61,939 nt of DNA from a virus: positions 1 to 61,939 of the IMG/VR virus record IMGVR_UViG_3300021475_000013; one strand, written 5' to 3'. A program made the translations under genes and the position numbers. Positions 1 to 61,939 of the stretch are shown here, one piece after another (the stretch's first letter is position 1; each line of letters begins with the position of its first letter). Under the pieces are notes generated by a model, which worked only from the letters and a program-made list of their open reading frames with translations, was not told where the DNA came from and ran no database searches.

Positions 1-127
1 AGCGATAAATACATGTTGGTAAACGTCACAATGCCATTCGGATAGTCAATCGTATAGTTACTTGATGCGACTGCTACTCCGTTGTTGTACACAGTTAATG
101 GCTGGCTAGGCGCCCAAAGCTGATAAT
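1..127. repeat. 127-bp exact terminal repeat (assembly overlap)
   Basis: Bases 1-127 are identical to 61813-61939. The repeat lies inside a coding gene that reads continuously across the join. 127 is a common assembler k-mer length, so this most likely marks a closed circular contig (circularly permuted or circular DNA) rather than a physical packaged terminal repeat. Confidence 0.95.
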
Positions 128-734
128 AAAGAGGTGCTTGATACGCTCGCGTTGACCCTACCTGCGCCAAGGCAAGATTTGTATACGCAGTCCCGTATCC
201 GAACGTGTAATTCGCCCAAAGAACGCCTAGAGGCGTCTTATCGACGATTTCTGCAGGCATAGGTGATCCTGCGCCCGCACCAGAGTTAGAAAGCAATGGA
301 ACGATACGAAAATAGCCCTTATCTGGGAAATCCTGCAAATAACCCGTAGGTCCAGTATCAATCTGGATAAACCACTTGAGCACCTGAATATAAAGCGTAT
401 TTATTTGCTGATATGGACGATTTTGCATGACCATGGTAACAAGCTGAGGATTGAGCGGTCGAATCTGTATGTTCGACTTCGTCTCATCGATAGTCTGCGT
501 ATCAAACCACCTACGACAAATACGATTGACCTCAGATGATTTTGTTTTGAGTAGATTCTGTAGACGGCCCGAAGTGACAATCGGTGATGATGTCGTGAGT
601 CCAAGACCCACAGCGTATTCTGTCGTCAAAAACTCCGCGACGGACATATACGGATTGTCGACAGCAATAACCATCGGCTTTCCTGATGGTGTATTGTTTG
701 GCGTTGAAAAATAACCTGATGTTTGCGGTTGCAT
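1..734 (-). CDS. head-tail connector (adaptor) protein, N-terminal part; continues at 61812
   Basis: This is the 5' part of a gene whose 3' part is at 61578-61812; joined through the circular junction it encodes about 322 residues. ATG at 734 overlaps the stop of the upstream gene (TAATG). The protein begins MQPQTSGYFSTPNN. It has a helical N-terminal half (region PYMSVAEFLTTEYAVG) and a beta-rich, Gly/Tyr-rich C-terminal half. Position fits a gp6/gp15-type connector: it follows the capsid block and precedes the head-closure, minor head and tail-completion genes. The fold is inferred from gene order and length; no diagnostic motif is visible. Confidence 0.65.
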   Translation of the reverse strand, partial: MQPQTSGYFSTPNNTPSGKPMVIAVDNPYMSVAEFLTTEYAVGLGLTTSSPIVTSGRLQNLLKTKSSEVNRICRRWFDTQTIDETKSNIQIRPLNPQLVTMVMQNRPYQQINTLYIQVLKWFIQIDTGPTGYLQDFPDKGYFRIVPLLSNSGAGAGSPMPAEIVDKTPLGVLWANYTFGYGTAYTNLALAQVGSTRAYQAPLYYQLWAPSQPLTVYNNGVAVASSNYTIDYPNGIVTFTNMYLS

Positions 735-940
735 TACGATATTCTACTCTTAGCGCGCTCGGCTAATATCATCATTTCGACGATTTCTTTTTCCGTCCAA
801 TCTTCCTCACTCAATGCTTTTCTTATATCAGATTCCGATACGCCTTTTATATAGGCCATAATCGGATTCTCGGCAATTTCTTTAGATCGACCTCTATCGT
901 CCTTATTCATGCTCTTGTAAAGTTGTGTGAATCTGGTCAT
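734..940 (-). CDS. small charged protein of unknown function
   Basis: A 68-residue, highly charged, probably all-helical protein (DIRKALSEEDWTEKEIVEMM). It is coupled to the connector gene by a TAATG stop/start overlap and starts two bases after the upstream HNH gene. In capsid operons such small genes between the capsid protein and connectors are often head accessory proteins, but nothing in the sequence shows a function. Confidence 0.6.
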   Translation of the reverse strand: MTRFTQLYKSMNKDDRGRSKEIAENPIMAYIKGVSESDIRKALSEEDWTEKEIVEMMILAERAKSRIS

Positions 941-941
941 T

Positions 942-1421
942 TTATTTGTATTTTATTACCTTTGTGTGTTTTCTTGAATTACAGCTTCGACACAACGGCT
1001 GTATGTTCTCAATATTATCTGAACCACCCTTTGAAAGAGGTATGATATGGTCTTGGTTCAATTTTATCTCTGGCTCTTTTTTACCGCATCCTAGGCAGGT
1101 CCAGTTGTATTGTGCTTTCAAATTTTCCCATTCTGAAACAGTGTGAGATCCTCCATTTCCTATTCTTCTAGCCCTTCTTCTTAAGGCATAGAATATAGCT
1201 TTTTCCATATTCCTCTCTCTCCACCTCTTTGCAGATGTTTTACTTATACCCCCTTTCCAATTTGCCGCATTTTCTCCCTTTCTTTTACTAGCATTTTTGC
1301 TCAAAATCATACGTGTTTTCTTAGAGTGAGTTCTTGCAAAGCCTGCAAGACTTAACTTTCTTCTTGTCTCTTCACTCGCTACTTTTCCAACACGTATTTT
1401 ATGACCTTTTGTAAACGGCAT
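942..1421 (-). CDS. HNH homing endonuclease with NUMOD3 motif
   Basis: 159 residues. The N-terminus carries NUMOD3-like DNA-binding motifs ([22 protein letters not shown]). The C-terminus is an HNH zinc-finger nuclease: CLGCG, then [15 protein letters not shown], then PLCRSCN. This is a free-standing homing endonuclease lodged between the orphan glycosyltransferase and the connector genes. It has its own extended -10 promoter (TATAAT at 1446-1451). Such enzymes cut alleles lacking the insertion and spread with it. Confidence 0.9.
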
Positions 1422-1445
1422 ATTTGGATTCTTCAGCTCTTACCT

Positions 1446-1454
1446 ATTATACCA
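1446..1454 (-). promoter_or_regulatory. extended -10 promoter for the HNH gene
   Basis: On the minus strand the sequence reads TTGTTGGTATAATAGG, an extended -10 (TGn-TATAAT). The hexamer is plus positions 1446-1451, 24 bases before the ATG at 1421. No good -35 box is visible, which is usual for extended -10 promoters. Confidence 0.65.
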
Positions 1455-1474
1455 ACAACCACCTCAAAATGACT

Positions 1475-2671
1475 TTATAGGTGCTTTTCTAGTGCATCGT
1501 GGAACATTTTTATCTTGTGTTCCCATAGCCAATTCTCCCTGACGTACTTAGCGGCCGCTTTGCCTTTCTTCTTAACTTCATCTCTGTTGTTATATGCATA
1601 CTTCATCAACTCAACCAAGTGATCCAATGATGGTTCAGCCCATTTGCCACACTCTTCTTTGTAAACAGTATCCGTAAATTCTTTGGCGGGTGCCAATACG
1701 AAATCTAACGGCCAACCGACTTCCGTATTCATATACTCGCAAGGACCAGACCAATTCGTGACGATCGCAGGAATGCCTGTAGCCATTGCTTCAAGCGGTG
1801 TGAGCCCGAAGCCCTCGCCCCTAGTGGGAAAAACGAAACAATCCACTTTCTTAAAGAAATTCTCAACTAGATCGTGATGATCCACAGGTGTCATATCGAC
1901 TTTTACCCGTTTATCCTTCGTAGCATAGAAAAAACCATAGGTGCTTGTCTTGCAAATAAGTTGCACGTCCTTCTCAGTCGGAAATGCTTTGAGGAACGCA
2001 TCTACAAGAATATCCGTACCCTTGCGCTTTGAAAGCGATCCCATAGTTCCGAACGTGAACGGACGATACGGCGTACGCTCAACTTCATAAAACTTCTCAG
2101 GATCAACACCCCAATGAATGAGCTCAATCGGCACAGTAACGCCTGACTCCTTAAACGCATCGATGTTCTGCTTACAAGGGACTAGAAGTGCGTCGCACGC
2201 ATTGATTCTTGATATCCATGACGCAGGAATAATCGTTGTCTCAAACGGCACAATCGCTATTTTCTTTTGGAACGGCAATTTTGCCCATTGATGCTTCGGT
2301 TGTTCATGAATGATTGCCGCTCCCCTCGGATTAATCGCGCGCGTAGACGCCTCAATGACTTCCCTATTATTCAAATTCAAAATCTTCCCGAGCTGTGAAA
2401 CATTGTATTCAGAAGAGCTGTTTTTTATGAGATTCAGGCTCACATTTCCCCATCCGCTCACATTATCGATATCGCTTACAAAAAGGAACTCCCTTCCAGT
2501 CCTAAAAGAATCTGGATCGTACGGTTGTGTCTCCGTTGAAAAATCGACAGGACATATCTTTCCAAGACGAAGCGCGGTAGATAAATCTAAATCTACATCT
2601 ACATTCGTATCGTAGAACTTTCCATTATAGAAAATACCTCTTGATTTAGCGTCGTTGATTCGTGCTTTCAT
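1475..2671 (-). CDS. GT4-family glycosyltransferase (orphan, in capsid module)
   Basis: 398 residues with a GT-B architecture. The C-terminal half carries the GT4 signature (FTFGTMGSLSKRKGTDILVDA, then FPTRGEGFGLTPLEAMATG with the two Glu residues of the E-x7-E motif). It transfers sugar from a nucleotide-sugar donor; the acceptor is unknown. It lies directly after the major capsid gene with a plus-strand HNH gene between, and is 16 kb away from the main glycan cassette. That makes modification of a virion protein a reasonable guess. It may have moved in together with the flanking endonucleases. Confidence 0.88.
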   Translation of the reverse strand: MKARINDAKSRGIFYNGKFYDTNVDVDLDLSTALRLGKICPVDFSTETQPYDPDSFRTGREFLFVSDIDNVSGWGNVSLNLIKNSSSEYNVSQLGKILNLNNREVIEASTRAINPRGAAIIHEQPKHQWAKLPFQKKIAIVPFETTIIPASWISRINACDALLVPCKQNIDAFKESGVTVPIELIHWGVDPEKFYEVERTPYRPFTFGTMGSLSKRKGTDILVDAFLKAFPTEKDVQLICKTSTYGFFYATKDKRVKVDMTPVDHHDLVENFFKKVDCFVFPTRGEGFGLTPLEAMATGIPAIVTNWSGPCEYMNTEVGWPLDFVLAPAKEFTDTVYKEECGKWAEPSLDHLVELMKYAYNNRDEVKKKGKAAAKYVRENWLWEHKIKMFHDALEKHL

Positions 2672-2735
2672 AGATGTGGGTAACTTTGTTATGTACTCAT
2701 TTACATAAAACTAATAAAATGATAGGGTGGTATTT

Positions 2736-3338
2736 ATGCATAAGTGTAAACTATGTAAAATATTATTTCAACCATGCAGGGGTGCACGGGGTGTGTATTG
2801 CTCGTCTAAATGCTGGGCTAGATCACCTGAAAAGGCACGTATAAATAGACATGCCTTGAAAGGCAAAAAACTGTCTAAAGCTCATAAATTGAAGATGAGG
2901 ATGGCTAAGTTAGGTAAAAAACAACCTAGAGAATTAGTCGAAAAAAGAATTGCATCTATACGATCAAATGGTAATTGGAAATGGAAGAAAAGCACTATAC
3001 TCAAACGAGCGAATGCCAATAGAGGTCAGAAAAGAACTGGAAAAGCATACCAAAATATCCTTGATGGAATTGCTCGATCTCATGGATATAAAAATTACAA
3101 ATCTATACCCCATGAAGATAATCCTGACTGGCGGGGTCCTGAATGGAAGAAAATAAGGGAAGAAATAAAGAAAAGGGATGGATACAAATGCCAAAAGTGT
3201 CCAAAAACAAAACGCTTGCAGGTCCATCACATAGTTCCATGGAGAAAAACTCATGATAATTCTCCGTCGAATCTCATTACTCTTTGCATTAATTGTCATC
3301 AAAGGGAAAAAGGTATAAACAAAAAACCCACTCGTTAG
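2736..3338 (+). CDS. HNH homing endonuclease (plus strand)
   Basis: About 200 residues from ATG 2736 (a GTG nine bases upstream is possible). Zinc-binding N-terminus (CKLCKILF and VYCSSKCW), NUMOD3-like middle (KLSKAHKLKMRMAKLGKK), and C-terminal HNH nuclease (RDGYKCQKC, LQVHHIVPW, TLCINCHQ). It is one of only two plus-strand genes and is AT-richer than its neighbours, consistent with a mobile endonuclease gene inserted between the capsid and glycosyltransferase genes. A small hairpin (CACTC-GTTA-GAGTG) at its 3' end may terminate it. Confidence 0.9.
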   Translation: MHKCKLCKILFQPCRGARGVYCSSKCWARSPEKARINRHALKGKKLSKAHKLKMRMAKLGKKQPRELVEKRIASIRSNGNWKWKKSTILKRANANRGQKRTGKAYQNILDGIARSHGYKNYKSIPHEDNPDWRGPEWKKIREEIKKRDGYKCQKCPKTKRLQVHHIVPWRKTHDNSPSNLITLCINCHQREKGINKKPTR

Positions 3339-3376
3339 AGTGAGTCTTTTGATTACCGAACGAATCTGGCCTGTTT

Positions 3377-4420
3377 TTAAGCAGGATCCGAGATGTTGGT
3401 CACCTGACCAACCCACGGCTCGGCCTTGAGGGCGAGGACCAAATATTCGTTGAGGTAAAAACGCACAGTATCTGCAATCTTCGCAAGCTCTGTGCGACCC
3501 AGCGGTACAAGGTCAACCATCTGGACTCCCTGCTCATCATGTCTGAGGAAGTAAGCCGAGCTTACAGTGTTTCCCGTAGCACCCGACGAACCTGCTTGGT
3601 TGATCGGATACGGAAGAGCTGGGTTAACGAAGAAGTCACCTACAATCGGAATCGGTCCAAGTGCCGTCTGATAAGAGACCGCATTGAGACCAGCCGTGAG
3701 ATTAACTTCACGAGAATCTAGCTGAACGAGATAGCGGGCGGCAGGCGCGATTATTTGATTAACCACGGTCTGAATCCCGAACGAACAGTAGATGCCATCG
3801 ATTTTGGAGCCGCCCTGAAGACGAATCAATTTAATGATTTTGTCGAACACAGGGATCGTAGTACCCGTCGCGGTAAGTGCCGCGGCCGCGTTGTTGTACA
3901 CGTTAGTGACGATCGATACAGCCAATCCGTTGAAAGAAAGGGTGTTAACCGATGCGTCACCGTTGAAGTCAGCCCACTCTTCCGCCTGAACAATTCTGCG
4001 GAGTGCGGCTTCTGCAACTTCTGCCTCAATATCGATGTAAGAACGACCAGAAGCAATCATAGGACCAGTGATGACAGCCGTAGTACCGAGGTACACGTAG
4101 GCCGCCGTCTTTTGGGTGTACGCAGGATCAGTCGACGGTGGAAGGTTGCCGTCCGCATAGAACAGCGAAACCAAACCAGAGGGACCATCTGCCGTAGTGT
4201 CCAAACGAGTGCGCTGGTTCCAAAGGTGCGCGAGACCCTCTCCCTTCATGCGTGAAACGCGATCACGGAAAGGCGTCTGGCGATCCGACAGAACAACAAT
4301 GGCGCTCTCAAGGTCTTGACGAGCCAAGAGGGAGTTCGGAGTAGGACCAGCGAACGAAATGTTCACCGATTTCTCGAACTTACTCAAAGCATTTTCGAGT
4401 CTTGAAAAATCTGAACTCAT
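3377..4420 (-). CDS. major capsid protein
   Basis: 347 residues. Assigned from position directly after the protease-scaffold gene, from its length, and from a sequence typical of HK97-fold capsid proteins: helical N-arm, then AEVAEAALRRIVQAEEWADFNGD, then a C-terminal region with IPIVGDFFVNPALPYP and a final strand ALKAEPWVGQ. The N-terminal arm (residues 24-38, AGPTPNSLLARQDLE) recurs almost exactly in the protein at 6400-7383, suggesting a common binding or processing site. A candidate promoter lies 20 bases upstream. Confidence 0.82.
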   Translation of the reverse strand: MSSDFSRLENALSKFEKSVNISFAGPTPNSLLARQDLESAIVVLSDRQTPFRDRVSRMKGEGLAHLWNQRTRLDTTADGPSGLVSLFYADGNLPPSTDPAYTQKTAAYVYLGTTAVITGPMIASGRSYIDIEAEVAEAALRRIVQAEEWADFNGDASVNTLSFNGLAVSIVTNVYNNAAAALTATGTTIPVFDKIIKLIRLQGGSKIDGIYCSFGIQTVVNQIIAPAARYLVQLDSREVNLTAGLNAVSYQTALGPIPIVGDFFVNPALPYPINQAGSSGATGNTVSSAYFLRHDEQGVQMVDLVPLGRTELAKIADTVRFYLNEYLVLALKAEPWVGQVTNISDPA

Positions 4421-4438
4421 ATATTTTTGCCTTAACTA

Positions 4439-4447
4439 ATAATACCC
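4439..4447 (-). promoter_or_regulatory. candidate promoter for the capsid gene
   Basis: The minus strand reads TTGTTGGGTATTAT, a near-consensus -10 (TATTAT, plus 4439-4444) with an upstream TG. It lies about 20 bases before the capsid ATG in the 113-base gap after the protease-scaffold gene. It would give extra capsid expression. No clear -35. Confidence 0.45.
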
Positions 4448-4501
4448 AACAACTCATCTCACAAGTAATAGGTCTTTCGAGCTATATCCTGCAAGCATTG
4501 A

Positions 4502-4518
4502 GACTATCGACGATAGTC
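4502..4518 (-). promoter_or_regulatory. 8-bp inverted repeat between protease-scaffold and capsid genes
   Basis: GACTATCG-A-CGATAGTC forms a near-perfect palindrome in the intergenic gap. It has no following T-run on the minus strand, so it is probably not a terminator. It could be an RNA-stabilising or processing hairpin, or a protein-binding site, upstream of the highly expressed capsid gene. Confidence 0.5.
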
Positions 4519-4533
4519 CTCTGGGTTCTTCCA

Positions 4534-6147
4534 CTAAGACTGCTCTTGTGGAGCAATCGAAGAGAATTTGGATTTGAAGACCGACTTAAAGTCCTGAGGA
4601 CCTTTGTCGCTCTTTTGGACTTCCTCCACGGCTTTGGCGGTCAGTGCGTATTTCTTTCCATCTTTCGTGACCATGTAAGGAACTCCCATTGAAACCGATT
4701 TCTTGAAGCCTGCTTCTTTAAGCATACCCATCAAGTCCGACTGCAATCCAGAATCGGTACGGATTGCATCCGCGATCATCTGAGCAAGCCCAGGTACTCG
4801 CGTACCCGACTTCTCAAACTTTTCCGCCATCGTATCAGCAAACATTGCGACGGAAACCGCAAAGCGGTCGATGCTGGACACCTTTGACTCAGCAGATTTC
4901 TCTACCTTGTCTGTCTTTTCAGACTTAGTGACCTTGACTGACTTCATACCCTTAGTAAGTCCGTCGATATGAGCGATCGCATCAGAGATGCTTTTCATCT
5001 CATAATCCTTTTCGTCTTTCTTGTCTTCATCGTCTGCCGCTTTCTCAGTATCCTTTTCCTCGTCTTTTTTATCATCGTCAGCGGCTTTTTCCGTGTCTTC
5101 CTCTTTGTCATCTTTCTTGTCTTCTGCCTTAGCGGTCTGCTGTTCCTCTTCCTTCGGCTTGTCCTTGCTAGGATTCTCCGTCTCACGAGCATTATTTGCC
5201 GCAGTCTTCTTACCCTCAGCATCCTTAGTACCATTACCGCCATCATCTTCCTGACCCTCGCGAGCCTTGGCAGTCTGCTGTGTATCATCTTCCGCCTTAT
5301 CCTTATTAGGATTTACGGTCTCCTTCGGAGAATCACCCATAGCCTTGATAAGATTACCGATACCAGAAAATCCCTTTGCAACAAGATCAGCAAGTTTATC
5401 AAACTGACCTTTCGTAACGAAAGATTTCTCAGTCTCTTTCATTTCATCCTTCTTCTCTTCTTTGTTGTCTTCTTTTGACATATCTTTATTAACTAAATTA
5501 CTAATTTTTTCCCATTTATTGTCTGGAACAGACTTCGCAAATTGCACCAAATAATCAAGCTTGGGATTTTCAAACAAAAACTTGTTATACATCGGCGAGT
5601 CATAATATGGACTCACGTCTGCATCCTTTGCCTTGATACTCTTCGCAAAGAGCCACGCATCATAATTGGCGGGCTTCCTTGTGACCGACACCTCATCAAG
5701 GACGACATCATAAAATGTTTTTACCATCTTACCCGTCGACTCGACCATTTCACGGACTGCGTTTCTCACGCGACCGCCGACCGAAAGTCCGTACTTTGAT
5801 CCTTTCTTGAGGTTCTCGTGCAACATTGGACCAGCTGGATGTGAAGCATCAATCGCGGCGCGGATCCATAGCTGGTTACGTGAATCCACCCACGCTTTAT
5901 ATACATTACCAATTATAGCGGCTTTCTCTGCATTATGTTCATACCTGAGAGGTACGCCTTGATCATTGACCATACTTGCCATAGATTTAAGCGCATCCAT
6001 AGCCATTCTTTCGTTGTCATGATCCACATTAACAGTGCTCGCAATACCCTCAACGATCAGCTTTCCGTCTTCCTCCGTAGCCATAGCTTTTTCTATGTAG
6101 AACTCGAATGGAAACTCACCTTTTGCTTCTAAAGTGATCTTACTCAT
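4534..6147 (-). CDS. prohead protease fused to scaffold
   Basis: 537 residues. Residues about 1-175 are a U35/HK97-type prohead protease: IVEGIAS, then LRYEHN (likely catalytic His), then KYGLSVGGRVRN (likely Ser), then LDEVSVTRKPAN, the conserved closing motif. Residues about 210-390 are a highly charged, repetitive Lys/Asp/Glu region with repeats of NPxKDKxxxxxQQTAKA and DTEKAADD. A helical tail (MADAIRTDSGLQSDLMGMLKEAG) follows. The protease plus acidic scaffold in one chain fits HK97-like head assembly, in which the scaffold is degraded before DNA packaging. It ends upstream of the capsid gene. Confidence 0.88.
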   Translation of the reverse strand: MSKITLEAKGEFPFEFYIEKAMATEEDGKLIVEGIASTVNVDHDNERMAMDALKSMASMVNDQGVPLRYEHNAEKAAIIGNVYKAWVDSRNQLWIRAAIDASHPAGPMLHENLKKGSKYGLSVGGRVRNAVREMVESTGKMVKTFYDVVLDEVSVTRKPANYDAWLFAKSIKAKDADVSPYYDSPMYNKFLFENPKLDYLVQFAKSVPDNKWEKISNLVNKDMSKEDNKEEKKDEMKETEKSFVTKGQFDKLADLVAKGFSGIGNLIKAMGDSPKETVNPNKDKAEDDTQQTAKAREGQEDDGGNGTKDAEGKKTAANNARETENPSKDKPKEEEQQTAKAEDKKDDKEEDTEKAADDDKKDEEKDTEKAADDEDKKDEKDYEMKSISDAIAHIDGLTKGMKSVKVTKSEKTDKVEKSAESKVSSIDRFAVSVAMFADTMAEKFEKSGTRVPGLAQMIADAIRTDSGLQSDLMGMLKEAGFKKSVSMGVPYMVTKDGKKYALTAKAVEEVQKSDKGPQDFKSVFKSKFSSIAPQEQS

Positions 6148-6149
6148 GA

Positions 6150-6389
6150 CTATGTTTGGTTACCGACACCATTTGTTGCAACCCAATACTGAATACCCTG
6201 ATTATCCTTGTACGAAAGTACAAGTGATGCCGCAAACTTAGAAAAGACCGCGCCGCTTGTCGGCGTTATCGTGTAGTATTGATTCTGATTTGTTGAATCA
6301 AACGCCGTAACAACACTCTGAACGGTGTAATTCTTACCGCCATGTGCTACCACATCTCCTGCTACTATCGTACTTAAAAATGCACTCAT
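6150..6389 (-). CDS. small putative virion protein
   Basis: 79 residues from ATG 6389, beta-rich (IVAGDVVAHGGKNYTVQSVV and YYTITPTSGAVFSKF). Two bases separate it from the protease-scaffold gene. Its place between head genes suggests a decoration or accessory head protein, but I recognise no family. Confidence 0.55.
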   Translation of the reverse strand: MSAFLSTIVAGDVVAHGGKNYTVQSVVTAFDSTNQNQYYTITPTSGAVFSKFAASLVLSYKDNQGIQYWVATNGVGNQT

Positions 6390-6399
6390 ATTTTTATAA

Positions 6400-7383
6400 T
6401 TAATTTTTAATTTTACCCAACTCACCCAACGCTTTGCACATTGAATGATGATTTTGATCCTCCAAAATGTCGTATGCGCCCTTTGATACCTTCCTACCGA
6501 CCGCCTCGCCGACCTGCTTGACGTAATTCTTCCAATCCTCTTTTACATCTCCGCCGTCAGAGTATCCATTCTTATCCCAGATGCGTGAATCTGTACGCAT
6601 GAGTGATTCGGCTTCATTTCTGACAGCCGCGCCATCCTTATCGTCTACAGATTTCTGTACGATTTCTCCCTTCCAAAAATCTTTGAATGATTTCCCCATA
6701 CGCTCCTTAATTGTATCTTTCAGACCCTTCTTTTGTTCACTGATGATATCAGACTTTATTTCAGCCTTTTCTTTCTTAGTATCAGCGTCCTTTGCATCGT
6801 CTTTAAGGTCTTTGAGATTACCAACGACCGACTTGGTCTTATTTTGATCCAGAACTCTCTGTACAGTCGCCTCATCGTAGTCTTCATCCGTTTCTAATCC
6901 CAGTCGCTCTGCTATATCTCGAGCATTCATACCTTGACGATGTAAATCCATTATCTTCTTGTCTTCTGCTGGCCCATACGTAGCGTTCTTTCCTACCCTT
7001 GAATACTCACCCGCTTTCCTATTTACTTCATCAGAAAGCTCATAATCCTCGGGCGGGCACTTCTCTCCTTCCAAATCCTGATCGGCTAAAAGAGAATTAG
7101 GCACGGGTCCTGCGTCGGCGGTAGATACAGCTTTTGCCTTCCATGTATCTTTGAAAGACTTCTTGCTGTCTGCTTTATGATTTTCTTGATTATGTAATGC
7201 CATGTTGGTAACTTTAGCTCCACACTTCGGACACACTGGTAGTTTTGAAACTTCCTCATCTGTTGCAGGTGTGTATGTCTTCTCCGCTTCCTCATCCACA
7301 TACGAACTAATAGGTACACCATTCTTGTCATATGTGACGTGAACGGTATTCTTTTCCAACCATGTATCTTTGAATTTACTCAT
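6400..7383 (-). CDS. putative head-associated protein sharing a motif with the capsid protein
   Basis: 327 residues from ATG 7383; longer upstream extensions would run through a terminator. It has a zinc finger (CPKCGAKVTNMALHNQENH, residues 51-69) and an HTH-like stretch (HRQGMNARDIAERLGLE). Three repeats, FKDTW (4-8), FKDTW (77-81) and FKDFW (233-237), are spread along a lysine-rich helical chain. Residues 91-105, AGPVPNSLLADQDLE, match the capsid N-arm. A scaffold, chaperone or packaged head protein that docks through these motifs is an inference. A perfect -10 box ends six bases before its ATG. Confidence 0.6.
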   Translation of the reverse strand: MSKFKDTWLEKNTVHVTYDKNGVPISSYVDEEAEKTYTPATDEEVSKLPVCPKCGAKVTNMALHNQENHKADSKKSFKDTWKAKAVSTADAGPVPNSLLADQDLEGEKCPPEDYELSDEVNRKAGEYSRVGKNATYGPAEDKKIMDLHRQGMNARDIAERLGLETDEDYDEATVQRVLDQNKTKSVVGNLKDLKDDAKDADTKKEKAEIKSDIISEQKKGLKDTIKERMGKSFKDFWKGEIVQKSVDDKDGAAVRNEAESLMRTDSRIWDKNGYSDGGDVKEDWKNYVKQVGEAVGRKVSKGAYDILEDQNHHSMCKALGELGKIKN

Positions 7384-7389
7384 ACTTGA

Positions 7390-7395
7390 ATTATA
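7390..7395 (-). promoter_or_regulatory. -10 box six bases before the ATG (predicted leaderless)
   Basis: The minus strand reads GTGGATATAATTCAAGTATG: TATAAT, six bases, then the ATG at 7383. The expected transcription start falls on or next to the A of ATG. It follows directly after the terminator at 7415-7449, so it begins a new transcription unit covering the head genes. Confidence 0.6.
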
Positions 7396-7414
7396 TCCAC
7401 TTATATACCGATTT

Positions 7415-7449
7415 GTTAAAACTAGCCCCACGCGCGTGCGAGGGGCTAG
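7415..7449 (-). terminator. rho-independent terminator
   Basis: On the minus strand CTAGCCCC (12-base loop) GGGGCTAG forms an 8-bp GC-rich stem followed by TTTTAAC. It closes the operon that ends with the 65-residue protein gene and separates it from the head-assembly operon. Confidence 0.85.
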
Positions 7450-7476
7450 GAACGAGGGTATTAACCTCGCGTAGAT

Positions 7477-7674
7477 TTAGACCACCTCCTCTCCCGTCGG
7501 TACAAGCACCGACGTAATAAGAAACTGGTCTGGATGATCCTGCAGTGCTTGGCGTTTTTGCGACGCTTCACACTCCATTGGAGTCGGACACGCTTCGGTG
7601 TCCGTCGAGAAAAGAACGAATGGCTCTTCATGACGAAGGAACTTTTTGCAAGTTCCGCAGATTATCTTACACAT
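7477..7674 (-). CDS. small zinc-finger-like protein
   Basis: 65 residues with Cys residues arranged CxxxxCGTC at the N-terminus (MCKIICGTCKKF) and a second pair (ACPTPMEC). It overlaps the preceding 47-residue gene by 13 bases and is the last gene before a terminator. Function unknown; a small metal-binding regulator is possible. Confidence 0.6.
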   Translation of the reverse strand: MCKIICGTCKKFLRHEEPFVLFSTDTEACPTPMECEASQKRQALQDHPDQFLITSVLVPTGEEVV

Positions 7675-7805
7675 TGTAGTGGTTGGAATATGGACGTTTT
7701 AGTTACAGAAACAACGCGGGCGATTATCGCTCCGTTGGAATATTCGATGACAATTTCAAGCAAGAAAGTCTGTCCATCATGGACGACGAAAACTTTGTGT
7801 TTCAA
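7662..7805 (-). CDS. 47-residue protein with TTG start and strong RBS
   Basis: The reading frame starts at TTG 7805, six bases after AGGAGG, the clearest Shine-Dalgarno sequence in the genome. It encodes KHKVFVVHDGQTFLLEIV..., a beta-rich small protein ending ...QPLQCVR. It overlaps the next gene by 13 bases and sits 19 bases from a perfect TATAAT. Too short for default gene calling. Function unknown. Confidence 0.5.
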   Translation of the reverse strand: MKHKVFVVHDGQTFLLEIVIEYSNGAIIARVVSVTKTSIFQPLQCVR

Positions 7806-7823
7806 GGTACACCTCCTAATATA

Positions 7824-7829
7824 ATTATA
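7824..7829 (-). promoter_or_regulatory. candidate promoter (TATAAT) before the small-protein pair
   Basis: The minus strand reads GGGGTATAATTATATTAGGAGG: a consensus -10 followed directly by the ribosome-binding site of the TTG-started gene. The mRNA leader would be only about a dozen bases. No convincing -35 is visible. Confidence 0.5.
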
Positions 7830-7837
7830 CCCCTTTC

Positions 7838-8956
7838 CTATACCAATCGTGCACGATAATCCCCATCCTCATCTAACTCAAGTGCTACACCACCTTTTGA
7901 CGGTGGCTTGTACCCCGCTCTATACGCATACGTATTCGCCCACCTCAAGAATGAGGGGCATATGACGATCCACTGTGTCATGTATTTCAACCGACAATTC
8001 ATCGAGTCCTCCACCAAGCAGGTCTCCGCTTCCGCTATCGCGTCATGGACATGTCCTTGAACGAAGAACTGAATGTCCGATGTGAAGTTTTTCGGCTTTG
8101 ATGCCATGTTAAGCTTACCGCCCTTAGTCTGAGAGTTTCCGAATCCGTGCTGTATATAAAATGACCACTTGTGATTATTGGCCAATACTGACATGAGAAC
8201 AGGTCCCGCAAAGTATGGAATGGAAAGACGATCACAAAGTATCTTCATAAAATCTATGCCTGTCTTTTTGTACGTACGCCATTCGTGATTACCGCTTGTT
8301 GCAACTAAAATCTTGTGAGCGATAGGCACCAACATCTCTACCATCTCGTCGAGCTGTGATTGCGGATTAACGTTCTGATCGTACGTCATACCACGTCCAT
8401 CGTCGATTGCATTCTCAACTAAATCACCGCCGAGAATGACGTACACGTTATCAGTGTTCTTTATCCACTTCAGATACGATAGAAACTTATCCTTTCGATG
8501 TGCCACATTGCCATAGTGAACATCAAATAGTGGTGCTATATTCATCTTCTTTTCGAAGTCGTTAAGTTGCACCACGATATATGGCTGTGTCGTACCGTCG
8601 GTATCTTTGCCGATATGGTAACTCCAGTCTCTCTTTTTTATATCAAAATCTTTCCTCGGTTCAGGGAGAAGAATGTATACGTTCTCTCCTTTTTCATTTA
8701 TCTGCTTGAACAGATTTAATCCTTCGTACTTCTTTTTAAGGGGTGCAAGACTTTTCAAACGATACAAAACCTCTTTCTCTGTGCGCGCCTTAGAAAGAAA
8801 TATCGGTACGCTATACAATCCATTCTTACTCAATCCAAGTCTTCTCCTTCGGTGTTCTACTTGCTTGAGACTCAATCCAAGCTCACGAGCGATTTCAGGG
8901 TCAGACATTACTTTGTAATGATCTTTTATGAAATCGTTAATCTCGTCGTGTGTCAT
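7838..8956 (-). CDS. metallophosphoesterase with N-terminal HTH
   Basis: 372 residues. Calcineurin-like phosphoesterase motifs appear in order: DVHYG (D-x-H), GGDLVEN (GD), SGNHEW (GNHE), QHG, and QGHVHDA (GHxH), together forming a di-metal site. Residues about 18-45 form a helix-turn-helix (SDPEIARELGLSLKQVEHRR), suggesting nucleic-acid binding. It shares four bases with the upstream peptidase gene. It probably hydrolyses a phosphodiester such as DNA, RNA or a cyclic nucleotide. Its place among virion genes is unusual. Confidence 0.85.
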   Translation of the reverse strand: MTHDEINDFIKDHYKVMSDPEIARELGLSLKQVEHRRRRLGLSKNGLYSVPIFLSKARTEKEVLYRLKSLAPLKKKYEGLNLFKQINEKGENVYILLPEPRKDFDIKKRDWSYHIGKDTDGTTQPYIVVQLNDFEKKMNIAPLFDVHYGNVAHRKDKFLSYLKWIKNTDNVYVILGGDLVENAIDDGRGMTYDQNVNPQSQLDEMVEMLVPIAHKILVATSGNHEWRTYKKTGIDFMKILCDRLSIPYFAGPVLMSVLANNHKWSFYIQHGFGNSQTKGGKLNMASKPKNFTSDIQFFVQGHVHDAIAEAETCLVEDSMNCRLKYMTQWIVICPSFLRWANTYAYRAGYKPPSKGGVALELDEDGDYRARLV

Positions 8957-9834
8957 TTTATGATTCCTATGTTTCTCATTACCTGTATGATTTCCTCGAC
9001 CTCTTGAAATGTCACTTGTGGTGAATTATCTGTCGGTGCTACGAGTCCAGCGATCCATGCCTCCGTTGGTTTGTACTGAGAATGATAGAAAAATCCATTG
9101 CCCGCATCGTACTGATAATCCTTACTGCCCCATAACTTAGACCATGAGTTTTTATTGTTATTCAAATCGAACGCCCCCGCAGGTCCATCGCCATATGCAT
9201 ATACAAGGTTTGCATGACCATCAATGATCGATGCTGGTGGTCGAAGCGGAAAGATATCTTGCGCTTCCCATGATGTACGCCCGTCAACTGCCGTATACCA
9301 TTCCTTGCCTAATTCAAATCTAACTGCGACTAGATCATATAATCGAATACACCCCGCAAATATCACTGGATCGACTGGTACCTGCTCGAACCATCCAATC
9401 TTGTAGTTTAAAGCCTCACGCGCGGCCGATTCTGGTATTGTTTGATTTATGAACTCTATCCACGAAAGATTAACATTCGTAGGAAATGTAGACTCTTTGC
9501 ACACGCCATATAACTTTGCGGCCGTGAATGCCGCCCAAATTGACGATCCTTCAATCTGATCCTTATCAACAAGAAGTTTTGTTTTGATCGCCAAGTCCGC
9601 AACTGACAGCTCCACATACACGCCTGTACTTTTCCAAATAAGCTTTTCAAGATACGAGACAACAACCTCCATCGTGCATATACCTCGAGGTCCCTGCATT
9701 TTAACCACCAAAGCACTTATGTCTGAGCTGTACGAATCCACAGGGGCTGAATACGATGTAATTGCTGGTCTAGTCATTATGACCTGTATTGGCGATGGTG
9801 ATGCGCCGCCAGCTACGATTGGGTAATCTTTCAT
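8953..9834 (-). CDS. papain-like cysteine peptidase
   Basis: 293 residues with the C1 catalytic set in order: QGPRGIC (Gln47, Cys53, the Q-x5-C spacing of papain), DGHANLVYAYG (His207) and NKNSWSKLWG (Asn229). No signal peptide is evident. It overlaps the metallophosphoesterase (ATGA) and follows an XhlA-like membrane protein. In this context it may be a virion-associated or host-surface-digesting enzyme; a role in capsid maturation is less likely because a prohead protease is already present. Confidence 0.78.
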   Translation of the reverse strand: MKDYPIVAGGASPSPIQVIMTRPAITSYSAPVDSYSSDISALVVKMQGPRGICTMEVVVSYLEKLIWKSTGVYVELSVADLAIKTKLLVDKDQIEGSSIWAAFTAAKLYGVCKESTFPTNVNLSWIEFINQTIPESAAREALNYKIGWFEQVPVDPVIFAGCIRLYDLVAVRFELGKEWYTAVDGRTSWEAQDIFPLRPPASIIDGHANLVYAYGDGPAGAFDLNNNKNSWSKLWGSKDYQYDAGNGFFYHSQYKPTEAWIAGLVAPTDNSPQVTFQEVEEIIQVMRNIGIIK

Positions 9835-10130
9835 TTTGAAACTTTGTTAGTTTGCAGTACGTTAATCTGGTTCTGCAAGCTCGTGAGTATCTCATTCTCT
9901 ATCGTCGAGCGGTTGTTTTCATTCGATACGTTGTAGGCGTAGACCGCCAGAGGCATGACGATGACTATGAATATACCTATGGACATGCCGATGCCCGTCC
10001 TCCATCTTTCGAGCATAGATACTCGTCCGTTGGTTTTCGCCGTCTGAGCCTCGATACGATGAAGAGTCTCGTTTATCGTCGCAAGAAACTCTTGAATCTC
10101 CCTATTGCTGTATGGTTGTTCTTCTTTCAT
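9831..10130 (-). CDS. coiled-coil membrane protein, XhlA-like
   Basis: 99 residues from ATG 10130 (ATGA overlap with the upstream gene). An N-terminal helical heptad region (EFLATINETLHRIEAQTAK) precedes one transmembrane segment (IGMSIGIFIVIVMPLAVYAY), followed by a short helical tail. The layout matches XhlA/hemolysin-type accessory proteins found near lysis or tail-spike genes. Likely in the cytoplasmic membrane. Role inferred only from topology. Confidence 0.6.
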   Translation of the reverse strand: MKEEQPYSNREIQEFLATINETLHRIEAQTAKTNGRVSMLERWRTGIGMSIGIFIVIVMPLAVYAYNVSNENNRSTIENEILTSLQNQINVLQTNKVSK

Positions 10131-10456
10131 ATTTTGAACCATTGTAATGCGGTGCCCGAATAAATATAAGAAGCGAAGCTTGCCACCGCGAGGGAGGTGA
10201 GTGCACCGATGATTGTGCCGCCGTTCATCGTGAGGAGCGTGACGATTTGAGAAGAGCAGATATTGACCACGTCTCCATCGGTCGGACTGCCGTTCATCGT
10301 CATAGTAAGAGATGCGATTGTGCCAGACGGATTGACGATGAGGTTGACCGTCTGTCCCGCGTTTATATTCACGGTAGAAGCGGCCGCAGGCGTCGTGTAC
10401 TGGAGGATAGGTGCCTTTGCGAAGGTCGTAGGGTTGTTTGTTGATGCGTCTGACAT
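10127..10456 (-). CDS. small beta-rich virion protein
   Basis: 109 residues rich in Thr, Ser and Asn (VNINAGQTVNLIVNPSGTIA, MTMNGSPTDGDVVNICSSQ). The pattern resembles the end domain of phage fibre or spike proteins. It lies between the secreted repeat protein and the XhlA-like gene. A tail-spike tip or appendage subunit is likely but unproven. Confidence 0.55.
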   Translation of the reverse strand: MSDASTNNPTTFAKAPILQYTTPAAASTVNINAGQTVNLIVNPSGTIASLTMTMNGSPTDGDVVNICSSQIVTLLTMNGGTIIGALTSLAVASFASYIYSGTALQWFKI

Positions 10457-10457
10457 G

Positions 10458-11810
10458 TTAGTTACATTGAGAATAATTGGATGCCACCTTCGAAAAGAGC
10501 GTACCTGCGACTGTGTACAGCTCCGTATACCCTCCGCCTGCTCCTGCGTCTTTGACTATGAGGCATCCGCCGCCGCTTCCCGATTCGAGGAGAAGATTGG
10601 CGGTAGATGAGGCGGAGGTGTAGTCGTCTATGACAGTGACGGGACTAGTAGTTGAGAAACCTGTGTGGTCTTTGTTGTCTATCAGAAAATCAGTGCCTGT
10701 CGTTGATGCGAAGTCTACAAGATATGTTCCTACGGGAGTTGATGAAGTCGCTTGAACTGATAATTCGGCAAACGGAGAAGTCGAAGCTATTCCGATTTTG
10801 AATTGAGGTGTAATCCTCATGGATTCTTTTTGACGATTGTTCGCATAGAACTCTATATTTCCATTTGTGGGAATTGAACCATTACTTAATTCTGAAAATA
10901 TAAAGTTTGCATCTGAATATCCCTCAAAGACAGTATTTGAATTCTGTGAGGCTGGTATGAATTGGAAAAATTCATCATTTGTTCCGAATACTGTTTGGTC
11001 GGAAAGAGAAAAAAGACTACCAGTACCTAGACCAATAGCCACTGTCCCTGCACCAGCACCATAAGAGAGATTGATCCAATCATTATATAGATTTGAATTG
11101 ACCCCTCCACCCGTGATGATTCCTTCAACATCAAGAAAACTTTTGCAAGTAAAATAACAAGGTCCTAGACCGCCTCCAGGTGTCGTTGCACTAGGTTTGA
11201 AAAGATTCACGTTATTGCTACTGATTGGATTATTCGTTCCTAATCCGACGTACGATTGATTGTTCGCAGAACCAATATAAAACGCAGGGCTAGAGCTTCC
11301 GAGTGCTTGGACGTTTATTGCAGGAGTAGAGCTTGCGACACTCACCGTGAGGGTAGCGAGACTATTTCCCGCACCGACAGTCGCCGTATTCGATACGTCT
11401 ATATTAGTCGTGGTAGCGTTCGTGGTAGTGCTATTGAGACCTGTGAAGTTCTGTAGCGTAGTGGAAGAATTGAAAAGCACTCCGATGGTCGTCGTCGGAG
11501 TGATATAGTTTCCTACCTGTGCCCACGGCTCGAACTGCGATGCCCAGTAATTCTGCGAGGTCGTTGACCAGTTTGAAGAACCTCCGCCTCCACACCCAGT
11601 ACAGGTGCCCGAGACAGTGAGATTGTTGAATGAAGCATTCGATGTTGAATTTCCGATCGTCCACAGATTGCTTTGAGGCAAAATACTTGTTCCAGAGAGA
11701 TAGAAAAGGCTGGCTGGCGTGATACCTCCGTTGATACCCGCGAAAACAGGGTTTGCAAAGAGAATCATTCCCGCTATGACCGCCAATAGAGTTTTGATTT
11801 TTGTTTTCAT
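10458..11810 (-). CDS. secreted Ser/Thr-rich repeat protein with spike-like N-module
   Basis: 450 residues from ATG 11810, chosen because it gives a clear signal peptide: KTKIK charged start, LLAVIAGMILFANP core, VFA cleavage. Residues about 30-72 (SLFYLSGTSILPQSNLWTIG) match the N-terminus of the neighbouring beta-helix spike. The rest is NSTTTNATTT-type repeats and beta-strand modules ending in Gly-rich GSGGGC. I associate this composition with surface proteins of Parcubacteria. It may be exported to the cell surface (receptor masking or decoy), or be a fibre subunit carrying an unexpected export signal. Confidence 0.65.
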   Translation of the reverse strand: MKTKIKTLLAVIAGMILFANPVFAGINGGITPASLFYLSGTSILPQSNLWTIGNSTSNASFNNLTVSGTCTGCGGGGSSNWSTTSQNYWASQFEPWAQVGNYITPTTTIGVLFNSSTTLQNFTGLNSTTTNATTTNIDVSNTATVGAGNSLATLTVSVASSTPAINVQALGSSSPAFYIGSANNQSYVGLGTNNPISSNNVNLFKPSATTPGGGLGPCYFTCKSFLDVEGIITGGGVNSNLYNDWINLSYGAGAGTVAIGLGTGSLFSLSDQTVFGTNDEFFQFIPASQNSNTVFEGYSDANFIFSELSNGSIPTNGNIEFYANNRQKESMRITPQFKIGIASTSPFAELSVQATSSTPVGTYLVDFASTTGTDFLIDNKDHTGFSTTSPVTVIDDYTSASSTANLLLESGSGGGCLIVKDAGAGGGYTELYTVAGTLFSKVASNYSQCN

Positions 11811-11815
11811 ATATT

Positions 11816-13942
11816 CTACACTATCTGAGTAATTTTCATGTGACTTCCTATCCACACGCGGGAAGTACCACTTGAACTATTCTGTGCGAATTGAGGGAAA
11901 TACGTTCCTGAAGAATTGACAAGTACGTTTCCTGTAATCGTAACATAATAATCCGTATCAGATGTTCCAGCTATATTGAAATTACTATTCAATCCACCAG
12001 GATTTCCAGCATTTGTTATGAGTTTACTGCTGTTATCCAGGAATGTGAATTGCCATCGAGAATTTCCATCCAAAACAGCAGTACCGTTCACTCCCAATTT
12101 GAATCCTCCGACAGTGTCAGAATAAATAAAGAGATGTATCTCGCACCAGTATTTTTTACCCGCAAGGAGATATGCTGAAAGACCTGGAATAACGGCGATA
12201 GTCGTATCCGTGGTTTTATTGAAAGTACTCGTAGTCACAAGATTCGTGTCTACATTTCCAATCAGAGTCGAATTATTTTCTTGATTGAGTGTCTGTTGCA
12301 TACTCGAAAGAGTGTAATCAGTACCCGCAATCGTCCAGATAGTGCCTGGAGGCACATGATTGAAATCTCCCGTATATGTAAAAGGCTGAACTCCAGGTGT
12401 TACTTTGATAATTTGATTTCCTCCTATATTTGTCCTATAGGATGTACCAGAAAGATTTATCGCACCTCCCATATTATTATTGAATATGATAAGAAAGTTT
12501 GAACCACCTGGATTGGCTGACACTTTCGTGATAACGGTCGCATTCACCATATTTATCACGGTTCCGTTTCCGCTATTTGTCACATATATGAATCCTGTAG
12601 AAGCCTGTGCTGAACCGATGAACGTGTCGTTATAAGAATTGAGTATGCCAACTCCGAGGAATTGGTAAGGTTGAATATAAGGCGTGGCATTCGTAATCTC
12701 TGTCATTATGAATTGATTGTCTTGGGAATTTACGGTATCGCCCCCTTCAGTGATATATACGACATCGTAGCAAACATTGTTCCAAAAATTCTGAATCAAT
12801 GCTCCGTTACCGAATATATTCGTGTAGTTCCTAAGAGAAGGACAATTTGAAACGGTAATCATAGAAAATCCACCACCACCGTCGGCATGAGCCGTCAACA
12901 AACTTCCGCCTGCCGTTCGTGCGTAGGAAATACCATCTGCCGCGATACCATAAGCCCCGATACAATTTACTATGTTGACGGTATCCATTCCTGTGCCATT
13001 GAAATAAAATCCGATTGAGGAGTATCCGCCGTAATCTCCAGCAACTCCTTGACCTATGAAGGTGCTATTCTTCACAGTGCCGCTACCGATCAACATACTA
13101 TGTTTCGAACCATCGTAGACGAAACATCCATCTACGATTGAGTTCCTGTTCACGACCAAAGAACCATCATTATAGAGATTTCTCTGAGTCTGAATTCCTT
13201 GAACAAAAGCGTTATTTCCGAGCCATACGCCTCTATCACGCATCGCAGAATATATACCTTGCGTCGAATTAGCCGTCGCTGGAGGTATCGTTCCAGCCCA
13301 CGTTTGGACGTAGAGAATGTTATTTACTCCATCGTATGCGAAACTTCCAGGAGTTGATTCGACTTTAGATATAGTCGTTGCTCCGTTAAAAGAGTGAGCA
13401 TCCTGCCAAGAAAGATGAGTTATCTGTGAAGAACCAGTCGCGGCATTATCCCAGATACCTATTTGTTCATCTACACCTTCTGGAATGACGATAGTCTTTT
13501 GAAAAGTGAATGTCTTTCCAGACGTTAGAGTCCAACCAGATGTAAAAGCATCAGAGCAATCAATGATAGGTGCAGGTCCTTGTCCATAAGCGATAACAGA
13601 TATATTGTCAGTTGAATTTAGATTCAATACACCCATAGCGGATGAGTTCCAGTTTGAACCACGAGCGAGATATATGATGGAACCCGATGGCGGGTTTATA
13701 GAGTTCAACTGCGTAAGTGTTTGTATTGGAGACGAAATAGAAGTACCGCTATTCGCATCGTTTCCATGAACAGAATCAACATAATAGTTGACAGATGTCG
13801 TTCCAGTTATACTGCCAGTCACAGTGACATTTCTAGCTGTGATATCCATCGAAGAATTACCCAGTTTCCATGCTGAGCTTCTAGGAATTATATTTATACC
13901 TGAAAGGTATAGGGGAGTTGTTTGGTCTATTCCGTCGTCCAT
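11816..13942 (-). CDS. right-handed beta-helix tailspike
   Basis: 708 residues. Residues about 8-45 are the short module also found in the next gene (LYLSGINIIPRSSAWKLGNS). From about residue 52 a pectate-lyase-like beta-helix begins (VDSVHGNDANSGTSISSPIQ, then repeating rungs such as IDCSDAFTSGW and VNCIGAYGIAADG). A beta-sandwich end domain closes it. Beta-helix spikes bind and often cleave surface polysaccharide, so this is the probable host-recognition protein. Catalytic residues cannot be placed by eye. Confidence 0.78.
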   Translation of the reverse strand: MDDGIDQTTPLYLSGINIIPRSSAWKLGNSSMDITARNVTVTGSITGTTSVNYYVDSVHGNDANSGTSISSPIQTLTQLNSINPPSGSIIYLARGSNWNSSAMGVLNLNSTDNISVIAYGQGPAPIIDCSDAFTSGWTLTSGKTFTFQKTIVIPEGVDEQIGIWDNAATGSSQITHLSWQDAHSFNGATTISKVESTPGSFAYDGVNNILYVQTWAGTIPPATANSTQGIYSAMRDRGVWLGNNAFVQGIQTQRNLYNDGSLVVNRNSIVDGCFVYDGSKHSMLIGSGTVKNSTFIGQGVAGDYGGYSSIGFYFNGTGMDTVNIVNCIGAYGIAADGISYARTAGGSLLTAHADGGGGFSMITVSNCPSLRNYTNIFGNGALIQNFWNNVCYDVVYITEGGDTVNSQDNQFIMTEITNATPYIQPYQFLGVGILNSYNDTFIGSAQASTGFIYVTNSGNGTVINMVNATVITKVSANPGGSNFLIIFNNNMGGAINLSGTSYRTNIGGNQIIKVTPGVQPFTYTGDFNHVPPGTIWTIAGTDYTLSSMQQTLNQENNSTLIGNVDTNLVTTSTFNKTTDTTIAVIPGLSAYLLAGKKYWCEIHLFIYSDTVGGFKLGVNGTAVLDGNSRWQFTFLDNSSKLITNAGNPGGLNSNFNIAGTSDTDYYVTITGNVLVNSSGTYFPQFAQNSSSGTSRVWIGSHMKITQIV

Positions 13943-13951
13943 ATTATATTT

Positions 13952-14245
13952 TTACTGCCACGTCTCTATCTCTAGAGTCATAGAAGAAGAGCCTGTTGCG
14001 AAGTAGATTGGAAGGCCAGCAGGCAGATTCGTCGAATTGATTTCCTTCGATGAACCTGCGGGAATCGTCATATAGGGATTGGTCTGGCTGGCTACGACAC
14101 CTTTTGCGTACGACATGAAAAGGTTCGTGCCAGGGTCGCGGAGCTTGAAGAGTATGTAGTGGACGTTTGCGGGTACGTTATAGACGTATTCCGTGTTCGC
14201 ACTGGTCATCGTGAGCGTCGCAATGGTTGGTACTGTTATTTGCAT
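13952..14245 (-). CDS. small beta-rich structural protein
   Basis: 97 residues, all beta by appearance (ATLTMTSANTEYVYNVPANV, SYAKGVVASQTNPYMTIPAG). It sits between portal and tailspike genes. Likely a virion decoration or spike-anchoring protein; no family recognised. Confidence 0.55.
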   Translation of the reverse strand: MQITVPTIATLTMTSANTEYVYNVPANVHYILFKLRDPGTNLFMSYAKGVVASQTNPYMTIPAGSSKEINSTNLPAGLPIYFATGSSSMTLEIETWQ

Positions 14246-14271
14246 ATTGATTTATGTATTAATTATATAAA

Positions 14272-15849
14272 CTATCTCTTGTTTTTGTTCTTACTTGATA
14301 TGGCCGCAAGAATTCTTGATGCCATAGACTTCTTTTTCGGTGTATCGCTTTGATCTCGATACGGCTTTTCTTTACCGACCTCGTCAGGTCTCTCACCTTC
14401 TTCTTTCGTGTCTGCTTCTTTTTTCTCTGGCTGATCAGTTTTTTCTTCATCGCCTTTCGCTTCACCATCACCCTCCTCATCCTGTTGCGTTGAAATCATA
14501 GGCACATATCCGCTTGCCGTGAGCACCATCGGTTGATTGAACGTATCATCCTCATACGGCTCTTTACCTGCCGCTCGACGGGCTTCATTAACAGTCCATA
14601 CACCTGCTTGAAGATTCTTAGTCGCTATATCTGCTCCATCCTTAGGATCGACAATGTCTGTACCTACCCAGTCGAACTCCAAATCTTCGTAACCAAAGTC
14701 CTTCCAAATGATCTCCTGATTGAAGACCTCCTTGATCAAATGCAAAATAGAGCTATATCCTTTCTGATCCGAAATATCTTTCTGAGTCTCAGAGACGTTC
14801 TTTGAACCGACATCATCTGTCAGTCCTATGTCCTGTCCGCCAAGACCATATGCGGCAGCCAATAGTCTCGCGAGAAACTTATTGTACTCCATCATCTGCA
14901 TATCATTGTTCGTCGCGTCTTTGAGATTCAAAACCTTTGCATCCGTACCTCCAGCCATGATCGCTGGGCGGTGGAAGTTTCCCATAAGCTCCGACGTAAG
15001 GTATTGGCGATACGCTTCCACGTCTCGCTGGTTGACCTGACCCATGATTTGAAGAATGATCGGCGGGAAAGCCCCGTCCTCGAAATATGTGCCGTTGTAG
15101 TTATCAATGTTCAATAGATTGGCTACGACTGAAATAACACCCTCAAGCGGGGAAAGTCCGTAACCAATACCCTCCATCGATCCTTGCGGATGCATGTGGA
15201 AATTTAGGAAGTCGCGCTTTGGCCACGCCGCGATAATCTCACCCGACTCGGGTCCGCCGTATTGGGAATTATTTAGAATCTGAACATACGAAACAGGCAG
15301 GTCATCCATACCATCTTTCGTATCAAGTGGGATTTGAACATCTTGATTGCCATGCTCGTCAAACACAGGACGAATGGTTGATGAATCTACGAAATGAAGC
15401 TCCGCAAGCTTTCCGTCTGGAAAGCGTGTCTTTTCTACAGATACCGAGTCAAGTACTAGTAAGTCCTCGACCATCTTATCGAGAAGCGTACGCATGGTCT
15501 CATCGTTCTTATTGGGATGCCTGAATAGGTCTGTGACCTCCTTGATACGCGGATCCTTTTTGTCCGACACAGTGTCAGTCGAATCAATCGGCTTCACAAC
15601 CCACTTAGTCTTGGTAACCTTTTCCTTGAGCGTGTTTATACAAATGCGGGCGATGTGAACCGACTGCGCCGCGCGACGAAGCACGTCAAACGAAATGCGT
15701 CCAGGCTTCGTGATGCCCTTTTCAATGAAAGATACGTTCCTCTGTCTGTCGCTTTCAAATACTAATCCACGTTGCGGAGTGATCATGCGATCCGCCTTGG
15801 TAAATGATTCGACAGTCACCGACGGAGCTTTGATAGTTTCTTCTGACAT
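14272..15849 (-). CDS. portal protein
   Basis: 525 residues. The family pattern for siphovirus portals is clear: VHIARICINTLKEKVTKTKW near the N-terminus, then YGLSPLEGVISVVANLLNID, then a crown region with AAAYGLGGQDIGLTDD and QEIIWKDFG. The C-terminal 80 residues are a charged, probably disordered tail (Lys/Glu/Asp-rich). The dodecameric portal is the DNA channel at one capsid vertex and the dock for terminase. Terminase is about 12 kb upstream; the glycan cassette has been inserted between them. Confidence 0.9.
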   Translation of the reverse strand: MSEETIKAPSVTVESFTKADRMITPQRGLVFESDRQRNVSFIEKGITKPGRISFDVLRRAAQSVHIARICINTLKEKVTKTKWVVKPIDSTDTVSDKKDPRIKEVTDLFRHPNKNDETMRTLLDKMVEDLLVLDSVSVEKTRFPDGKLAELHFVDSSTIRPVFDEHGNQDVQIPLDTKDGMDDLPVSYVQILNNSQYGGPESGEIIAAWPKRDFLNFHMHPQGSMEGIGYGLSPLEGVISVVANLLNIDNYNGTYFEDGAFPPIILQIMGQVNQRDVEAYRQYLTSELMGNFHRPAIMAGGTDAKVLNLKDATNNDMQMMEYNKFLARLLAAAYGLGGQDIGLTDDVGSKNVSETQKDISDQKGYSSILHLIKEVFNQEIIWKDFGYEDLEFDWVGTDIVDPKDGADIATKNLQAGVWTVNEARRAAGKEPYEDDTFNQPMVLTASGYVPMISTQQDEEGDGEAKGDEEKTDQPEKKEADTKEEGERPDEVGKEKPYRDQSDTPKKKSMASRILAAISSKNKNKR

Positions 15850-15869
15850 ATGTTGTAATTATAACGATT

Positions 15870-16238
15870 TTAAGCCAGATTGTTATTGGCGTGTATCTTC
15901 CGCATTTTAAGGACAATCTGATTGATACTCGACACGTATTTGTACCCGAGCATCTCCTGTATATCCTTGCGCTTATACCCGAGTGAAATGAACAGTAGAA
16001 CTATCGACTCATGCATCGGCAATCGATAAATGAAATCTTCGACATCAAAAGTATTTATAGACTCTTCAAAAGACGGAGCGACAAGATTGATAAAATCTTC
16101 TCCCTCATACTCTGATTGATATGACCTCACTATTGGTTTGACGTAATACTTGAATCCTTTTCGCGGGGCGCAAAGAGATGAAATCCATTTTTTCTGTGCC
16201 TCGTATATTCTATACTCCTTTGATATCTGGTTTAGCAT
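15870..16238 (-). CDS. sigma-region-4-like HTH protein
   Basis: 122 residues. The C-terminal half, LPMHESIVLLFISLGYKRKD followed by IQEMLGYKYVSSINQIVLKM, has the layout of sigma-70 region 4 (helix of 'polymerisation' residues, then HTH). Region 2 is absent. It overlaps the preceding gene by 29 bases and precedes portal. It may be a late-gene transcription factor. Moderate confidence in the HTH, low in the role. Confidence 0.55.
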   Translation of the reverse strand: MLNQISKEYRIYEAQKKWISSLCAPRKGFKYYVKPIVRSYQSEYEGEDFINLVAPSFEESINTFDVEDFIYRLPMHESIVLLFISLGYKRKDIQEMLGYKYVSSINQIVLKMRKIHANNNLA

Positions 16239-16806
16239 CTGGTGTTTTCCACAAAAGCATGAGCGACGGTGTCCACTCTCCTAAGAACCATTCCGCATAC
16301 TCCGTCGTTGAACTCTTTCCCTTAACTATAACAAACACAGCGAATGAATCAACGAAGAACTTATTGAGTGCGATAGTGTGCTGATATCTTTTCATCGGCG
16401 AGAATATCTGATACAGGGTCAACCCCTCATCTTTCTTTGCCTGAGCGTTTCTTTTCACTTGCTTCATCTGGCTCTTAAACTTTCTTTCCTCCAAACTCAT
16501 TCGTTTCACTACGAAATAAAAGAATAGACTAGCATTTTCCTGTTTATCTTCATCTCCCTTATGCTTATCCGCCCACTCCCTAAGAATAATGAATATGGCC
16601 TGCCGAGCCGCATCGATTGTAAATTTGTGCGGTAGATACGGAGGCAGTCCAGGTAAAAGTGGCGCGCGCGGGTCGCGAGCTATGCGCTCGAGCATATTGT
16701 CCTTGTGCATTATATGCTTCTTGACGAGCAATTCATTGGCCACTCTCGCGGCATTTTTGAGTTGTTCTATAGGGAGTCTCTTTCGTGGTGGACTATTTTT
16801 AAGCAT
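16210..16806 (-). CDS. conserved-looking protein of unknown function
   Basis: 198 residues, basic at the N-terminus (LKNSPPRKRLP), with aromatic-rich helices (AIFIILREWADKHKG, SLFFYFVVKRMSLEERK). It overlaps the HTH gene downstream by 29 bases. Gene order (between glycan cassette and portal) gives no firm hint. Confidence 0.55.
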   Translation of the reverse strand: MLKNSPPRKRLPIEQLKNAARVANELLVKKHIMHKDNMLERIARDPRAPLLPGLPPYLPHKFTIDAARQAIFIILREWADKHKGDEDKQENASLFFYFVVKRMSLEERKFKSQMKQVKRNAQAKKDEGLTLYQIFSPMKRYQHTIALNKFFVDSFAVFVIVKGKSSTTEYAEWFLGEWTPSLMLLWKTPDAKPDIKGV

Positions 16807-16816
16807 TATAATCTTA

Positions 16817-17164
16817 TTAACCTGCTCTGCGTGTCTCTGTCGCCGCCAGATGCGCTACTGATGCATGTTTAGGATCGTTCGGGTCAACCATCATAGAAAG
16901 AATATCACGAGGAACTATACTCCGTCTCTTTTGCTGTGGTGGAGATGGCGGTAATGTATCCACAACATCTCTCATGACAGGCAGAGTGGGTGTATGATCA
17001 CGTTCACGAACAACATCCGTAAACACCTGCTTCTGCGGTTGATTGATCGGGCAATTTTTTCCCTTGACCATTCTGATAACAACAATTTCACATTCCTCAA
17101 CAGGATGATACTGCCCGCATCCCTCGCACTTCGCCATCTCAACGGTTGGTATTTCTATTGACAT
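16817..17164 (-). CDS. small protein with one zinc-knuckle-like motif
   Basis: 115 residues. The N-terminus has CEGCGQYHPVEEC, a possible metal site. The remainder is Pro-rich and charged. It shares one base with the upstream 76-residue gene, a sign of co-translation. Function unknown. Confidence 0.5.
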   Translation of the reverse strand: MSIEIPTVEMAKCEGCGQYHPVEECEIVVIRMVKGKNCPINQPQKQVFTDVVRERDHTPTLPVMRDVVDTLPPSPPQQKRRSIVPRDILSMMVDPNDPKHASVAHLAATETRRAG

Positions 17165-17394
17165 TATATTTCTATATTAAGACTTTTAAGCTTGGCGATT
17201 ATTTCGAGCTTATAATCGTCGGGCAACGTGCGCGATCCTATCGGTGAAGTAACTAACCGCGTCAACTCAACTACACGCACGTCGTATGCCTTAACGTCAT
17301 TGAGCTTTCGTGCCACCCACGTAAAGAACGTAATAGCAGTCATTTCCTTGATCGTGAGACCGCCTACGTTCTTGTTCAAGATTTCTAGTTCCAT
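17164..17394 (-). CDS. small helical protein, unknown function
   Basis: 76 residues (LTIKEMTAITFFTWVARKLN). It is a tightly packed member of the operon between the glycan genes and portal. No recognised family. Confidence 0.5.
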   Translation of the reverse strand: MELEILNKNVGGLTIKEMTAITFFTWVARKLNDVKAYDVRVVELTRLVTSPIGSRTLPDDYKLEIIAKLKSLNIEI

Positions 17395-17400
17395 GATATT

Positions 17401-18183
17401 TTAGTTATCTTGTAAATCCGCCATGCGCTCTTTGTCGCGCTTGATGACATCTTCCATGTTTACCGACTCATCATCAATGGAGTACGTCCTACCTTCCTTA
17501 TCGATATATATTCCCTTACCTTTATCCCTCTCGCGCGACTCCGCCATTTTCCTCACGTTCTGCTTGAACTTACCCGCCTCCAAGTAATTGGTCATACACA
17601 GGTAAATCATTGCCGCCTTTTCTTTCGTAAGTTGTATTCCCTTGAACACACAGTAGTCCTCGACCTGCTTACCCTTATTATCCGCCTCCGCTATGAAGCT
17701 CAAGTACCCACTAGCAAACTCTTCAAGATTACCGAGTCCTAAAGACTCCGCCATGCCGATCGCCGTAGACTTCAAATACGAAGCAAACATCTCAACGAAC
17801 ACCTCGAAATCGAAACGTACCTGACTCTTGAACGCGCGAGTCTCTTTCGTATGCTCTCCCTTGTACCTGTAAATGTCCATAAGAAACGATGCGTTGTCCT
17901 TACCGCGCTCGAAGAGATACATGCCAAGAACGTGATCCTTTGCGTCCTGCGACATATTCTTATCGGCCAAGGCCATGATGACCTTATCCTCGCGCGTCCC
18001 GTCACGCGTAATGACTACCATTGCGCGCTTTCCCGTGACAGGATTCTCAACCTCAATCGTCTCCGTCGCCGCTAGACCCTTATCCTTTAGTTCCGCCGCC
18101 GTAGCTTCTGGGGAATAATCTGGCGAACCTCTTCTGAAAAGACCGCTACCAAGTATACTTCTCCTTTTAAGCTCCTTGCTCAT
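17401..18183 (-). CDS. protein of unknown function in pre-portal operon
   Basis: 260 residues. The N-terminal 25 residues are basic and disordered (KELKRRSILGSGLFRRGSPD). A helical core follows (FEVFVEMFASYLKSTAIGMA), then a charged C-terminus. It overlaps the upstream glycosyltransferase-like gene by 17 bases. No family recognised. Confidence 0.55.
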   Translation of the reverse strand: MSKELKRRSILGSGLFRRGSPDYSPEATAAELKDKGLAATETIEVENPVTGKRAMVVITRDGTREDKVIMALADKNMSQDAKDHVLGMYLFERGKDNASFLMDIYRYKGEHTKETRAFKSQVRFDFEVFVEMFASYLKSTAIGMAESLGLGNLEEFASGYLSFIAEADNKGKQVEDYCVFKGIQLTKEKAAMIYLCMTNYLEAGKFKQNVRKMAESRERDKGKGIYIDKEGRTYSIDDESVNMEDVIKRDKERMADLQDN

Positions 18184-19006
18184 CTTCTTTTTCTTTTACA
18201 ACCTCCAACGGTGGAGAAACGATGTACTCAATATTTGGCGCGAACTTCCACTTGTTGATAAACACTTGCTTATCAGAATTGAAGTCATTGACGCTCTCCA
18301 AGTCATCCCACCTTACGTTGAAAGAAAAGATTGGTACACGCTGGGTTGTGATAGCCTCAAACCCTTTCGAGTACAAACTCTGCCACATATCGCGTGCCAT
18401 GAAATAGTGGGTCTTGTAATTCTCATCAACAGTGATCATTTCGGCCGTAAGTCTACGACATCCGAAGAAGTCAAGATTGATATCTCTCTCTTCAACAGGT
18501 GCGTTCTGTCTGTATGTATCGAAGAACTTTGCGTCTATAACACCTTTCAAATCAAACCCGCATATCATCTTCGCATCATCCACGTTCACACGATCAATCA
18601 TGATGTCGATAGAATGCTCTTGAGTCATGATCCAAGGATTGATATTGATTATGAACTGAGCATCTGTTTCACTCAAAGCAAAATCAACGCCCTTCTTGAA
18701 ATAATCTACATACGTAGCACCTCTCTTATCAATCGGCACACCGAATACATTTCCCGCTTTCTGCCTAGACATAATATAATTACTGACTGGTCTTGGTAAC
18801 CTACGTGCCTCCGCAACAAAAATTATATACAACTGATGAACCGATGAGTACACACGATCGATGGCAATCTTAATAACCTCAAGGTCCAATTGTTTATTGA
18901 CCACATCATCCCAATACCCAAACAAAGGAACAATAACTGCCACCTTGCTCTTGGTGGTAACACTTACAAACTTATTCAACGTATCATCCAAATTACTTCC
19001 TGCCAT
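18167..19006 (-). CDS. glycosyltransferase-like protein (GT-A-like, divergent)
   Basis: 279 residues opening with a Rossmann-type strand and loop, KVAVIVPLFGYWDDV, followed by a helix and a second strand (QLYIIFVAEARRLP) as in GT2 enzymes. The expected DxD is not obvious; ININPWIM stands where it would be. It is the last gene of the glycan cassette in reading order. It may be inactive, use a different metal motif, or be a scaffold for the neighbouring transferases. Confidence 0.45.
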   Translation of the reverse strand: MAGSNLDDTLNKFVSVTTKSKVAVIVPLFGYWDDVVNKQLDLEVIKIAIDRVYSSVHQLYIIFVAEARRLPRPVSNYIMSRQKAGNVFGVPIDKRGATYVDYFKKGVDFALSETDAQFIININPWIMTQEHSIDIMIDRVNVDDAKMICGFDLKGVIDAKFFDTYRQNAPVEERDINLDFFGCRRLTAEMITVDENYKTHYFMARDMWQSLYSKGFEAITTQRVPIFSFNVRWDDLESVNDFNSDKQVFINKWKFAPNIEYIVSPPLEVVKEKEDEQGA

Positions 19007-19583
19007 GTTTGTTTTTTATGTTATTAATAATCCTATCTAATGCATCCTTTTCGGATGGCGTCTCTGCGTACCTGTCCCGAGCGTATGAGAGTTCGTTTAT
19101 GTATTTATCAATCGAAACTATAGGCACAGTCTGAACAACCTCTACTGCTTTATCAACTAATTTTTTTCCCAAGACTTTATCGTTCATCGCTATATCATCC
19201 AATACTTTAGATGTAACGGCCGATATCGTAGGCGCCGATCCTATATCGATTTGAGAAAGAGTGTATTGTCCCTCACCTTTCATGTAAATGGCCTGATTAG
19301 ACATAAGCGTCCAATCACTTGGATTCGTTCCCATTTTATTCATGACATTAACACTTCCCTCGTACGCTTTCATACTACCCTCTGCAACTACCTGCACAGC
19401 TATGACAGTCATGAAGTCTTTCTTGTTAACAAAAATCAACTGATATACAGCGAAGTCTTTTAGAAACCTATGGTAGAAATCCGCACTTGCAGTCGCATCA
19501 CTCATAGGCTTTGCAAACTTAAGCTCGATGCCAAGCATCTCTTTATCAATATATTTCTGTATGTATCTTTTTAGGAAATTCAT
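18993..19583 (-). CDS. unknown protein in glycan cassette
   Basis: 196 residues from ATG 19583 (ATGA overlap with the dehydratase gene; ATG 19592 is an alternative). Alpha/beta pattern: FAVYQLIFVNKKDFMTVIAV then VVAEGSMKAYEG. It is co-transcribed between the dehydratase and a glycosyltransferase-like gene. No family recognised. Confidence 0.5.
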   Translation of the reverse strand: MNFLKRYIQKYIDKEMLGIELKFAKPMSDATASADFYHRFLKDFAVYQLIFVNKKDFMTVIAVQVVAEGSMKAYEGSVNVMNKMGTNPSDWTLMSNQAIYMKGEGQYTLSQIDIGSAPTISAVTSKVLDDIAMNDKVLGKKLVDKAVEVVQTVPIVSIDKYINELSYARDRYAETPSEKDALDRIINNIKNKHGRK

Positions 19584-20635
19584 ATAAGCCATTTATGTTT
19601 ATTTTCGACAGTCCACAACACAGTACGTCGCAAGCTATCCTCGAATCCAACTGGTGGCACCCATCCGATCTCTCGCATAAGAGATCCATCAAGACCATAT
19701 CTGAGGTCGTGCCCAGGTCGCGAGCTATGAAAATCGACCATTTCATACTTCAAATCCTTGCCAAGGATGTCGGCGATGATTTGCGCCATTTCGAGGTTAG
19801 ATACCTCCTTGTCGCCCACTATGTTGTATTTGCCCTTAGTGCCACTTCCGTCGAGCGTTGCCCCATTTTTGAGCAAATAAAGCACTGCATCGCACACGTT
19901 GCGGGTATGAAGATAGAACCTTGTGCCTGCCTTTGTCTTATTCTTATTCGAGTGGATGCTGATCGTCTCGCCATTAAGAATCTTTTTTATGCACATCGGC
20001 ACAAACTTCTCCGCAAGCTGTCTCTCTCCAAAGACGTTCATGCAGTGAGTAATGAGCGTAGGAATCCTGTATGTGTGCGCGAACGCCACAGCCAAGTCCT
20101 CGGCGGCCGCCTTAGTTGCGGCATACGGATTGTTTCCATTGAACCTATCCCATTCCTTGTACAACACTCCCTCTGGTGCGGGTCCAAACACTTCATCCGT
20201 CGAGAAGTAAAGAAACTTTCCATTCTCGGCAAGCATCGGAAACAAACGAATCGCATTAAGAAGATTTGCCGTACCAACCACGTTGTCCTGAACGAAACCA
20301 AGCGGGTCCGTTATCGACCTGTCGACGTGCGATCCTGCGGCCATATGAACGATGTAATCAAATGGTTTTACCTTTGCTGGATCCCAATCACTCGAACCAA
20401 GAATAAGCATACGCGCGAACGAATCATTTATCTCAGCTCTTAAATCCCAATAAAAAAACTTAACTCTATGTTTCTCTGTCTTCCATATTTCCATATCGGT
20501 CAGTCGCTCGATGTTGCCCGACGTGTCAAGCCTGTCAACAGTTACGATTGACCAATCCGTATTTTTCAACAGATGCTCGATCAACTGCGATCCTATAAAA
20601 CCCGCCCCTCCTGTGATTAAAACTTTCTTGCTCAT
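19580..20635 (-). CDS. NAD-dependent sugar dehydratase/epimerase, RmlB-like
   Basis: 351 residues, extended short-chain dehydrogenase fold. GGAGFIGS (NAD-binding GxxGxxG), AAGSHVDRSI, STDEVFG with the catalytic Thr-Asp-Glu of dTDP-glucose 4,6-dehydratases, NPYAATKAAAE (YxxxK), and RPGHDLRY near the C-terminus. Length matches RmlB (about 350). It would convert an NDP-hexose to its 4-keto-6-deoxy form, feeding deoxysugar synthesis for the surrounding transferases. RmlA, C and D homologues are absent here, so the product presumably enters a host pathway. Confidence 0.87.
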   Translation of the reverse strand: MSKKVLITGGAGFIGSQLIEHLLKNTDWSIVTVDRLDTSGNIERLTDMEIWKTEKHRVKFFYWDLRAEINDSFARMLILGSSDWDPAKVKPFDYIVHMAAGSHVDRSITDPLGFVQDNVVGTANLLNAIRLFPMLAENGKFLYFSTDEVFGPAPEGVLYKEWDRFNGNNPYAATKAAAEDLAVAFAHTYRIPTLITHCMNVFGERQLAEKFVPMCIKKILNGETISIHSNKNKTKAGTRFYLHTRNVCDAVLYLLKNGATLDGSGTKGKYNIVGDKEVSNLEMAQIIADILGKDLKYEMVDFHSSRPGHDLRYGLDGSLMREIGWVPPVGFEDSLRRTVLWTVENKHKWLI

Positions 20636-20638
20636 ATG

Positions 20639-21460
20639 TTATTTGTTAAACGCACTCTTATAATTTTCTTTCCCTGGCATCCCTCCCCACTTCTTTACAT
20701 AATAAAATTGGTTCGCCCGAAACTGCTCATGACTCGTCGCAGGCTTATCCAACGCCTCCGTCTGTGTCTTCGATGCATAATGATAGAACAAAGATGTAGG
20801 CAATACAATCGCTTTCATTCCCGCAAGGTTAATACGATAGTGATAATCATTGTCCTCGTAATAAGCTGGCTTGAACTCCTCATCCATGGGTCCTATCTTA
20901 TCCCAGCACAATCGATTGACCATGAACGCAGAGAAGCACGGATGCTCTGCCTCTGGTACCGACTCCTTTTCTTTCAAGTCCTTTGTAAGGATATCAGTTG
21001 GTGCCGCACACTCTCCGCGTACATCCATTGATGTGACCATAGCGAGAACATTAGTCTCTGAATAACAAGCTGTCGCTGTCGGTTCCTCTCCCTGAAGGTC
21101 TACACTTTTATCCAGTACAAGATTATTTTTAGCCTTCTCAAATCTCTCAACCAACCTATCTATCGCCTCGGGATGAAGTAGTACGTCGTTGTTGATCACA
21201 AAGGCATAGTCATATCCGCGCTCAAACGCGTCCTTGATACCGAAGTTGGCCGACTTCGAGAATGCCCATCGTTCCTCATTCCTCTGATGCGCGAATGTCG
21301 ACGACACCAACTTGCCTGCCTCAACACTCGTATTGTCCGTCGAAGCATTGTCGATAAGAAGAACCCGATACTCATGCTTCGTCTTGATCGACTCTATGGC
21401 CGCCTTAGTGTATTTGTCCCACAAATTAATTACAGGCACAATTATTTGGACTTTGCTCAT
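20639..21460 (-). CDS. GT2-family glycosyltransferase
   Basis: 273 residues. GT-A fold signature: VQIIVPVINLWDKY, LLIDNASTDNTS, then the metal-binding FVINNDVLL. YYEDNDYHYRINLAG later resembles the acceptor-side ED motif of rhamnosyl/GT2 enzymes. Three bases from the dehydratase gene, and ATGA overlap with the endonuclease stop. It probably adds a sugar to a surface or virion glycan. Confidence 0.85.
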   Translation of the reverse strand: MSKVQIIVPVINLWDKYTKAAIESIKTKHEYRVLLIDNASTDNTSVEAGKLVSSTFAHQRNEERWAFSKSANFGIKDAFERGYDYAFVINNDVLLHPEAIDRLVERFEKAKNNLVLDKSVDLQGEEPTATACYSETNVLAMVTSMDVRGECAAPTDILTKDLKEKESVPEAEHPCFSAFMVNRLCWDKIGPMDEEFKPAYYEDNDYHYRINLAGMKAIVLPTSLFYHYASKTQTEALDKPATSHEQFRANQFYYVKKWGGMPGKENYKSAFNK

Positions 21461-21993
21461 TGGATTGCTTTATTAAAGTCCTCTAATTTCATGCTTTTTA
21501 TCACACTACCTTTTAACCGAATAACTCTATAACCAAAATCAGTAAATAATTTATTCTTTTTCTCATCCTTTTCCTGAACCTCTGGCTTGGAGTGCCAATA
21601 ATCTCCGTCGCATTCAATAATAGTTTTTGATTGTGGCAAATAAAAATCTACCAATGCTATTCCCTTTATAGGTACTTGCTTCAAAAATGCTATCTTATTT
21701 TCAATCAACATTTTTTCGACAAGGATCTCAATGTCAGTATTGCTAAACTTTGCTTGATGCGTGGCCATATACTCTATCCGAGCCTTACTCATTTTTTCTT
21801 TTGTATCTTTATTACGTTTTTTTCCTTTTAGGATCAATCCTCTCTTTTCTCTCTCTTCAATTGGTTGAACTCTACCAAGATTTACCTTATTACCTTTCTT
21901 GAATTTATATCCAACAACCAAACCTTTGTGTGATTCGGACATCTTCTTTCTTGTTTCAAGAGACATTTTTTTTCCTAGCCAGTATCTAGTCAT
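21457..21993 (-). CDS. homing endonuclease, NUMOD3 plus Vsr/DUF559-like nuclease
   Basis: 178 residues. The N-terminus has NUMOD3-type repeats (SLETRRKMSESHKG, TKEKMSKARIEYM). The C-terminus is a Vsr-like PD-(D/E)XK nuclease: LVDFYLPQSKTIIECDGDYW, then FGYRVIRLKG. It resembles the gene at 60538-61212. It lies inside the glycan operon with its own -10 box six bases upstream of the ATG, as expected for an invading gene. Confidence 0.85.
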   Translation of the reverse strand: MTRYWLGKKMSLETRKKMSESHKGLVVGYKFKKGNKVNLGRVQPIEEREKRGLILKGKKRNKDTKEKMSKARIEYMATHQAKFSNTDIEILVEKMLIENKIAFLKQVPIKGIALVDFYLPQSKTIIECDGDYWHSKPEVQEKDEKKNKLFTDFGYRVIRLKGSVIKSMKLEDFNKAIQ

Positions 21994-21999
21994 AAAATT

Positions 22000-22005
22000 A
22001 TTATA
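22000..22005 (-). promoter_or_regulatory. -10 box six bases before the endonuclease ATG
   Basis: The minus strand reads AGTATAATAATTTTATG: TATAAT, six bases, ATG (21993). It predicts a leaderless transcript for the homing endonuclease, starting between the end of the Acb2-like gene and the endonuclease. Confidence 0.55.
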
Positions 22006-22008
22006 CTA

Positions 22009-22230
22009 TTACTTCTTTATCTTAAAAAGCATTTGCTGTGCCAATGCGCACCCTTCCTCAAACTTCTTCATAGTCTCGACAGCAATCGCTGGATCCAAGT
22101 CTATGTACGCTGACATAAGGTCAATGAGCGCCGCGCACTGCGTCTTTACGCCGTCGGCGACATCGTTACCACTGGCTATGAAGTACCAGCCAACTCTTTT
22201 CTCTCCTAGCGTTGGATTTAATTTTGACAT
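22009..22230 (-). CDS. Acb2/Tad1-hairpin-like protein (candidate anti-CBASS)
   Basis: 73 residues. LGEKRVGWYFIASGND followed by VADGVKTQCAALIDLM matches the pattern I recall for the phage Acb2/Tad1 hairpin family (GE-R-V-x-x-x-F-x-x-S-x-N, V-x-x-x-K, A-x-L-I-D), ending in a helix FEEGCALAQQMLFKIKK. Acb2 proteins sponge cyclic oligonucleotides and block CBASS. The usual aromatic C-terminus (MWAVKA) is not kept, so ligand binding is uncertain. It sits in the glycan cassette next to FkbM. Confidence 0.55.
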   Translation of the reverse strand: MSKLNPTLGEKRVGWYFIASGNDVADGVKTQCAALIDLMSAYIDLDPAIAVETMKKFEEGCALAQQMLFKIKK

Positions 22231-22236
22231 CGTCCT

Positions 22237-22938
22237 CTACGTTAAAACTTTTAATACGGCCGTGAAACCGCCGTTAGCGACTTCTCCCCTTACATCCTTA
22301 AAGTGAACCCCATCCGTATACACGGTGTCGTGTGTATCTTTCAGTACCTCCTTGATCCTGATCAAGTCTTTCTGGCTATGCCACTCGCCCATGATGTACT
22401 TGATGTTCTTCAACCAGTCCTTAGCCCCCTCAAGAATATCTGGCTCGCTACCTTCGGTATCGATCTTGAGAAGGTCAATCCTTGGAAACATAGCCAGATC
22501 TACAACCGCTTCAAGCGTTATCGCTGGTACAGTCCTCGAGTAAAGAATCTCCGACCCAATTTCAGGTCTTCCAAATGTTTCCATATCAAACTTTCCTTTA
22601 ACATGATGGTTGCCCTGCCACTTGCATATGCTAAATTCTACATCCCTCAAGTTTGGATCACCTACGATCGCCGCCTCAATGTAGATAAGCTTATTGTCCG
22701 TGTTCTCTCTCAAGTAATCCATCATGGAACTCTCTGGCTCGCAAGAGATAATCTTCGCATTCGGAAAGATATTATGGGCATGAACACTGAATGCCCCTAT
22801 GTTCGCACCTATGTCGACAACGTACTCAACATCCTTGTGTGTCTCTGCAAATGATTTCAGACCATATGAATCATTGGTAATCACTTCTTGCTCGTGAGCA
22901 TCTGCATCCAGTCGAAGTTCTTCGCTAGCTTTTAGCAT
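22237..22938 (-). CDS. FkbM-family SAM-dependent methyltransferase
   Basis: 233 residues from ATG 22938, just after the upstream gene's stop. VEYVVDIGANIGAFSVHA is the SAM-binding motif I, ISCEPESSMMDYLREN is the acidic loop, and IDLLKIDTEGSEPDILEGA is the hallmark FkbM motif. The family O-methylates sugars or small molecules; here, among glycosyltransferases, it probably caps or decorates a glycan. Confidence 0.87.
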   Translation of the reverse strand: MLKASEELRLDADAHEQEVITNDSYGLKSFAETHKDVEYVVDIGANIGAFSVHAHNIFPNAKIISCEPESSMMDYLRENTDNKLIYIEAAIVGDPNLRDVEFSICKWQGNHHVKGKFDMETFGRPEIGSEILYSRTVPAITLEAVVDLAMFPRIDLLKIDTEGSEPDILEGAKDWLKNIKYIMGEWHSQKDLIRIKEVLKDTHDTVYTDGVHFKDVRGEVANGGFTAVLKVLT

Positions 22939-22940
22939 AA

Positions 22941-23780
22941 TTATTTTGTTAGATCCTTGTAAAACTCCAACGGCTCTGGATTCAACGTCTCCAAGTGATC
23001 TCTCTGAGTATGATACGAATAATGCATGATCACAGCATCTCCACAAAACCATACTGGCCTATTCTTCTCTCGTGGCAATTCCCACGCAAGCGATGCTTCC
23101 TCGAGCGTGCTTGGAGTTACTTTGTCCTTTCCCCAGAATGCGATGCTACAAATCGAGAACTGGCGGAAATCATCGAACGAGAAACTTGGAATGTAATATG
23201 CATTGAGCGTTCCTTCCTCATAGCGTTTCTTGAACGTCTTATGAATCAAATCAATGAGACCGCTATCCGCGTACGCGAACTCGTGAAGATACTGACCATT
23301 GCACTCTCCTGCTTCTTTACCGAGCGCACCATTGTCCTGATGCCAACGAGTGATGATGGTGCTATTGATTACGTTCGGATAGATGAGAAATGCGTCAGGG
23401 TGCTCTATGCGCGCGCGGGCGATCTTCTCAATCGCTCCCTCCTCATACCACACAACGTCATCATCGAACCTTATGTAAATCGTATCGTCGTCATGACAAT
23501 TCTTGAAGAACTCACAGCTCCTCATCGGGTCGCAGGTCTTATACGTCGGCACAATGTTGTCTATGAAAAATCTTTTGACCTTTGGATTCTCTGCCTCCAT
23601 GCTGGCCAAATATGCAATATCGCTCTCCTTAATCGTGTTCTGCCACAACTGCCATCCGTCGATCAACCCTTTCTCCATCTCCGCGTAAATGCGCTTCTTG
23701 AAAATAGCTAGATACTTTTCTCGACCTGCTGGGGTCACTATCACGATCTTCCACTGCTTACCTGTTGCATCTGCAATCAT
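22941..23780 (-). CDS. glycosyltransferase-like protein with DDD motif
   Basis: 279 residues. KIVIVTPAGREKYLAIFKKR at the N-terminus and TIYIRFDDDVVWYEEGAIEK in the middle give a GT-A-type nucleotide-sugar/metal site (DDD). A C-terminal acceptor region contains FCGDAVIMHYSYHTQR. A promoter lies directly upstream. Specificity unknown. Confidence 0.7.
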   Translation of the reverse strand: MIADATGKQWKIVIVTPAGREKYLAIFKKRIYAEMEKGLIDGWQLWQNTIKESDIAYLASMEAENPKVKRFFIDNIVPTYKTCDPMRSCEFFKNCHDDDTIYIRFDDDVVWYEEGAIEKIARARIEHPDAFLIYPNVINSTIITRWHQDNGALGKEAGECNGQYLHEFAYADSGLIDLIHKTFKKRYEEGTLNAYYIPSFSFDDFRQFSICSIAFWGKDKVTPSTLEEASLAWELPREKNRPVWFCGDAVIMHYSYHTQRDHLETLNPEPLEFYKDLTK

Positions 23781-23813
23781 GTATTTATTTATTAGAAATT
23801 AATAGTCCATCCA

Positions 23814-23841
23814 AATATATCAAACTACAGAAATACGTAAA
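23814..23841 (-). promoter_or_regulatory. promoter within the glycan cassette
   Basis: On the minus strand TTTACG (plus 23836-23841), a 16-base spacer that includes CTGTAGTTTGA, then TATATT (23814-23819) with an upstream TG. The spacer element CTGTAGTTTG also occurs before the promoter at 38969. It lies 34 bases before the ATG of the glycosyltransferase-like gene and would re-initiate transcription mid-cassette. Confidence 0.6.
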
Positions 23842-23863
23842 GGGATTAGTTATCCCCATGCCT

Positions 23864-24463
23864 TTACTCTCCGTCGATATGCTTACCAACATCCTCTAAA
23901 AGCCCCGCAACCATGTAACCTTTCTCACGAGTTCGAATGCAATAATCAACATCTTCGCCATTGCCACCTTTCATATTTGCAGGTCCGTTCTCTTTGAATG
24001 CACCGATGTCATTGATTACCGATCGCTTGAGCAACCATCCAACCGCAGGCATCTGATCCTTGATAACAAGGTTACCTCTCGTCTCAAGAACTCCATGCGC
24101 TGGATGCTTCCACACGCCGAGGATGCCTAGCTTTAGATTATCCTTATACGCCTGCAAGCATTTCTCATACCATCCATCGTGATAGATGACATCGTTATTG
24201 GAAACTAGAATGTACTCTGTATTCGAAAATCTTAGCGCATCGTTCACCGCTTTGCCCCATCCGTCATTCTTGTCATTCATAATGACTTGATGAGGGTGCT
24301 TAAAGCCATCTTGTAAAAGCCATTCGTAAAATCCTGCCTCCGTAGAATGATTATCGTAAACAATAATTTCTGCATTCGGCGTAGTCTTCCTCAACGAATC
24401 GATCGTTCTCTTTGAATACTCCAGTCTATTGTACGTCACTACAATCGTCGTCAGTGGTTCCAT
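23864..24463 (-). CDS. GT2-family glycosyltransferase
   Basis: 199 residues. LTTIVVTYNRLEYSKRTIDS, IIVYDNHST, GWGKAVNDAL and YILVSNNDVIYHDGW are classic GT2 motifs (the NND holds the metal/UDP). NGEDVDYCIRTREKGY matches the downstream ED motif. Shorter than most GT2 enzymes (about 250 or more residues) but all catalytic elements are present. Confidence 0.85.
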   Translation of the reverse strand: MEPLTTIVVTYNRLEYSKRTIDSLRKTTPNAEIIVYDNHSTEAGFYEWLLQDGFKHPHQVIMNDKNDGWGKAVNDALRFSNTEYILVSNNDVIYHDGWYEKCLQAYKDNLKLGILGVWKHPAHGVLETRGNLVIKDQMPAVGWLLKRSVINDIGAFKENGPANMKGGNGEDVDYCIRTREKGYMVAGLLEDVGKHIDGE

Positions 24464-24465
24464 AT

Positions 24466-24651
24466 CTACAGTTGCTCAATCTTCTTAAAAAAGACTTCGT
24501 AAATCTCTCGACTCACCCTAAAAAAGTGTTCGGAATTCAAAACCTCAGTATCTTCTATATTAAGTAATCTACGAAACTCCCTAGCTAATATGATCTCCAT
24601 ATCTCGTTTAGCATCCAACGTTATCTTCACTTGTCGTTCATTCAATTTCAT
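24466..24651 (-). CDS. small helical protein in glycan cassette
   Basis: 61 residues, charged and helical (KRDMEIILAREFRRLLNIED). It is separated by two bases from both neighbours, so it is a real operon member. No family recognised. Confidence 0.5.
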   Translation of the reverse strand: MKLNERQVKITLDAKRDMEIILAREFRRLLNIEDTEVLNSEHFFRVSREIYEVFFKKIEQL

Positions 24652-24653
24652 AT

Positions 24654-25706
24654 TTATATTTCTTTATCGCCACCCAATTCTTCTTCCTCCTCTTCTTCAG
24701 CAGGTGCTACTTTGAATAATTCGACCCATAAGTCCAATGCTTCAATGAGTGGCTCGAACTCCGTACCTTTCCAACGCTTCGCGGCCGCTTCGCTGAACGC
24801 CTCGAACATATCGTCATACATTCCCCATTCAATCGTCATCACGAGATAGTCCACTTCTCTGTAGAAGCTGTTCTCAAACGCGATCATCGCCTCTTCTTCC
24901 TTAGCATCTTCCTCTGGCTTCACGACAGTCTGATGCCACACGATCGGTTTACCATACACGATACGTTCGTTCCTGATTGCCATGAGACGCTGGAAGATGT
25001 ATCCGCCCCAAATATCATCATGTCTTCTGAACTCATACACTTTCTTCTGTTCTCCATGCGTATACTCAAAATTAGGTAGAAGAAGAAATGCAGGTATAGC
25101 TTGCGTCCATGCGGCCCAGTTCATGCCCGAGAGCGGTACGATGCCGTCTGCTACTTCATGCGAAGCCGTTATCATAGGGTCTTTGACCTGCTTCGTCGGG
25201 TTGGCCACGCGATCGGTGCCATACAAGTCCAATTCTCCTTCCCATAGACCAAGACTCAATATCGTCGGTCGCTCGCGCTCCACATACGGATATCCGCGTG
25301 AGAACCATCCCGTGTTCTTTATGACGTTAGTCCATCCGTGAGACTTCATCATGAGTGCCTCTAGGTGCTCTGAAATGAAGTTAGGCGGTACGACACAATC
25401 AGAATCTAGTCCCATGACGATGTCGTATCCTTCCTTCCACGCTAGCCAATGACCGAAGTTCTTGCAGGCTGATGACTTATGAAACTTCTCGAATCGTGCG
25501 TATAGTTCAGGTCCGAGTTCTTCTAGCTGTCGTGCGTAATCATATACTCGCCAATTACTTGGAAGCTCAACTTTGCCATTCGAGTCGTCGACAATGATCA
25601 CACTGACGTTCTCCTTGCCCACAGTGATGGCTTTTAATGATTCGATCCATTCCTTAGTAAGAGGAACGTGTACGGGCGCAACGATGGCTATTTTGAAATC
25701 GGGCAT
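24654..25706 (-). CDS. GT75/RGP-like glycosyltransferase or UDP-arabinose mutase-like
   Basis: 350 residues. The order LDSDCVVPPNF (DxD site), FSRGYPYVERERP, SLGLWEGELDLYGTDRV, VPLSGMNWAAW, then RRHDDIWGGYIFQR corresponds to motifs of reversibly glycosylated polypeptides (RGYP, GLW, SGMN, DDxWxG). In plants these interconvert UDP-arabinopyranose and -furanose; bacterial relatives are poorly known. The C-terminus is a helix and an acidic tail (EEEEEEELGG). An unusual member for a phage cassette. Confidence 0.7.
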   Translation of the reverse strand: MPDFKIAIVAPVHVPLTKEWIESLKAITVGKENVSVIIVDDSNGKVELPSNWRVYDYARQLEELGPELYARFEKFHKSSACKNFGHWLAWKEGYDIVMGLDSDCVVPPNFISEHLEALMMKSHGWTNVIKNTGWFSRGYPYVERERPTILSLGLWEGELDLYGTDRVANPTKQVKDPMITASHEVADGIVPLSGMNWAAWTQAIPAFLLLPNFEYTHGEQKKVYEFRRHDDIWGGYIFQRLMAIRNERIVYGKPIVWHQTVVKPEEDAKEEEAMIAFENSFYREVDYLVMTIEWGMYDDMFEAFSEAAAKRWKGTEFEPLIEALDLWVELFKVAPAEEEEEEELGGDKEI

Positions 25707-25707
25707 A

Positions 25708-25902
25708 TTATTTATTTTGTCCTTTTATCTCTTCCTTAAAATTTGCTTGAAATCCCGTTCCGCTCACGAGCTGTCGAATCTGCTCCTGCTCCTCTGGAGT
25801 ACCATCATCGGTGATGCGTGCTCTAATCTTAAGGTCTCCGTTATCTTCTTGCAAGATAACTACATCGATGAGTTCTTTGTATATCTTTAGGATTTTTACC
25901 AT
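25708..25902 (-). CDS. small protein in glycan cassette
   Basis: 64 residues, alternating strand and helix (ELIDVVILQEDNGDLKIRAR, TPEEQEQIRQLVSG). It overlaps the upstream transferase gene by seven bases. No family recognised. Confidence 0.5.
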   Translation of the reverse strand: MVKILKIYKELIDVVILQEDNGDLKIRARITDDGTPEEQEQIRQLVSGTGFQANFKEEIKGQNK

Positions 25903-26774
25903 ATAGCTTTGTGAGGCACTATGTGCTTCTGATTACGATACTCCTGCAAAAACACACGCTCTGCGGTCTTATACATCGCCGCGTCCCAATTACCATTATC
26001 CTCAGGCATAAGCCCTATACCTCGCGCAACACACCAATCCTTTGCCATATCTTGATAGCTCTGCTCTTGGTTAACAGTCTGACCACTGATGTGATCACAC
26101 GCGATACCAAGGACTGCAACCTTGAATCCTGACTCGAGCATCTGTGCCGAAATCAAACGATCGTAAAAATGATGCAACGGGAAGTCCTGCCTGAATCCGA
26201 TCTTCTCCCATGCAGTGCGTCTAATGATCATCGCGCATCCATCAACCACAGCCGCAGGTGAAATATCATTACCTACCATGCCATGAGCTCGAGCTGGCGA
26301 ACCTTTCCACACTCCCTCGCCCGTAACCATGGTGTTGCCCATGAAGTTCGACGTAGTGCCTCCGCCACGGCCGCTATTGCTATCCATCTCATTCGATCCC
26401 ACGAAACCTATAAGTCCTAAGTCTGGGTACTTGTTAAACGCCTCGAGCACACGATCCTGCCATCCTTGCTCCCACACCACCAAGTCCGAGTGAAAGAACG
26501 CCACTATGTCGCCCGTGGTGTTATCCATACCCTGCTTGAACGTCGGATATACGCCTATGGACTTCTGATTGCGAACGATGTTGGCACCAGGTGCGTCTTT
26601 GTCCTCGAGCGGTATGGTTGACCCATTATCGATGATCACTAACTCCACATCGCATCCTTTGACGATCCCTTTGGCCGTGGTGATGTCTTTCTCTGAGACT
26701 GCGAACAACTGCTTGTAGACTGAACGAAAGAGTGGGTGTTGGTTGAGTACTGGTATGCAAACGCTAAGCTTCAT
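25896..26774 (-). CDS. GT2-family glycosyltransferase
   Basis: 292 residues from ATG 26774 (just after the preceding stop). LSVCIPVLNQHPLFRSVY, ELVIIDNGSTIP, NIVRNQKSIGVYPTFKQG and DIVAFFHSDLVVWEQGW form the GT2 donor site; here the metal motif is HSD rather than DxD. DGCAMIIRRTAWEKIGF follows as in related enzymes. It is among the first transferase genes read from the leader-RNA promoter. Confidence 0.85.
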   Translation of the reverse strand: MKLSVCIPVLNQHPLFRSVYKQLFAVSEKDITTAKGIVKGCDVELVIIDNGSTIPLEDKDAPGANIVRNQKSIGVYPTFKQGMDNTTGDIVAFFHSDLVVWEQGWQDRVLEAFNKYPDLGLIGFVGSNEMDSNSGRGGGTTSNFMGNTMVTGEGVWKGSPARAHGMVGNDISPAAVVDGCAMIIRRTAWEKIGFRQDFPLHHFYDRLISAQMLESGFKVAVLGIACDHISGQTVNQEQSYQDMAKDWCVARGIGLMPEDNGNWDAAMYKTAERVFLQEYRNQKHIVPHKAIW

Positions 26775-26775
26775 A

Positions 26776-27054
26776 TTATTTTGATTTCTTATTTTGTTTC
26801 TGTGGTGTACCTTTTGAAACAATCACACGCTTCTTAACATCGATGTTCTTGAACTCCACATCAAACCATTCAGTTAAAGATTCGAAATCACTCTTCAAAT
26901 CCTCGAAATCTTTCTTGTTCGCCTTGAGTGCATGTAATTCCTGACACTCCTCCCATCTCCACCTAAGAGCTCTATCAGTTCTATTAACATCAAATCGATA
27001 CTGAATGTAGAACCCTACCACGAACACCGCGATGAAAATAAAAATGTATAGCAT
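26776..27054 (-). CDS. small single-pass membrane protein
   Basis: 92 residues. The N-terminal transmembrane segment (LYIFIFIAVFVVGFYIQY) is followed by a charged, probably coiled-coil cytoplasmic region. It could anchor or organise the transferases at the membrane. No family recognised. Confidence 0.55.
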   Translation of the reverse strand: MLYIFIFIAVFVVGFYIQYRFDVNRTDRALRWRWEECQELHALKANKKDFEDLKSDFESLTEWFDVEFKNIDVKKRVIVSKGTPQKQNKKSK

Positions 27055-27063
27055 ATGTTTTTG

Positions 27064-27255
27064 TTAAACTCCTAATACCTCCCGCGCCTCTTCGATGAAC
27101 TTCTTCTCTATGTTGCGCTGAATCCGAATCTCTATGCCAGTCCTACGTGCATCCCATGCGGCCGACTGAAACATGGGAACGTGAAGCGATTTCTCCTGAT
27201 TAGTCAACATCTTTCGTGCCATCTTAACTTTCTTCTCGTGTGATAGTCTGGCCAT
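27064..27255 (-). CDS. small basic protein
   Basis: 63 residues, Lys/Arg-rich helices (LSHEKKVKMARKMLTNQEK, IEKKFIEEAREVLGV). Two bases after the 57-residue gene upstream. A nucleic-acid-binding role is possible but nothing specific is visible. Confidence 0.5.
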   Translation of the reverse strand: MARLSHEKKVKMARKMLTNQEKSLHVPMFQSAAWDARRTGIEIRIQRNIEKKFIEEAREVLGV

Positions 27256-27257
27256 AA

Positions 27258-27431
27258 TTATTTCTTTAGATCTGCGATATCCTGCTTGCTGAGCGGACGC
27301 TCGAGCTTGATTCGAACTATGTCGCGCAGATTGATGTCGAGTCCCGAGTCGATGATCTCCTGACGCTGTTGCGTGTGCAGGGTATACGGAATATGAATCG
27401 TCTTGAATTTCTTGTTTTCTTCTGTAGTCAT
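27258..27431 (-). CDS. 57-residue protein, first gene of glycan operon
   Basis: Frame from ATG 27431 to TAA 27258. Sequence begins MTTEENKKFKTIHIPYTLH and continues with a helix (RQEIIDSGLDINLRDIVRIK). It is the first coding frame after the structured leader RNA and is followed by the next gene after two bases. Below the usual length cut-off, but spacing and composition support it. A ribbon-helix or Arc-like fold is conceivable. Confidence 0.55.
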   Translation of the reverse strand: MTTEENKKFKTIHIPYTLHTQQRQEIIDSGLDINLRDIVRIKLERPLSKQDIADLKK

Positions 27432-27457
27432 GTGTGTATTTATTCTTATAAAAGTAA

Positions 27458-27587
27458 TTCCCTTTGCCGAGCCGTCGTCTTCCAGGAGTTAAGCATTGCT
27501 CGTAGCCACTACGTGCGCGCGGGCTTCACCTGTTTGCAGGATTGTTCGCACAATGATCCGCTCACGATACCAGCTCGGCGAAAGGAA
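27458..27587 (-). ncRNA. structured leader RNA upstream of glycan operon
   Basis: A non-coding stretch between the promoter at 27610 and the ATG at 27431. A long closing helix pairs GCCGAGC (27466-27472) with GCTCGGC (27573-27579), extended by CCTTT with AAAGG across one bulged base. Inside, on the minus strand, lie ATTGT-GCGA-ACAAT with a GNRA tetraloop (27541-27554), CCTG-CAAA-CAGG (27529-27540) and CGTAG-TGG-CTACG (27501-27513). A multi-branch junction in a 5' leader suggests a riboswitch, attenuator or independent ncRNA. I do not recognise the class. Confidence 0.6.
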
Positions 27588-27609
27588 CTACCGACCAGTT
27601 AATACCTAC

Positions 27610-27652
27610 ATTATTACCATACTCCCATCCTATATGCAAAGAGTTATCCACA
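27610..27652 (-). promoter_or_regulatory. promoter of glycan operon with adjacent DnaA-box-like site
   Basis: On the minus strand TTGCAT (27634-27639), 17 bases, then TGG-TAATAAT (extended -10, 27610-27619). Just upstream, plus 27644-27652 is TTATCCACA, identical to a consensus DnaA box. Transcription would pass through the structured leader and into the glycan genes. Confidence 0.6.
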
Positions 27653-27655
27653 CCC

Positions 27656-29440
27656 TTATCTATGCCTCATCATCTGCATGAAAACTTCCTTCTCGTAGTT
27701 CTGCTCGGCGATGATAGCCTGATCCGCTTTCTTATTCTCCTCCTTCAGAATGACTGGGTCTTTGATATTCACTGGTTCTCTAAGCAAAGGACCATTGTCG
27801 ATGGACGGAACGACAAGTCTACCACTATCAAGATCTCGCATCTCCGAAAATGCGAACCACATGGCCATAAGCGAGTCTCCTGTATGTCCATCAGGAAATG
27901 CGCGCATCTCGTTCATCAACTGAGAAATCAGGCGTGTTGTTGCTGGATCATGTATATCATAAGGAAGAATCAATTTCTTATCTTCGGCAAAAATAGCCAG
28001 TGAGTTCACTCCAGCGTAAGGATCTTTCTTTTCTTTGCCAGTTTTATATCCTCGAACAGGAACACCCATATCATCTAAGTCCCTAACCATGGATTCTTGG
28101 AACCCTACGCTTTCCACTCTGATACCATCAGGTTGAAGTTTGTCATAATGTTCTTTCACTGTATTACGCACGGTCGCTGGTGAGAACTTGCCGCGCCAAA
28201 TGTTTCTTACGAAAATATCTCCACGTTTGATATTAGGATCAGTAGAGTACTTAACCCTATCTAGCGTAAGCAATACGGTATCATCAGATTTCTTTTCTTC
28301 CGAAATCGCCAAGTCCAATCCTTCCGTAGTTAATTCCATTTCAAATCCGTCTCGTTTGCCGAGTTGCAAACTATACTTAGAACCTTTATTAATCGCTTCC
28401 TGAAGCCATGATTCTTCGAACTTCTGATCGGGGCGAAGCGATGGGTCGCACTGATACATGCGCGCAAAGGCATATGGGTTATTCTTCCGCTCCAAATAAA
28501 ACCATCCATATCCGTGTCCTGACCCTTCGAACCTATCAGGCCAGAGCAACTGAATGCCTTCGTCCATTGCTTCCTTATTCTTTTCGTAAAACGCTTGCGC
28601 CATCGTCTGACGATCCTTGAATTCTATATCCTCATTGTAAAGAATCTTAGCCCATTCATCCCATAGATTTATGTTGATTGGATCCTGAATGATCGCTTTG
28701 ACTTTGTTTCGATAGTCATAAAACGGGTTCTTCAAGAGTCGAGACACCAAGTCGTCCATATGCCATGTGTTACCGAGATATAAGAAACGGCTGCCGCTCG
28801 CCAAAAGCACTGGTCGAATCGTCGTATCTACCCACTCCACGACCTTCTTGCGCTGATCCTCTGTCTCGGAGTTCTCCTGATCGACTATGTCGTCGCAGAT
28901 GATGACCTTCGCGCGCTTAGAAAGAATCGAACCGAACAAACCGACGGCCGTGACAGTCGGCTCTTTCACATTAAGATCGGTACGCCTGATGGAAATCGAA
29001 CGTCCTGACCAATTCTTCTTGGCTTTTGAATAACCTTTCATCTGCGGTATGACACCACGATCTGCTGGATCTTTGATCGTATCCTTATCGACATAACACG
29101 CAAAACGCTGATACCTATCGTTCGCCTCAATGTTACTGATGACCTGAGCCAAGAAGTCTTTTGCCATGCTTTCCGTATTACACACCAAAAGAATCGTTAC
29201 GTTGTGATCCATAGCCATGAGCCACATGACATACGAAACGCTGATGTGCTGGGACTTTCCATGATTACGCGGATACGAGATGACTATGCGCTTGTACGCT
29301 GAGTCTGAAATGATATTGTCGAGTTCGTTTTGAAATGGCGCGTTCTTGAACCCGCGAATGTACTCCACGAAAACCTTAAAGTCAGTCTTTGCTCGCTCAA
29401 AGACTTTTTGCTCGAACAGATTACTTTTCTGGGTTTCCAT
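27656..29440 (-). CDS. terL: terminase large subunit
   Basis: About 594 residues from ATG 29440 (ATG 29458 is also possible; both overlap the small terminase). The ATPase part has YPRNHGKS (Walker A, with the divergent form of TerL) and KVIICDDIVDQENSET (Walker B plus catalytic Glu). GSRFLYLGNTWHMDD follows as the coupling region. The C-terminal nuclease part begins around LDLAISEEKKSDDTVLLTLD, with an Asp likely binding metal. It pumps DNA into the prohead through the portal. Confidence 0.92.
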   Translation of the reverse strand: METQKSNLFEQKVFERAKTDFKVFVEYIRGFKNAPFQNELDNIISDSAYKRIVISYPRNHGKSQHISVSYVMWLMAMDHNVTILLVCNTESMAKDFLAQVISNIEANDRYQRFACYVDKDTIKDPADRGVIPQMKGYSKAKKNWSGRSISIRRTDLNVKEPTVTAVGLFGSILSKRAKVIICDDIVDQENSETEDQRKKVVEWVDTTIRPVLLASGSRFLYLGNTWHMDDLVSRLLKNPFYDYRNKVKAIIQDPININLWDEWAKILYNEDIEFKDRQTMAQAFYEKNKEAMDEGIQLLWPDRFEGSGHGYGWFYLERKNNPYAFARMYQCDPSLRPDQKFEESWLQEAINKGSKYSLQLGKRDGFEMELTTEGLDLAISEEKKSDDTVLLTLDRVKYSTDPNIKRGDIFVRNIWRGKFSPATVRNTVKEHYDKLQPDGIRVESVGFQESMVRDLDDMGVPVRGYKTGKEKKDPYAGVNSLAIFAEDKKLILPYDIHDPATTRLISQLMNEMRAFPDGHTGDSLMAMWFAFSEMRDLDSGRLVVPSIDNGPLLREPVNIKDPVILKEENKKADQAIIAEQNYEKEVFMQMMRHR

Positions 29441-30062
29441 CTTGTTTTTCTTCTGCATCTATAGACGCCAAGACCTCGGGACTGAAGACCGAGCTGTCAA
29501 CCATATAGTTATTATTCTGAATGACGGTGCCTATCATCGGATTGACTGGCGGTAACGGATCTTGCTTACCCCATTTAGATGGATTACGTCGTTCCGCCGC
29601 CCACATCAGAACGCTTGCTGTCTCCTTTTTCAGATGACTGACGATACCACTCTCGATAAGCATATCTCCTATATTTTCACATATCTCTTTCACTCGGTAG
29701 AAGTCTGGGTGAAGCTCCACAAAGTAATCCCATTGATCTATTGAAATACCCGCATAAATACAGGATTGTTTGATATTGTACCCGTTCTTGAACCCAGTTA
29801 TCAGATTCTCTACTTTTCCCCTTTCGTTCCACCAAGTCCCAGATTTCCCCCTTAGCACTTCAAACTTACCGAAACCCTTGTCTGGAATGACATATGCAAT
29901 CTCTCTGACATTTTCCTGCACGGCCTGTGCAGGCGGTATAACTACTGCTGTATTAGGAATAGGATCAACTATGCTTGGCATGACTTCTGCCGTATCTTGT
30001 GCATTTAACTGCACGGATTCCGTTGAGTCCTTATTCTGAGCCGTTTTTTCTTGATCGTTCAT
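29421..30062 (-). CDS. terminase small subunit (putative)
   Basis: 213 residues. A disordered N-terminal 70 residues precedes a helical domain with an HTH-like stretch (GFKNGYNIKQSCIYAGISID) and VKEICENIGDMLIESGI, similar to the DNA-binding and oligomerisation parts of TerS proteins. Directly upstream of and overlapping TerL, the standard arrangement. It would recognise the packaging start site. Confidence 0.75.
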   Translation of the reverse strand: MNDQEKTAQNKDSTESVQLNAQDTAEVMPSIVDPIPNTAVVIPPAQAVQENVREIAYVIPDKGFGKFEVLRGKSGTWWNERGKVENLITGFKNGYNIKQSCIYAGISIDQWDYFVELHPDFYRVKEICENIGDMLIESGIVSHLKKETASVLMWAAERRNPSKWGKQDPLPPVNPMIGTVIQNNNYMVDSSVFSPEVLASIDAEEKQDGNPEK

Positions 30063-30210
30063 TATCTTTTATAAAAATCAATCCACATACAGCACAAGAA
30101 TAATCGCTTTCTATGACTTCACTATCACATCGTGGGCAAATCAATACTGGTCGGCCGCCAGGTGTCTCTACTCCCTCAAATGGTACGTTTTTGAATGTAT
30201 CTGAACTCAT
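30031..30210 (-). CDS. 59-residue zinc-ribbon protein overlapping terS
   Basis: Frame from ATG 30210 to TAA 30031. Sequence includes GGRPVLICPRCDSEVIESD and SCAVCGLIF: two CxxC pairs 15 residues apart, a compact zinc ribbon. It overlaps the small-terminase start by 32 bases in another frame and starts four bases after the methyltransferase stop. Too short for default gene calls. A DNA- or protein-binding accessory to packaging is a guess. Confidence 0.65.
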   Translation of the reverse strand: MSSDTFKNVPFEGVETPGGRPVLICPRCDSEVIESDYSCAVCGLIFIKDNERSRKNGSE

Positions 30211-30213
30211 TAT

Positions 30214-31476
30214 CTATTTATTTATCTCTCCCCACGATACGCCATCCTCCCTCACTGGGTCTTTACCTGTGTACTTAGCCCATCGGTTAAGTATTGCATG
30301 AACGTACTTCGGGTCCATTTCCATGAGTCGAGCCTTCCTATTGGCCTGTTCGCACGCCATAAGAGTGCTACCCGAGCCGCCAAACGCATCGACCACAATG
30401 TCCCCATGCTGGCTGTTCTTCTTCAATGCGCGTTCGGCCAGTCTCACGGGCTTTTGCGTCGGGTGGATATATCCTCTCGTAGCGTCTCGCTTCTCGTACC
30501 ATAAATCGATCATTTGCGGCCAATCGGTCTGATCCAAGCTATTCATGTCTTGGAAGTTGGAGTACTTGGTGTTCTTGTAGTGAGAATTTCCTTTCTTCCA
30601 GCCGAACATGCATGGCTCATACGTACGTAGATAGTCTAGTCCGAATTTCAGCATGGGCGTCTTAACCCACAATATGATCTGCGATATGGAGAATCCATTC
30701 TCAATGAGTGCCATCCTATTGGCTATCTCCTGTTTGTCCGCATACCACCAGTAGATTGACGCATCATCCGTTGAGAATGCATACAGATGTATGAGAATTG
30801 CGTTATAGAAATTGAATGCCTCTTCCTCTGTCTTATCGTCATCGAATACTTTCTTCCCTTTGAACTTGCCGCTCGAGTACGAATTTCCCGTTCGGCTCTT
30901 GTAGTCTATGGAGTACGGCGGATCGGTGAAAACCAATCTAGCTTTGTCTCCGTCCATTAGCTTAGTCCAATCATCCTGCTTGGTTGAATCGCCGCACAAA
31001 ATCCTATGATTGCCTAGAATATAAAGCTCTCCTGTCTTTGCTTTGACCTCCGTGATCTTGGCCAATTCTTCCTCTTCATTGAAATCATCCTCTTTCGTCT
31101 CGAAGAAATTCAGATCCGCTTTATCAAAACCCAAGTCAATCAGCTCCTCCACATCGAAGTTGTTCGCCATGGTAGAAAAGTCCCATTCCCCAGTATTTCG
31201 GTTCAATCTAATATTGAGACGTTTCTCATTCTCTAAGTCTAAATCTACATATACAACTGGTATCTCCTTAAACCCTAACGAGCACGCTATCTTGTAGCGC
31301 ATATGACCGCCGACAATGACGTTATGTCGATCTTTATGCTTATTTACGATGATTGGGTCAACCAATCCGAACTCTTTCATTGATGCGGTTAGGTCCGCGT
31401 ATTGCTTGTCGGTCAATCTGCGCGGGTTGTATTCCGCTTCTTTTAGATTTTCTACTGGTACGTTTACGATTTCCAT
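30214..31476 (-). CDS. ParB-like domain fused to DNA methyltransferase
   Basis: 420 residues. Residues 1-90 form a ParB/Sulfiredoxin-like N-domain (VPVENLKEAEYNPRRLTDKQ, VIVGGHMRYKIACSLGFKEI). The rest is a beta-class amino-methyltransferase: LVFTDPPYSIDY (DPPY catalytic motif) and VVDAFGGSGSTLMACEQANR (SAM-binding FxGxG). It methylates an adenine N6 or cytosine N4. The fusion is frequent in phages and protects DNA from restriction; its place just before the terminase genes may link methylation with packaging. Confidence 0.88.
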   Translation of the reverse strand: MEIVNVPVENLKEAEYNPRRLTDKQYADLTASMKEFGLVDPIIVNKHKDRHNVIVGGHMRYKIACSLGFKEIPVVYVDLDLENEKRLNIRLNRNTGEWDFSTMANNFDVEELIDLGFDKADLNFFETKEDDFNEEEELAKITEVKAKTGELYILGNHRILCGDSTKQDDWTKLMDGDKARLVFTDPPYSIDYKSRTGNSYSSGKFKGKKVFDDDKTEEEAFNFYNAILIHLYAFSTDDASIYWWYADKQEIANRMALIENGFSISQIILWVKTPMLKFGLDYLRTYEPCMFGWKKGNSHYKNTKYSNFQDMNSLDQTDWPQMIDLWYEKRDATRGYIHPTQKPVRLAERALKKNSQHGDIVVDAFGGSGSTLMACEQANRKARLMEMDPKYVHAILNRWAKYTGKDPVREDGVSWGEINK

Positions 31477-31830
31477 TTATTTTATCTCAATGAGTAACGG
31501 CTCCCTAGCTCGTAGCTCCCATATTACAACAATACATCTCACGAAGCTAGGGAACTTATACACAGCGAACTCTTCGGCGGCCTTTTTGACTATCTCATTC
31601 CTTCTGCGTGGCAAATCCTCCGTGGCCTTGCTGTTCCAAAAAATGAACTCGTCCTCTTTCATCGCCAACCCGTCCGATCCGAGGATGTCTTTCTTGGAAT
31701 AGAACATGCCGCGTCCAGGAATGAACCGACTGATATACCGCTCAAGATACTCGCAATGATATCCCTGCTTCTCGAACCATTGCTTGGTTTTTACCTTGTA
31801 TCGGTTTCCCCGTGCGGCGTTACTTGTCAT
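31477..31830 (-). CDS. putative PD-(D/E)XK nuclease-like protein
   Basis: 117 residues. GNRYKVKTKQWFEKQGYHCE then KKDILGSDGLAMKEDEFIFW resembles the core of small resolvase/restriction-like folds (helix, D...E-x-K region), but the last motif reads WNSKAT in place of the common QxK. It abuts the methyltransferase start with no gap, so it could be a partner nuclease or an inactive relative. Confidence 0.45.
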   Translation of the reverse strand: MTSNAARGNRYKVKTKQWFEKQGYHCEYLERYISRFIPGRGMFYSKKDILGSDGLAMKEDEFIFWNSKATEDLPRRRNEIVKKAAEEFAVYKFPSFVRCIVVIWELRAREPLLIEIK

Positions 31831-32135
31831 ATTTCCATTATCATAACACCGATACCAAGCTCCTCACACTTATTTATAAAGTCCTCCTCCTTTCCGTGCC
31901 ATGCAACGATTATGTCCGCAACTTGATCGGGCTTTTCCTTGTAGTCCATATCGATCGTGCCAGCAAATCCAATCTCATCCCAATCACTGCCGTTCTTTTT
32001 GTGTCTTATAATCAAACCAGTGAAGACAGGATACTCTCCATGATCGCCGTCTTCGTCATACGGATTCCACCGCTTCGCAAAGCGCGGGAAAGTGAATGTT
32101 ATTTCGGTTGGTGTGTGCGTGATTTTCATATTCAT
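31827..32135 (-). CDS. phage protein of unknown function
   Basis: 102 residues, beta-rich start (KITHTPTEITFTFPRFAKRW) and helical end. ATGA overlaps at both ends place it firmly in the accessory operon. No family recognised. Confidence 0.55.
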   Translation of the reverse strand: MNMKITHTPTEITFTFPRFAKRWNPYDEDGDHGEYPVFTGLIIRHKKNGSDWDEIGFAGTIDMDYKEKPDQVADIIVAWHGKEEDFINKCEELGIGVMIMEI

Positions 32136-32245
32136 TCAGATAAAAATACCACAATACAGAACACCCCGATAAACAAAGCTTCGTAGAACGCGACCTTTGT
32201 GGTCGGATGAATGAATATATTTAGAATCGTGATTGCTTCTTTCAT
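32132..32245 (-). CDS. 37-residue membrane protein
   Basis: ATG 32245 overlaps the previous stop (ATGA) and its own stop overlaps the next ATG (ATGA). The peptide (MKEAITILNIFIHPTTK...) ends in a hydrophobic helix (ALFIGVFCIVVFL). The two coupled junctions are the main evidence that it is real. Function unknown. Confidence 0.55.
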   Translation of the reverse strand: MKEAITILNIFIHPTTKVAFYEALFIGVFCIVVFLSE

Positions 32246-32637
32246 TCTGTTTGTCTTTTATTTTTATTCCAGTCCGATCGGTCGACCTTGTTGTTGATGC
32301 GCTTTACTTTTACATTCACTTTGGCCAGCTGAACATCGCAATCGTCAAACGCGATATCGATGTCGCCGCGCGCCTCTTTGACTGGGAACTCATCAGCCCT
32401 CAAACCAAGCTTATCTGCCCACGTACGCGCCCAATCCTGCCCACTACCGCTCCAAATGATCATGTATACACCTTGCGCTTGAAACCACTTGTAAAGTGCT
32501 ACAGTGTCGTAGTTGGGCGTTTCACGATCGAACCCCGTGACCACACACGGAACGATGAGCGTGTCATCCATATCAAACGCAACACGTAGCTGTGTTTTTA
32601 CATAGTTCGGGTCAGTGATGTTTTTATCTTGAGACAT
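32242..32637 (-). CDS. HAD-superfamily phosphatase-like protein
   Basis: 131 residues. VAFDMDDTLIVP is HAD motif I (DxDx[TV]), MIIWSGSGQDWARTWADKLG gives motif II Ser and helix, and DIAFDDCDVQ is a motif IV acidic pair. Small, uncapped, as in phage-encoded nucleotide or polynucleotide 5'/3'-phosphatases. It may act with the RtcB ligase, preparing RNA ends, although RtcB does not strictly need it. Confidence 0.75.
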   Translation of the reverse strand: MSQDKNITDPNYVKTQLRVAFDMDDTLIVPCVVTGFDRETPNYDTVALYKWFQAQGVYMIIWSGSGQDWARTWADKLGLRADEFPVKEARGDIDIAFDDCDVQLAKVNVKVKRINNKVDRSDWNKNKRQTE

Positions 32638-32956
32638 ATATTTTTGCGCTAGGATATTTCTTGCACGCAGTCAAAACCTCTTCAACGAATGGAACGAAAT
32701 GGACGTACAAACCCCATCCGTTTTCAGCATTGAATTTCTCAAAATACTTCGGCTTATTTTTTAGTTTCTTCAATCCCTCCTCCAAAATATCCACTACGTC
32801 TTTCCCATACACCGCGGCAATCTCTTCTGGCCTCCACAACGCGTAGTAGATACCAGCCTTGTCGGCCATCTCGGTGAGGTTATGAGTCATGTTTGCACTA
32901 AAGACACCGATCTCATTTCCGTCCATTTCGTATTGAAGTCCAAAGTCTAAGCTCAT
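32624..32956 (-). CDS. conserved phage protein
   Basis: 110 residues. VFSANMTHNLTEMADKAGIY, LWRPEEI, NGWGLYVHFVPFVEEVL follow a pattern (NxTHNL, AGIY, LWRPEE, NGWGxY) that I recall from many phage hypothetical proteins of about 110 residues. No biochemical role is known to me. Confidence 0.65.
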   Translation of the reverse strand: MSLDFGLQYEMDGNEIGVFSANMTHNLTEMADKAGIYYALWRPEEIAAVYGKDVVDILEEGLKKLKNKPKYFEKFNAENGWGLYVHFVPFVEEVLTACKKYPSAKIYVSR

Positions 32957-33177
32957 GGTTTTGGAAGATGATCAATCGCGCAATACAAATCCTCCTCGGA
33001 TATGTCCCGATGAGCTGACCACTGGCCAAGCACTATACCAAGCGCACACGCCATACATAGCTGGCTGATCGCAAAGATTATATACGGCAGGATGAAACCG
33101 CACCCGAGTATATACCGACCGATATCGGGTACTGACCATACAAAGCACAATGGAATTGTCGTAAGATATTTTCTCAT
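32953..33177 (-). CDS. small membrane protein
   Basis: 74 residues with one or two hydrophobic segments (YILGCGFILPYIIFAISQLC, ACALGIVLGQW). ATGA overlap with both neighbours. No family recognised. Confidence 0.5.
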   Translation of the reverse strand: MRKYLTTIPLCFVWSVPDIGRYILGCGFILPYIIFAISQLCMACALGIVLGQWSAHRDISEEDLYCAIDHLPKP

Positions 33178-33377
33178 ACGTTGTAATTATGTTTAGCGAC
33201 TATGGCTCGCATCGTTTCTAGTGTCGGCCTCATGATCCTGAAATCCCCTTTTTCGTAATACCCTTTCAACAGGACCGACGCACAGATGCCCTTATGAAAG
33301 TGATGACCCGTACCCGATCCTGTGGCGGCCGTGCCGTCCGTTATTTCCTTTCCGCATACGATGCAGGTGTCTTTCAT
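33174..33377 (-). CDS. small zinc-binding protein
   Basis: 67 residues from ATG 33377, which overlaps the previous stop (TAATG). CIVCGKEI and a later GHHFHKGIC give Cys/His metal ligands. Probably a small treble-clef or zinc-ribbon accessory protein. Confidence 0.55.
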   Translation of the reverse strand: MKDTCIVCGKEITDGTAATGSGTGHHFHKGICASVLLKGYYEKGDFRIMRPTLETMRAIVAKHNYNV

Positions 33378-33649
33378 TATGGTTGCGATTTTCGCGCGAT
33401 ATCGACCGCTTGAAGAAAACACTTAGCGAATCCCTCGATCGTCTCGACCTTTCGATTTTGGAAGTCCATTTTTGTACCCCCAGGGATTTCAAACATGGAT
33501 ATCCTGTGCTTATCGACATCTATCTCCGCACCACAACTGATCATATTGCTTTCAAGCTTAACCCGCACTGGCGGCTTTGCATCGGGAGTCTTAAATCCCT
33601 TGAGAACCTCTATCAACTTGTCTATGAAATTGTTTGTTTCTTTTGACAT
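33377..33649 (-). CDS. protein of unknown function
   Basis: 90 residues (FIDKLIEVLKGFKTPDAKPP, then VETIEGFAKCFLQAVDIARK). Mixed alpha/beta. Accessory operon member with coupled downstream start. No family recognised. Confidence 0.5.
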   Translation of the reverse strand: MSKETNNFIDKLIEVLKGFKTPDAKPPVRVKLESNMISCGAEIDVDKHRISMFEIPGGTKMDFQNRKVETIEGFAKCFLQAVDIARKSQP

Positions 33650-33656
33650 ATTTTTA

Positions 33657-34109
33657 TTATGTTTCTATTAATGGAAGGAATCTCCTGACCTCCGCGTTCT
33701 TGGCGTTCACAACCCGAGCTGGGTCAAGCTTCTTCGTGATGAGCATAAGGTAGTCCTGTAGATTGCTGTAGCACTCATCTTCCCAACCAGCATCGAATGG
33801 CTGATCCACGGGAACAGTGAACTCTTTCCATTCGCTCACCATGTATTTCTCATCGCCATGATCACTCTGGGACCACGGACTCGGACAAGAACATCCCGAA
33901 TGGAATCCCCAAATGACCCTGCCGTCTTTCGTGAGTCCGAACCTTTCCTCGTCAAAATCGTAAGACTTTGATACTGACGGCTTCTGCCTACTCATGAACC
34001 AGATGACCTGATACTTTTGCCCATCAGTCCTAACCCAAAACTCTTCGGGAATCCTGTCTTTGTTTTTGATAAGAGTTTCTATCTCTTTTTTGAATTTAAT
34101 CGATGACAT
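33657..34109 (-). CDS. conserved phage protein with GCSCPSP motif
   Basis: 150 residues. GRVIWGFHSGCSCPSPWSQS is a distinctive stretch I recall from phage hypothetical proteins that also accompany genes like those flanking it here. Beta-rich N-terminal half, helical C-terminus. Function unknown. Confidence 0.6.
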   Translation of the reverse strand: MSSIKFKKEIETLIKNKDRIPEEFWVRTDGQKYQVIWFMSRQKPSVSKSYDFDEERFGLTKDGRVIWGFHSGCSCPSPWSQSDHGDEKYMVSEWKEFTVPVDQPFDAGWEDECYSNLQDYLMLITKKLDPARVVNAKNAEVRRFLPLIET

Positions 34110-34401
34110 AGCCGTTTACTTCACGTTGTCTAATAACCTTATACGTCCCCTCCGACAAGGGAATCGTCTTATGCTCGTTGTGCGTAAGCTTCGCGCCGCC
34201 AGCAGGAATGACCACGTAGAAGTTCGGAATACCCCTCTGCCATCTATCGAAGTCATCCCTGTTAACCACGAACACCTTACCCGCCGATATCTTGTGATCG
34301 TGGCCAGTGACCGAACTACCGAGAACGATACGGTCATTTTTCTCTTTTCCTCTAACCTCTTCGTCCGTCTTTATGAACAACAAATCTCCTTGTCTATACA
34401 T
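34096..34401 (-). CDS. conserved phage protein (TGHDH / H-EH motif)
   Basis: 101 residues. YRQGDLLFIKTDEEV, SSVTGHDHKI, KLTHNEHKTIPLSEG and YKVIRQREVN match a widespread phage family of about 100 residues with a conserved TGHxH and H-x-EH set. These His residues could bind metal. Function unknown to me. Confidence 0.6.
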   Translation of the reverse strand: MYRQGDLLFIKTDEEVRGKEKNDRIVLGSSVTGHDHKISAGKVFVVNRDDFDRWQRGIPNFYVVIPAGGAKLTHNEHKTIPLSEGTYKVIRQREVNGYVID

Positions 34402-34407
34402 GATATT

Positions 34408-34929
34408 TTACTTAAACCACTTGTAATAATCCTGCTGTTCTTGCCCACCAGCACGAATGGTAACTATCGGAAGTCCCGCTCTCGCGAGAGTCCAATTCAA
34501 CAACATCCTGCCAGTGCGCCCATTGCCGTCTACGAAAGGATGAATCCTCTCATACTCAACGTGCTGGAACTTCGCCTCCAAGACCATCTGGCGACTTGTG
34601 CCGTCAACAGGAAAAACCTTGAGAGTCGCATTGACCAACTTGACCCACGCAACCATTGCCTCTGGTATCTTGACCCAATTCATACCCTCTCGGCCGCCGA
34701 TCCATACGGCACACTTTCTAAAATATCCTTTCTCATTGGGCTGTAGATTTTGATGAAGCATAAGGATCTTATGAAGCTTCAACACAACACCAGTCGACAT
34801 CGTCTTTTGCTTCAAAAGGTAGTCGAAAGCAATCTCGGCCTGATGAAGCGACACATCATCATACACTCCCTCGATCGCGTTACTCTCGCGCAGGAACTCT
34901 ATTTTTTGTTTTTTAGTGATCCTTTTCAT
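34408..34929 (-). CDS. Fic-domain protein
   Basis: 173 residues. HPFVDGNGRTGRMLLNW is the Fic motif (HPFx[DE]GNGRxxR) complete with catalytic His. FRKCAVWIGGREGMNWVKIP is the flap region. No clear inhibitory (S/T)xxxE(G/N) helix is seen at the N-terminus; SNAIEG near residue 15-20 could be part of one. Fic enzymes usually transfer AMP onto target proteins. In a phage this could modify host proteins or be a toxin-like gene. Confidence 0.85.
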   Translation of the reverse strand: MKRITKKQKIEFLRESNAIEGVYDDVSLHQAEIAFDYLLKQKTMSTGVVLKLHKILMLHQNLQPNEKGYFRKCAVWIGGREGMNWVKIPEAMVAWVKLVNATLKVFPVDGTSRQMVLEAKFQHVEYERIHPFVDGNGRTGRMLLNWTLARAGLPIVTIRAGGQEQQDYYKWFK

Positions 34930-35222
34930 GAGTACAATTTATAATTTTCATAAACCTTTTGGCGCTGTTCCATAGTCATACTTCGCATAAGCTCTCCGAT
35001 CTGACTACCTGCCTCGTCGTTTGCTCCCGAAGCATATCCCGAACACCAATCGACATGGCTATCCTCAAGATTGCCGTCATCAAGAACGATATGAAGACTT
35101 CCACCCGCGCCATTCTCCGAATAATATTCCTTGACCAAAGCAATGAACTTCCTGAACCATCCATAGTCGGCTTTGATCGCGTGAACCAAATCGTTATACT
35201 CGGTGTAGTGAAGTTTTTTCAT
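34926..35222 (-). CDS. conserved phage protein (SLHIVLDDGN)
   Basis: 98 residues from ATG 35222 (ATGA overlap). GSLHIVLDDGNLEDSHVDWC followed by an acidic helix and MTMEQRQKVYENY follows a recurrent phage pattern. Function unknown. Confidence 0.6.
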   Translation of the reverse strand: MKKLHYTEYNDLVHAIKADYGWFRKFIALVKEYYSENGAGGSLHIVLDDGNLEDSHVDWCSGYASGANDEAGSQIGELMRSMTMEQRQKVYENYKLYS

Positions 35223-35467
35223 ATTTTTTGTGTTGATCCGCATACGCACGTCGGTGACCACTCGTCACATGCAACGAAATGATGTCCATCCAAATGAACA
35301 GGACACTCTGATAAAACCTTTACAAGGCCTCTCATTTCACAATCAGCTTCTCGGCATACAGCAAGATTAACTTTCTTCTTGTGATCCAGGTAAAAAGTCA
35401 CTCCCATTTCGTGAGTGGATGATGAGACATCGATCATTTCCCTCTGACATTTGAAACATTTTGCCAT
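35219..35467 (-). CDS. zinc-ribbon protein
   Basis: 82 residues with CFKCQREM, CREADCEM, CPVHLDGHHF and CVCG: up to three Cys/His pairs. Translationally coupled to the next gene and two bases from the RtcB stop. Could be a small nucleic-acid-binding partner; unproven. Confidence 0.6.
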   Translation of the reverse strand: MAKCFKCQREMIDVSSSTHEMGVTFYLDHKKKVNLAVCREADCEMRGLVKVLSECPVHLDGHHFVACDEWSPTCVCGSTQKI

Positions 35468-35468
35468 A

Positions 35469-36698
35469 TTAGTCTCCTTTTACGTTAACCAACTGCCTAA
35501 GCGTGTGTGTAATCTTTACGAGATCCTTGGCGTACTCCATGACCTTGTCGATGTCCTTATACGCTCCAGGGATTTCGTCGATCAGAACATCCGAAACGCG
35601 ATACTCGATGCCGACCATAGCCTTGGCCAAGTCGTCCATATTGAACGCCTTTTTAGCCGCACCGCGCGACATCCTGCGACCAGCTCCGTGCGGCGACGAC
35701 TCAAACGCCATCTTGTTAGCCAATCCCTCGATAATGTAGCTACGCGCGCCCATAGAGCCAGGTATCATGCCGCGCATGCCCTCACCAGCATGGATAGCAC
35801 CTTTGCGCGTGACCCATACTTTCTGTCCGAAATGCTCCTCGAACTGCGCGAAATTGTGATGACAATTTATGCGCTCAACTTCGATCTCTGCCTGATGTCC
35901 ATTCTCTCCGTAGAAATGGTAGGAAAGCTCTGTCATGACGCGATCCATCATCTCCTCGCGGTTGAGCAAAGCGAAGTGTTGCGCCCACGCTACGTCCCTG
36001 ATGTACTCGGAAAACAATGCCTCATGCTCTGGTATGTAAGCCAAATCCAAATCCGTAAGCTCAATGAAATACTTACGCATGATGTCTTTAGCGGCCTCGA
36101 TGTACCAGTTGCCGATCTTGTTTCCTATGCCACGAGATCCGCTATGAAGCGTTGCCCAAACAGTGTCCTCCTCATCAACGCAAATCTCAATGAAATGATT
36201 ACCTCCTCCGAGCGTACCAAGTTGTTCACGCCAATTTTTTGAGAATGAATCATACCAAAACATGCCGTTACCAGACGATTCAACAGACTCTTTGTGTTTG
36301 TCGGGGTCAGTATCCCTAAACTTTTCATCAAGAATCTTAATGCGAGCCGCGGCGCTCTCCGTGATCGTCGTATTGAACTTTCCAGCCGACATAGGAATGC
36401 GACGCTCTATACCCTCGCGCATTTTTGCAAGGTCTTTCAAGTCCCCGATCTTCTTGTTCGTCTTGACCGCGATCATGCCGCACCCGATATCGACACCGAC
36501 GGCCGCAGGTATGATTGCGCCCTTGGTGGCAAGAACAGTGCCGACAGTCGCACCCTTTCCGAAATGACAGTCGGGCATGACAGCCACATGCTTAAAGAGA
36601 AACGGCATCTTTGATGTGTTCTCAATCTGCTTGAGTGCGTCCACCTCGATCTCCTCGATCGGCACCCACGATATTGCTTTGTCGTTAATTTTATACAT
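35469..36698 (-). CDS. rtcB: RNA ligase RtcB
   Basis: 409 residues from ATG 36698 (8-bp overlap with the preceding gene), the usual family size. All active-site elements are visible: MPDCHFGKGATVG and VGVDIGCGM (metal Asp/Cys), TLGGGNHFIE, LHSGSRGIGN, NCHHNFAQ, GSMGARSYIIEG, and SSPHGAGRRMSR with the His that receives GMP. RtcB joins 2',3'-cyclic-phosphate and 5'-OH RNA ends using GTP and Mn. In phages it probably repairs tRNAs cut by host defence nucleases; three tRNA genes are on the same genome. No archease gene is evident. Confidence 0.95.
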   Translation of the reverse strand: MYKINDKAISWVPIEEIEVDALKQIENTSKMPFLFKHVAVMPDCHFGKGATVGTVLATKGAIIPAAVGVDIGCGMIAVKTNKKIGDLKDLAKMREGIERRIPMSAGKFNTTITESAAARIKILDEKFRDTDPDKHKESVESSGNGMFWYDSFSKNWREQLGTLGGGNHFIEICVDEEDTVWATLHSGSRGIGNKIGNWYIEAAKDIMRKYFIELTDLDLAYIPEHEALFSEYIRDVAWAQHFALLNREEMMDRVMTELSYHFYGENGHQAEIEVERINCHHNFAQFEEHFGQKVWVTRKGAIHAGEGMRGMIPGSMGARSYIIEGLANKMAFESSPHGAGRRMSRGAAKKAFNMDDLAKAMVGIEYRVSDVLIDEIPGAYKDIDKVMEYAKDLVKITHTLRQLVNVKGD

Positions 36699-37464
36699 TG
36701 AGTTTTGGAATACTTGTAAGCTCGAAATCCTTGTCATCCTTGCCGAGCCTGTCGACTATCTCATCGAACTTGAGGTCGCAGAACTCGTCCTCCCAATCCG
36801 CTATGAAATACAACCGATCGCTCTCGCGGATGATGCCGAACAATACTGGGTCGCGCATTTTCTGTTTTTCCTCTGGCGTGAGCTTCTGTTCTTTCGCGCG
36901 CTTCTCTTCAACCTTACCCTCCCAATAGTGATAGACCACATATCCATCGAAACATCCGTCAAACTTATTTTTCTTAGCCAAGACGTCCTCGGGAACGACA
37001 CGCGTGTACTCTTTGAGAAGCGTGTCCGAAATATGACCATCTCTGATCTTGTTCTTGTATTTTTGTAGGTCTTCGCGCTCTATAAAATGACGAATACCTT
37101 TCGCATATAGAACGCTCTCGCGCGTCTCACGGACGAACTCCGTCATAAACTTGCGACCGAGAACCTCCTGCCCGTTCTCTACAGCCTTGTTGAAAGCTTT
37201 CTCCAGCTTTGCCAGTCGGCTCTTCATACGCATACCCTCGAGCGTGCCAAACTTGCTCTTTATGAACTTGAAATACAGCTCGGGATGAATGCGCGTCTCT
37301 ACCTTTGAAAGCTTCATCTCCACCTGATCAGAAATGTAGTTGAGCTGTCCCATCATAGTCGTCACATTAGTTGCACCCGTATCCCATGCAGTGATCGGCT
37401 GATTTATGATGTAGTGATTGACCGCAGTGGTCGCTTGAGTCTGTGTTGGATTTTGTTCGTTCAT
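36691..37464 (-). CDS. unknown protein upstream of RtcB
   Basis: 257 residues. Disordered N-terminus (NEQNPTQTQATTAVNHY), then a long helical region (VEMKLSKVETRIHPELYFKF, RLAKLEKAFNKAVENG) and a C-terminal alpha/beta end (PVLFGIIRESDRLYFIADWE). It overlaps RtcB by eight bases, so the two are co-translated. An RNA- or RtcB-related role is only inference. Confidence 0.55.
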   Translation of the reverse strand: MNEQNPTQTQATTAVNHYIINQPITAWDTGATNVTTMMGQLNYISDQVEMKLSKVETRIHPELYFKFIKSKFGTLEGMRMKSRLAKLEKAFNKAVENGQEVLGRKFMTEFVRETRESVLYAKGIRHFIEREDLQKYKNKIRDGHISDTLLKEYTRVVPEDVLAKKNKFDGCFDGYVVYHYWEGKVEEKRAKEQKLTPEEKQKMRDPVLFGIIRESDRLYFIADWEDEFCDLKFDEIVDRLGKDDKDFELTSIPKLNV

Positions 37465-37470
37465 ATGTTT

Positions 37471-37761
37471 TTAATTATGTTTTGGTGCATACCCTAACGC
37501 TTGTAAATGCTCATCCTCGAGGTGGTACTTCGCATCATAGTCCGCACCACGAAGCTCCGTATTCTCGCTCAAAATCTTTCGCCATGCCCTTGAATACGAG
37601 TCCGCTTCTATGATTGCCACTTCAAGTATATTCTCCGACATATTCAAAAGGTTGTGTTTCTCGATGAGCATGCGAGCTATCCCGCGCGCCCTGTTTCTCC
37701 TCTCCCTAAAGAAAGGATTTTCTTCAAGATAACTTTTAACGATTTGATTGATATTGCTCAT
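37471..37761 (-). CDS. small helical phage protein
   Basis: 96 residues from ATG 37761, ATGA-coupled to the upstream gene. Helical, with RARGIARMLIEKHNLLNMSE and YSRAWRKILSENTELRG, similar to small phage proteins near replication or accessory genes. Function unknown. Confidence 0.5.
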   Translation of the reverse strand: MSNINQIVKSYLEENPFFRERRNRARGIARMLIEKHNLLNMSENILEVAIIEADSYSRAWRKILSENTELRGADYDAKYHLEDEHLQALGYAPKHN

Positions 37762-37949
37762 GCTATTCTCTTGACCGCCTCCGTCCAAACATACATACCA
37801 TACAAATCCGCCAGTTCGATAACCTGATCAACATCAAGTGTCTCACGCCATTGAGCAAGACTATCCTCAAAATCGTCTTTTATACCATCGTACGTTTTGA
37901 AGAATGCGTCCTCTATGAACTCATCGAATGATTTATGTAGCTTAGACAT
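37758..37949 (-). CDS. small acidic protein
   Basis: 63 residues (KLHKSFDEFIEDAFFKTYDG, QVIELADLYGMYVWTEAVK). Overlaps both neighbours. No family recognised. Confidence 0.5.
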   Translation of the reverse strand: MSKLHKSFDEFIEDAFFKTYDGIKDDFEDSLAQWRETLDVDQVIELADLYGMYVWTEAVKRIA

Positions 37950-38127
37950 TGTATTGAAATTCCTTTGGTAAATAAATCTTCTTCTTGGTCACTTCTCCGC
38001 CTGATGAATCTGTGAAGTCCTGCTCAATGATGATGAACTCTCCGCCGTCATCCTCCATCACGTCCTTTTCCGTGTGGCTGAACTCATCCAACCATTTGAG
38101 CCGCGCAATGAGTGTTTCGTCGGTCAT
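37942..38127 (-). CDS. small acidic protein
   Basis: 61 residues, Asp/Glu-rich (SHTEKDVMEDDGGEFIIIEQ). Overlaps both neighbours by 4-8 bases. No family recognised. Confidence 0.5.
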   Translation of the reverse strand: MTDETLIARLKWLDEFSHTEKDVMEDDGGEFIIIEQDFTDSSGGEVTKKKIYLPKEFQYNV

Positions 38128-38909
38128 AGTGTTTCATCAAATATCATCGCCTCGTTCGGTGTGCCGTCGACGAACCTGTTCGCATCGTTCACTATCCTCT
38201 TCGCTTCCTCAAAAGAATACCGACCTGCTTCCGCGCGATCCTTGACGTACCCGCTGTGATTGGGACCCCACCAACCATCATGCTCGTTGCTCCAAATGAT
38301 CCACTCTTTCGCTATGCCTCTTACGACTTTCGATTTGATCGCCGTCTCACCACCCTTAATGATGTCGGCTCCCTCGAAACTCTTGTCGAGCATGCTACCG
38401 ATGCTGTCGATCATCTTTCCGTTCGCCGCAATCGACTCGCGCGCGTCATCTATTTTGCCCGAGTGATAGTAGTCTCCCTCGTCATGCACATAAACGGACT
38501 CGCAATAAGAAGCACAGAATCTAAGAATGTCACATACCCACTTATGCTCAACGACCGAACTGGCGAATTGTGTTTTACAAAACCCAGACGCAAACATCGT
38601 GCTTCCATCATCCAAAACCTTGCTCGGAAACTGATCCTTTAACGTCTCGTTTTCATAACTCCATCCGCTCTTGTTTTTAGCGGCCTCTTCTTGCCAGTGC
38701 TTCATACTTCCAAACCCCAGCTCCAACCACTCACATCCGCCGATCTCAAAATGAAGTCGATATGGATGCTCTCGGACGATCTTAAAATCTATACCGACCT
38801 TGTCGGCCTGTTCGGTCTTGATAGTCTTTCCCAGTGCCTCCACTCTATCAATCATTGCAGGTACGTACTTCTTCTCCTGCCCAAGACGATAATGAATTGT
38901 AATGCCCAT
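38124..38909 (-). CDS. two-domain phage protein of unknown function
   Basis: 261 residues. The N-terminus MGITIHYRLGQEKKYVPAM is like a family of bacterial/phage hypothetical proteins. The C-terminus (WIIWSNEHDGWWGPNHSGYV, then RAEAGRYSFEEAKRIV) matches a small domain that recurs in phages as NEH-x-WW...GY...AGRYS-x-EEA. It appears to be a fusion. First gene after the promoter at 38969. Confidence 0.55.
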   Translation of the reverse strand: MGITIHYRLGQEKKYVPAMIDRVEALGKTIKTEQADKVGIDFKIVREHPYRLHFEIGGCEWLELGFGSMKHWQEEAAKNKSGWSYENETLKDQFPSKVLDDGSTMFASGFCKTQFASSVVEHKWVCDILRFCASYCESVYVHDEGDYYHSGKIDDARESIAANGKMIDSIGSMLDKSFEGADIIKGGETAIKSKVVRGIAKEWIIWSNEHDGWWGPNHSGYVKDRAEAGRYSFEEAKRIVNDANRFVDGTPNEAMIFDETL

Positions 38910-38968
38910 ATGTTATTGATTTGATGTTAATTTTGTGGGTACTTTCCGCAGGTACCTGCACGTCAATA

Positions 38969-39012
38969 ATCTTACCAAACTACAGGACTACATCAAGACC
39001 CCCTGTGGACAA
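38969..39012 (-). promoter_or_regulatory. promoter of accessory operon with upstream TTGTCCACA
   Basis: On the minus strand TTGATG (38991-38996), a 16-base spacer containing CTGTAGTTTGG, then TAAGAT (38969-38974) preceded by TG. TTGTCCACA (39004-39012) lies 29 bases before the -10, the same spacing as at the promoter near 42248. It drives the accessory operon downstream of tRNA-Pro. Confidence 0.65.
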
Positions 39013-39019
39013 CTTATGA

Positions 39020-39090
39020 TCAGAAAACTGGGAGTCGAACCCAGACTTCACCGCCCCAAACGGCGTGCGCTACCGCTACGCGATATTCTG
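39020..39090 (-). tRNA. tRNA-Pro (UGG)
   Basis: 71 bases. Acceptor CAGAATA pairs with TTTTCTG (one T-T mismatch), D-arm GCG...CGC with GGTAG loop, anticodon stem CGCCG/CGGTG with loop TTTGGGG (anticodon TGG, G37 as in Pro tRNAs), T-arm CTGGG-TTCGACT-CCCAG. Starts with C1-G72 as usual for proline tRNAs. CCA is not encoded. Confidence 0.88.
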
Positions 39091-39096
39091 ACTTCA

Positions 39097-39143
39097 CCAC
39101 GGGCGGGTTTCCCCTTACCCGATCCTCCATAGGACCTCCGTGG
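39097..39143 (-). other. small folded element before tRNA-Pro
   Basis: CCACGG (39097-39102) pairs with CCGTGG (39138-39143) and encloses GATCCT-CCAT-AGGACC (39121-39136) and a GGGT/ACCC hairpin. It directly precedes tRNA-Pro in transcription and could be a leader or processing element. I do not recognise an RNA class. Confidence 0.35.
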
Positions 39144-39167
39144 CTGGTGACGCCTACGAATACAGAA

Positions 39168-39176
39168 ACTTTACCA
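39168..39176 (-). promoter_or_regulatory. weak extended -10 before the tRNA-Pro region
   Basis: On the minus strand TTTGTGGTAAAGTTT: TGG followed by TAAAGT (39168-39173). It sits just after the endolysin terminator and before the tRNA-Pro transcript. Weak match; placement is the main argument. Confidence 0.35.
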
Positions 39177-39181
39177 CAAAT

Positions 39182-39211
39182 CAAAAGCCCCGCAATCGAC
39201 CTTGCAGGGCT
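39182..39211 (-). terminator. rho-independent terminator after the lysis genes
   Basis: On the minus strand AGCCCTGCAA-(6)-TTGCGGGGCT forms a 10-bp stem (one G-T pair) followed by TTTTGATTT. A second 6-bp hairpin (CGCACT...AGTGCG, 39221-39237) lies just before it. It ends the holin-endolysin transcript. Confidence 0.85.
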
Positions 39212-39270
39212 AGTGATCGCCGCACTTTGTGAGTGCGAAAAGGATTGGTTAGTCGAAATAACTAATCCTA

Positions 39271-39672
39271 TTAGCCGCTATTCGCGGCCTTACTCCAACA
39301 AGACTTGCTAGACGCCCAAGGTTGAAGACCTGACTGATCAAAGAGATATTTCGCAAACAGAATGTTGCCGTGAGCAGTGTAGATGTTTGTCGTGGTGGCC
39401 AACACCTCATCCTGATGATGATCAATGTTGATCTGAAACACTCCGACATCATCGTGATTGACGATGCCTCTCAAAATCTTGCCTGTGTTTTCGTCATACT
39501 CGCGCAATCCTGATTCGCATGATGCGACCTGAACCATGATCGGAGAAGACGTACCGAACACCTGATCAATCTCTTCGACGATCGATGAAGTCGACGTGTT
39601 CGTGATAGCGGTATTTATAGGCGTGGTTGTCGCGTTAACGACAGTCCATGCCGCTGTGAGAAACCAGAACAT
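39271..39672 (-). CDS. endolysin, lytic-transglycosylase-like, with signal sequence
   Basis: 133 residues. A short hydrophobic N-terminus (MFWFLTAAWTVVNA) is a possible signal peptide or anchor. The core has VQVASCESGLREYD (catalytic Glu in the ESGL motif), then DVGVFQINIDHH, then GNILFAKYLFDQSGLQPW, the order seen in lysozyme-like transglycosylases. It cleaves peptidoglycan. I recall very similar short transglycosylases from Parcubacteria genomes. It follows a holin candidate directly and is followed by a terminator. Confidence 0.82.
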   Translation of the reverse strand: MFWFLTAAWTVVNATTTPINTAITNTSTSSIVEEIDQVFGTSSPIMVQVASCESGLREYDENTGKILRGIVNHDDVGVFQINIDHHQDEVLATTTNIYTAHGNILFAKYLFDQSGLQPWASSKSCWSKAANSG

Positions 39673-39703
39673 AGAAGTTCAGGTTTATGTTTTTGTGGGA
39701 AAA

Positions 39704-40033
39704 CTATGGGGTGGTGGTTGGATTAGTGCTAGTCAAAACAGGATTGCTTCCTGTGAACGAAAGGTAAAGCTTGCGAATCGCGCCCACAACAAGCGAGACC
39801 GCACCAACGATACCAAGAGCGTACTGGACAACGAGGACGGCGTTCACATCGAACATGTTGAGGAAGTCGGGAAGTCCTGCTACCTGAAAATGAGCTGCGC
39901 CAAGGACACCGAGAATCGTAGCGGTAGCGGTGGCCAATGCGCCCTTAACAGTCAAAGATGTCTGGCTGGGATTTGCCGATGATACGACAACCCAATTCCA
40001 AACCTTGTCGAAAAATGATCCTATTGATTTCAT
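39704..40033 (-). CDS. holin-like membrane protein
   Basis: 109 residues from ATG 40033 (an upstream ATG would run through tRNA-Asp). Two hydrophobic segments (VKGALATATATILGVLGAAH and VLVVQYALGIVGAVSLVVGA) and a short charged turn, ending in a TSTNPTTTP tail. Size, topology and position immediately before the endolysin fit a holin. Confidence 0.72.
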   Translation of the reverse strand: MKSIGSFFDKVWNWVVVSSANPSQTSLTVKGALATATATILGVLGAAHFQVAGLPDFLNMFDVNAVLVVQYALGIVGAVSLVVGAIRKLYLSFTGSNPVLTSTNPTTTP

Positions 40034-40077
40034 AATGTTTTTTGCTATTTGATAAACCGATCGTAGAGGACTGGTGG

Positions 40078-40148
40078 CGGGAATAAAGGGAATCAAACCC
40101 TCGCTTCTACATCGACAATGTGGCGTGCTGTCACTACACCATATTCCC
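40078..40148 (-). tRNA. tRNA-Asp (GUC)
   Basis: 71 bases. Acceptor GGGAATA pairs fully with TATTCCC, D-arm GTG...CAC, anticodon stem CCACA/TGTAG (one C-A mismatch) with loop TTGTCGA (anticodon GTC), T-arm GAGGG-TTTGATT-CCCTT, discriminator G73 as in Asp tRNAs. CCA is not encoded. It is at the head of the holin-endolysin transcript, 22 bases after a TATAAT box. Confidence 0.88.
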
Positions 40149-40170
40149 AGCATCAATCCTCTACCTAATA

Positions 40171-40200
40171 ATTATAGCCCCATAATGCCCACAATGTCAT
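40171..40200 (-). promoter_or_regulatory. promoter of tRNA-Asp/lysis operon
   Basis: On the minus strand ATGACA (40195-40200), 18 bases, TATAAT (40171-40176): the best conventional -35/-10 pair I found. Transcript: tRNA-Asp, holin, endolysin, terminator. Confidence 0.7.
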
Positions 40201-40218
40201 GTGGAGAAATATGGCTAT

Positions 40219-40617
40219 CTAAGGCCCCTGTAGGAGCCTCATTGCCTCACTGCGTGTCACTAGATTGCCGTACATGTCCGAACTCAAAAGCATAGCTATG
40301 TTCCTTTGCATACGAAAAGACTCGTTCCGATCGCGGACGTTATCCCTGATCCACTTGATCTGCGCCCTATACGCCTCCAATTCCTGCGAAAGACGGAACT
40401 TGTCGTCCTTGATGTACCGATCGTACCAAATGTCGGGACCGCCGATATCTCTTTGCTGTCGAACGTGTACGCTTTCGTGGACGACGAAATCTGGCGCTAC
40501 AGGCCGCTTAGAGTAGACAGAATCGCCATAAGTAATAATAAGGCCACTATCCCAATCAACCCCAAATCGTGCGCGGAGACGATCGTAAACAGGTGGTATT
40601 TCATTTGAGAATTTCAT
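40219..40617 (-). CDS. HExxH metallopeptidase-like protein
   Basis: 132 residues from ATG 40617. VVHESVHVRQQ contains HESVH, a zincin HExxH motif; LSQELEAYRAQIKW downstream supplies a Glu as possible third ligand. The layout resembles small phage/bacterial proteins with a minimal gluzincin core. Substrate unknown. Confidence 0.65.
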   Translation of the reverse strand: MKFSNEIPPVYDRLRARFGVDWDSGLIITYGDSVYSKRPVAPDFVVHESVHVRQQRDIGGPDIWYDRYIKDDKFRLSQELEAYRAQIKWIRDNVRDRNESFRMQRNIAMLLSSDMYGNLVTRSEAMRLLQGP

Positions 40618-41605
40618 TTTTGATTTTTTTAAGTCTCTGATATCTTTCGTGTGCATATATCCTTTGCCTTTCCTTGAGTGCCGCCCACTTCACTGGGTCT
40701 TTTTTAAGAAGCTGGTATCGCTTTTTGGTAAGCATATTTGCTCTCTTTCTGGCTTCGGGATGCGCGGCGTAATACCTCTCCATTCTTGCCCTCTCTTTGA
40801 TCCTATGAGCCGCTCTACGAACTGGGTCGGCCATCATCTCTCGGTACTTCCTTTTCAGATTCTCCCTAGTACGTTCAGGATTTCTCATATGCCAAGCCTT
40901 TGTATTTTTTGCTTGAAGCTCCATAAAATGAGCTTTCTTAACTGGGTCTGCCATGACCTTTGCTTTCCATCGCTTTGCATACATCGCCGCGCGCTCTTTC
41001 CTGCTATTGAGATTCAAAGCATATCGCTGTCTTGATCTGTCGTTAATGCGTTTCCTACGCTCCTCATACGGAAGCGAGTTATGTATACGGCACGCCGAAC
41101 AAGTATAAAATCTAAACTTTCGATTATTAAAAGACTTTTCGGTTACCTCAACTTCTGCGCCGCACCAAATACAATTGACCTTGACCATCTTGATCGGCAA
41201 AACGACGTGGCCACGAAGCGTTAGGTACTCGTGCTTATCCATATGCTTCGCAAGAATCTGCCTGACACGCTCACGAGTGATACCCAGCTCCTTACCGATC
41301 CTCTCGAGCGACCACCTGTCTCGCTTCAACTGAAAAATACGCATGAGACGAGAATACTCGGCACCAGCCTTTCTGTAATCCTTTCTAACTGCCAACATAT
41401 CCCTATAGAATATGATTCTCGCACTGACTCTGTCCTCTCGCGCCTTAGTCCTGTCATCCCGAAAATTGCTTTTGACCACGCCGATCTCGAATCGAGACAT
41501 ACCTGTGAGATCGACTTCCCTAGACAAGGTCTCAATTGAAAAGACGTTCGGAAACTGCTCCATCGACTTTTTCAATGCTAAATCTTTGTCGAAATACTTT
41601 TCCAT
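40601..41605 (-). CDS. zinc-finger/HTH DNA-binding protein with basic repeats
   Basis: 334 residues from ATG 41605 (two bases after the previous stop). The middle carries RWSLERIGKELGITRERVRQ, a sigma-region-4-like HTH, followed by a zinc finger CIWCGAEVEVTEKSF...CSAC. The C-terminal 150 residues are Arg/Lys-rich repeats with RWKAKVMADPVKKAHFM, REMMADPVRRAAHRI and QLLKKDPVKWAALKE, a pattern common in the DNA-binding part of phage HNH proteins. No HNH is seen. It could be a transcription factor or an endonuclease derivative. Confidence 0.6.
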   Translation of the reverse strand: MEKYFDKDLALKKSMEQFPNVFSIETLSREVDLTGMSRFEIGVVKSNFRDDRTKAREDRVSARIIFYRDMLAVRKDYRKAGAEYSRLMRIFQLKRDRWSLERIGKELGITRERVRQILAKHMDKHEYLTLRGHVVLPIKMVKVNCIWCGAEVEVTEKSFNNRKFRFYTCSACRIHNSLPYEERRKRINDRSRQRYALNLNSRKERAAMYAKRWKAKVMADPVKKAHFMELQAKNTKAWHMRNPERTRENLKRKYREMMADPVRRAAHRIKERARMERYYAAHPEARKRANMLTKKRYQLLKKDPVKWAALKERQRIYAHERYQRLKKIKNEILK

Positions 41606-41607
41606 AA

Positions 41608-41808
41608 TTACTGACACACACAACCGATCCCACCAGCCATCTCGGCGCACGCCTCTGGCGTCGTGTGGTACTCACGCGCTATACACGCCTTATACGCATC
41701 ACCTGACACCTGAACCGCCTTGTCATGAGCTGGTGCCCAAACACCTATCCAATAAACAACCACAGCAAGAAACACGATGAATACGCATCCGTTAATGATC
41801 TTGTTCAT
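41608..41808 (-). CDS. small membrane protein with Cys-rich tail
   Basis: 66 residues from ATG 41808 (MNKIINGCVF). One transmembrane segment (VFIVFLAVVVYWIGVWAP) followed by an outside-facing region with four Cys (ACIAREYHTTPEACAEMAGG...CVC) that could form disulfides. The TTPEACAEMAGG stretch is typical of small secreted or exported phage/host proteins. It may be involved in lysis or superinfection control. Confidence 0.55.
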   Translation of the reverse strand: MNKIINGCVFIVFLAVVVYWIGVWAPAHDKAVQVSGDAYKACIAREYHTTPEACAEMAGGIGCVCQ

Positions 41809-41809
41809 A

Positions 41810-42208
41810 TTATTGATTGATGTTGAATGGAATAATATTCGACTGAACTGGTGTCGACGATGCATTATTGTCATGCAAAGTGCTACCTTCTGGTGCTGGA
41901 GTTAACACGCCATTATATCCAACACTCATGATTTCTCCAGATCCAGTGGCGCATAAATTGTCTTGAATCGCTGTAGCACAACCAACAGAATCAGAAGAAG
42001 TTTCTATCGGAGCAATCGGTGCGCCCGCAGACGCCGAGCTTGATGAACTCAATTCTGGGCTAGACGTTGCACTTGTAGTCTGCTGACTGAGGTCCTGAAC
42101 AACGACCGCCTGAATATGCTGAAGTTCCGTCACACGACTCGGGTTTGAATTAATCATCCCGATCAGGAACAAAACTATTTGTAGTACCGACATAAGTGCT
42201 TGTTGCAT
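41810..42208 (-). CDS. membrane-anchored Ser/Thr-rich protein
   Basis: 132 residues. An N-terminal hydrophobic helix (MSVLQIVLFLIGMI) is followed by a long low-complexity region (SSSSSASAGAPIAPIETSSD) and a C-terminus with CATAIQDNLCATGSG. The composition resembles Parcubacteria exported proteins. First gene after the promoter at 42245. Function unknown; a spanin-like or surface role is possible. Confidence 0.55.
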   Translation of the reverse strand: MQQALMSVLQIVLFLIGMINSNPSRVTELQHIQAVVVQDLSQQTTSATSSPELSSSSSASAGAPIAPIETSSDSVGCATAIQDNLCATGSGEIMSVGYNGVLTPAPEGSTLHDNNASSTPVQSNIIPFNINQ

Positions 42209-42244
42209 ATATTTTTATAATTATCCGTTAATAAACCTACAGTT

Positions 42245-42291
42245 AATATACTACCATACTACAGGAATATAACATAGCCGAGTGTGGACAA
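42245..42291 (-). promoter_or_regulatory. promoter with TTGTCCACA and CTGTAGTATGG elements
   Basis: On the minus strand TTGTCCACA (42283-42291), 29 bases, then TAGTAT/TATATT (42245-42253) preceded by CCTGTAGTATGG. Same arrangement and spacing as the promoter at 38969. It drives the membrane-protein gene at 42208 and the genes after it. Confidence 0.6.
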
Positions 42292-42292
42292 C

Positions 42293-42640
42293 TCAACCCA
42301 ATAAATGCCCAATATCCACGCCACGGATGTCGTTTTTGATGTATTCCAAAAAATCGAAATCATCTTTACCCATCTTAAATAATCCCTGTTTGAACTTCTC
42401 GTAAAGAAAAACCAACGTCTTTTTGAACAGAAATAATCGCTCCTCAATACCATGTCCCATGTGCGAATGACATCGCCCACAAACCACAGCACAATTGCAC
42501 GCCGATCCGCTCACACGTCCGAAAATATGGTGCATTTCAGTTCCACCTGCGTTATTTCCATTACCACCGCAAACCCAACACGCATAGCAGTCCATAAACA
42601 GGACCCGAACTTTAAGCGGAAATGGATTTGAGAGAATCAT
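42293..42640 (-). CDS. HNH-like nuclease
   Basis: 115 residues. CWVCGGNGNNAGGTEMHHIF, then a second Cys pair (VVCGRCHSH): an HNH/treble-clef layout with EMHH as the catalytic His region. It lacks the basic DNA-recognition repeats of the homing enzymes and sits at the end of the replication module, so a recombination or packaging nuclease (NinG-like role) is possible. It overlaps the upstream gene by 29 bases. Confidence 0.65.
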   Translation of the reverse strand: MILSNPFPLKVRVLFMDCYACWVCGGNGNNAGGTEMHHIFGRVSGSACNCAVVCGRCHSHMGHGIEERLFLFKKTLVFLYEKFKQGLFKMGKDDFDFLEYIKNDIRGVDIGHLLG

Positions 42641-43022
42641 TGTTTAGTCTGGTTACTTCCGCAATCGCTTCCCGAAACCTACTCATCGGCAAAACTTCAT
42701 TTTTGTACATACGCTTATATTCCTTTTTGGTAAAATGTCCTTGCTCAAGACGTTCCCTCTTAACATCATCCTCGTGAATGCGCTCAGCCTTTTCATGTCT
42801 TTCGATCCACTGACACTTTGATCGGTAATAAATCTTACCAAGAATAACGAGTGCGGCCTGAACTTGGCCGATCGTTGACATGGCACCTATGTGAGCTTCT
42901 CGTTCTGGAACTTTAAGTCGGCGCGCGAGCTCTCTATACATTTTGCTCCTGTCATACCCCAACGGGATGATACTCTCGATGACTTCATGGGCGGCCTGTT
43001 GATAGAAAAAAATGTCTTTCAT
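42612..43022 (-). CDS. DUF3268-like protein
   Basis: 136 residues. MYRELARRLKVPEREAHIGA and the neighbouring helix resemble the C-terminal part of DUF3268 phage proteins (R-x-x-AY-x-x-LA, HIG). The Cys-rich N-terminal part of that family is missing here, and the rest is helical and charged. Role unknown, in the replication/methylation neighbourhood. Confidence 0.5.
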   Translation of the reverse strand: MKDIFFYQQAAHEVIESIIPLGYDRSKMYRELARRLKVPEREAHIGAMSTIGQVQAALVILGKIYYRSKCQWIERHEKAERIHEDDVKRERLEQGHFTKKEYKRMYKNEVLPMSRFREAIAEVTRLNNDSLKSISA

Positions 43023-43023
43023 A

Positions 43024-43437
43024 CTAAGTAAAAATTACAAGCATACTCGGAAATGGTGCTGAGTTCTTTGATCCGCCAAACTTGAGACGACCTTTGAGAA
43101 AACGAATCTCTACGTTTGGTTTCTGGTAAATATACTCGTGGAAGTATTTCGTGTCGGTGCGCGCGGGAAGTAAGGCCACAACAATTTCTGCCCCCCCCAT
43201 TGCCGCTTTTTCAATCCATTTACCTATTTCACGTCCGTAAGGAGGATTACAAAATACCCTCTCACCAGACCAGTCTTTCGAAAGACCATCGTCTTCCTTC
43301 GTGTAGAACCTCAAGCATTTCGCGTTTTCTTTCGTTGCGGCTGGATCGAGAGTAAAATGAAACTCTGCTTCAAGCTTGTCGAAAAGCTCTTGAGGCGTGA
43401 ACCATTCGGGAGTTTTACTAGAGAAGTGGACGTTCAT
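43024..43437 (-). CDS. phage N6-adenine DNA methyltransferase (Dam-type)
   Basis: 137 residues. EWFTPQELFDKLEAEFHFTL, DPAATKENAKC, VFCNPPYGREIGKWIEKA (NPPY catalytic motif) and VVALLPARTDTKYFHEYIY match the phage Dam-like family. A run of eight G on the coding strand falls in AMGGAE, a possible slippage site. It probably protects phage DNA against restriction, alongside the ParB-methyltransferase fusion. Confidence 0.88.
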   Translation of the reverse strand: MNVHFSSKTPEWFTPQELFDKLEAEFHFTLDPAATKENAKCLRFYTKEDDGLSKDWSGERVFCNPPYGREIGKWIEKAAMGGAEIVVALLPARTDTKYFHEYIYQKPNVEIRFLKGRLKFGGSKNSAPFPSMLVIFT

Positions 43438-43467
43438 ACGATTCTTTTATAGATCTCATTGGTTGTT

Positions 43468-43926
43468 TCATTTTTCTATTCGTTCCTGCTTGCCACACTT
43501 CGTACAGATGCGGATTTTGATTTCTTTCCATGTAGGATGATCGCATCCTTTCGGATCAATCATCGCGCCGTCGGTGAGATAATTCTTTATCAAGCGAGTT
43601 ATCGTGATGCTCTTACCCTCTGGAATTTTATCGACGTTGGGAAACACTTTGTAAAGTTTCACCGCATACTGGATCCATCTCTCGGACATATCCAATTCAT
43701 CCGCGATGTACTTGATCAACTCGGGGAACGATTCGACCTTGTCCTCATTCTTGAGAAGTAATTCTCCGATCTTGTGGCGAAATACGATCTTGTGCCATTC
43801 CAACTGATACTTCAATTCGACCATGGCCGTCTTGAACTCATCGACGGCATACTTCGCTTCCTCGAGCATATTTTTGAACCATGCTGTCTCTTTGAAATCT
43901 ACCGACAATTCTTTTGATTTTGACAT
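43468..43926 (-). CDS. DUF3102-like protein with C-terminal zinc pair
   Basis: 152 residues. IVFRHKIGELLLKNEDKVES, LIKYIADELDMSERWIQYAV, LYKVFPNVDKIPEGKSITI follow the pattern of DUF3102 (N-terminal helix, HTH-like 'seR..Y...' region). The C-terminus adds CDHPTW...ICTKCGKQE. Likely DNA-binding and found between methyltransferase and helicase genes. Confidence 0.6.
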   Translation of the reverse strand: MSKSKELSVDFKETAWFKNMLEEAKYAVDEFKTAMVELKYQLEWHKIVFRHKIGELLLKNEDKVESFPELIKYIADELDMSERWIQYAVKLYKVFPNVDKIPEGKSITITRLIKNYLTDGAMIDPKGCDHPTWKEIKIRICTKCGKQERIEK

Positions 43927-43937
43927 GTGATTTTTTA

Positions 43938-45347
43938 TTAATTCTGTCCCTGATTCCCATCCCTCTCAAACCCTCTAAAATCCTCACGATTCTTATCTAT
44001 CTCGACCAGCATATGATCATTGTGATACGCCGTGACATATCCCATCGTTCCCTCGCGGCGGTTCTTGAAGATGCGGATTTTCGACTTGTTGTCCCCATCC
44101 TCAAGCGCCTTGCGACGCGTACTCGATCCATCATCATCGTTCGGAATACGCCACACGCCGACGATCGTATCAGCTAATCTTGAAATCAAACCTGAATCTC
44201 GGATGTCCTCTTTGCGCGGTTCTCGGTTCGTGCCGTTCGGATCGTCCTTGCTGTGAGCGATGAGAAAAATGATGAGGTTCTGATCGACCGCGATTTGCTT
44301 GATCTTCGCCACCATGTCGCCCAGCTCCAACGACACATTTCGCTCTATGCGCTCAAGACTAAAAATCTGATGCATATGGTCTATGAAAATGGCCTTGACC
44401 GCACCTCCCGCTTTCGCCGCCTTGAGCTTCGCCTCAATGATCTTCATCTCGATCCAGTCAATCATCTGCAAATCACGCTTCCTTGACTGCTTGAACTTCC
44501 GAACCATCGATGGATCTATATCATCGAATCCCGCATGTGGCAGGTAGAACGCTGGAAGCTTATCCTTATCCCCTCCGTTCGCCTTTGTGATCTTCTTGAT
44601 GAACTGACGCGGCGTGACTTCGAGCGTGAACCATACTGAATCGACCCCTGAGCGAGCCATGTTCGTCGTAACCGACATGAGCCACGTCGTCTTACCTTCG
44701 CCCGTAGGTCCCGTCACCACAATCAATTCTCCTGCCTCTACGCCGTTCAATAGCCTGTCTATCATCGGAAATCCCGTCTTCACGTTAAATACTGACTCAT
44801 CGGTCTTATCGAGCTCTAGAGCCATCTCTCTTGATGTTACGATTCGGTCTACGCCTGCGTAAGACTCTATCTCTTCATCTGATTCCTTTTGAGCTGGTGC
44901 TACGTCTAGGACGCCAGAAACGAGCTTGCTGGTGTAATCTATGATCCGTTCGATCTCCCAATCCTCCTTTCCTGAAACATCCTTGATATTCTCTCCTGCT
45001 TCTATGAGCCTACGGAGAAGTGCTTTCTTGTGAATGATCTCTGCATAGTGACGAACATTTGAAGTAGCAGGAACGGCGGCCAATAGTTCCCCGACATATG
45101 TTGATCCGCCAACGGATTCCAATTCACCACTTTCAAGTAAATAATTGGTGACTGAAATCAAATCTATAGGGATAGACCTGTCATTAAGAACCTTAAGAGC
45201 GTGCCAAATGATCGTATGCTTCTTGGAATAGAAATGCTTGTCTTCAACTAATACTTCTCTAATAACACCAGGCTTGATAAGAATCGCCCCGAGCAATGCG
45301 CGCTCAGCTTCCATTGACTGCGGCGGTTGGGAAAATTGTTTTGTCAT
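43938..45347 (-). CDS. dnaB: replicative DNA helicase DnaB
   Basis: 469 residues, normal length. N-domain: PPQSMEAERALLGAILIKPG, then HALKVLNDRSIPIDLISVTN. RecA-like core: ELIVVTGPTGEGKTTWLMSV (Walker A), KAIFIDHMHQIFS (Walker B region) and LIIFLIAHSKDDPNGTNR. It would form a hexamer unwinding the fork 5'-3' and recruit host DnaG primase and polymerase III, since neither is encoded here. Coupled to the small gene upstream by an ATGA overlap. Confidence 0.93.
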   Translation of the reverse strand: MTKQFSQPPQSMEAERALLGAILIKPGVIREVLVEDKHFYSKKHTIIWHALKVLNDRSIPIDLISVTNYLLESGELESVGGSTYVGELLAAVPATSNVRHYAEIIHKKALLRRLIEAGENIKDVSGKEDWEIERIIDYTSKLVSGVLDVAPAQKESDEEIESYAGVDRIVTSREMALELDKTDESVFNVKTGFPMIDRLLNGVEAGELIVVTGPTGEGKTTWLMSVTTNMARSGVDSVWFTLEVTPRQFIKKITKANGGDKDKLPAFYLPHAGFDDIDPSMVRKFKQSRKRDLQMIDWIEMKIIEAKLKAAKAGGAVKAIFIDHMHQIFSLERIERNVSLELGDMVAKIKQIAVDQNLIIFLIAHSKDDPNGTNREPRKEDIRDSGLISRLADTIVGVWRIPNDDDGSSTRRKALEDGDNKSKIRIFKNRREGTMGYVTAYHNDHMLVEIDKNREDFRGFERDGNQGQN

Positions 45348-45586
45348 TCTAGTACAATTTTTATTCTACATCCAACTTTTTCAAGTGCTTCGACTATTTC
45401 TTTTTCCTCACTCTTAGTTTGAAATCCGTCCAAATCTTTTATCACCCCGTGAAAATATCCAAGACCATCATGTCCTGTCCAAGTAACAGATCCATACTGA
45501 GAAAGGGCATTTTCTATCTTTCTTATTTCCTCTGGAAGATCAGCTTTATACAAAAACTCCGTCACAAATGTGTTTCTAAAACTCAT
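45344..45586 (-). CDS. small protein between helicase and organiser
   Basis: 80 residues, alpha/beta (LPEEIRKIENALSQYGSVTW, then KEIVEALEKVGCRIKIVLE, a beta-alpha-beta end). ATGA overlaps at both ends. A helicase-loader role is conceivable from position but is not shown by the sequence. Confidence 0.5.
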   Translation of the reverse strand: MSFRNTFVTEFLYKADLPEEIRKIENALSQYGSVTWTGHDGLGYFHGVIKDLDGFQTKSEEKEIVEALEKVGCRIKIVLE

Positions 45587-46416
45587 ATTTCGTTTCTTAC
45601 TTTATAAGCATTCACCTGCACGTCCGACAACGCACGGGTGATCTGAACTGCCTCCTCATCGGGCTTGCCGAGAGAAAACCATTCCTCAAACAAATCGTAA
45701 ATCTGCGTCTCCGTGAGACCGCCAGTATTCAATGCTCGAAGAACCATGGTATATCCTGCCATATTTGCGATAGGAAGAGTCCCTATTTCTTTCTTGCACA
45801 TGTGGACAAATTTCTGCTGGATACGGACGGCTATCTTGTTCTTGCCCTCCTTAACGATCTTAGGACCCTTTTTGAGCGGATTACCGAACGAATCATGTGT
45901 CCTGACGTTTCCGTCCTCGTCGATATTGGTCTCAACTACCACGTCGTCCACCGCCTCTGTTTCACGTGAAACGAATGTCGGTCGGACTGAGAAAGACTCG
46001 GATTCCGCTTCGGAATCCGACTTCTTACTATCCTTACCTAACCTAACCTGAGTTAACATTTTGTTAACAGAATCAGGGTTTTCCGTATAACCCTTATCCT
46101 GCTTGATAAAAAGTTTGTTTTTCTCTTCCTGAAACCTTGTTGGATGATACCTATCTTTTTGAATCAGATTGTGAATAAGCCAATGTTTTATGACCACTAC
46201 TCCGCTATCAAAAGGAAGTATAAAACGCCTACCGATCAACATCCTTAGGTCATCATCGGCCGATCCGATGATCTTCATTACCATCTTCGGTTGTATGAAT
46301 CCATCATCATCTGCATCCATTCCGAGATGAAAATAAAGCAACTGCGAAGACGATGGCATAGAAAGAAATTCCTCACTCTTCACTATCGTCGGACTGAACA
46401 TTCTTCGTTGTGCCAT
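45583..46416 (-). CDS. replisome organiser / replication initiator, DnaD-like
   Basis: 277 residues. AQRRMFSPTIVKSEEFLSMP and LLYFHLGMDADDDGFIQPK are the winged-helix N-domain of phage replisome-organiser proteins. A Ser/Glu-rich linker follows, then a helical C-domain (EEWFSLGKPDEEAVQITRAL) of the kind that contacts helicase. It likely binds the origin, perhaps near 49.1-49.5 kb or within its own gene, and loads DnaB. Confidence 0.82.
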   Translation of the reverse strand: MAQRRMFSPTIVKSEEFLSMPSSSQLLYFHLGMDADDDGFIQPKMVMKIIGSADDDLRMLIGRRFILPFDSGVVVIKHWLIHNLIQKDRYHPTRFQEEKNKLFIKQDKGYTENPDSVNKMLTQVRLGKDSKKSDSEAESESFSVRPTFVSRETEAVDDVVVETNIDEDGNVRTHDSFGNPLKKGPKIVKEGKNKIAVRIQQKFVHMCKKEIGTLPIANMAGYTMVLRALNTGGLTETQIYDLFEEWFSLGKPDEEAVQITRALSDVQVNAYKVRNEI

Positions 46417-46420
46417 AAAT

Positions 46421-46954
46421 TTACGATGTCATGGGCATTAGTAATGCTCGAGCCTGATGATCATTTCCTTCTGAAAGAAGAGTGATTGGTTTCAACGGAT
46501 CCTTCTTTGAAATCCTGAGGGTTACTTTCGTCTTGTTGATCTTTTTGAGTGCGCCCAAAATCTCTTCAAGATATTCTGGATTCAGCTTTATGTCTATCGT
46601 AGGTCCGACTTCGTCGAAGATTTTTTCATATTCAGGAAATCTGAAAGCCTTACTTTCTTTCTTGGCCATGGCAACGAGTGTCCTAGAATCCTCAGAAATC
46701 TTTACTTTCTCGTCACCAAGGTCTTCGATGGTAGCTTCTTTCTTTATGGTCATTTCCATGAACGCTCTCCTTGAAATCAGAATCGGTTTCTGCTTCGGGT
46801 CTATGCCCTTTTTTATGTTCTTAACTTCCACAAGGCGAAATGAATCGCTGGCTACAGCCGTATGTCCGTCGAATCGGACGCGAGCTATCTCTGGTCTTGT
46901 CTCTACTAAAGAAGTAAATTTGGAAACGATCTGGTGATATTTTGTGAATTTCAC
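46421..46954 (-). CDS. short beta-clamp-like protein
   Basis: 177 residues from GTG 46954. FDGHTAVASDSFRLVEVKN matches the clamp signature (A-T/S-D-x-x-R-L), and KLNPEYLEEILGALKKIN with HQARALLMPM matches the C-terminal domain end (F-N-x-x-Y-L...Y-V-V-M-P-M) of DnaN. It is half the length of a bacterial clamp (about 370). It may form a ring from more subunits, like a minimal clamp, or imitate part of the host clamp to capture its polymerase. Confidence 0.7.
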   Translation of the reverse strand: MKFTKYHQIVSKFTSLVETRPEIARVRFDGHTAVASDSFRLVEVKNIKKGIDPKQKPILISRRAFMEMTIKKEATIEDLGDEKVKISEDSRTLVAMAKKESKAFRFPEYEKIFDEVGPTIDIKLNPEYLEEILGALKKINKTKVTLRISKKDPLKPITLLSEGNDHQARALLMPMTS

Positions 46955-46983
46955 TTTTTTATAATTAACTTTTAATTTTTCCT

Positions 46984-47044
46984 ATTGTACACTCGCTTGC
47001 ATCCAACGTGTAGATGCAAGGCGACTGGACAATAGGTGGACAAT
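46984..47044 (-). promoter_or_regulatory. promoter/operator before the clamp-like gene
   Basis: Minus-strand -10 TACAAT (46984-46989). Just upstream, TTGCATC (46997-47003) and GATGCAA (47013-47019) form a 7-bp inverted repeat with a 9-base centre, a likely operator. Further upstream ATTGTCCA occurs twice, 11 bp apart (47026-47033 and 47037-47044), related to the TTGTCCACA element at other promoters. Confidence 0.5.
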
Positions 47045-47208
47045 TAGTCTTTCGACTTCTTGCCAGTTTTCGGAAACGCCTGACCTTCAACCCTTTCTGG
47101 TTGGACAAAGTCATCGTCATACCGATTAAGAATACTGATCATCATCTCCCTATCCTCTATCGTTTCGATAGGAAGATATACCTCCGCCTGTGAACTTGAT
47201 TCGCTCAT
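47044..47208 (-). CDS. 54-residue acidic protein
   Basis: Frame from ATG 47208 (ATGA overlap with the previous stop) to TAA 47044. MSESSSQAEVYLPIETIED continues to a Lys-rich end (TGKKSKD). Below common length limits, but translational coupling supports it. Function unknown. Confidence 0.5.
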   Translation of the reverse strand: MSESSSQAEVYLPIETIEDREMMISILNRYDDDFVQPERVEGQAFPKTGKKSKD

Positions 47209-47399
47209 GCTGGTACAGCGACACCTGCCGCATCATCCTCGTCTAATGGCTCGTCGAAGTCTGTGTCCGTCAAATCCCATGTACCTGAACTCTCATACCC
47301 TGACGTGAACCCTTTCTCGATTTGAGACGCTATGTGCCTCACGAAGTCCGCTAGGTCATGCTCATCTATCGATTCGTGGTTGATAGTAAGTTTTGACAT
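47205..47399 (-). CDS. small acidic protein
   Basis: 64 residues (HDLADFVRHIASQIEKGFTS then very acidic DLTDTDFDEPLDEDD). Two bases after the SSB-like gene's stop. No family recognised; may be a DNA mimic or a replication accessory by composition alone. Confidence 0.5.
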   Translation of the reverse strand: MSKLTINHESIDEHDLADFVRHIASQIEKGFTSGYESSGTWDLTDTDFDEPLDEDDAAGVAVPA

Positions 47400-47401
47400 G
47401 G

Positions 47402-48196
47402 CTAGAAGGGAATATCAGCAGGATCAATCTTGTCCTCAGGATAATCTGCTGGAGCCATCGGTTCTTTGCTATAATCAATCGATGGCAGATCCTCTTTCGG
47501 TGCCTCGGCCGTTCCGTCTTTGTAATACTCGTCTTGCTCAGATGTCATAGCGTGAAGCTCATTGATCTTATCGACGACGACTGACAATTTCACATCATCG
47601 AGTTTCTGTCCTCTGACGAAATTAATCGTGAAGTATGATCCCAAAGGACCAGATTCTTTCAGCGCGGACAATTTCGTCACGAACATATAGCTATGTTCGC
47701 CCTTAGACTTCTTATTGGCTATGTAGTCGAAGAAGTCGACGGTGCCCTCTACCTTGCCCTCACGCTTGTTATTAAGCGTCGATCCCTTGATAATCACACG
47801 TACGAGCTCTTTCTCATGCCCTGCGCGAAGCAGGAAAGCGTAGACGACACGTTCTGCCCACATTACGTCTTTGTATTTACCATGCAAAGCATCTGCAGTG
47901 CCTTTCTCCTGAGCACCGAAAAGGTAGACATTGTCCGTCTTTACGTTGTGTTCGGTCGACGTGTAGTACATTTCTAGCCTCTTTACGTACCCAACAATGC
48001 GTCTACGAATCTTAAGGAAGATAACATCAACACTTTCTCCCAAATCCTCCTTAGTGGATTTCTCGCCTTTCTTGCGATCAATCATGTTCACATAAACGAA
48101 TCTTCCGTCCTTGCCATTAAAGCGAACTTCGTTGAGAACAATCGATTTCGGGTATCGATTGATATTCTCTCCTGTCTTGTCTGAAACGTCCTCCAT
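47402..48196 (-). CDS. single-strand DNA-binding-like protein with DIPF tail
   Basis: 264 residues. A beta-rich core (VLNEVRFNGKDGRFVYVNMI, YMFVTKLSALKESGPLGSYF) is followed by an acidic Pro-rich tail that ends DKIDPADIPF. The closing acidic -D-I-P-F is the hallmark of bacterial SSB C-termini (DDDIPF), which dock host replication and repair proteins. The core does not show a plain OB-fold signature to me, so the ssDNA-binding role rests on the tail and on the neighbours (nuclease, clamp, helicase). Confidence 0.6.
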   Translation of the reverse strand: MEDVSDKTGENINRYPKSIVLNEVRFNGKDGRFVYVNMIDRKKGEKSTKEDLGESVDVIFLKIRRRIVGYVKRLEMYYTSTEHNVKTDNVYLFGAQEKGTADALHGKYKDVMWAERVVYAFLLRAGHEKELVRVIIKGSTLNNKREGKVEGTVDFFDYIANKKSKGEHSYMFVTKLSALKESGPLGSYFTINFVRGQKLDDVKLSVVVDKINELHAMTSEQDEYYKDGTAEAPKEDLPSIDYSKEPMAPADYPEDKIDPADIPF

Positions 48197-48197
48197 G

Positions 48198-49133
48198 TTA
48201 TTTTTTCTTTGTTTTTTTAATAGTTTCGACTACATTCACTGGTTCAGTTGATATTTCCGTCTTACCTTCCTGAACCATTTTTACCACTGCTGGCGATATG
48301 ACTATCGGATAGTCACGCTGTTTTGGTGCTTGACCTTCAGTCTCCGATTTCCATATCTTCTGAGCGACTAAGAACTTGTCCCAAGCATCCGCAATTTCAT
48401 TCCACTTATATCCGTCCTTGTTTCGCTTGTAACCGACCTGCAAGATAGCGCGGCGTAATCCAGCAACATTAATCTGTTGACCATCTTTCATGATTGGATT
48501 TTCACCATTCTCAACAGTGTGGGCATACTCTGCCAACTGAATCTCAAATGAAGTCCATAGGTTCGCAGATGTCTTAAAGTCGACGATGTAAATCGTCGGC
48601 CTATCGATCTTGAGATGGTTCTTACCGCCTTCGCGCAGTGTCACTCGAATGACCCAGTCAAGAGTTCCCGCGTAATTATGCTGATCCGAGAATACCACCT
48701 TATCCCACACGATCGATTCGACGATATAATCAACTTCTATGTCCTTCCTCCAATTTACGAAAGACATGATACAGTCGACTTCTTCCGTCGTTAATTCCTC
48801 CTCATTACCCGTTGACGGGTTCACGAACTTGGAATCAATACGAACTTCTTTTCCTTCCAAAATAGCCGATATGGCCAAGTGGACTTTCGATCCTTTATCG
48901 CCTGCGGCAACTTTGATGGCCTCTGCCTCATTCCATCCCTTATCTGCGAGCCATTTGTAGAAATAAATTCCTTTCGGCCAGTATTCTGCAATCCACGTCG
49001 ATGACGGAACTGGCAAGTATATCGGCAACTTTGTGACAGGATCCTCAGATGGTTTCATATACCATCGTTCATCAGGGGTCGTAATTCGAACAATGCCCCT
49101 TTCATTATCTACTTCTCTGATTTCTTTTCTCAT
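48198..49133 (-). CDS. PD-(D/E)XK exonuclease, RecB/Cas4-like
   Basis: 311 residues. SKVHLAISAILEGKEV, VVFSDQHNYAGTLDWVIRV (catalytic Asp), PTIYIVDFKTSANLW (D-x-K) and FEIQLAEYAHTVENG (Q-x-x-x-Y) are the ordered RecB-family nuclease motifs. It starts a replication/recombination transcript with the SSB-like gene. It probably works as a recombination exonuclease in a phage lacking its own polymerase. Confidence 0.82.
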   Translation of the reverse strand: MRKEIREVDNERGIVRITTPDERWYMKPSEDPVTKLPIYLPVPSSTWIAEYWPKGIYFYKWLADKGWNEAEAIKVAAGDKGSKVHLAISAILEGKEVRIDSKFVNPSTGNEEELTTEEVDCIMSFVNWRKDIEVDYIVESIVWDKVVFSDQHNYAGTLDWVIRVTLREGGKNHLKIDRPTIYIVDFKTSANLWTSFEIQLAEYAHTVENGENPIMKDGQQINVAGLRRAILQVGYKRNKDGYKWNEIADAWDKFLVAQKIWKSETEGQAPKQRDYPIVISPAVVKMVQEGKTEISTEPVNVVETIKKTKKK

Positions 49134-49556
49134 CGTTATTATTAGTTGTTATTATTAATTGTTATCGACCAAATTAATGAGAGCGATCCTCGCGATATGC
49201 TCAGAGTAATTCTTTGATCGATGTGGGCGAGGATTTGACGATATTTGGATTTATGGATAAAAATCCAACATGGGGTACCCCTCCCCATACATCGTTAAGT
49301 CACCTCGCAAAGCGACCATCAGCTTGCAGGAGCAGTCGCCACGAAAAATATGTGAAGTCATAACACTTCCCTGCAATTCGCGCGTCTACCTTTTTCCGCC
49401 AACCACATCAATCAAAGAACTATCCAAACAGTCGTCCGATCCCTCCCACTCATTTGGCGAATACCAAACTACCAGATTACAATACCATAGAAAATCTGTG
49501 CATTTATATGCACGGGTGTGGACAACCAAAATCTCATAGTGTTGTAAGATGTGGAT
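49134..49556. other. about 420-bp non-coding region, possible origin or structured leader
   Basis: The largest gap in the genome. It holds two copies of GTTATTATTA 13 bp apart (49135-49144, 49148-49157) just before the nuclease gene. Nested inverted repeats follow: GCGAGG/CCTCGC (49227-49232 with 49303-49308), TTGGATTT/AAATCCAA (49245-49268) and the palindrome GGGGTACCCC (49272-49281). A TTGCAGG/CCTGCAA pair (49324-49330 with 49370-49376) lies beyond. Promoter elements occupy 49458-49525. A replication origin or a long regulatory leader are the two best explanations. Confidence 0.55.
49458..49525 (-). promoter_or_regulatory. promoter region of the replication operon
   Basis: On the minus strand TTGTCCACA (49517-49525), then GTGCAT-ATAA-ATGCAC (a 6-bp inverted repeat), then two TGGTATT boxes, the second within CTGGTAGTTTGGTATTC. 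The same element family occurs at 38969, 42245 and 27610. Which -10 is used is unclear. Confidence 0.45.
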
Positions 49557-49952
49557 ATGAAATCAAGCGAAAAACTCAAAGAATATAAGCGTAATTGGAA
49601 TAGAAAGTGGCGCTTAGAACATCCTCAAGAATCAAGGATGCTCCAAAGAAAATATCGATTAGCAAGGATTACTAGACTTGGAGGTAAAAAAGAATATAAC
49701 GAAGATGCTAAAGAACGTATCAGAAAATGGAGAAAAGATAACCCTGAAAAAGTAATCGCCCATAGAAAAGTATTTGTGGCCGTAAGAAATGGATCGCTAA
49801 AAAAGCAACCATGTTTTTGTGGAGATACAAAAGTCGAGGCGCATCACGATGATTATTCAAAACCTCTTGAAATTACTTGGTTGTGTCAAAAACACCACGG
49901 ATCTGCCGATTCCATAAGAAGATTTATTTCATCAAAAATACCGCTCGGTTGA
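49557..49952 (+). CDS. HNH-like endonuclease (plus strand)
   Basis: 131 residues from ATG 49557 (GTG 49551 is possible). A basic N-terminus of KRNWNRKWRLEHPQESRM type repeats precedes CFCGDTKVEAHHDDYSKPLE and TWLCQKHH, an HNH zinc-binding nuclease seen in many phages. TAAGAT (49545-49550) ends six bases before the ATG, so a leaderless transcript is likely. Its last codons encode the minus-strand terminator hairpin. AT-rich, plus strand: a mobile gene. Confidence 0.85.
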   Translation: MKSSEKLKEYKRNWNRKWRLEHPQESRMLQRKYRLARITRLGGKKEYNEDAKERIRKWRKDNPEKVIAHRKVFVAVRNGSLKKQPCFCGDTKVEAHHDDYSKPLEITWLCQKHHGSADSIRRFISSKIPLG

Positions 49953-49959
49953 GCGGTAT
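49933..49959 (-). terminator. rho-independent terminator of the tail operon
   Basis: On the minus strand ATACCGCTC-AACC-GAGCGGTAT is a perfect 9-bp stem followed by TTTTTGATG. It ends leftward transcription from the tail genes and tRNA(CAU). The plus-strand HNH gene finishes inside the same hairpin. Confidence 0.88.
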
Positions 49960-50050
49960 CTCTGCCTTTCAAATGGTGCATCCAGGAAAGGATTTTTATT
50001 TCACTTGTGATGCTGGTAAGTTATTAGCCTACCAGACTACTATAGTATAG
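49960..50050 (-). ncRNA. candidate small RNA between tRNA and terminator
   Basis: About 90 non-coding bases. The minus strand starts with TATACT (a possible -10), then a 6-bp hairpin CTGGTA...TACCAG, then GCATC...GGATGC followed by ACCA, then the strong terminator. It could be a small RNA or simply the trailer of the tail transcript. I tried to fold it as a tRNA and could not. Confidence 0.3.
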
Positions 50051-50072
50051 CGTATTTTTCACAAAAAGACAT

Positions 50073-50143
50073 TTGCGGGTCCAAGAATCGAACTTAGCTA
50101 TCTGTGCTTATGGAACACAGAGGACACCAGCCCTCCACCCGCG
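50073..50143 (-). tRNA. tRNA with CAU anticodon (initiator-like Met or Ile2)
   Basis: 71 bases, starting immediately after the TAA of the last tail gene. Acceptor CGCGGGT pairs with ACCCGCA except at C1-A72, the mismatch that marks bacterial initiator tRNAs. Anticodon stem TGTGT/GCACA, loop TCCATAA (anticodon CAT, but C33 in place of U33), T-arm CTAAG-TTCGATT-CTTGG. The three G-C pairs expected in an initiator anticodon stem are absent, and position 8 is G. CCA is not encoded. Confidence 0.72.
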
Positions 50144-50440
50144 TTAATTCCACGTGTACGCCATCACCATATCCTTAGGGTTCTTTTCATCGAAAATATC
50201 AATTCTGCATTTCTTACCGATAAGAAAATCAGATCCGAGCTCATTAATAATTGTTTGCAACGCTTCTATTTCGGGATCGGCAATAGGAATACCTTTTATG
50301 ACAGTCTGTAAATTATTCGCAAAATAGACATCTACAGTGCGAGCACTTTCATTGTACGATGAAATAAATGCCTTTTTGAAAGTCGCTCCCGTGAGTTTCG
50401 CCGTAGACTTTTGAAACGATCTTGATGCTGGTATTTTCAT
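50144..50440 (-). CDS. small tail-associated protein
   Basis: 98 residues from ATG 50440, one base after the hub gene's stop. RSFQKSTAKLTGATFKKAFI, then YNESARTVDVYFANNLQTVI: a beta-rich module like those in tail-tip proteins. Last protein gene of the tail operon. Confidence 0.5.
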   Translation of the reverse strand: MKIPASRSFQKSTAKLTGATFKKAFISSYNESARTVDVYFANNLQTVIKGIPIADPEIEALQTIINELGSDFLIGKKCRIDIFDEKNPKDMVMAYTWN

Positions 50441-50441
50441 A

Positions 50442-53400
50442 TTAGCTTGGGTTACCTGTCTCGATATTAATTGAATACTGACCCTTCGACCCGTCATTTT
50501 TTATGGTTTGATTATATACCCGACTCGTGCCATTTACATTCGTGGAATTATTTCCCGTATTAACAATCGTGATGACATCAAACATTTCAGATCCGACGTT
50601 ATTTGGATTTGCTGGCGTGTTCTGAACATTGAATCTCTGCGCTAATGTTAGCTCAGCGTTAGCTCGAACAAGCGCATCAGCATATGTCAGAATCGTATAA
50701 TCAACCACGTTCAGATCTCTGACATATCCAGTCGTTGCAATCGACTGAGTGTTCTGTACAACAGCCATGACACCGCTTCCTTGAACGGTTACCTGATTAA
50801 CATAACCCGTATCTGACGCATTCTGATTTTGTCCCACTAAAGTATTTTGATACGTATACGTACTCGGATCATTTGCATTGATCACGATTGTATTCAAACG
50901 ACCCATAAGATCTGCGTAGTACCAACCATTAATGGTCAATATGACATTTTGAGCCGTGGATGTTGTATCATCACCTGCATTGAGTGCAAACTGAGCAATC
51001 TGATTCCATACGAGCTCAGAAGATATCTGAGACACATATGCTGTAGAGTTCGCATCGGTAAGGAATCCCCAGTATCCATTTGAAGTCAAATACGCCTGCT
51101 CTGATGAGTTTGAATCATTCCACATGAGCATACATCGATCATTCACAAATACCATAATCGTATTTTTATTCGATACGATTTTATATGTATTCAATCGAGA
51201 TATGTCGAATGGCGTACTATTTGTAGCAGATCCTCCACTGTATCCCAACAAGGATGTTTGAGTAAACGTATTTGCATTAGGTGTTTGATCCGTAAGTATT
51301 GCGCCTAGAGATATTAGGCTATTACCAGATGAAGCAATATACTGAATATTCATCGCATATGATTTTGTTGGTGTCGATGAATTTCCTTGAAAAAATATCT
51401 CGAACCCATAATTAACTGCTGGATTCGTAGGTTGAGCGAAAGCCTTGAACACCAAATCTCCGTTAGAGATTTGGTATGAAGTGTTGATAACCTCAGAAGA
51501 CGGTCCTATCTTCATCATGCCCTTATAGTACGAGAACGGTGTTCCAGAATAATTTGATGGAAGAAATATTTGATCGTTGAATATATTTATCGTATTGAAT
51601 TTTGTCACACCTGCAAGAGCGGCCAAACGACGGACTCCATCATTGATTGATTGGCTATTATTGAATCTCATGAATTGGAAATTACTAAAAGATGTAGTAA
51701 AATTTGATGCACCTAATCCAATAACTCCATTTAAGAATGCGTACGGAGATAGTCCAGTAAGTAAGTTATTGGGGTAAGAAATTACTACTGGATAATTTGC
51801 AAAGGTTCCACTATATGCTGTTGGATCGAAACATCCGACAGAATATGCTCCATTGGGTCCACTAGGATTTCCTATGATAAGGTCAAAATTAACGTAATTG
51901 TATTTCCTTATAAGGAATGGAAAAGTACCGTATGTAGATTGTGAAGAAAGTAATGCTGGGTTACTACTGGTTAGTGATCCAGAAAGATTTATTTCGTAAA
52001 ATGCATAAAATCCAGAAGTACCAGTCCATCCACCATGACCATTAGTTTTATACTCAAATTTTATCCTTATGAAATTGGTTGGATCGATGTAGTATAAATA
52101 TATAGCAGTATATCGTGCTGGCGGTTCTAGGTTTGTAGTTGGAGTTGGAACATTCATAACACAAGAAATTATCGATGATTCAGTATTATTAATAAAATTA
52201 TTAAGAGTGATTATATCGTCACCACCACCTGGACTAGTTATAGTATAAGTATTATTTTGCTGACTCCATGATCCAGCCTGAACAGTCCAATTATTCGTGG
52301 TTGATCCATCAAACAAATCAACGTACACACCAGGTCCATCTGACGTAAATGAAAACTCAGTACTCAAGACAGTCAATTTCTTATTCAAATCCAGCCCAAT
52401 TATCTGAACATCATTGCTATTCGATGTTACGTTTTGAGTTATATTGCTGATGAAAAATATGCTCTTCGGTACAACTTCCCCAACTCCACTGGCATTGTAA
52501 TATCCCTGCTCGAGATAAATCTTCATATTCTGAGCGATGGCGGCCGCGCCAGTTCTTGTCGGACTAGGTCCATACCATTGATTATTCGCGTTAGCGAGCG
52601 TGATTGTGATCTGAGACGCCTGACCAGCCGTATCGTCTACATCATAATTTATGATGCTGTTTGTGATATCCGCTACGATATTATTTACGATATATTGCCA
52701 AAGAAGTCCCGCACTGACGATATAGCAGTACGATCCTTGCTGAACAAAGTCATATCCCTTCGTGTACGTCGTTCCATTCGGTCCAGGGAAGAATATCGTT
52801 CCGTCAGTGAAATAGACTGGTGTCGGATAAGAGAAAAAATTAAGGTCTACCGACGTACTCATATAGTAGTTATGTTGCGTAGTCAGTGGATTTGATTGTG
52901 TCCCTGTTTTCAATCCCACGATAACATCGCCTTTGAACAAAAGAGTGAATGATCCATTTACCGCACTGATTCTCGGATACGTAAATATATTTCCATTGAA
53001 TGTAGTGTTCGCTGTCGACTCAATTATGGTCGTTGGAATACTCCAAAAGTATTGAGATAGGAGAGGTGAGACTAATGCCGCCGCATTGGTTCTCATAATA
53101 TAAATACCGAAGTTTGCATCAGGGACAGTCTCAAGATACTGATGGTATCCCGCGAAAACGATATAGTGATACCCATTGTAATAAATCACATCCAAACTCT
53201 GCATGATCCAATCTTCAGGGTCTACATCTAAATTCCAAGTAATTGGACTTGAGAACGATGACCCCGTTCCCGAGTATGTCTGATAATTTATTTGGTAGAA
53301 AGTAGAAATAAACGGAGGTGAGAATCCAGTGCTCACTGCTTTAATATAAAAGAATGATCCTCCGATAGTCGATCCGTCAATATTCAGAAGCGGAGTACCT

Positions 53401-53921
53401 GCCGCAACATATACGTTATTCGTCGTTGCATTTGATATGACTATATCTGTCGGTGATATCGAAGATGAAAAACTCGCGCCGCTATTTACCGAACGATAAT
53501 GTATGACATTGAGATTCCCGCTATTATTGAAGAACGCGTACACATCGATAACGTAGTATCCATTTATCCAATCTGAGACTGACACAGAAGCATTGAGATC
53601 GTTTCGATATGTGGAAGTGAGGATTGTTTTTGTTCCGAGACCCGTAGCCATGTTTGGAGTATTCCAAAACGCCAAATTATTGCTCGCATCCGCACCAACG
53701 CTAAGTATATTCCCGTCTGGTGCCTGAACCGACTTTCCATTGATAGGTATATTCGGTTGAGTCAAAATCGCATTCGGCGTAATCGTATCATTCACGATTT
53801 TGCATGTGAAGTACGGACGATATCCAGGTCCTAATTGTGCGGTCTTTAGAGTATCAGACAACCATTTGTAGTCTGAATTCCTTACCGAGCATGAGTTGAT
53901 GTCTACTTCTCCGTTGTTCAT
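50442..53921 (-). CDS. large tail-tip / baseplate hub protein
   Basis: 1159 residues. The N-terminal 400 residues have repeats of the type GNILSVGADASNNLAFWNTP consistent with a beta-propeller. A hub-like stretch follows (SIINYDVDDTAGQASQITIT, LANANNQWYG), as in siphovirus tail-associated proteins. LFDGSTTNNWTVQAGSWSQ begins a concanavalin/LamG-like jelly-roll (about residues 560-760), likely sugar-binding. A second similar module may lie around 870-980, and the C-terminus resumes hub-like sequence. Probably the tail tip that touches the cell surface. Confidence 0.72.
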   Translation of the reverse strand: MNNGEVDINSCSVRNSDYKWLSDTLKTAQLGPGYRPYFTCKIVNDTITPNAILTQPNIPINGKSVQAPDGNILSVGADASNNLAFWNTPNMATGLGTKTILTSTYRNDLNASVSVSDWINGYYVIDVYAFFNNSGNLNVIHYRSVNSGASFSSSISPTDIVISNATTNNVYVAAGTPLLNIDGSTIGGSFFYIKAVSTGFSPPFISTFYQINYQTYSGTGSSFSSPITWNLDVDPEDWIMQSLDVIYYNGYHYIVFAGYHQYLETVPDANFGIYIMRTNAAALVSPLLSQYFWSIPTTIIESTANTTFNGNIFTYPRISAVNGSFTLLFKGDVIVGLKTGTQSNPLTTQHNYYMSTSVDLNFFSYPTPVYFTDGTIFFPGPNGTTYTKGYDFVQQGSYCYIVSAGLLWQYIVNNIVADITNSIINYDVDDTAGQASQITITLANANNQWYGPSPTRTGAAAIAQNMKIYLEQGYYNASGVGEVVPKSIFFISNITQNVTSNSNDVQIIGLDLNKKLTVLSTEFSFTSDGPGVYVDLFDGSTTNNWTVQAGSWSQQNNTYTITSPGGGDDIITLNNFINNTESSIISCVMNVPTPTTNLEPPARYTAIYLYYIDPTNFIRIKFEYKTNGHGGWTGTSGFYAFYEINLSGSLTSSNPALLSSQSTYGTFPFLIRKYNYVNFDLIIGNPSGPNGAYSVGCFDPTAYSGTFANYPVVISYPNNLLTGLSPYAFLNGVIGLGASNFTTSFSNFQFMRFNNSQSINDGVRRLAALAGVTKFNTINIFNDQIFLPSNYSGTPFSYYKGMMKIGPSSEVINTSYQISNGDLVFKAFAQPTNPAVNYGFEIFFQGNSSTPTKSYAMNIQYIASSGNSLISLGAILTDQTPNANTFTQTSLLGYSGGSATNSTPFDISRLNTYKIVSNKNTIMVFVNDRCMLMWNDSNSSEQAYLTSNGYWGFLTDANSTAYVSQISSELVWNQIAQFALNAGDDTTSTAQNVILTINGWYYADLMGRLNTIVINANDPSTYTYQNTLVGQNQNASDTGYVNQVTVQGSGVMAVVQNTQSIATTGYVRDLNVVDYTILTYADALVRANAELTLAQRFNVQNTPANPNNVGSEMFDVITIVNTGNNSTNVNGTSRVYNQTIKNDGSKGQYSINIETGNPS

Positions 53922-53925
53922 ATTT

Positions 53926-54291
53926 TTATTTATACTTGAAACCGACCATCTGATTCATCATCCCGTCCATGAAATACTCCTCGACAACCTCATTGTCTTT
54001 CACGAGCCCCATAATTATACCCAAAACTCTCGGCGGATCGCTGACATCGTTCTTTACAAGAGTCTCTGAAAGGATCGCCTGATACACCCTATGCCCCTCG
54101 GGCACTTCAATTTCATGTTCCATCCCTTTGTACTTAACGTGGATTTTTTTTACTGAATCCTTGCTTGCATACACATATTTAGCCTGTCCATTGAGAGAAG
54201 CTACGATTTTTTCCGCATGGTCAGTCCACCTTGTCTTTGACGAGTGAAATGTCTTTCCATTTTTGTGTGTAACTATGTATTCTCCGTGCAT
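53926..54291 (-). CDS. small protein in tail operon
   Basis: 121 residues, charged (GEYIVTHKNGKTFHSSKTRW, KKIHVKYKGMEHEIEVPEGH). Unlike the Ser/Thr/Asn-rich neighbours it looks cytoplasmic, so it may be an assembly helper rather than a virion part. No family recognised. Confidence 0.5.
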   Translation of the reverse strand: MHGEYIVTHKNGKTFHSSKTRWTDHAEKIVASLNGQAKYVYASKDSVKKIHVKYKGMEHEIEVPEGHRVYQAILSETLVKNDVSDPPRVLGIIMGLVKDNEVVEEYFMDGMMNQMVGFKYK

Positions 54292-54295
54292 ATAT

Positions 54296-55564
54296 TTATG
54301 GTGACCATTGATAAATAACTGATATGACGAAGTTTTGGCTGGACGCGGGTTCTCCCGCTCTTGGATTTATATAGGTTTTCGCCTCAAGGAATCCCGATCC
54401 GTTATGATTCGATCCTGCGCGTATTTCGGATAATCCAGGCGATCCGTTTGAAGCATAGTCAAACGAAAACATCGTACTTCCTCCGACTACTGCCGTTGAT
54501 CCCATATACCGAGTATATGACCACGCAAGTGCCATAGAACCCTCTCCCCAGCCATTCTGTAGTACATGCAACCATTGATGCGATGCGACGGGCATAGAAG
54601 CCGAGTGTCCAACCCCGTCCCATGTCGTTACCATGACATTGACCACATCAGCGATATTATTCACAAGACCATAGTTATTGTATATCCTGAAATACATAGG
54701 CTCAGAATCAGTGCTATCGAGAACGGGAATCTGTGTGCCAGCTGGGCTTAATGTATAGTAATTAAGACTCGAAAGAATTCCATACGGAGCGACATTCTGT
54801 CTGATCGTGATGGTCGGTGCGTCAAATAGTCCTCTCCCGAAAAGAGTGAGAAGTCTCGATACCGCATTCATCATCGAAAGAGAAACCGACCTAGTGAACT
54901 TCGCTAACCTTGAGACAGTCAAAAGACGACTTGAAGCATTCATCATCGTGATTGACGCTGTTCTGATTTGAACAAAAGGAGCAAATGAAGCGGCAATACT
55001 ACCCCAGTTTTGAGTACTGCCTCCAGTGGTTTTCACCGACATAGTTGTCGAACCAGAAGCTGTACCATTTGTATCAGCAATAATATCAGAAGCACCCAAA
55101 GTATTAGCGTTTTGCCTTACATCAGTATTTCCATTATTTGAACTTATAGCCTGACCAGCACCGATACCTGCCGCAAAAACTATCCAGCAATTTGTCGCAA
55201 TCGGAGTGACAGCATTGGACACCACATTCGTACTACTTGGTGAGCTTACATTGCTATTATCAATACCCGATCCGCATCCTGTGAAAGATGAGGAGCATGC
55301 TGACAACGGACCATTTCCGTTAACCACAACATTATGTGCTCCAGTAGCAGGATTATCTAAATACCAAAGATTTACACTTCTTTGGTCTGTAGCAACTTTA
55401 ATCATACTAACACCGTTATAGGTCACAGATGTCGCTGGAGCACCACTACCATCAGTAACGGAAACAAAAAGCTTTAGATTACTGCCAGTACAGGTATGAG
55501 AGAATGTTAGAGTCGCACCTCCTGTAGTACCTTGTGCACTTGAATCAAAAGCAATAGTTGCCAT
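54296..55564 (-). CDS. tail fibre / structural protein
   Basis: 422 residues. The N-terminal 200 residues are Ser/Thr/Gly-rich beta (IAFDSSAQGTTGGATLTFSH, VSVTDGSGAPATSVTYNGVS), a domain I recall from phage and bacterial surface proteins. A linker with two similar segments (SITMMNASSRLLTVSR and SLSMMNAVSRLLTLFG) follows. The C-terminal 190 residues form another beta domain. One base from the next structural gene. Confidence 0.6.
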   Translation of the reverse strand: MATIAFDSSAQGTTGGATLTFSHTCTGSNLKLFVSVTDGSGAPATSVTYNGVSMIKVATDQRSVNLWYLDNPATGAHNVVVNGNGPLSACSSSFTGCGSGIDNSNVSSPSSTNVVSNAVTPIATNCWIVFAAGIGAGQAISSNNGNTDVRQNANTLGASDIIADTNGTASGSTTMSVKTTGGSTQNWGSIAASFAPFVQIRTASITMMNASSRLLTVSRLAKFTRSVSLSMMNAVSRLLTLFGRGLFDAPTITIRQNVAPYGILSSLNYYTLSPAGTQIPVLDSTDSEPMYFRIYNNYGLVNNIADVVNVMVTTWDGVGHSASMPVASHQWLHVLQNGWGEGSMALAWSYTRYMGSTAVVGGSTMFSFDYASNGSPGLSEIRAGSNHNGSGFLEAKTYINPRAGEPASSQNFVISVIYQWSP

Positions 55565-56221
55565 TTAGAAATTATTAGTCCACTGAATGATGACTTGGTC
55601 GTTGTTTGCGAGAGCGACGGAAGAAGAAAGGTTTGCCTCGCAACACATATTTCCAGTGGAAACCGCATCGAATAGAGCGGACGATACTATCGTGACAGTG
55701 CCGCCAGAAGTATTGGTGAAAGTGTTTGAGATGACGTAACTAGCCGCTCCATCGAGAGATGCAGGTCCTGTGTATGTTCCGATCGTTCCAAGTACCCTAC
55801 CAAGACCAGTTGCTGAAGTCTCTCCAGTAAGCGTCGTATCTCCTGCCGCAGGTGTAAGCGAGCTCGTCGAGAGAGCGATGTACTTGAAGACCGCAGGAGA
55901 AGTGAGAGAAGCAAGATTCGAACCTGAGAGAAGAAATGCACAGAGTCCAGCTCCCACATTCACACGAGAGTTGTACGAAGGTCGAATCTTGTACGATTTA
56001 TACACTCCATAAACTCCAGTATCTCCGATCATACTAATAATCTCTTTCCTGCGAAGTTTCTCACCTTCACGATAAACTCTCTGGAAACGATTCACGATCG
56101 GTGATATTTTCTTGTACCGAGAATCTCCCATGATGAATCCGAAATACGCACCCCATCTCGTGTGCAAAAGCCACTTCTTGATACTCTGATATTTCGCTAT
56201 CTGTCCTAATTGCATGTTCAT
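55565..56221 (-). CDS. tail structural protein
   Basis: 218 residues. Basic helical N-terminus (KKWLLHTRWGAYFGFIMGDS), then a beta domain (FKYIALSTSSLTPAAGDTTL, TGPASLDGAASYVISNTFTN, ALANNDQVIIQWTNNF) that resembles a repeat-type domain found in tail-tip proteins of diverse phages. Probably a minor tail or tip protein. Confidence 0.6.
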   Translation of the reverse strand: MNMQLGQIAKYQSIKKWLLHTRWGAYFGFIMGDSRYKKISPIVNRFQRVYREGEKLRRKEIISMIGDTGVYGVYKSYKIRPSYNSRVNVGAGLCAFLLSGSNLASLTSPAVFKYIALSTSSLTPAAGDTTLTGETSATGLGRVLGTIGTYTGPASLDGAASYVISNTFTNTSGGTVTIVSSALFDAVSTGNMCCEANLSSSVALANNDQVIIQWTNNF

Positions 56222-56231
56222 ATATTTATTA

Positions 56232-56690
56232 TTAATTAACAGTTTTAAGAGCCTCTATGACCTCTATGTCGACCAAGACATAAGGCTTTTCAGGCGTTGA
56301 ATAATTTGGAACGTTCTGGTTAAGATTAGTAAAGTATACACCACCAGGCGTTGACGTGTTTGGAATGATCGGTGAATTACCGAAGACATCTATGAACGCA
56401 AGCGATGTGTTTACAGCCAAATATGCTGTCTCAAGGTTGGCCATCTGAACGTCCCATGTCTGAGTCACTCCAAGCTTATAAGGAATCGAAGACGGATCCC
56501 ACGTGACGATGTGAAGCGTAAAATCGAAAGTCTTGATACCAGGTCCCCGATCGACCCAGTTCAATTCCACGATGTTCGCCGCCAGAGTAGCGGTGAATTG
56601 CCTCTGCCACTTTCGAACATACGTGCCCTGTTGCACTGCGTACCAGAATCCGTTTATTTTCACTACTGATGTTGGTGTTCCGTAACTCAT
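56232..56690 (-). CDS. putative distal tail protein
   Basis: 152 residues, beta-rich (KINGFWYAVQQGTYVRKWQR, GIKTFDFTLHIVTWDPSSIP). It follows the tape measure directly, where Dit-type proteins usually lie, and is about the size of a minimal Dit ring domain. Assigned by position. Confidence 0.55.
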   Translation of the reverse strand: MSYGTPTSVVKINGFWYAVQQGTYVRKWQRQFTATLAANIVELNWVDRGPGIKTFDFTLHIVTWDPSSIPYKLGVTQTWDVQMANLETAYLAVNTSLAFIDVFGNSPIIPNTSTPGGVYFTNLNQNVPNYSTPEKPYVLVDIEVIEALKTVN

Positions 56691-56694
56691 GTTT

Positions 56695-58137
56695 TTATAT
56701 TCCTCCAGGGGCTTGTCCCTGTTTCACACTCGTCGTACTGACAAGGTGTTCTGCCGCCGCCGATGTCGCGGCACTAGCCTTTGTCGACGATCCACCACCT
56801 ATGCTTATATTTACGGTCGTCGCATTATTACTGACGGCATTCGTCGAACTGGTGCTTGCATTACCATTCCCCGAATTCTGATTGTTACTACCGCCACCGA
56901 GCAGTTTCATGAAATCACCTATGATACCTCCCGTAGGTCCTAACACTTGGGATGCTCCGTTACCTATCTGTGCAAGAATTCCAGGTATAGCACTAGGTCC
57001 ACCTGAAAGAAGTTTATTTATAATCTCAACACCTCCAGTTATTGCGTCCAATATATTCTGAAATGTCGTTAGAGCGGCAGGAACGATAAACTTTTGAAGA
57101 GCGGCATTGAGCGTCTGCCATCCTTCGTTCAACAAATCCATAGTGGTCTGATTATCCTTAAACCATTGGCCGAGCGGTTCCAAAGCTTTTAATGCATCCT
57201 GTGCGGCCTTGTCAACATCAGCAAAAGCTTTTGAACCCTGATCCTGAAGAGTAGATATAGTATTTGCCTGAATTCCAAATTGAGTTCCAACCGCCTGAGC
57301 GGCAGGTCCCAATGCTTTTATTTTTGTCTGAATACCATCAAAATACTCTCCAAGTCCGCTATTCTTTACAATGGTAGTCGCGCTTCCGAACTCTGCATTA
57401 AATGAGTCAAAAGGATTTGCGGCCGCCGTAGCGGTCTTATTGAGAAGATCAAGTACTTCACTTGGGTTTGCTCCAGGTGTAGCAGACGCCTCTTGAACTT
57501 GAGCAATGGACTTAGATAGAGATTGCAGGTTTCTAAGTGCAGGTCCAGCATTAGTCAAAGCAGATACCAAATCCTGAATCGGTATTTTTCCATATGACGT
57601 TGATTCTCCAAGAGTAGCTATCGTATCTGATGCATCACCCGCCGCAACATTCCAAGATTGAAGAAGTGGAAGAACCTGACTGACTGCATCACCAAGACTT
57701 AGATGCTCAACGGTTGCGTACTGTGCTAGGTCATTCGTAACAGCCAGAGCATCATTGTAATTTTTGTAGACAGTAGAAACCTGACCGATTGCAGTAGCCA
57801 CGTCATTTGCTGACTGGCCAGTCGAAGCAGAAATATTATACGCCGCATCCGTCATTTTTCCACTCGTGCCCTGAAACGATGTAGCGGCATTCAAACTCGC
57901 ACCCTGAACCGCTTGCTGGAACGTAAGTGCTTGAGTTATCGCTTGCGCGAATCCAGCCGCGAATGTAGCTATGATCGCTGGATTCAAGCTCTTGGTAAGA
58001 ATCTGACTCCAATCGATCTGCTTCCTATTCATGCTCGCAACCAAACTCGCTGAAGAGTCTATGAAACTACGAATAGCGGCCGTGGCGGCCGCCGTGTCTG
58101 CAGTAACCAGAATTTGTAGAGTTTCTAGTGCGTTCAT
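56695..58137 (-). CDS. tape measure protein (short)
   Basis: 480 residues, mainly helical. FAAGFAQAITQALTFQQAVQ and MTDAAYNISASTGQSANDVA, then LAQYATVEHLSLGDAVSQVL are the typical PF10145-like tape-measure motifs. Hydrophobic segments near the middle (IPGILAQIGNGASQVLGPTG) and a Ser/Asn-rich end. At roughly 1.5 angstrom per residue it predicts a tail near 70 nm, shorter than most siphoviruses. It overlaps the frameshift ORF by 4 bases. Confidence 0.85.
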   Translation of the reverse strand: MNALETLQILVTADTAAATAAIRSFIDSSASLVASMNRKQIDWSQILTKSLNPAIIATFAAGFAQAITQALTFQQAVQGASLNAATSFQGTSGKMTDAAYNISASTGQSANDVATAIGQVSTVYKNYNDALAVTNDLAQYATVEHLSLGDAVSQVLPLLQSWNVAAGDASDTIATLGESTSYGKIPIQDLVSALTNAGPALRNLQSLSKSIAQVQEASATPGANPSEVLDLLNKTATAAANPFDSFNAEFGSATTIVKNSGLGEYFDGIQTKIKALGPAAQAVGTQFGIQANTISTLQDQGSKAFADVDKAAQDALKALEPLGQWFKDNQTTMDLLNEGWQTLNAALQKFIVPAALTTFQNILDAITGGVEIINKLLSGGPSAIPGILAQIGNGASQVLGPTGGIIGDFMKLLGGGSNNQNSGNGNASTSSTNAVSNNATTVNISIGGGSSTKASAATSAAAEHLVSTTSVKQGQAPGGI

Positions 58138-58433
58138 GGTTTTTTAGCCCTCTGTATGGTTTTTATTCCCGAAGCAAGATTGAACATCTTTATATCGTCT
58201 GCATCCATTCCTTCTTTGGTTTCAGATGACTTTTTATTCATCCTAGTCCACCCTTTTATATATTCCTGTATCTGAGGAATTGTCAGGTCTCTGACCTGAG
58301 CGGGTGTCCATCCAGTCTTTTCCGCAAACAATATAAAGAGATCTAACTCGTCGCTTTCTTTTCTATCACTTCCCGAATCTTGTTTACTGCTTCCATCCTC
58401 TTCGGGGAAATAAAACCCAGATTGGTAAGGCAC
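58134..58433 (-). CDS. tail assembly chaperone, frameshift extension
   Basis: This frame is probably not translated on its own but through a -1 frameshift from the upstream chaperone gene. The shared region reads GFYFPEEDGSSKQDSGSDRK after slippage. The rest is helical (LDLFILFAEKTGWTPAQVRD). Equivalent to the T part of lambda gpGT, which bridges tape measure and tail tube. The fused product would be 186 residues. Confidence 0.75.
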   Translation of the reverse strand: MPYQSGFYFPEEDGSSKQDSGSDRKESDELDLFILFAEKTGWTPAQVRDLTIPQIQEYIKGWTRMNKKSSETKEGMDADDIKMFNLASGIKTIQRAKKP

Positions 58434-58693
58434 TCGATGACATCAATATCGGCAGGCGTGTTTTCAATCACGCTCTGCTCAGTGATGCTCGCGTCCTTAT
58501 CTTTTAGAACTATATAGATGCAATACGCCGCCAACTTAATGTCTGCTGATGGGTCTTTTGCATCTCCAAGCTCTTTTGCTTTCTTTTGGTACTGAACCGC
58601 TTTATCTAGATTGGCCTTTCTGATCCGATATACCTGACCATTCCACGAGAAATCGAATTCACTATTTACCAATGTGTAGAGTGTTTCGCTCAT
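58343..58693 (-). CDS. tail assembly chaperone (G-like)
   Basis: 116 residues (LYTLVNSEFDFSWNGQVYRI, KAVQYQKKAKELGDAKDPSA). It lies between tail tube and tape measure, the usual site of tail chaperones. Near its end, codons CTG GGT TTT hold the slippery heptamer G-GGT-TTT (plus 58412-58418), giving a -1 frameshift into the next frame. Confidence 0.8.
   Translation of the reverse strand: MSETLYTLVNSEFDFSWNGQVYRIRKANLDKAVQYQKKAKELGDAKDPSADIKLAAYCIYIVLKDKDASITEQSVIENTPADIDVIECLTNLGFISPKRMEAVNKIREVIEKKATS
58412..58418 (-). promoter_or_regulatory. -1 ribosomal frameshift slippery site
   Basis: GGGTTTT in the zero frame as G-GGT-TTT (X-XXY-YYZ). Both tRNAs can re-pair in the -1 frame. The downstream frame is exactly the -1 frame and begins inside the overlap, as in lambda G/GT (G-GGA-AAG). 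Confidence 0.78.
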
Positions 58694-58695
58694 AA

Positions 58696-59166
58696 TTAAG
58701 CAGTGTAGATGAGAGTAATATCCTTAGCTTCCAATTCGATATCCCATTCTGCATAATCTTCCATCTTCGCATTCATCTTGTAACTCTTGAACAATGCTCC
58801 AGAGAACTGATACTGATACTGGTTGTTATTCCTATCAAAGAATGTAAGAACTGGATTAACGAGAGTCGGCTGTCCATCGAGAGTATCGATTTCTTGCGGC
58901 GTGCCGATTGTCGAAGAACCGAGTGCAAGATCATATAGCTCAGGAGCAAAAGACTTTATCTTTCCAGTCATTGCAACTTTTTGCGATGCACGAGTGTAGT
59001 CCTGAGGCTTGATGGAATTGAGAACGTATAGAGGCAAGAGTGTGTACTCAACGTCTATCGTAATATTATCGACCTCAACTGCGCGACTACTACCAAAGTC
59101 AAGGGTACCCGAGTTGAACGTGATCCTCTGTTTGATGTTATTACCTGCTGATGTGAATCCTGACAT
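58696..59166 (-). CDS. major tail (tube) protein
   Basis: 156 residues, beta-rich with one helix. FNSGTLDFGSSRAVEVDNIT, IDVEYTLLPLYVLNSIKPQD, then YQFSGALFKSYKMNAKMEDY and AEWDIELEAKDITLIYTA. Size, position before the chaperones, and the closing strand fit a siphovirus tube subunit. Confidence 0.75.
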   Translation of the reverse strand: MSGFTSAGNNIKQRITFNSGTLDFGSSRAVEVDNITIDVEYTLLPLYVLNSIKPQDYTRASQKVAMTGKIKSFAPELYDLALGSSTIGTPQEIDTLDGQPTLVNPVLTFFDRNNNQYQYQFSGALFKSYKMNAKMEDYAEWDIELEAKDITLIYTA

Positions 59167-59190
59167 AATAATTATTTATTAACTTATAAA

Positions 59191-59601
59191 TTATGGTTTC
59201 TGCGACCAGAATACGAATGTGGTCGCCCTGTGCCATATACGACGATCACCTTCGTATTGATCGACCGCCCCACCCAGTCTTTCCCAGAAAACCTTTGCAG
59301 TCCCCTGAGTCGGTGATGTGTAGTTGAGTAGAGGTACGATGATTTCGTATATCTGCTCTATCTCAAGCTGGGAATTTCTGCTCCAAATATCTATTTGAAC
59401 CGATGTATCCCTAGTATTTGAAGGCACTGATCTAGAAAATTCACTTACCACACGCAGGTTTATTTGCGGAAGAATGAGACCTGCTTGTGTCTCTGTAACA
59501 ATGTCAACAGGACCAACCAAAATGTTGGCCGTTGGCACGATTGCTGTAAGCGGTGCATTCGCCTTAAAAACTGCTATAAGGTTTTGTAAAATTTCTAACA
59601 T
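59191..59601 (-). CDS. tail terminator / minor tail protein
   Basis: 136 residues. EILQNLIAVFKANAPLTAIV, then PQINLRVVSEFSRSVPSNTR and VQIDIWSRNSQLEIEQIYEI have the helix-strand pattern (QIDxxS) of HK97 gp10/lambda gpU-type terminators. It lies between the gp10-like gene and the tail tube. Confidence 0.72.
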   Translation of the reverse strand: MLEILQNLIAVFKANAPLTAIVPTANILVGPVDIVTETQAGLILPQINLRVVSEFSRSVPSNTRDTSVQIDIWSRNSQLEIEQIYEIIVPLLNYTSPTQGTAKVFWERLGGAVDQYEGDRRIWHRATTFVFWSQKP

Positions 59602-59635
59602 CTTAGTTTATTATATCCACTGAAACCCTGTTTTA

Positions 59636-60094
59636 TCATTTGATGCTCTTTTGAAGCTCCCTTTGCGCCCATTCCTTGTTTTCTGAGAGAGCCTGTCTCA
59701 TGAACGGCCTAGCCTGTATTTTAGACGTTCCATACTCAATATAAGCCGCATATTTATTGCCAGGGCCGTTAACATACACCCTGCCGATGACCTTTTTGAA
59801 TGACCTTGTTATCTCTTTTTTTATAGAAGATTGAAGGTCGCCCGTGTCGACAGGTACACCGAATGAAGCATTTGGATCCGATACCCTGTATCCCTTAGGG
59901 TCTCTACCCATGGCTTTTTGTTCAGTCTTACTGATCTTCGGTCTTCGCGCGCGAGCTGTGTTGTATATCACCTGCGTTATAGTACTCACCTTCTTAAGAA
60001 TCTGATCGTCAATTCGATTAATCTCCCTGACGAAATTTGAATTGAATCTCCTGACCGCATCTGGTGTTTTGAATGAAAATGTTGATTTCGCCAT
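59636..60094 (-). CDS. HK97-gp10-like tail-completion protein
   Basis: 152 residues from ATG 60094. RRFNSNFVREINRIDDQILK, then VYNTARARRPKISK..., DTGDLQSSIKKEITRSFKKV (conserved DTGxLxxSI) and NKYAAYIEYGTSKIQARPFM (YxxYxEyGTxxxxARPF). This is the standard HK97 gp10 family pattern. It acts at the head-tail junction. Confidence 0.85.
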   Translation of the reverse strand: MAKSTFSFKTPDAVRRFNSNFVREINRIDDQILKKVSTITQVIYNTARARRPKISKTEQKAMGRDPKGYRVSDPNASFGVPVDTGDLQSSIKKEITRSFKKVIGRVYVNGPGNKYAAYIEYGTSKIQARPFMRQALSENKEWAQRELQKSIK

Positions 60095-60104
60095 TTGATT
60101 TATT

Positions 60105-60533
60105 CTAACGAGGCACCAATGCACAGTAACAATTCGGATGTAGTGGAATGATCGGTACGCCACCTTTCTGCAATTCTTTCTGTTTGAAAGTTTTACCCTT
60201 AAACGCTTTCACGCAATGCTCACACGCATTCGGTGAAAGTAATACTCGATACTCTGGTATTTCTAGAAACTCTCCCGCATCTATGACTTCCTGAGTCTCC
60301 ATGCCCTTAATCTCAGTATAGTACACTCTCTCTGCTTTGTATCTCTCGGAAAGTTTCGCATTGTGATCCTGAATATACTTGATCATACGGTTCGCACTAT
60401 ATCCTTTCTTCTGCAATCGACTGATTGTCTTTTGAATATCCAAAAGCTCTGCCATAGACAATTTATCTGATGACTTTATCAAGTATTCTTCTTCCGTAGC
60501 TTGTGCCAATTTCCAGTATTCTTTGAATTTCAT
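60105..60533 (-). CDS. minor head protein, Mu-F-like C-terminal domain
   Basis: 142 residues. Helical N-terminus, then LLSPNACEHCVKAFKGKTF and GVPIIPLHPNCYCALVP: the CxxC...HPNCxC zinc-binding signature of phage head-morphogenesis (SPP1 gp7/Mu gpF) C-terminal domains. The large N-terminal part of that family is missing, so it is a stand-alone form. It starts four bases after the endonuclease stop. Confidence 0.75.
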   Translation of the reverse strand: MKFKEYWKLAQATEEEYLIKSSDKLSMAELLDIQKTISRLQKKGYSANRMIKYIQDHNAKLSERYKAERVYYTEIKGMETQEVIDAGEFLEIPEYRVLLSPNACEHCVKAFKGKTFKQKELQKGGVPIIPLHPNCYCALVPR

Positions 60534-60537
60534 TGCA

Positions 60538-61212
60538 TTAAGAAAAAGGGAAATAAATATTGTCTTTCAACACATCGTTCGCCCAGAAACGAATTACTCG
60601 GTATCCAAACCCCGAAAGGATCTCGTCTCTTGCTCTATCCTTTTCTCGACCAAAAGGAAAATTGTGCCAATATTCACCATCAACTTCGATTATTGCGTTG
60701 AACTTTGGTATGTAGAAATCAACCATGTAACCTTTGATATTTTTTTGAAACTCAAAGACGATTCCCCAGTCATTAAGAATAGACTTCATTTTCAACTCTG
60801 GTTTTGTATTAAAGACACGTTTCATTTTTCCTGATTGCATAGTCTCTATGATTTTCTTTGCCGCATCTGGTCTTTTTTTACCGAACCAAAAGTGTTTTTC
60901 ACCCCTTTGTGAACCCTTTTCTTTACGAGTCTTTGCTGAATTAGACGTGTATTTTTTTACTCTAGGATCATCTTTATGAAGTCCCTTATTCCAAGCTTTC
61001 TGACCCTTATGTGATTGCCTCATCTTTTCTATTGATTCTTTGGAATGTTTACTACCTCTCCATTTACTTGGTTCCCCTTTCTTAAACCCCCATGTCGCAC
61101 CTCTCAATTTAGACATTCTCTTTTCTCTGATTATCGGGTCTTTCCAAGAATCGGAAACTTTTTTCCTTTGTTCTAAACTTTTATTTTTTTCTATAACATC
61201 AGGTCTTGACAT
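60538..61212 (-). CDS. homing endonuclease, NUMOD3 plus Vsr/DUF559-like nuclease
   Basis: 224 residues. NUMOD3-type motifs (KWRGSKHSKESIEKMRQSHK), then a Vsr-like nuclease: YMVDFYIPKFNAIIEVDGEY with W, and GYRVIRFWANDVL. Same architecture as the enzyme at 21457-21993. It interrupts the head-tail genes and has its own promoter (TAGAAT, 61231-61236) in the end of the preceding gene. Confidence 0.85.
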   Translation of the reverse strand: MSRPDVIEKNKSLEQRKKVSDSWKDPIIREKRMSKLRGATWGFKKGEPSKWRGSKHSKESIEKMRQSHKGQKAWNKGLHKDDPRVKKYTSNSAKTRKEKGSQRGEKHFWFGKKRPDAAKKIIETMQSGKMKRVFNTKPELKMKSILNDWGIVFEFQKNIKGYMVDFYIPKFNAIIEVDGEYWHNFPFGREKDRARDEILSGFGYRVIRFWANDVLKDNIYFPFS

Positions 61213-61222
61213 ATATATTTTG

Positions 61223-61576
61223 TTAAGGCAATTCTACCACACATTCAAAATGATCTACTACGTTCGCCGCATTGTATCCAGGTACGATGCTCGTAACCAC
61301 ATACTCAATTCCATCGGGTGTGATGATACGATCTTCCGTTTGAAGCGCATATTGAGGTCCGTAATATACGATGCCTGATGGAAGCGGCCGCTCTGCCGTT
61401 TGTGCGAACTGAATCGCCTTTGACGAGAATGCGAGCTTGCATGGCATTCCTATGTATACCGCCGACCATCCCGCTCCCGATGTCGGTGCTCCGTACGTCG
61501 GATTTCCCAAAATGTCCGTACCTGTAGAAGAACGTCTCTCTACGTTTACTAAGATGTTAAAAAAATTGGGAGGCAT
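61223..61576 (-). CDS. head closure / head-tail joining protein
   Basis: 117 residues, mostly beta (NILVNVERRSSTGTDILGNP, YALQTEDRIITPDGIEYVV). The order connector, head-closure, gp10-like, terminator and tube, and the pattern R-x-x-x-G-x-D-x-x-G-N, fit SPP1 gp16/HK97 gp9-type stoppers. One base separates it from the connector gene. Confidence 0.68.
   Translation of the reverse strand: MPPNFFNILVNVERRSSTGTDILGNPTYGAPTSGAGWSAVYIGMPCKLAFSSKAIQFAQTAERPLPSGIVYYGPQYALQTEDRIITPDGIEYVVTSIVPGYNAANVVDHFECVVELP
61231..61239 (-). promoter_or_regulatory. extended -10 promoter for the homing endonuclease
   Basis: The minus strand reads TGTGTGGTAGAATTG: TG-G-TAGAAT, within the last codons of the head-closure gene and 18 bases before the endonuclease ATG. 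It resembles the private promoters of the other endonuclease genes. Confidence 0.5.
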
Positions 61577-61577
61577 A

Positions 61578-61939
61578 TTAACTAATTATCGTCATCAGAT
61601 TATTCTGATATGGCTCAAGAAGTGAAAGAGCCATATCACGAAGCATGGTCTTATCTCCGTAGCTAACATTGAACGTCTGCATACCGAGGCTTTTAGCACC
61701 TGTCGGATTGCTTGCGCCTTGTCCAAGCGACTCAGCCGTTAGAAGCATAGTCGCTTGTTTTATGTCGAACGGAATCGTCTCATTAGAGGTCACTGCAATC
61801 GTGATTGTCCCGAGCGATAAATACATGTTGGTAAACGTCACAATGCCATTCGGATAGTCAATCGTATAGTTACTTGATGCGACTGCTACTCCGTTGTTGT
61901 ACACAGTTAATGGCTGGCTAGGCGCCCAAAGCTGATAAT
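61578..61939 (-). CDS. head-tail connector protein, C-terminal part (continues from 1-734)
   Basis: The 3' part of the connector gene that begins at 734; 61813-61939 repeats 1-127. The end contains VASSNYTIDYPNGIVTFTNM and FDIKQATMLLTAESLGQGAS and closes LLEPYQNNLMTIIS. An internal ATG at 61904 is not the true start, because the frame stays open through the join to 734. Confidence 0.7.
   Translation of the reverse strand, partial: YQLWAPSQPLTVYNNGVAVASSNYTIDYPNGIVTFTNMYLSLGTITIAVTSNETIPFDIKQATMLLTAESLGQGASNPTGAKSLGMQTFNVSYGDKTMLRDMALSLLEPYQNNLMTIIS
61813..61939. repeat. 127-bp terminal repeat, second copy
   Basis: Exact copy of bases 1-127; see the first copy. Removing one copy gives a circle of 61,812 bp. 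Confidence 0.95.

Follow-up and report, generated by a model that had tools for sequence, protein, structure and literature searches.

A candidate structured mRNA leader behind the terminase large subunit gene of an uncultivated phage

Results

The 61,939 bases analyzed here (the window) come from a phage and constitute a separate virus record. A 127-base repeat is present at the ends, and almost every gene is encoded on the minus strand. Read in the direction of transcription, the locus of interest comprises a terS-like gene, the gene for the terminase large subunit (terL; 27656–29458, minus strand; phrog_38, 2e-68), a gap of 224 bases, three small genes of 57, 63 and 92 codons, and glycosyltransferase genes. 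The genes of this phage mostly abut and the gap is long by comparison. The first gene downstream (27258–27431, minus strand) encodes 57 aa that could not be assigned to a family, and the further small genes and glycosyltransferases, collectively the glycan genes, occupy 22237–27255 on the same strand. Elsewhere, the phage carries a gene for an RtcB-type RNA ligase (35469–36737, minus strand; phrog_1075, 9e-140).

Approximately 150 nt between terL and the 57-codon gene can be folded as a branched RNA on the minus strand (27454–27603). The first-pass annotation described a closing stem of 12 bp, and this is present, with CCTTT-GCCGAGC at 27461–27472 opposite GCTCGGC-g-AAAGG at 27573–27585 and a bulged C at 27580. 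Fold prediction extends it to approximately 21 pairs with the one bulge, formed by a 5´ arm at 27592–27573 and a 3´ arm at 27472–27454, and enclosing an inner helix and two arms. The internal hairpins of the earlier description were likewise found. Arm 2 (27536–27561, minus strand) is predicted to be an AUUGU-GCGA-ACAAU hairpin (27541–27554) on a GCGG/CUGC base, and its GNRA loop exists, as had been claimed, exclusively on the transcribed strand. Arm 3 (27483–27532, minus strand) is predicted to have a CAGG/CCUG base and inner helices that pair 27491–27494 with 27523–27526 and 27501–27505 with 27509–27513; its interior is poorly determined, and much of it is dropped by the centroid structure. 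By its closing stem, the branched element is set apart from the A/U-rich sequence in which the 57-codon gene starts; approximately 11 unpaired nt would precede this stem at the 5´ end. The element is single-copy in the genome and contains no supported ORF.

The minus-strand transcript would begin near 27603, at a promoter position directly 3´ of terL that is often kept by the clade. A promoter of the form TTGCAT-17-TAATAA was proposed previously; both hexamers exist at this spacing (27634–27639 and 27611–27616, 17 nt), but they match the sigma-70 consensus poorly (3/6 each) and a promoter scan found none. With TTGCAT retained as a weak −35-like box on the minus strand, AATAAT (27610–27615, minus strand; 5/6), located 18 nt after it, is a better −10 box than TAATAA, and a probable one, its position agreeing with that of the −10-like boxes seen in relatives. 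Taken by itself, the −10-like signal shows only moderate enrichment in this position (20 of 22 loci versus 15.4 ± 1.9 in shuffles). In the relatives, what lies beyond the promoter position is mostly a gene, and in five of them (L055, L059, L061, L067 and L069) a start codon follows 6–7 nt after the −10 box, a spacing suggestive of leaderless messages. The window differs in that its first start codon is found approximately 180 nt past the −10 box, with the non-coding, structured stretch in between. By virtue of a position common to relatives, the promoter is, as far as sequences can tell, better supported than the RNA fold.

The consensus DnaA box reported at the promoter, TTATCCACA, is present on the plus strand at 27644–27652, 5 nt past the terL stop codon. 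It is the one exact copy in the whole window (0.63 expected per genome). The identical 9-mer occurs close to the terL stop codon, at most a few nt away, in L055, L066, L067 and L069, and thus in five phages with the window, two of the loci (L067 and L069) being derived from closely similar phages. Near versions are found just 3´ of terL in L059, L068 and L125. The exact boxes precede a −10-like box by 24–34 nt, and the orientation in the window is opposite to that in the relatives. The box may serve as a regulator site for DnaA or for a phage protein. Together with the inverted arms of the closing stem and the neighbouring terminase gene, it could alternatively mark an element acting at the DNA level, namely the termini of a small mobile element, a site for packaging, or an origin of replication adjoining the box. 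We find this very doubtful: a cluster of DnaA boxes, as in a replication origin, is lacking in a genome with a single exact copy, the box is placed upstream of −10-like boxes in relatives, and the inverted arms are single-copy, show no clear target-site duplication by eye and have no equivalent in relatives.

In terms of stability, the closing stem is the top-scoring stem in the genome among those with an interior of 40–150 nt (score 35; runner-up 32), and a score of 35 or more was also reached in 3 of 20 shuffled genomes. For the whole element, the folding z on the minus strand is −2.4, with 3 of 200 shuffles doing as well; the plus strand of the same region gives −2.7, a value equalled by 2 of 200 shuffles. 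Since these values are similar, energy gives no strand bias, and the earlier strand-bias argument for a minus-strand RNA is weak. An RNA cannot be proven, nor its strand chosen, from folding energy alone; the promoter and the direction of the genes are what point to the minus strand. In a scan of the genome, the leader region ranks as the 20th minus-strand folding peak. The strongest peak of the genome (46976–47125; z −7.4) is a long imperfect hairpin, CCTATTGT...ACAATAGG.

These modest values, equal on both strands, and the shuffled genomes with an equally good stem are what would be expected of a chance fold or a decayed sequence in a variable slot where the promoter alone matters, as is the absence of a homologue of the leader from everything searched. 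Such an origin leaves unexplained that the best stem of the genome falls in one of its few non-coding gaps, and that this gap is long for a phage with mostly abutting genes. It is mainly through this location that the closing stem stands out, and because of it the stem is probably real; we consider a chance fold somewhat unlikely.

Relatives of the phage were collected from IMG/VR using portal protein, TerL and major capsid protein (MCP) queries, with identities of up to 85% for MCP and up to about 60% for TerL. No such MCP was found among 50,697 phage records, and the clade is therefore without a relative in that collection at that sensitivity. The leader RNA was not recovered from approximately 20 distinct terL loci by blastn or a one-sequence covariance model, nor by blastn and nhmmer over 1.2 Mb of loci; the IMG/VR search may omit records very near the window, so that near homologues may exist unseen. 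Searches of IMG/VR with exact and IUPAC patterns of the leader, and with a single query concatenated from the three small downstream proteins, gave no match. DNA similarity was absent from phages and limited to chance matches in plasmids, and literature searches returned nothing specific on the leader RNA. The relatives carry differing small genes or other sequences downstream of terL. The earlier assignment to no known class held up in Rfam, where none of 4227 families matched at gathering score and relaxed thresholds revealed nothing relevant; the best sub-threshold match, to SCARNA7 (20.7 versus 65 bits), is chance-like. A terminase-adjacent packaging RNA kept upstream of terS in the relatives was likewise considered and rejected, because those gaps consist of ORF remnants, terminators, promoters or AT-rich sequence and have no RNA in common.

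Other structured non-coding stretches are seen in or near the slot 3´ of terL in the clade. In L068, approximately 270 nt of non-coding sequence follow the terL promoter (1690–1965), with a promoter-like site, a first hairpin (z −5.0), and then a hairpin with a U-run; this stretch has no match in Rfam and is a probable free ncRNA gene behind terL. L070 has a long hairpin (z −3.0) one small gene after the slot, and L120 has a three-way junction (5160–5236; z −4.8) two small genes later, after a TTGACA-17-TATTAT promoter. The slot sequence of L125 folds no better than shuffles (z −1.2). L120 further has a multi-branched leader directly before terS (2322–2420; z −5.2), which is also the best match of the one-sequence model of the terL leader, at a weak 15.8 bits (E 0.03). 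The structured RNAs of L068, L070 and L120 share no detectable sequence, which suggests a habit of the clade to head transcription units with structured RNA, and not one family.

The occupants of the slot, together with a fold that is self-contained, invite the interpretation that the element is a free small RNA gene, acting in trans or in packaging, and that the downstream genes have a start of their own. It would then be expected to carry an intrinsic terminator directly after the fold, as in L068, and to be kept in relatives with the same terminase; it does neither, and the sequences of L068, L070 and L120 are unrelated to it. A free RNA is on balance unlikely. More specifically, the element may be an independent phage RNA, with a role in trans or in packaging, that belongs to several fast-changing RNA genes loaded into the promoter slot behind terL, with the unrelated RNAs of the same three relatives as further examples; this we regard as quite improbable.

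A by-product of the comparison was a second structured RNA, located directly upstream of the MCP gene in the window (4442–4527, minus strand) and in 11 relatives (L027, L028, L031, L035, L037, L038, L040, L043, L044, L046 and L096). Its outline is AACCC-hairpin-UCGCC-arm-GAUAAG-GGG. A covariance model, R1, built from a seed alignment of eight of these leaders, recovered four sequences that had not been part of the seed (L040, L096, L027 and L028/L109), and good scores were confined to MCP loci. In the 12-sequence alignment, 93% of the cells pair and both partners change in 15 of 19 pairs, counts that lean towards the model because the alignment was fitted to R1. None of 500 shuffles reached these pairing and covariation values, and slid controls were 31–53% paired. 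An unfitted MAFFT alignment analyzed by RNAalifold already had double changes in 11 of 18 pairs. The RNA has no match in Rfam, and it deserves more attention than the terL leader. L036 (890–985) and L042 (880–985) have, by eye, a seeming circular permutation of the MCP leader, with GAGAUAAG at the 5´ end and UUCGCUC at the 3´ end.

The MCP and terL leaders reside in the same genome, and both have a branched fold directly before a gene and a GNRA-capped arm. By eye, shared elements (GTGAGCGGAT..GNRA..CCTGC and GGTCGG..TTTCGCC) suggested a single family. Both the model score and alignment shuffles ruled this out: R1 has no match at the terL leader, scoring 2.1 bits at most with filters off, and the similarity of the terL leader to the MCP leaders is at chance level (39 of 200 shuffles as high). 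By both covariance model and sequence similarity, they are different RNAs.

Discussion

We tentatively favour a cis-acting, structured 5´ mRNA leader that affects mRNA half-life or processing over a riboswitch, a free ncRNA and a chance fold. On this view, the message that encodes the downstream small genes and the glycosyltransferases would open with ~150 nt of structured, untranslated leader. What was found is a non-coding stretch between a gene and a promoter, the latter recognized by comparison only, and no terminator-like site was detected between 26700 and 28200, such that the element runs into the gene without a terminator. Hairpins with U-runs are present elsewhere in relatives (G013, G014 and L068). 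Further support comes from the structured element directly before the capsid gene of the same genome, with its strong covariation in relatives. Counted against the leader are a weak −35 box, a modest fold, the lack of a homologue, and the fact that most relatives do without it. In our model, the leader is probably real, structured and lineage-specific, and is served by a well-placed promoter.

The first-pass annotation proposed a structured leader of unknown class and, among its possible functions, a riboswitch or attenuator controlling sugar genes. The former part stands insofar as the element is unclassified, non-coding, foldable, and placed behind a promoter position common to relatives; the latter part finds no support. 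A metabolite-sensing riboswitch or attenuator might be looked for in a branched fold that, like this one, follows a promoter and precedes an operon with glycosyltransferases. However, there is no match to an Rfam riboswitch and no terminator hairpin with a U-run before the gene, and relatives retain glycosyltransferase genes without the leader RNA. The 57-codon gene does not have a sequestered start region, but one approximately as open as other starts (0.48 unpaired over −30 to −1 versus a median of 0.52), and the possible short upstream ORFs, e.g., 16 codons from 27496, are without support. A switch of this kind is very unlikely. The lack of a terminator and the open start region argue against both a terminating attenuator and the hiding of the start codon, and a protecting or processing leader is consequently the simplest reading left. 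One possibility is that the stem slows nucleases; alternatively, it may present a cleavage site. Either way, the leader would most likely alter the half-life or processing of the mRNA rather than act as a switch of translation or termination. Transcription, co-transcription with the glycan genes and the role in stability or processing are all inferred.

Leaders at the 5´ end of phage mRNAs or between cistrons are known, e.g., the hairpins before the late genes of T7 and the ends processed by RNase III. The terL leader resembles these in the succession of promoter, stable stem, open A/U-rich region and gene, but is larger and branched, and no homologues of it were found. Protective hairpins at the 5´ end usually have fewer unpaired nt ahead of the stem than the ~11 predicted here. 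The terS leader of L120 similarly has a long, interrupted closing stem around several hairpins; it is located upstream of terS and not downstream of terL, there is no sequence similarity, and the weak score between the two may reflect shape only. A further comparison is with the packaging RNA of phage phi29, a small, branched phage RNA. The terL leader is also small and branched and adjoins the gene for the packaging ATPase, but has no match in Rfam and is missing from relatives that share the terminase.

Taken alone, the terL leader would be one more unclassified phage leader with a predicted fold. More important is that, immediately behind terL, the clade retains a promoter position with a DnaA-box-like operator and swaps the downstream content: most phages have genes there with next to no leader, and a few have structured non-coding RNA. 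In addition, the same genome has a covarying RNA before the capsid gene that is covered by no Rfam family. If such leaders set the levels of late mRNAs in hosts in which, by inspection, start codons are rarely preceded by a Shine-Dalgarno sequence, they would make late-gene control in uncultivated phages accessible to testing.

Several other features were observed in the clade. A very strong fold (30527–30696; z −13) was seen in G018, upstream of the terminase genes, within a gap of 1.4 kb that has few ORFs. ARAGORN located tmRNA genes in two relatives, G004 (18313–18674) and G020 (29862–30171), the latter of which also has more than 30 tRNA genes. The capsid matches of G024 are in several pieces, and in L048, L049 and L051 the MCP gene is split by an insertion that, by eye, resembles a group I intron with an HNH-type ORF.
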